Source: an uncultured Lachnospiraceae bacterium (GTDB lineage Bacteria > Bacillota > Clostridia > Lachnospirales > Lachnospiraceae). From it: a stretch of DNA of 32,391 nt. The stretch covers positions 1 to 32,391 of the forward strand of contig CANRIG010000035.1 in NCBI GenBank assembly GCA_947630595.1, in the 5' to 3' direction. The translations under genes and the position numbers were made by a program. Positions 1-32,391 of the stretch are shown here, piece after piece. Under the pieces are notes generated by a model. That model saw nothing but the letters and a program-made list of their open reading frames with translations. It searched no databases and was not told the DNA's origin. Numbering within the stretch: position 1 is the stretch's first letter; the number at the start of each line of letters is the position of its first letter.

Positions 1-3
1 TAA

Positions 4-41
4 GAGCCGGATTTTCCTTATTTTACAAGGAATTCCGGCCC
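4..41. terminator. Possible terminator hairpin downstream of aldehyde dehydrogenase
   Basis: An imperfect inverted repeat: GAGCCGGA (4-11) pairs with TTCCGGCCC (33-41) with one mismatch. An inner TTCCTT/AAGGAA stem (14-19 with 27-32) closes on a 7-nt A/T loop. It lies about 90 bp after the minus-strand aldehyde dehydrogenase stop. Whether a T-run follows on the minus strand cannot be seen because the window ends here, so the terminator call is tentative. Positions 42-132 hold only A/T-rich sequence with no gene. Confidence 0.35.
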
Positions 42-132
42 TTTCCAATCACTCAAGTGTCGAAAACGGGATTATACAACTAAATGACGAAATTATCTAC
101 CATATTTTTTTTGTATTTTCATACATATTTTT

Positions 133-1503
133 TCATCGCAGGAACAGCTTCACCAGCGCCGACTTCCATCCGCTGTACGGCTGATAGCGGAACGGCAGGT
201 CGATCCAGGTGTATTTCTTCACGATGCTCCGGCGATGGCTAAACAGCTCGAAGCTGTCGCGCCCGTGGTAGCTGCCCATGCCGCTGCCGCCGACGCCGCC
301 GAAGCCCATGCGGCTGGTCGCCAGATGAATAATGGTGTCGTTGATACAGCCGCCGCCGAAGCTCACGCGCCCGAGAATCCGCCGCTGCACCGCGCGGCTG
401 CCGGTAAACAGGTAGAGCGCCAGCGGCTTTTCGCGCCGCGTCACATATGAAATTACCTCGGAAATGTCGCGGAAGGTCATCACCGGCAGCAGCGGCCCGA
501 AAATTTCCTCCTGCATCACGGGGTCGGACGGCAGCACGTCCGTGAGCACCGTCGGCGCGATCTGCAGCCTCTCCCTCCGGCACTCGCCGCCGAAGCGGAC
601 AGTACCGCTCTTCATCAGGCCGCAGAGCCGGTCAAAATGTTTCTCATTGATAATTTTGCCGTAATTCGGATTGTCCAGCGGATGCGCGCCCAGCTGCCGC
701 CGCACGCAGCGCTCGATCTCCTGCAGCAGCTTTTCCTTTACCTCCTCCTGCACGAACAGGTAGTCCGGAGCCACACAGGTCTGGCCCGCGTTCAGGAATT
801 TGCCGAACACGATGCGCTTCGCGGCCAGCTTCAGGTTCGCCGTCCGGTCCACGATGCAGGGGCTCTTGCCGCCCATCTCCAGGCACACCGGCGTCACATG
901 GCGCGAGGCCTTTTCCAGCACCAGCCGTCCGACCGACACGCTGCCCGTGAAAAAGATAAAGTCAAAGCGCTGTTCCAGAAGCGCGGCGTTTTCCTCGCGT
1001 CCGCCCGTGACCGCCGCCACGAAATGGGGCGCAAAGCACTCGCGGATGATCTTTGCGATCACCTCCGAGGTGGCCGGCGAATAGGCGCTGGGCTTGACGA
1101 TCGCGCAGTTGCCCGCGGCAATGGCGCCGACCAGCGGCTCGATGGCCAGCATGAACGGATAATTCCAGGGCGACATCACGAGCACGACGCCGTAAGGCTC
1201 CGGCGATGTGAAGCTCCTGGCGTGAAACTGCGCCAGAGGCGTTAGCACCCTGCGGTCGCGCGCGTACCCGCGCAGGTGGCCGATCATATAGGACAGCTCG
1301 GACAGCACCATGCCGGTCTCGCACATGTAGGCCTCGTCCGCCGACTTGTGCAGGTCGGCATACAGCGCCGCCTCGATTTCCGTTTCATATTTCAGAATCG
1401 CTTTTTTCAGCGTTTTCAGCGCCGCCAGCCGCCAGGAAACGCTCCTGGTTTTGCCTTTTTCAAAATAGAGGCGCTGTTTTTTTACCAGTTGTTCAATATC
1501 CAT
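133..1503 (-). CDS. Aldehyde dehydrogenase (ALDH3-like)
   Basis: NAD(P)-dependent aldehyde dehydrogenase that oxidises an aldehyde to its acid. At 456 residues it has the short length typical of the class 3 / YwdH-type group. Visible motifs are PWN at residues 112-114, FTGS at 185-188 (cofactor-binding region), the general-base glutamate E209 in CLEMGGKSP, and the catalytic cysteine C243 in NAGQTC. No signal peptide is seen, so it is cytosolic. The start is supported by AAGGAG about 5 nt upstream of the ATG. It lies 26 bp downstream of an iron alcohol dehydrogenase on the same strand, so the two probably form an operon interconverting an alcohol, aldehyde and acid. The substrate cannot be read from the sequence; a hydrophobic aldehyde is an inference from the family and from the SCP2-like neighbour. 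Confidence 0.93.
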   Translation of the reverse strand: MDIEQLVKKQRLYFEKGKTRSVSWRLAALKTLKKAILKYETEIEAALYADLHKSADEAYMCETGMVLSELSYMIGHLRGYARDRRVLTPLAQFHARSFTSPEPYGVVLVMSPWNYPFMLAIEPLVGAIAAGNCAIVKPSAYSPATSEVIAKIIRECFAPHFVAAVTGGREENAALLEQRFDFIFFTGSVSVGRLVLEKASRHVTPVCLEMGGKSPCIVDRTANLKLAAKRIVFGKFLNAGQTCVAPDYLFVQEEVKEKLLQEIERCVRRQLGAHPLDNPNYGKIINEKHFDRLCGLMKSGTVRFGGECRRERLQIAPTVLTDVLPSDPVMQEEIFGPLLPVMTFRDISEVISYVTRREKPLALYLFTGSRAVQRRILGRVSFGGGCINDTIIHLATSRMGFGGVGGSGMGSYHGRDSFELFSHRRSIVKKYTWIDLPFRYQPYSGWKSALVKLFLR

Positions 1504-1529
1504 GGAATCTCCTTCTCACAAACCGGAAG

Positions 1530-2768
1530 TCATATACTTCTCTTTTTCGCTTTTTTCTTTCCGGAAGGCGTCTGCCCCTGCTGCGGCTCCTTTCCCTCGT
1601 AGCAGGCTTCAAGTATGCGCATCACCGCCTCGTACGTCACCTGCCGCGGATTGACGATGACCGCGCCGTCGTTGAGGGCCGTCTTCGCCACCTCCGGGAA
1701 CAGGGCCGGATCCGCGCCCGCTTCTTTCAGCGTCACCGGCAGGCCGGTCATGCGGTGCAGGCGCCCGCGCAGGCGGACGACCTCCGCGATCATGCGGTCG
1801 GCGCGCTTCGCCGCCGGGGTATTGTGGTACACCTCCGGTCCCGCCAGGTACAAAAGCAGCTCCGCGTAGGTGTCGCGGCAGACCCTGCGGTTGAAGATCA
1901 TGCCGGCCGGAAGCAGAATGTTCATCGCGTCCCCATGCGCAATATGGCAGACGCCGCCCAGCGCGTGGCCGTTCGCGTGCACGACGCCGACCATGCTGTT
2001 GCTGAACGCGGCCCCGGCCAGAAAGCTGGCGTTCGCCATCGCCGTCCGCGCTTCCTTCGACGCCCCGAAGCGCACGACCCGCATCAGATTTTCGCCGACC
2101 AGCCGCACCGCCGCCGTCGCATAGGCGTCGCTGAGCGGATTCTTCTGCATGCAGCTGTAGGCCTCGATGGCATGGCAGAGCGTGTCCATGCCGGTGGAAG
2201 CCGTAATCCGCGGCGGAAGCGTCAGCGTCATGCGCGGGTCGAGGATGGCCACGTCCGGCAGAAGCTGCTGGGAAATAAATTCCATTTTCACGTTTCTGGC
2301 GTGATTCTTGATCACGGCCACCGCGGTCGCCTCGCTGCCCGTGCCCGCAGTCGTGGGAATCGCCACGAACGGCACCTCCCGCCCGCGCGGAATGCACTCA
2401 CAGCCCTGAAGTTCCAGCAGGTCGTCCGCCCCCTGCGCGATCAGCAGGCGCACGCCCTTGGCGGTATCCAGCACGCTGCCGCCGCCCAGCGCCACCAGCG
2501 CGTCGCAGTCAAAATCACGGTATTCCCTGGCAATCCGGTTCACCACCTCGACGCCGCTGTCGCGCGGAATATCCGTGAACACGCGGCCGATCTGCATCTC
2601 GCCCAGCGCCTCCGTCACCTGCCGCAGCGTCCCCAGCTTTTCCAGCATCGCGTCGCTCAGTACCATCGGACGGCATGCGCCGAGCATCTCCAGCTCGTAC
2701 GCCAGATTGTCCAGCGCCCCTTTCCCGGAGCACAGTTTGGTCGGGTTGATAAATTCATAATAATTCAT
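1530..2768 (-). CDS. Iron-containing alcohol dehydrogenase
   Basis: Group III (Fe-type) NAD(P)-dependent alcohol dehydrogenase of 412 residues. The nucleotide-binding GGGS lies at residues 95-98. The metal ligands expected from FucO-type enzymes are present: D195 and H199 (GMDTLCHAIEAY), H264 (VVHANGH) and H278 (HIAHGD). TTAGTGSE (139-146) is the family's conserved loop. The frame stays open upstream to about 3014, but the ATG at 2768 is preceded by GGAGGA with good spacing, and homology to the family begins there; the upstream extension only translates a 63-bp tandem repeat. It lies between the SCP2-like gene and the aldehyde dehydrogenase on the same strand. It could reduce an aldehyde to an alcohol in fermentation or run in reverse with the neighbouring dehydrogenase. 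The substrate is unknown. Confidence 0.93.
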   Translation of the reverse strand: MNYYEFINPTKLCSGKGALDNLAYELEMLGACRPMVLSDAMLEKLGTLRQVTEALGEMQIGRVFTDIPRDSGVEVVNRIAREYRDFDCDALVALGGGSVLDTAKGVRLLIAQGADDLLELQGCECIPRGREVPFVAIPTTAGTGSEATAVAVIKNHARNVKMEFISQQLLPDVAILDPRMTLTLPPRITASTGMDTLCHAIEAYSCMQKNPLSDAYATAAVRLVGENLMRVVRFGASKEARTAMANASFLAGAAFSNSMVGVVHANGHALGGVCHIAHGDAMNILLPAGMIFNRRVCRDTYAELLLYLAGPEVYHNTPAAKRADRMIAEVVRLRGRLHRMTGLPVTLKEAGADPALFPEVAKTALNDGAVIVNPRQVTYEAVMRILEACYEGKEPQQGQTPSGKKKAKKRSI

Positions 2769-2794
2769 AATGTTCTCCTCCAGATCGTTTCCAT

Positions 2795-2950
2795 ATCTCA
2801 GCGCGTATATTCCGGAAGCATAACTCCGGCACCGGCGTTCCGATACCGCGTTCCCGTATCTCGGCGCGCATGTTTCGGAAACGCAGCCACGACATCGGCG
2901 TTCCGATACCGCGTTCCCGTATCTCAGCGTGCATGCTCCAGAAGCGCCTC
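2795..2950. repeat. 63-bp tandem repeat overlapping the tail of the SCP2-like gene
   Basis: Two full 63-bp units (2795-2857 and 2858-2920) are followed by a partial third from 2921. Each begins ATCTC(A/G)GCG, and the two full units end with the same block of about 25 bp (CGGCGTTCCGATACCGCG then TTCCCGT). A degenerate unit end (CGTTTCCAT) precedes the first. The third unit contains the stop codon (2924-2926) of the SCP2-like gene, so the array looks like tandem copying of that gene's 3' end into the gap before the alcohol dehydrogenase. The 63-bp period keeps the reading frame. Each full unit also holds GATAC and GTATC in inverted orientation and could form a small hairpin. Confidence 0.85.
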
Positions 2951-3409
2951 CGCGTACACCCGGAGACTGCCGGTCTGCTTCTCCGGCACCTCCCTGAGGA
3001 TGCGCCTGCTCCAAATGCGCGGGAACAGATAAGCCTCCGCGTATTCGACCACGCGCACAAAGCTCATGGTCTGATAGATATCCCCCTCCAGCGTAAACAG
3101 GTGCTCCGCATACGCGTCCGCAATGCTCTTCTGCCCGCTCAGCACCTGAAACGCGCCTTCCACGGACTTAAAACGCATGGTAATCTCCGCCCGCTGCGCG
3201 CGCTGCAGCTTCCGCACGCCGGCATGCTCGCTCCTGCGCAGCGCCAGCACCGCCCCGCCGGGGCCGCATACCAGCTTAAAGGAAAGATTGTTCTTCCAGC
3301 CGTCGATCTCCTCTCGCACGCGGCTGTCGTCGCGGTAGAGCACGCGCAGGCTGCGGTACAGCACCGCGAGCACCAGCGCGTTCACATGGTTCAGCAGTTC
3401 TTTTTTCAC
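2924..3409 (-). CDS. SCP2-like (sterol carrier fold) domain protein
   Basis: A 161-residue cytosolic protein with no signal peptide or clear membrane segment. Residues of about 75-125 (ITMRFKSVEGAFQVLSGQ, then the FTLEGDI region) resemble the end of an SCP2 sterol-carrier-fold domain, a small cavity-forming domain that binds hydrophobic ligands. This assignment rests on pattern recognition only. The start is GTG at 3409, supported by GAGGAG 8 nt upstream; no ATG fits as well. It is the first gene of a probable operon with the iron alcohol dehydrogenase and aldehyde dehydrogenase. If it does bind lipid-like molecules, the three genes together could handle a hydrophobic alcohol or aldehyde, which is an inference. 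Its last codons lie in the 63-bp repeat array. Confidence 0.6.
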   Translation of the reverse strand: MKKELLNHVNALVLAVLYRSLRVLYRDDSRVREEIDGWKNNLSFKLVCGPGGAVLALRRSEHAGVRKLQRAQRAEITMRFKSVEGAFQVLSGQKSIADAYAEHLFTLEGDIYQTMSFVRVVEYAEAYLFPRIWSRRILREVPEKQTGSLRVYAEALLEHAR

Positions 3410-3441
3410 AATATCGGCTCCTCTTTTTTTCGATGCTTATA

Positions 3442-3469
3442 ATTTTACATTTTTTTGCAAGAAAATCAA
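3442..3469 (-). promoter_or_regulatory. Candidate sigma-A promoter of the SCP2-like/ADH/ALDH operon
   Basis: On the minus strand a TTGATT -35 (3464-3469) and a TAAAAT -10 (3442-3447) are separated by 16 bp. They lie about 35 bp upstream of the GTG start in a very A/T-rich stretch. The match is reasonable, but such A/T-rich DNA gives chance matches. Confidence 0.45.
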
Positions 3470-3527
3470 TCCATAAGCGGGATTTTTTGAGGAATTAAAT
3501 TCGACACACAAAAGCGTACAATAAGAA

Positions 3528-3755
3528 GGGCTGTCGCAAAAACGCCAAGCAGGGCTTGCCACAATCCGATTGTACACATGTCTGACCACAGGACATTCCA
3601 CAATGCATGTCTCACAGATAGACGCTGCGCGTTATGACATGAGACAAATGTCTGGTCTGAGGAGGATGTAATCCACTGCCGACAGACAAGTATAACAAAG
3701 ATCACGTAAACAACCGGATTTGTGGCGAGCCCGCCGTATTCTCGCAACAGCCCCC
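3528..3755. mobile_element. MITE-like inverted-repeat element (about 228 bp)
   Basis: The left end, read forward from 3528 (GGGCTGTCGCAA), and the right end, read on the minus strand from 3755 (GGGGGCTGTTGCGA), are related. The similarity continues inward for about 50 bp: GCAGGGCTTGCCACAATCCG on the left against GGCGGGCTCGCCACAAATCC on the right. A weaker inner inverted repeat (ATGTCTCA against TGAGACAAAT) lies near the centre. The element carries no credible gene; the reading frame crossing it (3466-3759) starts with TTG inside the right inverted repeat and has no ribosome binding site. The end sequence resembles the left end of the IS1182-like element at 31138, so it may be a non-autonomous derivative of such an element. 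No clear target duplication was found. Confidence 0.65.
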
Positions 3756-3768
3756 TCAAATCGTTTCA

Positions 3769-4365
3769 CTATCGTTTTTTCTTTTTTTCGCTCCGGTACG
3801 CGGCCAGCTCTCCCGCAATTTCCTGGTAGTCGCGCTCAAACAGTTCCTCGCTGATCTGCACGCGCAGCAGTTCCTCCGGCACCCGCTCCAGCAGCGCCTG
3901 CACGACAAAACGCTTGCTTTTGCCGGCATAGCGCGGCAGCATGTTCTTCGCCTGAATGCGCGCCAGCTCCGGCCGCCACAGCAGCATCAGCTTGCGTTCC
4001 CAGTCCGTCAGGGGATTTTTCCTGGCCTTGCGCAGCACATAAAAATCGGCCTTTCCGCCCTCTTCCTCCACCGTGATAATTCCCCACCACTCCGGCACAT
4101 GCTCCTCGATATGCTGGGCGTGGCTCGTGCCCGCCACCACGTAATTGGCGTCAAAAAAGCGGTCGTAATCTTTCACCTGCCGCTGCAGTCTGGCATAGGT
4201 ATCGGCGTCGCTCTTGATCTCAATCCCGACCAGCGCCTCCGGCAGCACCATCACAAGATCCGCCCGTGACCGTCCCATCTGTTTTTCCTCAATAATCCGA
4301 ACCTTTTCGTACCGTTCCTCCAGGAAATCAAACAGAGGCTCCCGGATGTCCTTATCGTACAGCAT
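3769..4365 (-). CDS. sce7726-like PD-(D/E)XK nuclease-fold protein
   Basis: A 198-residue protein recognised as sce7726-like from its start (MLYDKDIREPLFDFLE) and a PD-(D/E)XK core. The putative active-site residues are D36 (RADLVMV), E49 and K51 (GIEIKSD), with further polar residues at about 58-70. The fold suggests DNA cleavage or binding, but the biological role of the family is not established. The tail is very lysine-rich (SEKKKKR). The ATG has GGAG upstream. It is the last gene of a minus-strand cluster starting 18 bp after the Rpn-tail fragment, so it is probably co-transcribed with the Rpn-family nuclease. Two nuclease-fold proteins together in a repeat-rich, AT-richer patch suggest an accessory or mobile segment. 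Confidence 0.7.
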   Translation of the reverse strand: MLYDKDIREPLFDFLEERYEKVRIIEEKQMGRSRADLVMVLPEALVGIEIKSDADTYARLQRQVKDYDRFFDANYVVAGTSHAQHIEEHVPEWWGIITVEEEGGKADFYVLRKARKNPLTDWERKLMLLWRPELARIQAKNMLPRYAGKSKRFVVQALLERVPEELLRVQISEELFERDYQEIAGELAAYRSEKKKKR

Positions 4366-4383
4366 CAGTTTCTCCGTCCGTAA

Positions 4384-4716
4384 TCAGTTTTCTTTTCCAG
4401 CTTTCAATTCGATGATGATTTTCTGAATCACAGGAAGCTCTTCCTCCAGCGCGTCGGCGATCTCTTCTGCAGTTTTCCCTTTCGCCAGTTTTTTCTCTAC
4501 CTGAGAATACAGTTTTTTGGCTTCACCTTTTATTTCGCCTTTGATTTCTCCGTTTCTTTCTCCAGCCCTTTCCCCGTCCTCATATCCATCCCGATAAATC
4601 TGACGGTCACGGTCCTCCATCTTCATATACTCCGCCTCCAGTTCCGCCCTGCCTTTCAGCCGGGCTATCTCAGCAGTTTCATCAAAAAACCAAACAGTCT
4701 CTGGCTGCACCATCAT
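4384..4716 (-). pseudogene. Duplicated C-terminal fragment of the adjacent Rpn-family nuclease
   Basis: A 110-residue reading frame whose residues from about 17 onward nearly repeat the last 90 or so residues of the gene just upstream (shared blocks RAELEAEYMKMEDRDRQIYR and KTAEEIADALEEELPVIQKI). It lacks the nuclease core. The fragment has one extra four-residue GEIK unit (12 bp) that the parent copy lacks. Its ATG overlaps the stop of the upstream gene by 4 bp (ATGA), so it could be translated by coupling. The content is a helical, highly charged tail with a Glu/Lys repeat. It may be a recent tandem-duplication remnant, or a separately made tail domain; the sequence alone does not decide. 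Confidence 0.75.
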
Positions 4717-4993
4717 AATTCATTTGCTTCTCCATCTTTTAATTCGGCGATGATTTTCTGAATCACAGGAAGTTCTTCCTCCAGCGCGTCAGCGATCTCC
4801 TCCGCAGTTTTCCCTTTTGCCAGTTTTTTCTCTACCAGAGAATGCAGCTTTTTTGCTTCGCCTTTTATTTCGCCGTTTCTTTCTCCAGCCTTTTCTCCAT
4901 CCTCATATCCATCCCGATAAATCTGACGGTCACGGTCCTCCATCTTCATATACTCCGCCTCCAATTCCGCCCTGCTTTTCAGCCGGGCTATCT
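4390..4993. repeat. Tandem direct repeat of the Rpn gene 3' end
   Basis: A block of about 280 bp near 4390-4670 is repeated with few differences at about 4725-4993. The offset is 335 bp at the left part and 323 bp after a 12-bp insertion in the left copy. Both copies end at the shared GCCGGGCTATCT. The right copy is the 3' end of the full Rpn-family gene; the left copy is the fragment gene. Confidence 0.85.
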
Positions 4994-5588
4994 TCCCGCC
5001 CAGACGCCGGACGCGGCTGTCCGCACACGATGCGGCAATGGCCTGCGAACTGTTCCTGACAAATTTCAGGAACTCCACCAGAGCAGGCTCCACCTCATCC
5101 TCGTTGTTTCCCTCCGTATTCAGGAAAACAGTGTACAGCCCGTCCTCCAGCGTCAGCTCCGGAACCTCCCGGCAGCGGTTGTCAAACGTATAGCGATATT
5201 TGCCGTAACCGAACAGATCGAATCCGCAGATAAAAATAATACAGGCTGTCGGCAGACGGTCAAATCCGGCCTCGCCGCTCTTTAACAGCGGTGCATCCAG
5301 CAGCGCCTTGTAAAAGCGCGTCCGCTTCGGAATATTGCCTGTATTCCTGGCCTGCATCTCCACGTCGTAAAGATGTCCCGTCTCGTCGATCACATAGAAA
5401 TCCAGACGGATCCCGCGGCATCCCGGCACGTTGTGCACCACTTTCTGGCCCTCTTTCCAGCGAATCTCGCGGATGCGGATGTTCAGACTCAGCTCTATGA
5501 TGTCCTTGCAGGTCTCAAGGTCTACGGTGGCCACATCAAATAAAAAATCATCGATCAGATTCAAATCTGCAAACGGTTTGCTGTTCAA
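4713..5588 (-). CDS. Rpn-family recombination-promoting nuclease / PD-(D/E)XK putative transposase
   Basis: A 291-residue protein of the Rpn / PD-(D/E)XK-nuclease-family-transposase group, whose characterised members cut DNA and promote RecA-independent recombination. The core shows D63 (GIRLDFYVID) and the E77-x-Q79 pair (DVEMQ), the usual D...ExQ pattern of this group. Residues from about 200 form a helical, charged tail with a GEIKGE unit, common in these proteins. The start is TTG at 5588, preceded by GAGGAGG with suitable spacing; homology begins at its first residues (NSKPFADLNLIDDFLF). It is followed with a 4-bp overlap by a duplicate of its own tail and then an sce7726-like gene. Such genes are abundant and variable in gut Clostridia and often carry repeats at their 3' end. 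Confidence 0.85.
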   Translation of the reverse strand: MNSKPFADLNLIDDFLFDVATVDLETCKDIIELSLNIRIREIRWKEGQKVVHNVPGCRGIRLDFYVIDETGHLYDVEMQARNTGNIPKRTRFYKALLDAPLLKSGEAGFDRLPTACIIFICGFDLFGYGKYRYTFDNRCREVPELTLEDGLYTVFLNTEGNNEDEVEPALVEFLKFVRNSSQAIAASCADSRVRRLGGKIARLKSRAELEAEYMKMEDRDRQIYRDGYEDGEKAGERNGEIKGEAKKLHSLVEKKLAKGKTAEEIADALEEELPVIQKIIAELKDGEANEL

Positions 5589-5980
5589 TCGCTTTTCCTC
5601 CTCATTTTAACATAACGGACTCTTTTTTCGCAACGGATATGCGGAAAATTTCAGGTGTTTTCCGGCATACGCACAAAAAGTTTCAGGTGAATGTCTGGCA
5701 AAGTTTCAAAGCAGTATTGGAAGGTGTCGGATGAATATCCCATCAAGACAATTTATCATATGTGTATTGAGAATAATCTCTAAATGTTTTTATATATTAA
5801 CATAAACTTTAAGTGTTTTCAAGCGTTTCCTGAAAATATTTCCTCAGCATTCCTGAAAATCATTTCCTGAAATCTGAAAAACATTTTCTAAACTAATCTG
5901 AAAAGCATCTCTGGAACTGATTTGAAAAGCATCTCCGGAACTTCCTGAAAAGTATCGCCTGAAATTTTCTACACATAAAT
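5589..5980. repeat. Non-coding region with degenerate CTGAAAA repeats
   Basis: I see no gene here. From about 5830 to 5970 the sequence is built of degenerate units starting CTGAAAA. The clearest pair is TGAAAAGCATCTC(T/C)GGAACT at 5899-5918 and 5923-5942, a 24-bp period with 19 of 20 bases equal. Shorter and more diverged units flank them on both sides. The base content is much more AT-rich than the transporter genes to the right. Confidence 0.7.
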
Positions 5981-5983
5981 TCA

Positions 5984-6046
5984 GGGCTGCCGCAAAACAG
6001 TCCGTTCGGTATCAAAGTCCAAACGGTCGCTGTTCTGCAGCAGCCC
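5984..6046. repeat. Long GGGCTGC-type hairpin downstream of the Opp operon
   Basis: The left arm GGGCTGCCGCAAAACAG (from 5984) pairs with the right arm, read on the minus strand from 6046 as GGGCTGCTGCAGAACAG. The pairing continues inward through CCGTT(C/T)GG. The stem is about 25 bp with few mismatches. Neither strand has a T-run after it, so it is not a textbook intrinsic terminator, but it sits about 95 bp after the last gene of the Opp operon and may act as a transcript end or RNA-stabilising structure. Its ends match the inverted ends of the MITE-like element at 3528-3755. Confidence 0.75.
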
Positions 6047-6067
6047 CTCTCAGCCGGGCATTTCCGT

Positions 6068-6140
6068 GCTGTTTTACTATTTTGTTGTTTTACTGTTTTG
6101 CTGTTTTACTATTACTGTTTTACTATTTTGCTGTTTTTTC
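6068..6140. repeat. Short tandem repeat of T-rich units (TGTTTTACTATTTTG)
   Basis: About 70 bp consist of alternating ctgttttac, tgttttact and attttg pieces. They end directly at the stop codon of the solute-binding protein gene at 6142. It is low-complexity DNA with no coding signal. Confidence 0.75.
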
Positions 6141-6141
6141 G

Positions 6142-7755
6142 TTATGCGTTCAACGCCGCGAACCGGTACATCGGCTCGCCCTTGTCGTTCGTCGTGATGT
6201 TGGTCAGGTTCGGATTGATCAGGCAGATATAAACCTGCGTCACCGCCGGGATCACGTAGAAGTTCTCGCTGACGAGAATGTTCTGCGCCTCGTGCAGGTA
6301 CTTGTCGCGCTCCGCCTGATCGGTGGTCGCATTGGAATTTGCAACCGCCTCGTCGTAGGCCGCGTCCGCCACATGGTTATAGTTGGAGGAAGCGCCGCTC
6401 ACATACAGGCTCAGGTAGTTGATCGGGTCGTTGAAATCCGCCGTCCAGCTGTGACGGATGAGGTCGTAATTTCCGTCCTCTCGGTCGGTGGACCAGACGC
6501 CGTCCTCCTCGCCTACCAGCTCGATGTCGATGTTGAGCACTGACTTCAGCTGTGCCTGAATGCCCTGTGCCAGCAGGGAATCCTTCTCGCTGTTCGGGTA
6601 TTTATACGTCAGTGTCGGGAAGCCCTCGCCGTCCGGATAGCCCGCTTCCGCGAGAAGCTCCTTCGCCTTCTCCTGATCCTCGACAAACAGCGGCTCCTGC
6701 TCGTCCTTGAAATACTGGTCGCTGCTCGGGGAAAGCATGTACTCCGCCACGTAATTGAGGGACGGAATATAGTCGTTGCCGATCGCCGCGCAGATTTCCT
6801 CACGGTTCAGCGCCAGCGCAATCGCCTCGCGCACCAGCTCGTTGTCCAGCGGCTCCACCTCGAGGTTCGGGAGGATGAATTTGGAAGTCAGCATCGTCCA
6901 GATAAACAGGCCGTCTTCCTCGGTATAGTCGTCCGCGACGTAATCCGGAAGTCCGGTGACCACGTCCATCTCGCCGGTCTGGTAGCCCGCCAGCAGCGCG
7001 GTCGTATCCGTGATGAAGTTCACGTTGATTTTGTCAAGATTTACCCGGTCCGCCTGATAGTAATACGGGTTCTTCACCACCGTATAGCCAACGCCGTCCG
7101 TGTAGGACTCCAGACAGAAAGCGCCGTTTCCGAGCGACTTCGCCGGATCCTTGAACCATTCCTCGTCCTCGTTGGTCGCCAGGCCGGCCTTGGACGGATA
7201 GAACACCGGGATCGTCATCATTTTCAGGAAATAGCTGCACGGCGCGTTCAGGTCAAACTCCAGGGTGTGATCGTCCACCGCGATCGCCTTCACATCTTCC
7301 AGCGCGCCCTCGCCGTTGTGGTAAGCCTCAGCGCCGTCGATGCCGAACAGCATGTTGGCGTAGATCGCCCCGCCGTTTTCCGGATCCAGCGCGCGGTGAA
7401 TCGTGTTGAGGAAATCGTCCGCCGTCACTGCGGAACCGTCGCTCCACTTTGCATCCTCTCTGAGATGGAACGTATAGACCAGACCGTCGTCGCTGACGTC
7501 GTAACTCTCCGCCGTCTCATAAATGACGCTGCCGTCGCTGTCATAACTGAGCAGGCCGTCCGTGCACAGTTTCGCGTACTCGGTCCACATGTCGATTGCC
7601 ACGCCCGCCGGGTCCAGGCTGCCCGCACAGGATACGGTTGCGATGTTGATCTCTCCGCCCTGCGGAAGCGCCGCGCCCTCGTCCGCCAGCGCAGACGCCG
7701 GCAGAGCAGCCGCCATGGAAAGGGTCAGAAGGACACTCAAAAGTTTCTTTTTCAT
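6142..7755 (-). CDS. Oligopeptide/nickel-type ABC transporter solute-binding protein (OppA-like)
   Basis: Extracellular solute-binding protein of family 5 (SBP_bac_5), 537 residues, that would deliver a peptide or other small solute to the OppBC permeases. An N-terminal signal peptide is clear: MKKKLLS followed by a hydrophobic stretch to ALPASALA, with likely signal-peptidase-I cleavage before DEG at about residue 24. There is no lipobox cysteine, unusual for a Gram-positive binding protein. The ATG at 7755 is chosen because GGAGAG lies 7 nt upstream; the in-frame ATG 15 bp further upstream lies within that ribosome binding site. It is the last gene of the flavoprotein-ferredoxin-Opp operon, separated from the preceding ATPase by 184 bp holding its own promoter. 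The ligand cannot be inferred from the sequence. Confidence 0.9.
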   Translation of the reverse strand: MKKKLLSVLLTLSMAAALPASALADEGAALPQGGEINIATVSCAGSLDPAGVAIDMWTEYAKLCTDGLLSYDSDGSVIYETAESYDVSDDGLVYTFHLREDAKWSDGSAVTADDFLNTIHRALDPENGGAIYANMLFGIDGAEAYHNGEGALEDVKAIAVDDHTLEFDLNAPCSYFLKMMTIPVFYPSKAGLATNEDEEWFKDPAKSLGNGAFCLESYTDGVGYTVVKNPYYYQADRVNLDKINVNFITDTTALLAGYQTGEMDVVTGLPDYVADDYTEEDGLFIWTMLTSKFILPNLEVEPLDNELVREAIALALNREEICAAIGNDYIPSLNYVAEYMLSPSSDQYFKDEQEPLFVEDQEKAKELLAEAGYPDGEGFPTLTYKYPNSEKDSLLAQGIQAQLKSVLNIDIELVGEEDGVWSTDREDGNYDLIRHSWTADFNDPINYLSLYVSGASSNYNHVADAAYDEAVANSNATTDQAERDKYLHEAQNILVSENFYVIPAVTQVYICLINPNLTNITTNDKGEPMYRFAALNA

Positions 7756-7787
7756 AGTTTTTCTCTCCATTTCAATTTATTTCTCAG

Positions 7788-7804
7788 CCGGCGCAGTCCG
7801 CCGG
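7788..7804. promoter_or_regulatory. Hairpin at the predicted 5' end of the solute-binding protein mRNA
   Basis: CCGGCG (7788-7793) and CGCCGG (7799-7804) form a perfect 6-bp GC stem with a 5-nt loop. On the minus strand it starts a few bases after the -10 box at 7816-7821, so a transcript from that promoter would begin with this stem. Such 5' stems can protect mRNA and raise the output of the binding protein. It could equally slow read-through from upstream. Confidence 0.5.
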
Positions 7805-7815
7805 ACGGAGATTTC

Positions 7816-7844
7816 TTTATAATGCCAGATCATGCCGGAAGCAA
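7816..7844 (-). promoter_or_regulatory. Candidate internal promoter for the solute-binding protein gene
   Basis: On the minus strand TTGCTT (7839-7844) and TATAAA (7816-7821) are separated by exactly 17 bp. They lie about 60 bp upstream of the solute-binding protein start, in the only sizeable gap of the Opp operon. Extra expression of the binding protein relative to the membrane parts would fit normal stoichiometry. Confidence 0.55.
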
Positions 7845-7866
7845 AAGCCTGCATCCACACAACATG

Positions 7867-7964
7867 TTCGCTCCTCACAGCTACCCGCGAAACGGCAGTT
7901 ACACACTGAATTTCATGGATGATGGAATGTTTTCGCTCCTCACAGCCGCCCCGCAAGGTGGCAG
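7867..7964. repeat. Direct repeat copying the 3' end of the OppF-like gene
   Basis: TTCGCTCCTCACAGC occurs at 7867-7881 and again at 7932-7946, 65 bp apart. Similarity continues for about 18 bp more in each copy (CCCGCGAAACGGCAG against CCCCGCAAGGTGGCAG). The right copy contains the stop codon (7940-7942) and last codons of the OppF-like gene. The left copy lies in the intergenic gap, so it looks like a short duplication of the gene tail. Confidence 0.65.
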
Positions 7965-8911
7965 GCCACCTTCCGCCCGCCGACGTCGGCCAGCTCCGGC
8001 TTTCGGGTTCTGCATTCCTCCGTACAGTAACGGCAGCGCGTGTGGAACGGGCAGCCGGAAGGCACGTGAATCGGGCTGGGTACCTCGCCCTGCAGGATTT
8101 TGCGGTTCATCATCCCCTGTGCGCCCGGATCGGCCACCGGAATCGAGGAAATCAGCGCCTGCGTGTAGGGATGCAGCGGGCGCTCGTAAATCTCGTCCGC
8201 CGGCCCGGTCTCTACCAGATGCCCCAGATACATCACGCCGATGTCGTGGCTGATGTGCCGCACGGCGTTGAGGTCATGCGCCACCACGATATAGGAAATC
8301 TGCTTTTCATCCTGGATGCGCTCCAGTAAATTGATGATCTGCGCCTGAATCGACACGTCCAGCGCGGAAAACGGCTCATCGCAGACGATAAACTCCGGAT
8401 TCAGCGCCAGCGTGCGGGCGATGCCGATGCGCTGCCGCTGCCCGCCGGAAAATTCATGCGGATAGCGTCGGATGTGGTCCGGCTTCAGGCCCACCGTCTC
8501 CATCAGCTGTTGCACAATCTCCATGCGCTCCGCTTTGGTATACATATTGTAGATGATCATCGGCTCGCAGATCGTCTCGCCCACGGTGTAGCGCGGATTC
8601 AGGCTCGCATACGGATCCTGAAAAATCATCTGCATTTTCTGCCGGAGCGGATGCATCTGGCTCATATTATATTGTGTGATATCAGTCCCCTGATAGAAAA
8701 TGCGGCCGCCGTCCGGTTCGTAAATTTTCAGGATCGTCCGCCCCAGCGTGCTCTTTCCGCAGCCGGATTCACCGACGATGCCCAGTGTTTTTCCCTTTTC
8801 AATGGAAAAGCTGACGTCGTTCACCGCGCGCACGTACTGCTTTTCCTCAAACAGTCCGGTCTTCACGCGAAATTTTTTCTCCAGATGCTCCACCTGGATC
8901 ACAGGTTCCAT
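7940..8911 (-). CDS. Opp/Dpp-type ABC transporter ATPase (OppF-like)
   Basis: A 323-residue ATP-binding subunit of a peptide/nickel-type importer. Visible motifs are Walker A (GESGCGKST, about residues 49-57), Q-loop region [15 protein letters not shown] signature FSGGQRQR, Walker B with catalytic Glu ([13 protein letters not shown]) and the H-loop (VVAHDL). The C-terminal part has four cysteines (about 285-317: [15 protein letters not shown] and a later Cys), matching the cysteine-rich extension of Dpp/Opp ATPases that can bind a [4Fe-4S] cluster. The ATG at 8911 overlaps the stop of the OppD-like gene by one base (TGATG); an adjacent GTG at 8914 is an alternative. It would pair with the OppD-like ATPase as a heterodimer under the OppBC permeases. 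Confidence 0.93.
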
Positions 8912-10254
8912 CACGCGCTCACCTGCCTTTCCCGGTTCTGCGCCGCTGCCGGCTTCATCTCTCTTCTCTGCTCCTGCGCCGCTGCCGTCTTTGCCGCTTT
9001 TTCCCGCTCCTGCACCGCCGGCTTGTCCATCTCCCGTTCCTGCGCCGCTGCCGCCCTCGTCTCCTTTTCCCGTTCCTGCACCGTTGCCGCCCTCGCCTCT
9101 CTTTCCCGCGTCTGCGCCGCTACCGGCTTCATCTCTCTTCTCTGCTCCTGCGCCTCTGCCGCCTTCGTCTTCCTTTCCCGCTCCTGCGCCTCTGCCGCCT
9201 TCGTCTCCCTTTCCCGCTCCTGCGCCGCCACCAGCTCCGGTGCCTTTTCCTTGCAGTAGAGCCAGCAGGTCGCCCCGTGTTCCTCCGAGAACCGGGTCTC
9301 GCAGGGCCGATATTCCCTGCAGATTTTCATGGCCTGGCCGCAGCGGCTGCAGAACGTGCAGCCGTCGCTGCGGCGCAGCAGGTTGGGCGGCGTGCCCGGT
9401 ATGTAGCGCAGCGGCTCGCGGTGCTCGCCCGGTCTGGCGATGCTGGCCAGAAGCCCCTTCGTGTAGGGGTGCTTCGTCTCGTGAAAAATTTCCTCCACGG
9501 TGCCGTATTCCACAATCTCCCCGCCGTACATGATTGCTATTTTATCGCAGAGCTCCGCCACCACGCCCAGATCATGCGTGATCACGATCGCGCTCGCGCC
9601 CATTTCCTTGACCGATTTCTCGATCAGGTTCAGAATCTGCGCCTGAATCGTCACGTCCAGCGCCGTCGTCGGCTCGTCCGCAATCAGCAGCTTCGGCTCG
9701 CAGGCCAGCGCCGCCGCGATGATGATCCGCTGCCGCATGCCGCCGGAAAACTCATAGGGGTACTGCTTCATGCGCTTTTCCGGGCTGGAAATGCCCACCT
9801 GCTGCAAAAGCCGCACCGCCCGCTGCTCCGCCTCGGCGCGGGAGCATTTCAGGTGCCGGCGCAGGCCCTCCGTCATCTGCGTCCCGATTTTCAGAACCGG
9901 GTTCAGGTAGGTCATCGGATCCTGGAATACCATGCCGATGTCCTTGCCGCGCAGCTCCGACATCCGTTTTTCATGCGCCTTCTTTTCCTTTTTGGACTGC
10001 AGGCCCGCGGCCGACAGCTCCTCGCCCTCAAAGCGGATGCTGCCGCCCGTGACGGTTCCGTTGGCCGCCAGCAGGTTCATCAGCGCCAGCATGCTGACCG
10101 ACTTGCCGGAGCCGGATTCGCCGACGATGCCCAGAATTTCCCGGGTGTTCAGGTCGAGATTGATGCCGCGCACCGCGTGCACCGTGCCCTGCTTCGTCGA
10201 AAAGTCGACCGTAAGATTTCGGATTCTCAGTAATTCTCTGTGTAATGCGTCCAT
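8911..10254 (-). CDS. Opp/Dpp-type ABC transporter ATPase (OppD-like) with a repetitive charged C-terminal tail
   Basis: A 447-residue ATP-binding subunit. The core is normal: Walker A GESGSGKS at residues 45-52, Q-loop [10 protein letters not shown], signature FSGGMRQ at 169-175, Walker B LLIADEP at 189-195, H-loop THDLG, and the cysteine-rich segment (CTFCSRCG...C) typical of Opp ATPases. Family members end near residue 340. This one carries about 105 further residues built of roughly nine 11-12-residue units such as [24 protein letters not shown] and [12 protein letters not shown]. The tail is rich in Glu, Arg, Lys, Gln and Ala, and is predicted to be helical or coiled coil. The ATG overlaps the permease stop by one base, and the stop overlaps the OppF-like start, so all are translationally coupled. 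Confidence 0.93.
8914..9228. repeat. 36-bp-period coding repeat in the OppD-like gene
   Basis: About nine imperfect units of 33-36 bp encode the charged tail of the OppD-like ATPase. On the plus strand each reads roughly CTCCTGCGCC(G/T)CTGCCG followed by a pyrimidine-rich part. The period is a multiple of three, so units can be gained or lost without breaking the frame. The repeats also leave the opposite strand open as a spurious Pro/Ala-rich frame. Confidence 0.85.
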
Positions 10255-11168
10255 CAGTCCCGCCCTTTCGGATTCAGTGCTTCTTCCAGGCCCTCGCCGA
10301 CAAAGTTCAGCGCGAAAATCACAAGGCAGATCACCAGCACCGGGTACACCATCAGCATCGGGTACTTGGAAATCATCATTTTCGCATCCTGCGCCAGCGT
10401 GCCGAGGCTCGCCTGCGGCGCCGATATGCCGATGCCGATAAAGCTCAGAAAGGCCTCGTTGAAAATCGCCTGCGGCACCATCAGCGTAGCCGTGACGATG
10501 ATCGGCCCCACCGCGTTCACCATCAGATATTTAAAGAGGATGCGCTTCCGCGAGGCGCCGAGCACAAACGCAGCCGTGGCAAATTCGCGCTCCTTCAGCG
10601 TCCGGACCTCGCCCCGCACAATCCGCGCCATGTTAATCCAGCCGTTCACGCAGATGCCGATCATGACGCTGTACACGTTCGAGCCCAGCATCAGCATGAT
10701 CAGAATCATGTAAATCATCGCCGGTATGGACTGCACCACATCCATCACGCGCACCATAATATTGTCTGCAACTCCTCCCACATAGCCGGCGATGCCGCCG
10801 TAGATGATGCCGATCACCATGTTCGCCGCCGTTGCCACAAAGCCGATCATCAGGCTGATGCGCGCGCCGTACAGCACCCGCGTAAACTCGTCGCGCCCCA
10901 TCTTGTCGGTGCCGAACCAGTGCGCGAGCGACGGCCCCTGATTGGCGATGGACGTGTCCATCCCGTCGTAGGGGTACGGGGAAAGCAGCGGCCCGGCAAA
11001 CGCAATCACGGCGATAACGGCCAGCAGAATCAGGCCCGCCACTGCCCGCTTGTTGGCGCAAAAGCGCTCCCAGGTGTCCCGGGCAAACGACTTGCTCTCC
11101 ATTGCAATGTATTCTTCGTTTTTTTCCGCCGGATCAAGCGGTTCAAAATACTCCTCCGGTCTCAGCAT
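10254..11168 (-). CDS. Opp/Dpp-type ABC transporter permease (OppC-like)
   Basis: A 304-residue inner-membrane permease of the DppC/OppC type. An N-terminal cytoplasmic segment of about 40 residues precedes the first membrane helix (AVAGLILLAVIAVIAFAGPLL), and then comes the family's extracytoplasmic loop (HWFGTDKMGRDEFTRVLYGARISL). Four or five further helices and the EAA-like loop that contacts the ATPases (AAFVLGASRKRILFKYLM) follow. The length is normal. The start codon lies 10 bp after the OppB-like stop, and the stop overlaps the OppD-like start, so it is part of the same transcript. It forms the channel with the OppB-like protein. Confidence 0.93.
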   Translation of the reverse strand: MLRPEEYFEPLDPAEKNEEYIAMESKSFARDTWERFCANKRAVAGLILLAVIAVIAFAGPLLSPYPYDGMDTSIANQGPSLAHWFGTDKMGRDEFTRVLYGARISLMIGFVATAANMVIGIIYGGIAGYVGGVADNIMVRVMDVVQSIPAMIYMILIMLMLGSNVYSVMIGICVNGWINMARIVRGEVRTLKEREFATAAFVLGASRKRILFKYLMVNAVGPIIVTATLMVPQAIFNEAFLSFIGIGISAPQASLGTLAQDAKMMISKYPMLMVYPVLVICLVIFALNFVGEGLEEALNPKGRD

Positions 11169-11178
11169 AGCACAGCCC

Positions 11179-12096
11179 TCATTCTTCCAGCTTGATTCTC
11201 GGGTCGACCAGCACGCAGAGAATGTCCGCGGCCAGATTGCAGATCATCAGCGTAATCCCGAGGAAAATGGTAAGCCCCATGATCACGGTGTAGTCGCGGT
11301 TGCTCACCGCGTCCACAAACTCGCGCCCGATGCCGGGAATCGTAAAAATTTCCTCCACCACAAAGCTGCCGGTCACCAGAAAGGCGATGATCGGCCCGGA
11401 GGCCGTGATCACCGGAATCATGGCGTTCTTTAAAATATGTACGAGCACAATCCGCCGCCCGGCGATCCCCTTCGCCTTCGCCATCGTCACGTAGTCCTGC
11501 TGCATCGCCTCCGTGTAGCTGCTTCGCACCAGCTTGGAAATCTGCGCGAGCGGGTACACCGTGAGCGACGCCACCGGCAGAATGTAATGCTTCCAGGTGC
11601 CCAGGCCCACGACCGGTACCAGCTTCAGCATCACGCCGAACACCAGCATCAGAAGCAGCGCCAGCACGTAGTTGGGAATGCTGATGCCCATGACGGTAAA
11701 CGCCATCAGCCCGCCGCGCACCGATTCCCGGCTGGTCACCGCCATGCGGATGCCGAGAAATACGCCCAGGACCAGAGAGATCACATACGATATTACACCC
11801 AGCCGCAGCGTATAGGGCGCCTCCGTCCGGATCAGCTCGTTGACGGTCATCCCGGCCTTTTTGTAGGATATGCCGAGATCGCCGTGCAGCAGATTGTTCA
11901 GATATACGCCGAGCTGCTCCAGCACCGGCCGGTCCAGCCCGTAATGGCTCAGCAGCTCGTCGCGCACGGACTGGTTGATATTTTCATAGTTGAACGGGTT
12001 GCCCGGCATGAATCTGGTCAGGAAAAACACGATCACGATCAGCGCAAACAGGCTGACGATGCCGAACAGCAGCCTTTTTCCAATATATTTCAGCAT
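11179..12096 (-). CDS. Opp/Dpp-type ABC transporter permease (OppB-like)
   Basis: A 305-residue permease of the DppB/OppB type. The first helix is at residues of about 8-28 (LLFGIVSLFALIVIVFFLTR), followed by the family's RFMPGNPF loop and further helices. The EAA-type loop (SSYTEAMQQDYVTMAKAKG) sits before the last helices and docks onto an ATPase subunit. The C-terminus (DILCVLVDPRIKLEE) is the usual DPRI ending of these permeases. It starts 35 bp after the ferredoxin gene on the same strand. This tight link between transporter and redox genes is unusual and suggests that the imported molecule is the substrate or regulator of the reductase. Confidence 0.93.
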   Translation of the reverse strand: MLKYIGKRLLFGIVSLFALIVIVFFLTRFMPGNPFNYENINQSVRDELLSHYGLDRPVLEQLGVYLNNLLHGDLGISYKKAGMTVNELIRTEAPYTLRLGVISYVISLVLGVFLGIRMAVTSRESVRGGLMAFTVMGISIPNYVLALLLMLVFGVMLKLVPVVGLGTWKHYILPVASLTVYPLAQISKLVRSSYTEAMQQDYVTMAKAKGIAGRRIVLVHILKNAMIPVITASGPIIAFLVTGSFVVEEIFTIPGIGREFVDAVSNRDYTVIMGLTIFLGITLMICNLAADILCVLVDPRIKLEE

Positions 12097-12130
12097 GATA
12101 CTTTATCCTTTCCGGTCCTGCAGGGAAACC

Positions 12131-12454
12131 TCAGCCCCGCCGTTTTTCCGCCGGAAGCGGCTTTTCCTCTCCGGCGTCCGCTGCATGCCTGACCGGCACA
12201 AATTTCGCCTGGTTCATCAGCGGATGCTGCAGGCGGATGGCTCCCTCCTGCCGGCAGGCCATGACGCAGCTGCCGCAGTAATAGCATTCGCCCGGGTACA
12301 GCACGACCGGCGGCCTGCCCTTTTCCGGGTTCGGAATCAGGATGTCCACCTGACAGACCTCCGCGCAGCGGTTGCAGCCGACGCACCGGCTCTCGTCAAA
12401 GACCAGCGGACGGGCGCTGCACGGCACGACAAACGCGTACATTTCTTTCTTCAT
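12131..12454 (-). CDS. 2x[4Fe-4S] ferredoxin-like electron-transfer subunit (AprB-like)
   Basis: A 107-residue protein with two complete CxxCxxCxxxC motifs, C24/C27/C30/C34 and C57/C60/C63/C67, enough for two [4Fe-4S] clusters. After the second cluster a tail of about 40 residues resembles the extended tail of beta subunits that wrap around flavoprotein partners. The ATG has AAAGGAG upstream. It starts 10 bp after the flavoprotein stop, so it is almost certainly its electron-transfer partner, as in adenylylsulfate-reductase-like and fumarate-reductase-like pairs. No signal peptide or Tat motif is visible, so the complex would be cytoplasmic. The electron donor is unknown. Confidence 0.88.
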   Translation of the reverse strand: MKKEMYAFVVPCSARPLVFDESRCVGCNRCAEVCQVDILIPNPEKGRPPVVLYPGECYYCGSCVMACRQEGAIRLQHPLMNQAKFVPVRHAADAGEEKPLPAEKRRG

Positions 12455-12464
12455 ATGCTCTCCT

Positions 12465-14420
12465 TTATCCCCGGTCCACGCGGTCCGGCTCCCCGTTTAT
12501 GTAATCCTGATTGTGCCGCTCGTATTCCGTTTTCAGGTCGCCGAAAAAGCCCATGGGCACGTCGCCGCGCACCACGTTTCCGGCGTCGTCGAGGGAAATC
12601 GTGATAAAATGATCGTTTTCCGGCGGATCCATCTGCGGATAGTCGCTCCGCTCGAAGCAAAGCGGCGCCGAGCTGGATTTCCGCATCAGACAGGCCTGCA
12701 GAATCATGATCGATACGGTCAGGATATCCAGCACCTCGTGCGTGCGCATCAGCTCGTGCGGATTGGCGGCGCACAGCTGCGGCACCGCGTCATTCTGGTA
12801 ATGCAGCAGCAGGTCAAGGCCTTCCTTCAGCAGATCCTCGCACTTCACGCCGCCGCAGTAATTCTGCATGGCCTTGGCAATCGCCATGTTCAGCTCCTTC
12901 CAGCTCATGCCGTCCTCACGCTGCACCGGCGCGTAGAGGCGCTGCTTCTCCCGCTCGCAGAACGCCCGGTCAATCTCCCCGAACGCAGCGTGTTCGCTCG
13001 CCTGCGCCGCCTTCCGGCCCGCGTAATAGCCGGTCGCGCAGGCAAATCCGCAGCAGTCGGCCGCGTAGAGCTGGTCGCCCGCAGCGTAAACGCCCTCCAG
13101 ATTGGTCCGAAGGTCCCAGTCTGTAAGGATGCCGCCCGGCGCTCCGAACAGCTGGCGCTCCTGCGGCAGAAACGACGCCGACTGCCAGCCGTTTCCGTAG
13201 CTCTGCAGCATATGCTTCTGCGGGTCAAAGCCCCGCTCCGTATAATTTTTCAGAATTGGAATTTTTGTCTTTCCCTCCTCGCCGACCATGACGCCCCAGA
13301 TGACCTTCCGCTCCATCTCCGGCATCCGGCTCAGATCCGCGTAAAACGGCAGCTGATAGCCCCGGCGCATGAGCTCGTCAAAGGGCAGCGTCTCCGGCCC
13401 GCGGTACTCATACTTCGGCTCGTCGATGACGCCGCCTTTCAGGAAGAACTTCTGCCCCGGCGCCGGATAATAACGCTCCGACACCGTTTTCAGCTCCTCG
13501 CCGTCGCGGTTGACATAGGGAATCTCCACGCCTCTGGCGTCCACCATCGTCGCCGCGTACCAGGTGTTGTGGTTGTTGCCGGTGCCGTACGGCGGAAAGC
13601 TCCGCCCCGCGGAGGAAAACTCCGCCTTCACGGATTTCTCCATCATCGTAAACGCCACGCCGCTGCGGTAGCCCATCGCATGGCCGCTGCCGATACTCTG
13701 CATCGGCCGGAATTCGCACAGCCCGGTGAGGTCTGGATTGAAAAGCCACACGCGGGCCGGCCTCGACATGGCCAGCACCGTCTCCTTCGCCTGGAAGATC
13801 AGGAATTTGCCAGTGCGGACGTTCATTCCCGTGGCCCCGGTGCCGCGCTTCCGCCCGTTCACGGTTTCCGTCATCAGCGCGGTGGCCTCGGTGCGGTCGT
13901 AAATGCGCACCTTCAGACGCTTCAACTCCCGGTACAGCGCCGGCTTGAACGTGGAGCCCCAGACGCGCAGCGTAAAGCGGTTCTTATAATCGTAGGCGAA
14001 CATCAGCCCCGTCTCGTCGTCGCGGAACTCCGCTCCCTTAAACTCGCCCTCCGTATCCCGGATTTTGCCGCCGAAGGATTCCATGTCGAGCAGCCGGTCG
14101 TAGCCCTCCTGGCACTCGATGTAATGCCCGATTCCGTTGCTGTAGCCGTCCTGCTCGTTCACGTAGGCCTCGGCGATCTCCTGCGCCGTCACCTGCGAGC
14201 ACGGGTTGGTGCAGGCGCTCTCCCAGTGGTCGAAACCGCTGCCCGCGGAACCGCTGCGCTCAGTCGCGCCCTTTTCCACCAGCACCACCGATTTCCCCCG
14301 CCGGGCCGCCGCGATCGCCGCATAGCAGCCGGCGAGGCCGCCGCCCAGCACCAGGACGTCGCTTTGCACGATTTCTTCCTCTCCAAATTCATTTTTATAA
14401 GGCCACTTATATAAATTCAT
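12465..14420 (-). CDS. FAD-dependent reductase, AprA/fumarate-reductase flavoprotein superfamily
   Basis: A 651-residue flavoprotein. The FAD-binding Rossmann motif is at residues 23-50 (LVLGGGLAGCYAA, ending VVLVEK), and a second FAD-contact segment is at about 442-452 (EGVYAAGDQ). Between them is a large substrate domain, and after about residue 480 comes a helical C-terminal domain as in succinate dehydrogenase/fumarate reductase and adenylylsulfate reductase alpha chains. Together with the adjacent ferredoxin, the closest familiar arrangement is AprAB. However, the sulfate-activation genes that accompany true AprAB are absent, and the region after the FAD motif (SAGSGFDHWESACTN) does not look like the AprA substrate loop I recall. 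No signal peptide is present. It leads an operon with a peptide-type importer, so reduction of an imported organic compound is the working hypothesis. Confidence 0.85.
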   Translation of the reverse strand: MNLYKWPYKNEFGEEEIVQSDVLVLGGGLAGCYAAIAAARRGKSVVLVEKGATERSGSAGSGFDHWESACTNPCSQVTAQEIAEAYVNEQDGYSNGIGHYIECQEGYDRLLDMESFGGKIRDTEGEFKGAEFRDDETGLMFAYDYKNRFTLRVWGSTFKPALYRELKRLKVRIYDRTEATALMTETVNGRKRGTGATGMNVRTGKFLIFQAKETVLAMSRPARVWLFNPDLTGLCEFRPMQSIGSGHAMGYRSGVAFTMMEKSVKAEFSSAGRSFPPYGTGNNHNTWYAATMVDARGVEIPYVNRDGEELKTVSERYYPAPGQKFFLKGGVIDEPKYEYRGPETLPFDELMRRGYQLPFYADLSRMPEMERKVIWGVMVGEEGKTKIPILKNYTERGFDPQKHMLQSYGNGWQSASFLPQERQLFGAPGGILTDWDLRTNLEGVYAAGDQLYAADCCGFACATGYYAGRKAAQASEHAAFGEIDRAFCEREKQRLYAPVQREDGMSWKELNMAIAKAMQNYCGGVKCEDLLKEGLDLLLHYQNDAVPQLCAANPHELMRTHEVLDILTVSIMILQACLMRKSSSAPLCFERSDYPQMDPPENDHFITISLDDAGNVVRGDVPMGFFGDLKTEYERHNQDYINGEPDRVDRG

Positions 14421-14462
14421 TGAAGTTCTCCGTCTTTTGTTATTTTATATGACTGTCTTATG

Positions 14463-14491
14463 ATTTTAAGGCGTTGACGCGTTAAAGTCAA
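14463..14491 (-). promoter_or_regulatory. Strong sigma-A promoter of the flavoprotein-ferredoxin-Opp operon, with overlapping inverted repeat
   Basis: On the minus strand TTGACT (14486-14491) and TAAAAT (14463-14468) are separated by 17 bp, about 45 bp upstream of the flavoprotein start. The inverted repeat TTGAC (14474-14478) / GTCAA (14487-14491), with an 8-bp spacer, covers the -35 and part of the spacer. This is where a repressor would sit. Confidence 0.7.
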
Positions 14492-14531
14492 GTATTTTCG
14501 GAAATCTGTCCGCGCCGCCGGCCTTTCGCGC

Positions 14532-14568
14532 AAAAAAGAAAGCCCGGCATCTGAATATCCGGGCTTTC
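14532..14568 (-). terminator. Intrinsic terminator of the sugar ABC transporter operon
   Basis: GAAAGCCCGG (14538-14547) and CCGGGCTTTC (14559-14568) form a perfect 10-bp stem with an 11-nt loop. On the minus strand it is followed by six T (14532-14537). It lies about 80 bp after the stop of the MalG-like permease gene and separates that operon from the flavoprotein promoter just downstream. Confidence 0.88.
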
Positions 14569-14648
14569 CGTGCAGTTTCGTTCTTTCTTATTTTTACTAC
14601 TGTTTCGATGTCATTCCGCAGCTTTTTACAGCCGCGCTGCCGCGTTTC

Positions 14649-15491
14649 TCATTCCTTCACACCGCCCAGGGCGACGCCCTCAACGATGAACTTGGACAGG
14701 CACAGGTAGATGATAATGATCGGCACAATGGCGATGGTGATCATCATATAGATTTTTCCCATGTCGAAATTCATGTAGTCCGCGCCGCGGAGGGTGGCGA
14801 TCATGATGGGAAGCGTCTGCTTGTTCTTCGACGTGATCACCAGGGCCGGAATGAAGTAGTTGTTCCAGGAACCGACGAAGGTGAAAATCGCCTGCACCGC
14901 AATCGCCGGCTTCATGATGGGAATGACGATGCGGTTGAATGTTCCATACTCGCCGGAGCCGTCAATCCGGGCCGCCTCCACCAGGTCCTTGGGCAGCGAA
15001 GACTGCATGTAGCTGTACATGAAGTAAAAGGTCGCCGGGGACGCGATGGACGGCAGAATCAGCGGAAGCAGAGAGTCGTCCATATGCATGTTGGTGATCA
15101 GGCGCAGGAAACCAAGCGCCGTCACCTGCGTGGGCATGACCAGGATGGCCATGATGAACGTGAACGCCAGTTTTTTCAGTTTGAAGTCATAGGCATAGAT
15201 GCCGTATGCCGTCAAAGCGGAAAAATAGGTCACGATCGCCGCGCAGCAGCCGGAAACGATCAGGCTGTTGATGATGCCCTTCACGATCGGGATCGCCGGG
15301 TCGTTCAGGACGTTGTGCAGGTTCGTCAGCAGGCTGGAACCCGGCAGGGCCGAAAATCCAAGCTGCAGCTGCGCGTGGGAACGCGTCGCGTTGATAATCA
15401 GTATGTAAAAGAAAAACAGACACAAAAACGAAAGAAAAATCAGTACGGCGTGCGCGATTATGGAGCGCACCTTCCCACTTTTATGCTTCAT
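14649..15491 (-). CDS. CUT1 sugar ABC transporter permease (MalG-like)
   Basis: A 280-residue permease with six hydrophobic segments. The first is about residues 13-32 (HAVLIFLSFLCLFFFYILII). The EAA loop facing the ATPase is DLVEAARIDGSGEYGTFNRI, the classic MalG pattern with EAA...G. The C-terminus (FIVEGVALGGVKE) is typical. The start codon shares a base with the stop of the MalF-like gene (TGATG), with AAAGGAGG upstream, so the two are translationally coupled. No ATPase gene is present in the operon, so the transporter probably borrows a shared MsmK/UgpC-type ATPase encoded elsewhere, which is common for such systems in Firmicutes. Given the neighbouring GH16 and GH94 enzymes, the substrate is probably a beta-gluco-oligosaccharide (inference). 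Confidence 0.93.
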   Translation of the reverse strand: MKHKSGKVRSIIAHAVLIFLSFLCLFFFYILIINATRSHAQLQLGFSALPGSSLLTNLHNVLNDPAIPIVKGIINSLIVSGCCAAIVTYFSALTAYGIYAYDFKLKKLAFTFIMAILVMPTQVTALGFLRLITNMHMDDSLLPLILPSIASPATFYFMYSYMQSSLPKDLVEAARIDGSGEYGTFNRIVIPIMKPAIAVQAIFTFVGSWNNYFIPALVITSKNKQTLPIMIATLRGADYMNFDMGKIYMMITIAIVPIIIIYLCLSKFIVEGVALGGVKE

Positions 15492-16447
15492 CAGGCCAGG
15501 CCTCCTTTCTTTGCCCGCTTCGCCCGCTTTGCCGCGGCCTTGGAACCGTCAGGATCGCTGTCCGTATTCATCTTGAACACGAAGAAGCACAGGACAGCGC
15601 TGATCACAAAGAGATACACGGACAGAGCGCCGGCCATACCGTAGTTCTTGGCCTGAAGGTGCTTGTTGAGGAACATGATCAGCGTCATGGTAGTGCGGTC
15701 CGGAGCGCCCTGGCCGTTGGTCAGGATCTGCGGCACATCGAACATCTGCAGGCCGCCGATGAGGGATGTGATCAGGGTGTAGGTCAGCAGGGGCCGGATC
15801 TGGGGAAGCGTGATCTTGAAGAACTTCTGCGACTGCGTGCAGCCGTCCAGCTCCGCCGCCTCAAAGACGGACGGGTTGATGCCCATGATGGCGGCCATCA
15901 GCATGATGGTGCTGTTGCCGAACCACATCAGGAAGTTCATCAGGGCCACCAGAGAGCGGGCTCCCAGCGTGGATTCCATGAAACGGATGGCCTCGCCCAC
16001 CACGCCCGTGCTGACAAGGATGTTGTTGACCGGGCCTGTGTTGGAAAACAGGGCGAAAAACAGCATGGCAAACGCGGACGCCATGATCAGGTTGGGCAGG
16101 TAGATGACTACCTTGAAGAACTGTTTTCCTCTTATTTTAAACCGCGCGTCCGTAAACCACGCGGCCAGCAGCAGCGCCACGCAGATCTGCGGTACAAAAC
16201 CCAGAATCCACATGACAAAGGTATTCCACGCGTACTTGGGCAGGTCAGCGGAAAGAAGCTCTTTGTAATTGCCGAGGCCGGCCCAGGTGGGCCCGACGAC
16301 CTTCAGGCCGGAGTAGAAATACGTATAAAAACTGTTCCGGATGGTGTCCACCAGCGGAATCAGCGAAAATATGGCATACGTCAGGAAGAAAGGCAGAATA
16401 AAAATATATCCCCATTTCGCATAGCTGACGCCTTTGTGTTTTTTCAC
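15491..16447 (-). CDS. CUT1 sugar ABC transporter permease (MalF-like)
   Basis: A 318-residue permease with about six membrane segments beginning at YIFILPFFLTYAIFSLIPLV. The EAA loop is present as SVFEAAELDGCTQSQKFFKI. The GTG at 16447 is chosen because AAAGGAGG lies 7 nt upstream; the ATG 18 bp earlier lies immediately before and partly within that ribosome binding site. The protein ends in an Arg/Lys/Ala-rich tail (KAAAKRAKRAKKGG). It lies between the binding protein gene (about 97 bp upstream) and the MalG-like gene (overlap). With MalG it forms the channel for the oligosaccharide captured by the binding protein. Confidence 0.92.
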   Translation of the reverse strand: MKKHKGVSYAKWGYIFILPFFLTYAIFSLIPLVDTIRNSFYTYFYSGLKVVGPTWAGLGNYKELLSADLPKYAWNTFVMWILGFVPQICVALLLAAWFTDARFKIRGKQFFKVVIYLPNLIMASAFAMLFFALFSNTGPVNNILVSTGVVGEAIRFMESTLGARSLVALMNFLMWFGNSTIMLMAAIMGINPSVFEAAELDGCTQSQKFFKITLPQIRPLLTYTLITSLIGGLQMFDVPQILTNGQGAPDRTTMTLIMFLNKHLQAKNYGMAGALSVYLFVISAVLCFFVFKMNTDSDPDGSKAAAKRAKRAKKGGLA

Positions 16448-16544
16448 GGGAAGTCCTCCTTTCATGGTGCTGATTCAGACGCTGCCAGGCCTTACCGGAG
16501 GCGGGGCGGCCGAAGCCGCCCCTGTGCAGCGCCTGTCCGTCCGC

Positions 16545-17900
16545 TTATTCCGGCCACTTCACAGTGCCCATCGCCAGCTCCGGATAACGCTCATGAATTG
16601 CGGTCTCAAAGTTTGCCTTGGCCGTGTCCAGATCGATAACGCCGTTGAAATAATCGCCGAACGCGTTCTGGAATTCCTCGGTGCACCCCTGATCGTACGG
16701 GGAAACGTTTGCAAGGCTGATGTTTGCAGCCGCCTCGGACAAAACGCCGATGTAGTTCTGACCGCTCAGCAGATCGATGCCGAAGTCCGGAGACTCCGCC
16801 AGCTCCTCCATCAGCGGCTGGTCGTTGCTCATCTCACCATTGTTCACGGCAAGATTGCGCAGGATGTCGGTATCCGCCGTCATCTTCAGCATGATGTCCT
16901 TGAGGTGCTCCGGGTTGTCCGTTCCGCGGCAGGCGATGAGCCAGGTGCCGCCCCAGTAGAAGCTCTGGGGAGACGGGCAGACCGCCCAGTCCTCAGCTGC
17001 GTCGGTATCCGTCACATTGGGCTTGATGCACACGTCCAGGCCCCATGCCGGAAGGAAGAAGCAGAACACCTTGGAGTCCGGACCCATGTCCTTGTTCCAC
17101 TCGTCGGTCCACTGGCCGCCCACCTTGTGGTTGATGCCGTTCTCGGTATCTTCCATGGAGCGATCCACCCAGTTCATCATATTCGGGTCCACTACAACGT
17201 CAAATCCGTCCACCCAGGGAGCGGAAACGTTGTTGGAGTATACACGGTAGGTATCGGCGCGTCCGGAATACATGTAGTAGCCGGCCTCTTTCATCTTGTC
17301 CGCGGTCTCATAGAACTTGTCCCAGTCGGCCACTGCAGCGCCCACGGTCTCGGGATCGTCGCTGCCCAGCACTTCTTTCGCGATGGAGCGGCGGTACACC
17401 AGCATGCCCGGCGTCGCCTGATAGCTGAGGCCCCGGATTTCGCCGTCCGCGGTGGTCACGGCCTCCTGCGTGTATTTGTACTGGTTGGCGATGTCGTCCG
17501 CGGTGATGCCCAGCTCAGAGATCGGCATAGCCACGTCCACGTCGGGATCGATGTATTTCAGCGCATAATCGGCTTCCACCAGGAAGAGGTCGATCTTCTC
17601 GTCCGCGCTGGCATCCGCCTGTTTGACCAGCGCCTCGTCCAGCTTCTGCTGATAAACGCCGTCCTGGTTGGGATTGATGATCCAGTGAACCTCTGTCCCG
17701 TCCTTTAAATAGGTAACGGACTTGTCCTTGGAAGTGCTGTCTACCTCGGGATAGTTGGCGTTGAACTTGTTCTGCCACTCATCGTTCCACACGTAGATGT
17801 TGATAACCTTCCCTTCTTCTTCCGCCTGAGCGACCATACCGCTTCCGAGACTGCCCAGAAGACCAAGGCACAGCGCAAGGCTTACCATTCTCTTTTTCAT
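16545..17900 (-). CDS. CUT1 sugar ABC transporter solute-binding protein (family 1)
   Basis: A 451-residue extracellular binding protein. The signal peptide is MKKRMVSLALCLGLLGSLGSG, ending MVAQA, with likely signal-peptidase-I cleavage before EEEG at about residue 27. The only early cysteine (residue 11, context LALC) does not fit a lipobox, which needs Gly, Ala or Ser just before the Cys. The mature part starts INIYVWNDEW, as is usual for family 1 sugar-binding proteins, and many Trp/Tyr residues are available for stacking on sugar rings. The ATG has GGAGGAA upstream. It heads the transporter operon, is divergent from the AraC-type regulator, and is preceded by the shared activator-type promoter described separately. 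Confidence 0.92.
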   Translation of the reverse strand: MKKRMVSLALCLGLLGSLGSGMVAQAEEEGKVINIYVWNDEWQNKFNANYPEVDSTSKDKSVTYLKDGTEVHWIINPNQDGVYQQKLDEALVKQADASADEKIDLFLVEADYALKYIDPDVDVAMPISELGITADDIANQYKYTQEAVTTADGEIRGLSYQATPGMLVYRRSIAKEVLGSDDPETVGAAVADWDKFYETADKMKEAGYYMYSGRADTYRVYSNNVSAPWVDGFDVVVDPNMMNWVDRSMEDTENGINHKVGGQWTDEWNKDMGPDSKVFCFFLPAWGLDVCIKPNVTDTDAAEDWAVCPSPQSFYWGGTWLIACRGTDNPEHLKDIMLKMTADTDILRNLAVNNGEMSNDQPLMEELAESPDFGIDLLSGQNYIGVLSEAAANISLANVSPYDQGCTEEFQNAFGDYFNGVIDLDTAKANFETAIHERYPELAMGTVKWPE

Positions 17901-17939
17901 AGTGTTTCCTCCTTCTGAAAATTTTGATACGTTCTTTTA

Positions 17940-17958
17940 TAACACCTCAGCCGTGTTA
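17940..17958. promoter_or_regulatory. Perfect 6-bp inverted repeat just downstream of the binding-protein promoter
   Basis: TAACAC (17940-17945), a 7-bp spacer, then GTGTTA (17953-17958). On the minus strand it lies directly after the -10 box at 17967-17972, so it overlaps the expected transcription start and early leader. It could be an operator or a small leader hairpin. It has no equivalent at the GH16 promoter, so it is not part of the shared element. Confidence 0.4.
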
Positions 17959-17966
17959 CTGCCTAT

Positions 17967-18027
17967 ATTGTATTTTTTTCGCGCGGGAACGTATACTAAT
18001 AATGAATAAAAAATGTTAGATTCATGC
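17967..18027 (-). promoter_or_regulatory. Activator-type promoter and operator of the sugar ABC operon (shared with the GH16 operon)
   Basis: Minus strand, upstream to downstream: GCATGAATCT (18018-18027), a T-rich tract, ATTCA (18003-18007), a poor -35 TATACG (17990-17995), a 17-bp spacer, and -10 TACAAT (17967-17972). TGAAT/ATTCA make a palindrome. The same elements with the same distances occur at 25220-25280. The weak -35 next to a conserved upstream site is typical of promoters needing an AraC-type activator, and the AraC-type gene is divergent from here. Confidence 0.75.
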
Positions 18028-18084
18028 TGTGTTTTCCCAAAACCGGCACGGCGCCGTTCTGCAAAAATCCCTGCAGGAGAAGTC

Positions 18085-18114
18085 TTGAAAAATTCCCCTG
18101 CAGCGTGCTATACT
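18085..18114 (+). promoter_or_regulatory. Promoter of the AraC-type regulator gene
   Basis: TTGAAA (18085-18090) and TATACT (18109-18114) with an 18-bp spacer, about 87 bp before the regulator's ATG. CCCTGCAG occurs on both sides of the -35 (at about 18069 and 18096), a possible small operator pair. The remainder of the region between the divergent genes (17901-18200) holds the binding-protein promoter and no gene. Confidence 0.6.
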
Positions 18115-18200
18115 TTTCCCGGAACATCTGAAACCAGTGTGTGAGGCAGCATGAATATAGGTGTATAAAAATACAATTACAATGCCAGGAGGATCCGTCT

Positions 18201-18983
18201 ATGGGAACAGAGAAAGACTGGAAACCGATCGAACCGGATCAGAATGAGGAGCTGACGCTCCACCGTGACCCCGGTGAAGAAATGATGTTTTACCGCGCTG
18301 TCGCCGCCGGACTCATCGACGCCGTCCAGGACAACTGCGCGCGCGGCGTTTTCAAGGACCCGAAAGGCGTCGGCCGTCTCTCCGACAACCCGGTCAACAA
18401 TCTGAAATATCATTTTGTCGTCACAGCCGCCATGATCACCCGCTTCTGCATCGAGGGCGGGATGCCCATGGAGGAGGCCTACGGGCTCAGCGACGCCTAC
18501 ATCCAGAAGATGGATCACTGCGCCAACATGGCGGAGATCGTGCTGCTCCACGACCAGATGGCGCTCGACTTCACCGGGCGGATGCGCACGCTGAAAAAAT
18601 ACGCGGCCACCTCCAGACAGGTATCGGACGCCATCGACTACATTTACGCCCACGTCCGGGAACGCATTACCGTCAACGATATTGCCGACGCCATCTGCAT
18701 CTCCCCTGCCTACCTCTCCCGCATTTTCAAGCAGGAAACCGGAATTTCCATCAGCGAGTACATCCGGCAGAGGAAAATTGACATGGCGAAAAATCTGCTG
18801 CGCTTCAGTGATTACGACCTCTCCTCGATCGCCTACATGCTGTCCTATTCCTCCCAGAGCCATTTCATCCAGCATTTCCGCAGCCAGACGGGAGTCACGC
18901 CCAAGGCGTACCGGGCCAGCAATTACATGTCAAACTGGGACGTCAACAAGGACACGGCGGACAAAGACGGGACAAAATCCTGA
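18201..18983 (+). CDS. AraC/YesN-type transcriptional regulator of the beta-glucan locus
   Basis: A 260-residue cytosolic regulator. Residues of about 25-130 form a helical N-terminal domain seen in YesN-like regulators (NPVNNLKYHFVVTAAMITRF, then EEAYGLSDAYIQKMD), probably involved in sensing or dimerisation. Residues of about 140-240 are the AraC DNA-binding domain, with two helix-turn-helix units at about 157-178 (ITVNDIADAICISPAYLSRI) and 206-228 (DLSSIAYMLSYSSQSHFIQH). The signature end GVTPKAYR is present. The ATG at 18201 is chosen over the earlier in-frame one at 18141 because AGGAGG lies 8 nt upstream and the first 20 residues of the longer form are not family-like. It is divergent from the sugar ABC operon and convergent with the GH94 operon, and is the obvious candidate to bind the shared operator. 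Confidence 0.9.
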   Translation: MGTEKDWKPIEPDQNEELTLHRDPGEEMMFYRAVAAGLIDAVQDNCARGVFKDPKGVGRLSDNPVNNLKYHFVVTAAMITRFCIEGGMPMEEAYGLSDAYIQKMDHCANMAEIVLLHDQMALDFTGRMRTLKKYAATSRQVSDAIDYIYAHVRERITVNDIADAICISPAYLSRIFKQETGISISEYIRQRKIDMAKNLLRFSDYDLSSIAYMLSYSSQSHFIQHFRSQTGVTPKAYRASNYMSNWDVNKDTADKDGTKS

Positions 18984-19015
18984 GGCTGCCGCAAAACAGG
19001 CGTTTTACGGCAGCC
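18984..19015. terminator. Bidirectional hairpin between convergent genes (GGCTGCCG type)
   Basis: GGCTGCCGCAAAAC (18984-18997) pairs with GTTTTACGGCAGCC (19002-19015) with a single mismatch and a 4-nt loop. It begins directly after the regulator's TGA and ends 6 bp from the stop of the GH94 gene on the other strand, so it can serve both. No T-run follows on either strand, but the A4/T4 near the loop and the position support a transcript-end role. The arms match the end motif of the hairpin at 5984-6046. Confidence 0.7.
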
Positions 19016-19021
19016 CCGTGT

Positions 19022-21427
19022 CTACATAACCAGCGTAATTTCCGTCACGTCCGTGAGCAGCTTCTCCGGCACGTAATTTCCCGCCATTTCTTTTCCGTTC
19101 ACCGTAAGCTTCCTGCAGCCTGATTCCCTGCCCTCCGGATTCCGGATTGTGATGTGCAGCGTTTTTCCGCGGAAGCTCCTGCGGATTTCCAGCGCTCCCC
19201 ACTCCTTCGGGATGGAGGGCGCGATTTTTATGCCGTAAGGGTCGGGGCGCATACCGAGTATACCCTCCACGCATCCCACCATAACCGTCGACGCCGTCCC
19301 GGTCAGCCAGTGCACGTGCGAGCGTCCCATGTGCGGGCTCGCGCTTCCCTCCGTGAACTGCCCGTAGCAGTAGGGCTCGATTCCCCGAATCTCCGCCATG
19401 CCGTTCTGCATCGAGGGAGCGTTTTCCTTAAAATAGGCGAACGCCCGGTCCCCATGCCCCAGCAGCGCCTCCGCCAGAATCAGCCAGCCCTGGGACTGGG
19501 AGAAAATGCCGGCGTTCTCCTTCGTCCCGGCGTTGTAGATCACCGCCAGCGCCCCGTCGAAGGCATGCGCGTGATACGGCGGGTCCATGAGCATCGCCCC
19601 GTACGCCGTGTTCAGGCGCCGATACACATTGTCCATCGCCAGACCTGCCTGGCGGTCGTCTGCCAGCCCGCTGATCACCGCCCAGCTCTGCGGATTCAGC
19701 CACAGGTCCGCCTCCGGCGCCGTGCGCGCGCCGATCGTTTCGCCCGCCTCGGTGAAGCCGCGGATGAAGCGGTCTTCGTCCCAGCAGAGCCTGTTCAGCC
19801 GTTTTCCCAGCGTCTCCTGCTCGCTCTGCAGCCAGGCTCCGTACGCCTCGTCCTTCTGATACGCGGCAAAGATCCGCAGGATGGAAAACGCATAGTAAAA
19901 CTGAAACGCCACGAAGGAAGATTCCCCGTTCGCGCCCAGCCGCAGGCAGTCGTTCCAGTCCGCGTGCAGCCCGGCCGGCATTCCGTGGGGACCCAGATGC
20001 TTCAGGGAAAAGTCCAGCGCCCGCTTCAGATGATCGTAAACGCTTCCCTCGTCCCGGTTCGCGTACGGAACCGTCTCGTCGAGAAAGGCCAGATCGCCCG
20101 TCTCCGCGATGTACTTGTACACCGTCGGGAACAGCCAGAGCGCGTCGTCCGCGCGGTAGGCCGGATGCCCGGTCTCCCGGACATAGGATTCGTCCTCCGG
20201 CGTGTCCTCATGGCCGGGATTATGCGTAAACTTCACCAGCGGCAGTCCGCCGCCGTGATTCACCTGCGCGGAGAGCATGAAGCGGATTTTCTCCCGCGCC
20301 TGCTCCGGGGCCAGATGGATGATTCCCTGAATGTCCTGCACCGTATCGCGGTAGCCATAGCCGTTGCGCAAACCGCAGTAAACAAAGGAAGCCGCCCGCG
20401 ACCAGGTAAAGGTAATAAAGCTGTTGTAGGCGTTCCAGGTGTTGATCATCGTGTCAAATTCCGGGCACGGCGTCTTGACCTGAAAACGGGAAAACTTCCG
20501 GTGCCAGTCCTCAGCCACCTCCGTCCATTCTTTCCGGCAGACGGTTTCCGCCGCTTCGTAGGCGTCCACGACGGCCGCTCCCTCCGCGGAAGATTTTTCT
20601 CCTAGCAAAAACGCGACCGTTTTCGCCTCGCCCGGCCTCAGGGAGACGACCGCCGACAGCGCTCCGCAGCTGTTCTCATTGTAATTGCCGGCATTGCCCA
20701 GATCGCCGCGCTCCACGCCGACAGGGTTTCCGTATCCGCGGTAGGCGCCGAGAAACTGCGCCCGGTCGCCGCACCAGGAGGAAACCGGCGCGCCGGCCAG
20801 CCCGAAAAAGCGCTCCGTGACCGTCTTTTCGTCCACCTCGCTGCCGGACGCATCCAGATTCCCGTGAATCTGCTGACGAATCCGGTTGCGGTCAAACAGC
20901 GTCCGCGTGATAAACTGCGAATACTGGAGGTTGACCTGGTCCTGTTCGTAGTTTCCGTTGCAGGTAAATTCGGCATAGCCCGTCAGCGTCAGCTCCCGCT
21001 GCTCCTGCGAGCGGTTTTCCACGGTGAGCGCCCACACCTCGTGCGTTTTCCCGAGCGGCACATAGTAGACCGCCTCGCTGCGGATGCCCCGGTATTCCGC
21101 CGCGATTTTCGTATAGCCGGTTCCGTGGCGGCACTCGCTTTTGTATTCCTGCAGATCTTTTCCGACCGGCTGCCAGGATGCGGACCAGTAATCCCCGGAG
21201 GCATTGTCGCGAAGATACAGGTAGCGCCCCGGCTGGTCAAACTGGTTGAACACATAGCGCAGGATGCGCCCGTTCGCCCCGGATTTTACAAAGCTGTAGC
21301 CGCCGGCGTTGTTGGAAATCAGCGCGCCGTACTCCGGCGAGCCGAGATAATTGGCCCAGGGCTTCGGTGTGTCCGGCCTTGTGATCACATATTCCCGGTT
21401 CTGGTCGTCAAAATATCCGTACTGCAT
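19022..21427 (-). CDS. GH94 phosphorylase, cellobiose/chitobiose phosphorylase-like
   Basis: An 801-residue intracellular phosphorylase that splits a beta-linked disaccharide with phosphate to a sugar-1-phosphate plus free sugar. The N-terminal beta-sandwich domain begins YFDDQNREYVITRP, as in cellobiose and diacetylchitobiose phosphorylases. The general-acid aspartate is D490 in HADWNDCL, the same number as in the characterised Cellvibrio gilvus enzyme. The C-terminal part has KENAGIFSQSQGW and WLTGTAS, typical of the family. The frame stays open for 39 residues upstream, but that part is Arg-rich and overlaps the next gene; the ATG at 21427 has AGGAG about 12 nt upstream, rather far. The sequence after WNDCL (RLGANGESSF) is nearer to chitobiose-type than to classic cellobiose-type enzymes, so specificity is open. 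Confidence 0.88.
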   Translation of the reverse strand: MQYGYFDDQNREYVITRPDTPKPWANYLGSPEYGALISNNAGGYSFVKSGANGRILRYVFNQFDQPGRYLYLRDNASGDYWSASWQPVGKDLQEYKSECRHGTGYTKIAAEYRGIRSEAVYYVPLGKTHEVWALTVENRSQEQRELTLTGYAEFTCNGNYEQDQVNLQYSQFITRTLFDRNRIRQQIHGNLDASGSEVDEKTVTERFFGLAGAPVSSWCGDRAQFLGAYRGYGNPVGVERGDLGNAGNYNENSCGALSAVVSLRPGEAKTVAFLLGEKSSAEGAAVVDAYEAAETVCRKEWTEVAEDWHRKFSRFQVKTPCPEFDTMINTWNAYNSFITFTWSRAASFVYCGLRNGYGYRDTVQDIQGIIHLAPEQAREKIRFMLSAQVNHGGGLPLVKFTHNPGHEDTPEDESYVRETGHPAYRADDALWLFPTVYKYIAETGDLAFLDETVPYANRDEGSVYDHLKRALDFSLKHLGPHGMPAGLHADWNDCLRLGANGESSFVAFQFYYAFSILRIFAAYQKDEAYGAWLQSEQETLGKRLNRLCWDEDRFIRGFTEAGETIGARTAPEADLWLNPQSWAVISGLADDRQAGLAMDNVYRRLNTAYGAMLMDPPYHAHAFDGALAVIYNAGTKENAGIFSQSQGWLILAEALLGHGDRAFAYFKENAPSMQNGMAEIRGIEPYCYGQFTEGSASPHMGRSHVHWLTGTASTVMVGCVEGILGMRPDPYGIKIAPSIPKEWGALEIRRSFRGKTLHITIRNPEGRESGCRKLTVNGKEMAGNYVPEKLLTDVTEITLVM

Positions 21428-21509
21428 AATAAATAGTAACTCCTCTCCTGCTGATTGATGTTTTTGCCGTCTGATCGGCGGGCGCTTCGGCCTGTGCCGG
21501 ACTGTCCGG

Positions 21510-24260
21510 TTACATAAGCTCCGCCGTAATTTCCAGTTTTCCATCCGGCAGGGAGAGAAGCTGCGCCCGGCGAAGCACCGCCCTGCCTTCCTTTATCTCC
21601 GGCTGCACCGGCGTCCGGGAACCCGCCTGCATGAGGCAGGTCTCCGCGATCCGGTACGCGCCGTAATCCCTGCCCGCCGGATTGCGGTAACGGATGACGA
21701 AATCTCTGCCCGCGAACGTCAGCTCCAGCCGGGCCTCCCCGTTTTCGTCAAACTGCTCCCGCACGAGCTTCGGCTGCAGAATCAGATCGCCGCCCTCGCC
21801 GCGCACGCCGAACGCTTCCGTGATCACGGTCAGCATGTACCAGCTTGCCGCGCCGGTCAGATAGCTGTACATGCCCCGCCCGTCCGCGTTGAAATACTCC
21901 GGGATGCCCGGATAAATCCGGCTGGTCTCAAAGTCCAGCGCCGCGTCCGCCAGCGTCTGCAGCGCGCGGCAGCCCTCCCGCGCAAAGCCCCTCTGATACA
22001 GGGCGCAGGCATACATGACCGTCATATGGGAAAACACCGCGCCGTTCTCTTTCTCGCCGTAGGCAAAGCCGAACATGCGCCCCATGTCAAATTTCAGCTC
22101 GTGGAAATCCGTATTCAGGCGGTAGCCCCCGGCTTCTCTCCGGTAAAGGTAACGGTCCGCGCTGCGGATGATCGCCTCCGTCTGCTCCCGGGTCGCAGTT
22201 TTGCTCATGACTGCAAAGACCTGACCGGTCAGCATCATGCGGACTCCCGTCTCGAAAAATCCCTCCACGCGTCTCTGATGGTTGTCATAGTAGCTGTTGA
22301 ACCAGCCTTCGCGCTTCCCGTCCTCCGTTTCTTTGCCGTCAATCCATTCCTGTCCGCGGATATGCGCCGTCAGCCAGTCCGCCTTGTTCCGCAGGTTTGC
22401 CGCCAGCGCCGGAAGCGGCACGGAGACGGTGCGCCCGCTGACGCTGTGCCGGCAACGCCGCGCGTACCGCTCCAGAACCTCGTTCTTTCGCCGCACATCC
22501 TCAAAGACCGCGCGGTCATCCTCCAGCAGCTCCTGAATCTCCCGCAGAAGATCCACGTTTTTATGCTTTCCTGTCTCCGCCAGGGCGTCGAGCAGCCCCG
22601 CCATCTCGCGGAGATTCCCCGCATAAGCGCAGGCAAAGGCTACGCTCTCCCCGTGTTCCGCCGCCATGTCCAGGGCGTCGTTCCAGTCCGCGCCCCGCAG
22701 CCGGCAGATGTTGTGCGCCCCGACTTCATAAAACGCGGCAAGCTGCTGAATCAGAAGATGCTCCAGAATGCTGCCCCGGTAAAGCTCCCCTTCCTCCGTT
22801 CTCTGGCAGTTTCCACAGGCATCGTTCCACTGTCCGTCGATCTCCGTTCCCCGCACCGCTTGCGGGTCCTTGAAATAGGGCGCTTTTTCATACAGAATCT
22901 CCGCATCCCCGGTCTGGTCTATGTACAGCTTTACCGTTTTAAACGGCCACATCGCATGATCCATCCACACGCGGGCGATTCCGTTGCGGTCCGCGATAAA
23001 GCTGCCGTCGCCCTCCCCGATGATGGTCGCGTTCGTCCCGTCCACGCGCACGCCGCCGAAGTTCGCCCGGATCATATCGCGCACCTTCCCCGGCTCCATG
23101 AGCAGCAGGGAAAGACAGTCCTGCCACAGATCCCGCCAGCCTCTGCCGCCCCGCCCGTAATCATGGTGCGGCAGAAAAGAACAGCCGTAGATTCTGCGCA
23201 GGAACGGCTGGAAACTGACCCAGCGCATCAGGCTGTCAAATCTGCAGTCCCCCGTGTGATAATGAACGTTCACCTTTTTCTGCCAGTATTCCCTCGTCTC
23301 ATCCAGAGCCCGCTGCACCTTTTCCGCCGTATCATAAGCGGAATACACGCGCGTCGTCTCCTCCGCATTCTCCGCGACGCCCAGCAAAATGATATACTCC
23401 GCGCTCTGCCCCGCCTGCAGCGTCACCTCCGGAAAGCGGATGCCGCCCATTGCCTCCCGGCCGTCAATCCGGGCGCCGGCAGAAACCTCCCGCGCGCTTT
23501 TTTCCGGGACGCCCGCTTTTATTTCGTAGATCGCGCGGGGATGCAGAAACGTGCCTCCCTCCCCGAGAAAGCGCTCCACGGTCGGGTAAAACGCTTCCGG
23601 GCATGTCCCGTCCCCCATCGTACCGAACACGTAATAAATCCGGTGGTTTTCCCTGTGTCCCTTTTCGTCAAAGGACATCGTCGGCTTCACCGCCACGCCG
23701 TGCTCCGTCGTATAGATGCGGTGCAGCATGGAGGTAACGTTCCGGTGGTCGCGGATGTTGTCCGCGCTCCGGCCGTAGATCGGAACCGCCGCTGCTCCCG
23801 TCACCGCCTGCGGCGCCTCGTCCGTGTTCGTGATCCGCACCCTCATGATCTCCACGTTCTCCCGCACCGGCACGAACGAGGTGATCTCCGCCCGAAGCCC
23901 GCAGCGTTTCGAGACGCGGCTGACCGTCTGCCACATCAGCCCCGCCCGAAGCTCGTTTTCATCCTGCCCGGCGGTAAACCGCGCCGCCTCCTGCTCAGCG
24001 GATGCGCCCGTCGCCGACCAGCAGCCGTGTTTTGTCACGCACCAGAAATTCCGGGTGCTGCGACTTGCGTGCAGATCTTCCGCACTGACCGGCTCCAGCA
24101 GAAACGACTCCTGATCCAGCTTGCAGTCGCCGCCCAGCCCGGGCGTGACGGCGCTGCGCAGCCCGCTCTCGTTCGCCAGCGGAAAATAGAGGCAGCTCAC
24201 TGCCTCCGGATTCTGCAGAGAAAAATCACCCTGCTCATTCAGAAATCTGATTTTATCCAT
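21510..24260 (-). CDS. GH94 phosphorylase, laminaribiose phosphorylase-like
   Basis: A 916-residue GH94 enzyme, about 110 residues longer than cellobiose phosphorylases, matching the size of known laminaribiose (beta-1,3-diglucose) phosphorylases (about 910). The catalytic aspartate is D525 in RGADWNDALDM, followed by GESVAF. A conserved sugar-binding segment is GGRGWRDLWQD. No signal peptide is present, so it works in the cytoplasm, releasing glucose-1-phosphate. It lies 77 bp after the GH16 gene and 82 bp before the other GH94, all on one strand, so they form one operon. A beta-1,3-specific assignment is inferred from length and from the GH16 neighbour; another beta-glucoside specificity is possible. 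The ATG has a G-rich ribosome binding site. Confidence 0.85.
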   Translation of the reverse strand: MDKIRFLNEQGDFSLQNPEAVSCLYFPLANESGLRSAVTPGLGGDCKLDQESFLLEPVSAEDLHASRSTRNFWCVTKHGCWSATGASAEQEAARFTAGQDENELRAGLMWQTVSRVSKRCGLRAEITSFVPVRENVEIMRVRITNTDEAPQAVTGAAAVPIYGRSADNIRDHRNVTSMLHRIYTTEHGVAVKPTMSFDEKGHRENHRIYYVFGTMGDGTCPEAFYPTVERFLGEGGTFLHPRAIYEIKAGVPEKSAREVSAGARIDGREAMGGIRFPEVTLQAGQSAEYIILLGVAENAEETTRVYSAYDTAEKVQRALDETREYWQKKVNVHYHTGDCRFDSLMRWVSFQPFLRRIYGCSFLPHHDYGRGGRGWRDLWQDCLSLLLMEPGKVRDMIRANFGGVRVDGTNATIIGEGDGSFIADRNGIARVWMDHAMWPFKTVKLYIDQTGDAEILYEKAPYFKDPQAVRGTEIDGQWNDACGNCQRTEEGELYRGSILEHLLIQQLAAFYEVGAHNICRLRGADWNDALDMAAEHGESVAFACAYAGNLREMAGLLDALAETGKHKNVDLLREIQELLEDDRAVFEDVRRKNEVLERYARRCRHSVSGRTVSVPLPALAANLRNKADWLTAHIRGQEWIDGKETEDGKREGWFNSYYDNHQRRVEGFFETGVRMMLTGQVFAVMSKTATREQTEAIIRSADRYLYRREAGGYRLNTDFHELKFDMGRMFGFAYGEKENGAVFSHMTVMYACALYQRGFAREGCRALQTLADAALDFETSRIYPGIPEYFNADGRGMYSYLTGAASWYMLTVITEAFGVRGEGGDLILQPKLVREQFDENGEARLELTFAGRDFVIRYRNPAGRDYGAYRIAETCLMQAGSRTPVQPEIKEGRAVLRRAQLLSLPDGKLEITAELM

Positions 24261-24337
24261 ACCCCTGCCCCCTGTCTGATATTCCCAGGATCATGCCATC
24301 GCATGATCTGCACATCGGTGTCCGTATTCGCCACGCC

Positions 24338-25144
24338 TCAGCGCAGGCCGGCGCGTTTCTGGTAAACCCGGACGTAATCCACCGCCAGCACCGCATCGGC
24401 AAAATCCGTCGTTTCGTCCGGGTAGCCAACCCAGCTTCCGCCCACCGCCAGATTCAGAATCAGATACATGTCATGGTCAAACGGCGCCGGATACGGGAGT
24501 CTTGTTCCGTCCTCCAGCACAGAAAACCACGCATCCTCCCCTGGAGAACCGCCGGAATTTCCAAGCTGGTAAAAAAGAATTCCGTCCACATACCAGCGCA
24601 GCAAGCCCGGTTCCCATTCCAGGGCAAAGTCATGATATGCCTCCGAAAAATCCCCGTCGGTCAGCGTTATTTTTCCCTGGCTCTGTTCGTGCGGAAGCCC
24701 GTAATGAATCGTTCCGTGATTGGTTCGGGTCCGGTCTCCCATGATTTCCATAATGTCGATTTCCCCGCAGGACGGCCATCCGCCATGCCGTTTTTCATCG
24801 GCCGCCATCAGCCAGAACGCCGGCAGAAACCCTTTCCCCTTCGGCACTCTGAGGCGCGCCTCAAACAGTCCGTATGTAAAATCGTGCCTGTGCTCGGTCG
24901 AAATCCGGCCGGAACGATAAGAAACCGTGCCGTCCGCATCCACGGATTTCACGGCGCGGATCAGCAGGCTGCTGTCCTTTAGACAAATCACCTGCTCCGA
25001 ATCCACATAGCGCTGCCATTCCTCATTGACCCATCCCGGGTCGTGCAGCTCCACGTTCCAGTCGCTGCGGTTTAACTCGTCCGCATCAAAATGATCCTCA
25101 AACACCAGCGCATAGCCGTCATAGTCAAGTCTGTTCTTTTTCAT
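24338..25144 (-). CDS. GH16 endo-beta-glucanase (laminarinase/lichenase-like), cytoplasmic
   Basis: A 268-residue single-domain GH16 enzyme. The catalytic motif is GEIDIMEIMG, with nucleophile E128, D130 and acid/base E133; the extra residue (E-x-D-x-x-E) is the beta-bulge form seen in laminarinases and other non-lichenase GH16 enzymes. Upstream, GFLPAFWLM, and downstream, FHDFALEWEP-like (YHDFALEWEPGLLRWYVDG) and FILNLAVGG-like blocks, complete the fold. There is no signal peptide, so it would trim imported beta-1,3 or mixed-linkage oligosaccharides inside the cell rather than attack polymer outside. It is the first gene of the operon with the two GH94 phosphorylases, downstream of the shared activator-type promoter at 25220-25280. 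Confidence 0.9.
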   Translation of the reverse strand: MKKNRLDYDGYALVFEDHFDADELNRSDWNVELHDPGWVNEEWQRYVDSEQVICLKDSSLLIRAVKSVDADGTVSYRSGRISTEHRHDFTYGLFEARLRVPKGKGFLPAFWLMAADEKRHGGWPSCGEIDIMEIMGDRTRTNHGTIHYGLPHEQSQGKITLTDGDFSEAYHDFALEWEPGLLRWYVDGILFYQLGNSGGSPGEDAWFSVLEDGTRLPYPAPFDHDMYLILNLAVGGSWVGYPDETTDFADAVLAVDYVRVYQKRAGLR

Positions 25145-25219
25145 CGGTTAAACATGCTCCTGAGACAAAAAGAATCCGCAAACGCGCCCGCCGCCGGGCC
25201 GATTGCCTCCTTCCCTGAC

Positions 25220-25280
25220 ATTGTAAAGAGTTTCCGCGCCGTCATATACAAGATTGAATCAAAAAATATCAGATTCATGC
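25220..25280 (-). promoter_or_regulatory. Activator-type promoter and operator of the GH16-GH94-GH94 operon
   Basis: Minus strand: GCATGAATCT (25271-25280), T-rich tract, GATTCA (25255-25260), weak -35 TATATG (25243-25248), 17-bp spacer, -10 TACAAT (25220-25225). TGAATC/GATTCA form a perfect 6-bp palindrome with an 11-bp spacer. The layout matches the site at 17967-18027, including exactly 32 bp from the outer edge of GCATGAATCT to the -35. It lies about 76 bp upstream of the GH16 start. Confidence 0.75.
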
Positions 25281-25310
25281 GGTCTGCGGCTGCGCGCCGT
25301 CCGCTTTCTG

Positions 25311-25670
25311 CTACTCGTCTTTCATTCTCGGCTCAAAAATCCAGCTTGCCGCGTAAGACAGAATCAGCGCCGCGCTGATTCCGGCCGCGCTCGCTTTCAG
25401 CCCGCCCAGAAACAGGCCCAGAAAGCCCTGTTCATCGACCGCCTCCTTCACGCCTTTCCAGAGCGTGTTGCCGAAGCCGAGCAGCGGCACCGAAGCCCCC
25501 GCGCCCGCGAAATCGATCAGCGGCTGATAAATGCCGGCCGCGCCCAGCACGGCCCCGGAGCACACGAGAATCACCATCACCCGGCCCGGGAGCAGTTTTG
25601 TTTTTTCCAGTAAAATCTGAACCAGCGCGCAGATCAGGCCGCCAACCCAGAATGCATTTACGTAATCCAT
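25311..25670 (-). CDS. spoVAE: Stage V sporulation protein AE
   Basis: A 119-residue integral membrane protein with about three to four hydrophobic segments (FWVGGLICALVQILL; MVILVCSGAVLGAAGIY; GLFLGGLKASAAGISAALIL). It matches the conserved SpoVAE family in length and in the central motif of GAGASVPLLGFGNTLWKGV. SpoVA proteins form the channel that moves dipicolinic acid into the forespore and out at germination. The ATG has AAAGGA upstream. It follows spoVAD by 76 bp on the same strand, the usual order. Its presence shows the host is, or descends from, a spore former. Confidence 0.95.
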   Translation of the reverse strand: MDYVNAFWVGGLICALVQILLEKTKLLPGRVMVILVCSGAVLGAAGIYQPLIDFAGAGASVPLLGFGNTLWKGVKEAVDEQGFLGLFLGGLKASAAGISAALILSYAASWIFEPRMKDE

Positions 25671-25746
25671 ATGGGGTTTCCTTTCTGCTGGAGTAATCTT
25701 ATTTACGTTCTCTTTTTACTCTCCCAGCTCTCCTGTAAATATGCCC

Positions 25747-26763
25747 TCAGCAGTGCTCCAGCACCACCGCATGGGCAATCCCCGGGATGCTCCGCCCCTC
25801 GTTGAAGCTGACTTTGGAAAGCAGGGCGCCCGTGGGCACAAACAGCACGCGTTTCCAGACGCCCTGACGCAGCTTCGGCAGAATCAGCGCCGCCAGCACC
25901 ACCGCCGAACAGCCGCAGCCGCTTCCGCCCGCGTGGGTGTCCTGTTTTTCCGCGTCATACACCTCGATGCCGCAGTCCATATGCTGCTGCGAAATGTCAA
26001 AGCCCTTCTCTTTCAGGAGCTGAATGAGAAGTTTCTGCCCGATCGTGCCCAGATCGCCGGTGACGATTCTGTCATAGTCCTGCGGCTGCCGGTTAAAGTC
26101 CATAAAATTCTGATAAATGGTGTCGCAGGCCGCCGGCGCCATGCAGGCGCCCATGTTCATATTGTCCTTTACGCCCATGTCCACGATTCTGCCCGGCGTC
26201 ACGCCGCACACCCTCACATGACTCTTCTGGGCGGACAGTATAAAGGCTCCGCTTCCGGTGACCGTCCAGGTAGCTGAAAGGGGACGCTGATTTCCGTATC
26301 CCAGGGGAAACCGAAACTCCTTCTCGGCGCTGCCGAAGTGGCTGGAGGTCAGCGCCGCCGCGTAATCCGCATAACCGCCCGCCACGATCATCGCGGCCAG
26401 AGCCAGCGATTCCCCGCAGGTCGAGCAGGCGCCGTAAAGCCCGAACAGCGGAATATTCGTCTCGCCGTTTCCGAACGAGGTCGCAATCAGCTGCGCCAGC
26501 AGGTCGCCGCCGAACAGGTAGCGGATCTGCGGCAGCGTCAGCTTCGCCTTTTCCATCGCCGTCTGCAGCGCCTCTTTCTGCATGGTGCTCTCCGCCTGCT
26601 CCCAGGTCTGCTCTCCCAGTCCGGCGTCCGGCGCTACCAGATCGAAATACTCTCCGAGCGGCCCTTCTCCCTCCTTCGGTCCCACCACCGACGCGCTGCT
26701 GATGATATAGGGACTGTTCTGAAACTGAATGCTCTGCATCCCGATTGTCTGATCGATCGCCAT
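25747..26763 (-). CDS. spoVAD: Stage V sporulation protein AD
   Basis: A 338-residue, thiolase-fold soluble component of the SpoVA dipicolinic acid channel; characterised members bind dipicolinic acid. Recognisable segments are YIISSASVVGPKEGEGPL near the N-terminus, FGLYGACSTCGESL around the thiolase-like cysteine, VTGDLGTIG, and the C-terminal HAGGSGCGCSA, all typical. The frame allows nine more residues upstream, but the ATG at 26763 has GGAGGG 5 nt upstream and gives the family's normal length. It precedes spoVAE. The usual first gene of the operon, spoVAC, is not upstream here; instead there is a 300-bp gap with a possible forespore promoter. Confidence 0.96.
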   Translation of the reverse strand: MAIDQTIGMQSIQFQNSPYIISSASVVGPKEGEGPLGEYFDLVAPDAGLGEQTWEQAESTMQKEALQTAMEKAKLTLPQIRYLFGGDLLAQLIATSFGNGETNIPLFGLYGACSTCGESLALAAMIVAGGYADYAAALTSSHFGSAEKEFRFPLGYGNQRPLSATWTVTGSGAFILSAQKSHVRVCGVTPGRIVDMGVKDNMNMGACMAPAACDTIYQNFMDFNRQPQDYDRIVTGDLGTIGQKLLIQLLKEKGFDISQQHMDCGIEVYDAEKQDTHAGGSGCGCSAVVLAALILPKLRQGVWKRVLFVPTGALLSKVSFNEGRSIPGIAHAVVLEHC

Positions 26764-26859
26764 AGCTTCCCTCCTGCCGGTCAGCCGCATAAAAATACAC
26801 GCAGCCGCGCGGATGCAGTTCCGCCGGCCGATGCAGCCGCCCTCTCTGTTTTCTAACCG

Positions 26860-26889
26860 TAGTATCTCCGGCAGATGGTATTCTATACA
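26860..26889 (-). promoter_or_regulatory. Candidate forespore (sigma-G/F-like) promoter of spoVAD-spoVAE
   Basis: On the minus strand TGTATA (26884-26889) and GATACTA (26860-26866) are separated by 17 bp, about 97 bp upstream of the spoVAD start. They resemble the forespore sigma-G pattern (TGAATA-like, 17-18 bp, CATACTA) with one mismatch in each box. SpoVA operons are known to be sigma-G dependent in Bacillus. Confidence 0.5.
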
Positions 26890-26916
26890 TCATTCGGACA
26901 ACAGGTATTCTATACA
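26877..26916. repeat. Direct repeat of GGTATTCTATACA
   Basis: Two exact 13-bp copies at 26877-26889 and 26904-26916, 27 bp apart, in the divergent gap between spoVAD and the exporter gene. The right-hand end of the first copy supplies the putative -35 of the spoVAD promoter. The pair could be a regulator site or duplicated promoter element. The rest of the gap (26764-27098) holds no gene. Confidence 0.7.
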
Positions 26917-27098
26917 CTATCCTGCATGTGACCTCAGCAGGTAAAAACAATCTGCACCGGCAAAAATATTTTCTCCTGAGAGCAATATTCTTGCCCATGT
27001 TCTGCCGCTTCATGGTATACTTGGATACTATAATGAAAATTTACGCATAGAAGGAAACGCATTTAAAGAAAAGCACTTTTACAAAGAAAGGCATTTTT

Positions 27099-27977
27099 AT
27101 GAAAAGCACCAATACCGCCGGCCATCTGTCGGCCCTGCTCACCGTCGTCATCTGGGGCGTCACCTTTATCTCTACCAAGATTTTGCTGGCGGATTTTCAG
27201 CCCGTGGAAATTCTGGTCTTTCGCTTCGTCATGGGCCTGCTGGCCCTGACGCTCATTTATCCGCGCCGGCTGCGCGGCACCACCCTGCGGCAGGAGTGTA
27301 CCTTTGCGGCCGCCGGGCTGTGCGGCGTCTGCCTTTATTATCTGCTGGAAAACATTGCACTGACCTTCACGATGGCGGCCAACGTCAGCGTGATCGTTTC
27401 CGTCTCTCCGTTTTTCACTGCGATGCTCTCACAAATGTTCCTGAAACAGGAGGAAAAGCTGCACGCCAGCTTCTTCGCCGGATTCGCCGTGGCAATCCTC
27501 GGCATTTTTCTCATCAGCTTTCAGGGCTCCGCGCTGAAATTAAACCTCACCGGCGACCTGCTGGCGCTGCTGGCCGCGCTCTGCTGGGGCTGTTACTCGG
27601 TGCTGACGCGCAGAATCAGCGCCTACGGCTACCACACCATCCTCACCACAAGGCGGATTTTCCTGTATGGGCTGCTGTTTATGCTGCCGGCCGTGTTCGG
27701 CTTCGGCTTCCGGCCCGCTCTGGCCCGCCTGCTGTCCCCGGTCAATCTCGGCAACATCCTGTTTCTCGGGCTCGGCGCCTCGGCGCTCTGCTTCGTCACC
27801 TGGAATTATGCCGTCCGGGTGCTGGGCGCCGTCATGACCAGCATCTACATCTACCTGATTCCGGTCGTGACCATCGTCACCTCCGTGCTGGTGCTGCAGG
27901 AAAAAATCACCCTCCGGACGGCCGCCGGCACCGTGCTCACCCTCGCCGGCCTCATGCTGTCCGAGCGGAAGCGGTGA
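27099..27977 (+). CDS. EamA/DMT-family transporter
   Basis: A 292-residue membrane protein with about ten hydrophobic helices arranged as two EamA repeats. The first repeat starts HLSALLTVVIWGVTFISTKIL (residues of about 9-29) and the second starts GDLLALLAALCWGCYSVLTR (about 151-170); both show the W-G-x-x helix-1 signature. Members of the drug/metabolite transporter superfamily export amino acids, nucleosides or other metabolites; the substrate is not predictable. The ATG has GAAAGG upstream. A TATAAT at about 27029 may be its -10. The gene is divergent from spoVAD and convergent with the PucR-type regulator, so it is probably transcribed alone. Confidence 0.92.
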   Translation: MKSTNTAGHLSALLTVVIWGVTFISTKILLADFQPVEILVFRFVMGLLALTLIYPRRLRGTTLRQECTFAAAGLCGVCLYYLLENIALTFTMAANVSVIVSVSPFFTAMLSQMFLKQEEKLHASFFAGFAVAILGIFLISFQGSALKLNLTGDLLALLAALCWGCYSVLTRRISAYGYHTILTTRRIFLYGLLFMLPAVFGFGFRPALARLLSPVNLGNILFLGLGASALCFVTWNYAVRVLGAVMTSIYIYLIPVVTIVTSVLVLQEKITLRTAAGTVLTLAGLMLSERKR

Positions 27978-28031
27978 TCTTTCTCATTTCTGTCCCGGCA
28001 GATGAGTTCCCGAAAGCTCCCGCTTTGGCGG

Positions 28032-29597
28032 TCAGCTCTGATCCGCGCGAACGGTATTCCCGCCGTTTTCCTGCATATATGCATATAACAGCATGGCGGA
28101 AAACCGCAGGTGCTCCTGTTCCACTTCCGGCAGTTCATTTACGACGCACCCCAGTATGTGATTCGCGGAATTCAGACGATAAAGCACTGTATTTCTGTGT
28201 ATATTGAGCCGGTCAGCGACCAGGGCTATCTTTTTTCCGGTGATCAGATACTGGTAAAGCGTCGTTAATAAATCTGCATGCCAGGGATTTTTCAAATCAA
28301 ACTTTAAAACAAGCGGATGACAGTAATAAAAAAGATTATTTTGCCTGTTCAATTCCGAAAGAATATATTTTTTATAAATATCCTTAAATTCCCGATATCT
28401 CTGTTTTTCTGTCGCGCAGGATATGGCGGCCTGCGCCTGCAGCATGGCGTTTCTCAGATTTTGATAGCCCTGAAAAACCATGCTTTTTCCGCAGACGAAG
28501 CCATGTTTTTCCAGCGTTTCCCGGATACCGCCGCCCGGCGCGGAAGAATGCGCGTACCGTTCCACAGCCACTATGGAGCCCGTCAGGTAAAACGGCTCAA
28601 GAGACGGCACTTCACGCAGCAGGATTCTGGAAAACGAAGAAAACGAGTATTCGTTGATGATATTTTCTTCTGTGCTCTTTATCAGATAAAGGGAAAAACA
28701 GTCGTCCGGGCGCCATCCGTTTTCACGCAGGAATATGGTCTCCTCATTCAAGCTGACAGAGATGCCGCGGATCATGCGCAGAAATATTTTGCTGCCCCTG
28801 TCTTTGGCCAGTACAATCTGCCTTAACAGAACCGGGGAATGTTCCAGTCTTCTTTTGATAATTGCCAGATAGGAATATTCAGCCATATCAATCGGGCTGC
28901 ATAATTCGTTCATAGCGAGGCAGGCGACAGGAATATTATTATTAAACAGCGTCGCTATCATGGCATGATTTTCATGGGGGATGTTCAGCGGCGGAACGAT
29001 CGCAATCTTCGTCTGGCCGACGCTTTCACGCATCTGCCTTCTTATGTACAGGGGGAATGTTTCAAGCGTATTATAGCCTTTGCTCAGTACGTTTCCCCAT
29101 GTGGGATCAAGAATTGTTTCCGGCAGCGTGCCGGACCATGCCAGCAAAGAGATCGACATGTCAAACAGCGCCAGCGGGTTTTTCAGAAAACGAACCGCCG
29201 TGTTCATCTGTGTCTGCAGGTCAGACTGCTCCAGAACAGCATCTGTCAGATCTTCCTCCCACTGCGCCAGCTCAGCCACCGCTTTCGTAAGCGCATTTTC
29301 CAGTATCTGAATGCGTTTACCGGAGTAAAGGTATAGAATGTTCCATCGCCCGGGCAGGGAAATCGTGACATCCTCTTTCTCTGTCACAAGAATAAAAGAC
29401 AGGGCTTTGTCGTGGTCCTGGTTTTCCAGCAGCCGGATGCTGTCCGCGGCTATGATGTAAGCAGTATCTTCCCTGCATTTTATATTTCTGACGAACGGGC
29501 AAACGGCATTCAGCGTGAGCTCCAGGCTGCATCCTTCCGAAGTTCTGCAGTCGATATTCTTTAAACGGTCTGCCAGAATATGAAGATTGAATTTCAT
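28032..29597 (-). CDS. PucR-type transcriptional regulator
   Basis: A 521-residue cytosolic regulator. The last 80 residues carry the PucR C-terminal helix-turn-helix (LLTTLYQYLITGKKIALVAD, then RLNIHRNTVLYRLN), the mark of this family (HTH_30). The N-terminal 120 residues look like a PucR ligand-sensing domain and the middle like a GGDEF-related or CdaR-type linker region. The ATG at 29597 is chosen because AAAGGAGG lies 8 nt upstream; the frame extends 29 residues further without support. It is divergent from the folate-dependent demethylase-like gene, with back-to-back promoters in between, so it most likely controls that gene. Codon and base use are visibly more AT-rich than in the loci to the left. 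Confidence 0.88.
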   Translation of the reverse strand: MKFNLHILADRLKNIDCRTSEGCSLELTLNAVCPFVRNIKCREDTAYIIAADSIRLLENQDHDKALSFILVTEKEDVTISLPGRWNILYLYSGKRIQILENALTKAVAELAQWEEDLTDAVLEQSDLQTQMNTAVRFLKNPLALFDMSISLLAWSGTLPETILDPTWGNVLSKGYNTLETFPLYIRRQMRESVGQTKIAIVPPLNIPHENHAMIATLFNNNIPVACLAMNELCSPIDMAEYSYLAIIKRRLEHSPVLLRQIVLAKDRGSKIFLRMIRGISVSLNEETIFLRENGWRPDDCFSLYLIKSTEENIINEYSFSSFSRILLREVPSLEPFYLTGSIVAVERYAHSSAPGGGIRETLEKHGFVCGKSMVFQGYQNLRNAMLQAQAAISCATEKQRYREFKDIYKKYILSELNRQNNLFYYCHPLVLKFDLKNPWHADLLTTLYQYLITGKKIALVADRLNIHRNTVLYRLNSANHILGCVVNELPEVEQEHLRFSAMLLYAYMQENGGNTVRADQS

Positions 29598-29631
29598 ACG
29601 GTTCCCCTCCTTTAAAATGCTTATAAAATCA

Positions 29632-29660
29632 AGTATAGCCCTGCCGCAAAGGATAAGCAA
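29632..29660 (-). promoter_or_regulatory. Promoter of the PucR-type regulator
   Basis: On the minus strand TTGCTT (29655-29660) and TATACT (29632-29637) have a 17-bp spacer and lie about 35 bp upstream of the regulator's start. It faces away from the promoter at 29716-29744, leaving about 55 bp between the two -35 boxes for operator sites. Confidence 0.6.
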
Positions 29661-29715
29661 CCGTTTATGAGCATTTTTGCACAATGAAAAACAAAAAAAT
29701 CGTCAGATATATATG

Positions 29716-29744
29716 TTGTACGGAAAAATATCCTTTTTTATAAT
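29716..29744 (+). promoter_or_regulatory. Promoter of the LigM-like demethylase gene
   Basis: TTGTAC (29716-29721) and a perfect TATAAT (29739-29744) with a 17-bp spacer, about 43 bp upstream of the start codon. A GGAGG ribosome binding site follows at 29777-29781. The DNA around it is strongly A/T-rich. Confidence 0.7.
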
Positions 29745-29787
29745 AACTGCAGGATAAAAAATATACAATTACCAACGGAGGTGCAGT

Positions 29788-31119
29788 ATGAATTTCAAAT
29801 CAGACAGCCTGTTATTTAAAGGCGCTTATGCTACGATCAATATGTTTGGAACCGTTCTTCCCTTGGAATACACCGGCGCGAGAGATGAGTACCTGGCATG
29901 CCGGAGCACAGCCTGGCTGGGCAGCGCATTGAACTGCTCGCCTGTTATGGATATTTCCGGCCCGGACGCAGCCAAATTTCTGAACAGGTATTGCGTGAAC
30001 AGGGATTTTTCGCTGATGGAGCCGGGACAGTCCAAGCACGCCGTAATGTGCAATGCGGACGGAAACATGATCGCTGACGGCGTTATCATGTATAAGGGCG
30101 AAAACGTGTGGCGTACCTACTGGCTCGCGCCTGTCATTTTTTATTATACTCTGTCCTGCGGCATGGACGTAAAGGGCGAGTGGAAAAATGACGAGTATTT
30201 CTTCCAGCTGGACGGCCCGAAATCTCTGGAGATCCTGGAGGAAGCTACGCAGACAGATCTGCACGATATCAAATTTGCCAAAAACAGAACCGTTAAGATA
30301 AACGGGACCGATATGGTAGTGCACCGTCTGGGAATGTCCGGCGGTCTGGCCTATGAACTGCATGGAAACGCAGAGGATGCGGAAACGGCTTATGCAAAGC
30401 TGCGCGAGGTAACGGAAAAATACGGCGGAAAAATGCAGGGTTTCCGCAACTATACATACCTGAACCATACGCCGGCAGGATATCCGAATCAGTTCCAGCA
30501 TTTTTGCTATGACGTATACAACAGCTGCGACCCCGGACTGGCGGCTTTTGCAAAGGAAAACTGCCCGCCGCAGTTCTTTGCGGGATCCGCGCAGGAAGAT
30601 CAGAATGCCCTGCACGTAACGCCTTATGATATCGGCTGGGGTTACCTGGTAAATATGAATCATGATTTCGTGGGGAAGGAAGCGCTTGCCGCAGCAAAAG
30701 CAGCGAAAGCGAAAAAGATGGTTACGCTGGAATGGAATGCGGACGATGTGGCGGATGTCTTCGCTTCTCAGTTCCGCGGCCGGGAAGTAACTCCCTATGA
30801 TCCGATCGAAGCATACCATGACGGGTACAATGGTTCCAGTCCGATGCCGACCAGAGGCGACTGGGTGGTAGCGGACGACGGGACAAAGATCGGCGTCGCC
30901 TGCGGCCGGACTTATGCATTCCATGAGCAGCACATGATCTCCCTTTGCAGTATGAAAACAGAGTACGCAGTGGAGGGAAAGGAATACAGAGTTTTATGGG
31001 GAAGACCGGAGTATCCGGTAAAAGAGATCCGGGTCAAAGTTGCACAGTTCCCATATTATAATGAAGAATATCGCAATGAGACCTTTGATACGGAAAAAAT
31101 ACCGCACCCGAATTTTTAA
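29788..31119 (+). CDS. GcvT-fold folate-dependent demethylase, LigM-like
   Basis: A 443-residue protein of the GcvT (aminomethyltransferase T-protein) superfamily. Its length and C-terminal blocks (NPYEIGWG-like TPYDIGWGYLVNMNHDFVGK, then KKMVTLEWNADDVADVFAS) resemble LigM, the tetrahydrofolate-dependent O-demethylase of vanillate in Sphingobium, more than true glycine-cleavage T-proteins (about 365 residues). Expected role: transfer of a methyl group from an aromatic ether or related donor to tetrahydrofolate. No gcvH or gcvP lies nearby, which also argues against glycine cleavage. The ATG has GGAGG upstream. The gene is divergent from a PucR-type regulator and ends just before an insertion sequence, so any partner genes downstream may have been displaced. 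The exact substrate is unknown; a choline- or betaine-type donor is an alternative. Confidence 0.75.
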   Translation: MNFKSDSLLFKGAYATINMFGTVLPLEYTGARDEYLACRSTAWLGSALNCSPVMDISGPDAAKFLNRYCVNRDFSLMEPGQSKHAVMCNADGNMIADGVIMYKGENVWRTYWLAPVIFYYTLSCGMDVKGEWKNDEYFFQLDGPKSLEILEEATQTDLHDIKFAKNRTVKINGTDMVVHRLGMSGGLAYELHGNAEDAETAYAKLREVTEKYGGKMQGFRNYTYLNHTPAGYPNQFQHFCYDVYNSCDPGLAAFAKENCPPQFFAGSAQEDQNALHVTPYDIGWGYLVNMNHDFVGKEALAAAKAAKAKKMVTLEWNADDVADVFASQFRGREVTPYDPIEAYHDGYNGSSPMPTRGDWVVADDGTKIGVACGRTYAFHEQHMISLCSMKTEYAVEGKEYRVLWGRPEYPVKEIRVKVAQFPYYNEEYRNETFDTEKIPHPNF

Positions 31120-31137
31120 ATTATATGACGCTAAGAA

Positions 31138-31196
31138 GGGGCTGTTGCAAAATAGATGAGTAATTCATCTATGGAGCAATGGCTCCTTTTTTGTCT
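31138..31196 (+). terminator. Strong hairpin with T-run at the left end of the IS element
   Basis: GGGGCTGTTGC pairs (with G-U pairs) with GCAATGGCTCC, and ATAGATGA pairs with TCATCTAT around a short loop: about 19 pairs broken by one 3-nt internal loop. TTTTTT follows directly. It would stop transcription leaving the demethylase gene, whose stop is 19 bp upstream. The outer arm (GGGGCTGTTGCAAAA) also looks like an insertion sequence end, so the terminator may be carried by the IS to block incoming transcription. Confidence 0.8.
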
Positions 31197-31249
31197 TTAA
31201 AAATGGAAAACGGACTCCGAAGAGTCCGCAATCCGTGGTATAATTAGAT

Positions 31250-32391
31250 ATGACCAAATACCTAAACTACCATAAAGACTATACCGAATTTGGCGAACCT
31301 TATCAACTGGTTTTGCCATTAAATTTGGAGGGTTTGGTTCCTGAAGATGATTCTGTCCGACTGCTGAGCCACGAACTGGAGGGATTGGATTACAGCTCGC
31401 TGTACCAGGCTTACTCTGCCAAAGGCAGAAATCCGGCAGTTGACCCAAAGACCATGTTCAAGATCCTGACCTATGCTTACTCACAAAATATCTATTCATC
31501 CAGAAAGATAGAGACTGCCTGCAGACGGGACATCAACTTCATGTGGCTCCTGGCCGGGCAGAAAGCACCTGATCACAGCACGATCGCGCGGTTCCGGACC
31601 GGGTGTCTGGCAGGTGCCTGTGAAGATCTGTTCTACCAGATGGTAAGACGTCTGGAACAGTCCGGGGAGCTCTCAAAGGAAACGGTCTTCATCGATGGGA
31701 CCAAGCTGGAGGCCTGCGCCAATAAATATACTTTTGTCTGGAAAAAATCCGTGGGGAAATGGGAGATGAAAATGTTCCCAAAGATGCAGGAAGCGGTGGC
31801 CCGGCTGAACCGGGAATACATGCAGGGTTTCTATGTGGAAGAAAGCACCCGGACAGAAGACCTGCGGAGGATCTGCCGGTTTCTGGAGAAAACCTGCAAA
31901 GAACAGGGGACCGCTTTCGTCCATGGGAGGGGCCGACGTAAAAGTAAAAACCAGAAATATCTGGAACTGTTCCGCCAGTTCCAGGAACGCCAGACGGCCT
32001 ATGACTGGCATAATGCAAGCTTCCAGGGCAGGAACAACTACTGCAAGACGGACCCGGACGCAACCTTCATGCACATGAAGGATGACCACATGCGGAATGC
32101 CCAGCTCAAGCCGGGATATAACGTCCAGATCGCCGTGGACAGTGAATACATCGTAGCTGCGGAGATTTTCCAGGACCGGAATGATGTATGGACCCTGGTG
32201 CCTTTTCTTGAGGGGATGGAGAAAAACTTAAACTTCCGTTATCCAAGCGTCACTGCGGACTCCGGCTATGAAAGTGAAGAAGGCTATACATATCTCGGTG
32301 AAAAAGAGCAGACCCCGTATATAAAACCCCAGACCTATGAACAATGGAAAAAGAGGAGTTTTAAGAAGGATATCAGTAAACGGGAAAACAT
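31250..32391 (+). CDS. IS1182-family DDE transposase, 3' end outside the window
   Basis: The first 380 or so residues of a transposase are visible, and the frame is open to the window end. The N-terminal domain is the DUF772-like helical domain (NPAVDPKTMFKILTYAYSQN, then DHSTIARFR). The first catalytic aspartate is D149 in VFIDGTKLEA and the second is D337 in TADSGYESEE; the final glutamate would lie past the window edge. The ATG at 31250 has no clear Shine-Dalgarno, and TATAAT ends only 5 bp before it, so translation may start at or near the mRNA 5' end. No frameshift or stop interrupts the visible part, so the copy may be intact. Confidence 0.9.
   Translation, partial: MTKYLNYHKDYTEFGEPYQLVLPLNLEGLVPEDDSVRLLSHELEGLDYSSLYQAYSAKGRNPAVDPKTMFKILTYAYSQNIYSSRKIETACRRDINFMWLLAGQKAPDHSTIARFRTGCLAGACEDLFYQMVRRLEQSGELSKETVFIDGTKLEACANKYTFVWKKSVGKWEMKMFPKMQEAVARLNREYMQGFYVEESTRTEDLRRICRFLEKTCKEQGTAFVHGRGRRKSKNQKYLELFRQFQERQTAYDWHNASFQGRNNYCKTDPDATFMHMKDDHMRNAQLKPGYNVQIAVDSEYIVAAEIFQDRNDVWTLVPFLEGMEKNLNFRYPSVTADSGYESEEGYTYLGEKEQTPYIKPQTYEQWKKRSFKKDISKREN

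Follow-up and report, generated by a model that had tools for sequence, protein, structure and literature searches.

Gene content of the locus

The window, a stretch of 32,391 nucleotides from an uncultured Lachnospiraceae bacterium, contains a beta-glucan locus in which two operons on the minus strand lie on either side of a regulatory gene on the plus strand. The transporter operon encodes the SBP of an ABC transporter (positions 16545–17900) and two sugar permeases, permease 1 (15491–16465) and permease 2 (14649–15491), both with a BPD_transp_1 domain. No Pfam family was detected in the SBP at an E-value of 0.001, and its PDB match was a putative cellobiose-binding protein (8bfy, E 1.8e-8). 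The hydrolase operon encodes a GH16 beta-glucanase (24338–25144), which is kin to endo-1,3-beta-glucanases and laminarinases, and two GH94 enzymes. One is a relative of laminaribiose phosphorylase (21510–24260; 6ggy, 948 bits, E 5e-284), and the best solved relative of the second (19022–21544) is BpGH94MLG of Blautia producta (8BOU, 1317.6 bits), a structure identified from the available text of PMC10318527. As the match to 8BOU begins at residue 39, the true start of the second GH94 is probably internal to the reading frame. The PDB name of 8BOU, N,N'-diacetylchitobiose phosphorylase, is misleading, and in the available text of the depositing paper the enzyme is a beta-1,4-glucan oligosaccharide phosphorylase (PMC10318527). 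By inference, the locus would serve the import of mixed-linkage or laminari-oligosaccharides, with one GH94 phosphorolysing 1,4 bonds and the other laminaribiose.

The gene between the operons (18201–18983, plus strand; AGGAGG at 18187 and ATG at 18201) is divergent from the transporter genes and encodes an AraC-family regulator of 260 aa, as had been reported, which is predicted to bind both of the sites described below. Pfam identified HTH_18 (E 1.3e-23) and HTH_AraC (E 1.2e-21, in two stretches), corresponding to a C-terminal double helix-turn-helix, and solved chains of AraC, MarA and SoxS matched an alignment of 26 relatives of the regulator. The label YesN, which had also been attached to this gene, was not retained. 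Pfam showed the C-terminal helix-turn-helix only, and neither a receiver domain nor any other N-terminal Pfam domain was found in a 280-aa reading of the regulator. A response regulator of the YesN type was rejected on this ground, and the product is regarded as a stand-alone AraC protein.

Two operator-promoters in the window

Operator-promoter A (17967–18027, minus strand) lies upstream of the sugar ABC operon and operator-promoter B (25220–25280, minus strand) upstream of the GH16-GH94-GH94 operon. The order of elements given in the original prediction, namely GCATGAATCT, a T tract, TATACG or TATATG, 17 bp and TACAAT, is present on the minus strand at both (18027–17967 and 25280–25220), and in each case 32 bp separate the -35 box from the outer edge of GCATGAATCT.

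Site A consists of a distal half-site, CATGAATCTAACATT (18012–18026), that is conserved in relatives, a proximal region (17990–18006) that includes the -35 box TATACG (17990–17995), and the -10 box TACAAT (17967–17972), which is 17 bp from the -35. The distal half-site had a PWM score of 19.1, though it is itself among the 20 sites of that PWM. The second half-site of A is weak and ambiguous, the best downstream direct match in a PWM scan being found at +22 with a score of -15.8. At site B, which is outside the PWM's set, the distal half-site CATGAATCTGATATT (25265–25279) scored 24.6. The proximal half-site of B, ATTCAATCTTGTATATG (25243–25259), overlaps the -35 box TATATG (25243–25248), and a -10 box TACAAT was assigned from the sequence at 25220–25225. 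By eye, the two half-sites of B agree at 9 of 15 letters when offset by 20 bp, and TTCAATCTTGTATA is kept at +20 in site B, site A being ambiguous in this respect. The PWM's own best offset for site B was +15 (score -7.5), not +20, and most of the relatives have TGATATA at the proximal position.

Operator B starts 30 bp past the stop codon of a gene of the SpoVAC/SpoVAEB family in the same orientation (25280–25311), so that transcription of a sporulation operon may continue into the glucan operon.

The motif is not widespread in the host genome. A search of the 3.31-Mb genome with the exact pattern returned two matches, sites A and B, and a reversed control pattern returned none in the same genome. 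The core ATGAATCTGATAT alone, allowing up to two mismatches, had 119 matches (56 forward and 63 reverse); it is thus the full arrangement that is specific, and not the core. A model based on sequence only, R1, was trained on 18 SBP promoters of other genomes, which remained after 26 sites had been reduced to 20 distinct ones and the window and L044 sequences had been excluded. When 150 of the 944 first-look candidates in the genome were scored with R1, sites B (30.4 bits, E 7.9e-7) and A (30.1 bits, E 9.9e-7) ranked first and second, and the third, at E 1.46, was noise. Site B is the more independent and stronger confirmation, because the training promoters are orthologues of site A, whereas site B is found before another operon.

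Conservation in related loci

One scan of genome contigs recovered 28 loci with regulators 65–90% identical to that of the window, in records named Lachnospiraceae, Oscillospiraceae, Flintibacter, Oscillibacter and others. Where the contig reaches, the relatives share genes for the SBP, the permeases, the AraC regulator, two GH94 enzymes and GH16, the last not being present in L044. Their SBP promoters contain CATGAATCTGATATT, then TATATAC and then TATAAT, and their alignment has 18 invariant columns out of 78. The R1 site was found at the SBP promoter in 27 of the 28 relatives, so that the arrangement first noted in the window is conserved at orthologous loci. This number includes the 18 training loci and six near copies of these (L052, L057, L061, L066, L068 and L069), leaving L044, L058 and L062 as independent instances. 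In L049 no SBP gene adjoins the regulator, and the SBP-promoter site is missing. A further independent site, at most 73% identical to any training site, was found in L034, which is outside the 28.

A distant set was made up of 16 loci from family genomes with regulators 46–52% identical. At least one R1 match at E<0.001 was found in 13 of these, and the locus search gave none at this threshold in L113, L116 and L123. At E≤0.01 there were 19 matches, which were assigned by position to SBP operons (nine matches), GH94 operons (four), locations 0.6–0.9 kb upstream of GH16 (three) and the regulator's own promoter (one), with two (in L111 and L114) left without assignment. Gene order is different in L118–L122, where the SBP and GH94 operons neighbour each other in divergent orientation without the regulator gene in between; the sites are still found at the operons.

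Hydrolase operons were scanned in 20 loci. A candidate was found before the GH16 operon in 16 of them (before the phosphorylase operon in L044) and none in L047, L058, L059 or L067, the hydrolase side of L058 giving only a weak R1 match (E 0.088). Candidates scoring approximately 17–22 are not individually significant, because scores of about 20 also occur at unrelated positions of these loci.

A similar operator was seen before a third GH94 gene in L045 (14085, minus strand) and L067 (19869, minus strand), the products of which are 32% identical to the second GH94 of the window, and the regulon may be wider in these loci. For the third GH94 of L062, no such site was among the best four candidates of that locus. 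In L044, which is a 90% relative, there is no GH16 in the region examined (16190–16600), the contig ends 0.7 kb further on and the operator-promoter is directly before the laminaribiose phosphorylase gene. The upstream flank in L044 is unlike the SpoVA-gene flank of the window, and by eye the similarity begins at the operator. An AAA block 7–9 bp upstream of the core is conserved in the SBP promoters of the relatives, where position -8 is A in every one of the 20 distinct sites, and is absent from the hydrolase promoters of the window and L044.

A probable direct repeat overlapping the -35 box

Direct-repeat operators with copies about 20–21 bp apart are common, though not universal, in the AraC/XylS family. 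An offset scan of the core across 21 promoters peaked for a direct copy at +20, with a mean score of -7.6 compared to -28.1 (sd 2.2) for shuffles and -19.7 for the next-best direct offset. The second copy was clearer at the hydrolase-operon sites of the relatives, where identity at +20 was 54% over 17 sites, against 30% (sd 3) in 2000 shuffles. These 17 were 14 of the 16 hydrolase-operon candidates (the near copies L061 and L069 were removed), site B of the window and the sites before the third GH94 genes of L045 and L067.

As sites had been picked partly for a nearby TATA box, the peaks at +20 are partly built in, and bases that had not been selected for were therefore tested. TGA was found immediately 5′ of TATA in 13 of 15 hydrolase-operon sites (L053 was also left out, and L060 has no TATA in range), compared with a background of 70 of the 1432 TATA in the 28 loci. 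The two sites lacking it were site B of the window and the L044 site. All six sites with TGATAT in both copies had a spacing of exactly 20 bp. At the SBP promoters, where the second half-site is weak, TGA precedes TATA in one of 20, and TTTAA or TTTTG is found there in 12 of 20.

The conserved part is better read as CATGAATCTGATATT plus a second, degenerate copy in direct orientation some 20 bp downstream, at the position of what the original prediction called a poor -35. The letters TATACG and TATATG are present as described, and it is their reading that has been corrected. On the evidence of the TGA before TATA and of the 20-bp spacing, the box would best be taken as lying inside the proximal half-site in a direct repeat of the AraC type and appears to serve as second half-site as well. 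An activator site that overlaps or abuts a poor -35 constitutes the class II arrangement, and this feature is seen here, the proximal copy overlapping a poor -35 that is 17 bp from the -10.

The promoter of the regulator gene

The promoter predicted for the regulator itself, TTGAAA-N18-TATACT (18085–18114, plus strand), has no half-site in its spacer in the window (6 of 14 letters). Among the 28 relatives, a half-site copy (at least 12 of 14 letters) lies within the spacer between -35 and -10 in 16 loci, a count that includes near copies, and its distance to the -10 is constant. Nine loci, including L044, had 6–10 of 14 letters and three yielded no promoter by the rule used. The same rule detected a spacer copy in three of the 16 distant loci (L110, L112 and L115). 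The 13 distinct copies have no partner half-site at +20 (mean -20.3), and the high value found at -16 (mean -5.2) falls on the letters of the -10 box of that promoter.

A half-site between the -35 and -10 boxes is in a position that suits autorepression, and the presence of this copy in the regulator promoters of the relatives suggests that these genes are autorepressed. Autorepression would also fit the AraC gene of B. producta, which changed little on glucan according to the available text of PMC10318527. A dual use of the half-site can be proposed tentatively, as a possibility close to evenly balanced: paired in tandem with the copy at the -35 it would activate the operons for import and hydrolysis, and a lone copy in the spacer would repress the regulator. 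The spacer copy is found in some relatives and is missing in others, and hence offers a natural series for testing how autorepression tunes the sugar switch.

A DNA loop between the transporter site and the copy in the regulator promoter was also considered and, though possible, is without statistical support. The two are 42, 71, 74 or 84–87 bp apart in 12 loci, mostly 84–87, and the Rayleigh test gave p 0.17 for four distance classes and 0.065 for seven distinct distances. A weak copy 80 bp away in L015 and L109 was left out of this test, and its inclusion would weaken the case for looping further.

These observations bear on whether the AraC protein might bind the sites mainly as a repressor when inducer is absent, with the half-site at the -35 blocking polymerase. 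The overlap of the proximal half-site with the -35 is in keeping with such a role, as is the spacer copy, in a repressing position, in the 16 relatives. However, the -35 is poor and the best-conserved copy in the 20 distinct SBP promoters is upstream of it, an arrangement that suits activation, and we regard a mainly repressing role as unlikely.

The leader of the transporter mRNA

A small putative hairpin in the 5′ leader of the transporter mRNA, TAACAC-N7-GTGTTA (17940–17958, minus strand), is situated just past the -10 box and is found in the same place in relatives. Its letters change and the pairing is kept. In 20 leaders 77.5% of cells pair, and the covariation score from the named-structure count was 0.382, compared with 0.241 (sd 0.029) for shuffles. 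This count covered 20 of the 28 leaders, and folding was repeated with all 23 distinct leaders, which had a mean single-sequence folding energy of -8.7 versus -4.8 (sd 0.5). RNAalifold gave no consensus for the hairpin, and the stem is missing from the leaders of L056 and L070 and hardly present in that of L046. The hairpin is perhaps a stabiliser of the 5′ end of the mRNA.

Co-occurrence of the motif and the regulator

Of 47 congeneric genomes, three contained the motif (E≤0.001), and these are exactly the three with a regulator at least 72% identical. Eight further congeneric genomes, in which relatives of the regulator are at most 42% identical, had no motif. In 150 family genomes, the motif was found in 11 of the 18 with the regulator at E≤1e-70 and in one of the 132 without it; this cut was chosen after the list had been seen, and at 1e-50 the counts are 11 of 29 and 1 of 121, the 11 added genomes being without the motif. 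The single regulator-free genome with the motif is G018, where the match (E 8.3e-4) is probably due to chance. When the 23 genomes that encode laminaribiose phosphorylase were considered, the motif was present in nine of 15 with the regulator and in none of eight without a close regulator. The p values for these three comparisons, 6e-5, 2e-11 and 0.006, respectively, overstate independence because the genomes are related and the window's own genome was counted in every test. The counts assume the same 150 family genomes throughout (the listed handles agree), and stricter filters lose weak matches. When 25 phosphorylase loci were searched, matches were found in nine of the 16 from regulator genomes and in none of the nine from others. 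The presence of the motif follows the regulator rather than the phosphorylase.

In a sample of 291 genomes from the class, six besides the window's own encode regulators 43–47% identical; only 16 candidates were scored in each genome, and none of the six had the motif at E≤1e-4. The recognition sequence is accordingly not common to the wider subfamily but a property of a narrower clade.

The distribution also bears on the possibility that the motif belongs to some other regulator of these enzymes and that the AraC gene is incidental. Seven of the 18 regulator-bearing family genomes have no genome-wide match at E≤0.001, which could be taken to favour this, although four of the seven (G045, G076, G111 and G122) do match in the smaller locus search. 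Against it stand the empty count in the eight phosphorylase genomes without a close regulator, the difference between the two groups of phosphorylase loci, the agreement within the genus between the motif and a close regulator, and the copies at the regulator's own promoter, and we consider it distinctly improbable.

Inverted repeat and promoter duplication

The letters of the half-palindrome that was originally described, ATTCA or GATTCA, are present in both sites, and an inverted repeat TGAATC-N10/11-GATTCA could be taken as the functional unit. This repeat is found in both window sites and in L044, and by eye L034 has ATTCA downstream of the core at a shorter spacing. However, when up to one mismatch and 8–13 bp between the arms were allowed, the only promoters of this set that had it were those of the window and its 90% relative (L033/L044), and it was not found at those of the other relatives. 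The offset scan that peaked for the direct copy at +20 had no comparable inverted peak. The inverted repeat was rejected as a conserved operator, and that it is the functional unit is very improbable. A recent duplication of a promoter segment with no regulatory meaning is hardly credible: the two window sites do have more in common than is seen among the relatives, for example TACAAT and the ATTCA half, but they differ outside the boxes, the motif is kept at 46–52% regulator identity and in rearranged loci, and the R1 ranking of the genome contradicts it.

Proposed mode of regulation

The proposal that these sites are the operator of the neighbouring AraC regulator is supported by a motif that is rare, conserved at orthologous loci and co-occurs with the regulator, and the operator is now better read as a direct repeat. 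Both sites are very probably operators of the AraC-type protein encoded at 18201–18983. The switch is present in relatives that have the regulator, which indicates that it is real. On the sequence evidence, we consider it highly likely that the regulator binds the direct-repeat tandem, acts as an activator and couples expression of the importer and GH16/phosphorylase operons.

Under this activation model, the regulator is probably switched to its activating state by an imported oligosaccharide or by a compound derived from it. The regulator would bind a pair of half-sites in direct repeat, spaced about 20 bp apart, namely the distal CATGAATCTGATATT and a degenerate proximal copy over the weak -35, and once bound would help RNA polymerase to initiate at the TACAAT box, which follows after 17 bp. 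The shared operator would in this way couple the importer operon, made up of the SBP and two permeases, to the GH16/phosphorylase operon. The extra half-site in the regulator promoter of many relatives, which the window is without, probably limits the regulator's own synthesis. A sequence-defined operator and a putative two-operon regulon are thereby available for this beta-glucan locus type of gut Clostridia, and the motif and the R1 model can be used for finding further loci and predicting co-switched genes.

Comparison with known systems

AraC at araI1-I2 and RhaS are activators that use direct-repeat half-sites, and in the case of AraC the spacing is about 20 bp and the site overlaps the -35. 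XylS is likewise an AraC-family activator with direct-repeat half-sites (PMC9722767). The window operator is like those of AraC, RhaS and XylS in having two direct repeats, whereas its site sequence is unrelated and the N-terminal part of its regulator has no Pfam domain. CdhR of Pseudomonas aeruginosa is a divergently encoded AraC-family regulator with direct repeats, the half-sites of which were proposed to limit its own expression (PMC5806209). It resembles the window regulator in its divergent gene and direct repeats and differs in being class I and binding upstream, whereas the proximal half in the window overlaps the -35 (PMC5806209). XylRA, found in marine and gut bacteria, has a DNA-binding domain of the AraC type, and AT-rich direct repeats are found before several operons of its glycan locus (PMC12125979). 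Unlike the window system, it has a ligand domain of the LacI type and belongs to a xylan locus, described in Vibrio strains (PMC12125979). A direct-repeat motif with no factor assigned, which may be related to the present one, is also found before the cellobiose phosphorylase genes cbp-cbp2 of Caldicellulosiruptor bescii (PMC8579813).

No description of the operator reported here was found in a search of one open-licence library, including the available text of PMC10318527, PMC8579813, PMC9722767, PMC12125979 and PMC5806209. The closest locus by gene content is the mixed-linkage beta-glucan locus of B. producta, bp1313–bp1318, which contains GH16, GH94, AraC, SBP and transporter genes (PMC10318527). 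On barley glucan, its enzyme and transporter genes were up 3.9–5.2 fold and the AraC gene changed little (PMC10318527). The words 'promoter' and 'operon' do not appear in the main text of that paper. The window is like the B. producta locus in bringing together GH16, GH94, AraC and ABC transporter genes, and its second GH94 best matches BpGH94MLG; it is unlike it in having an extra laminaribiose phosphorylase and a small GH16. For a study based on sequence the regulatory assignment is strong; the kind of control that it implies is familiar, and the example is new.
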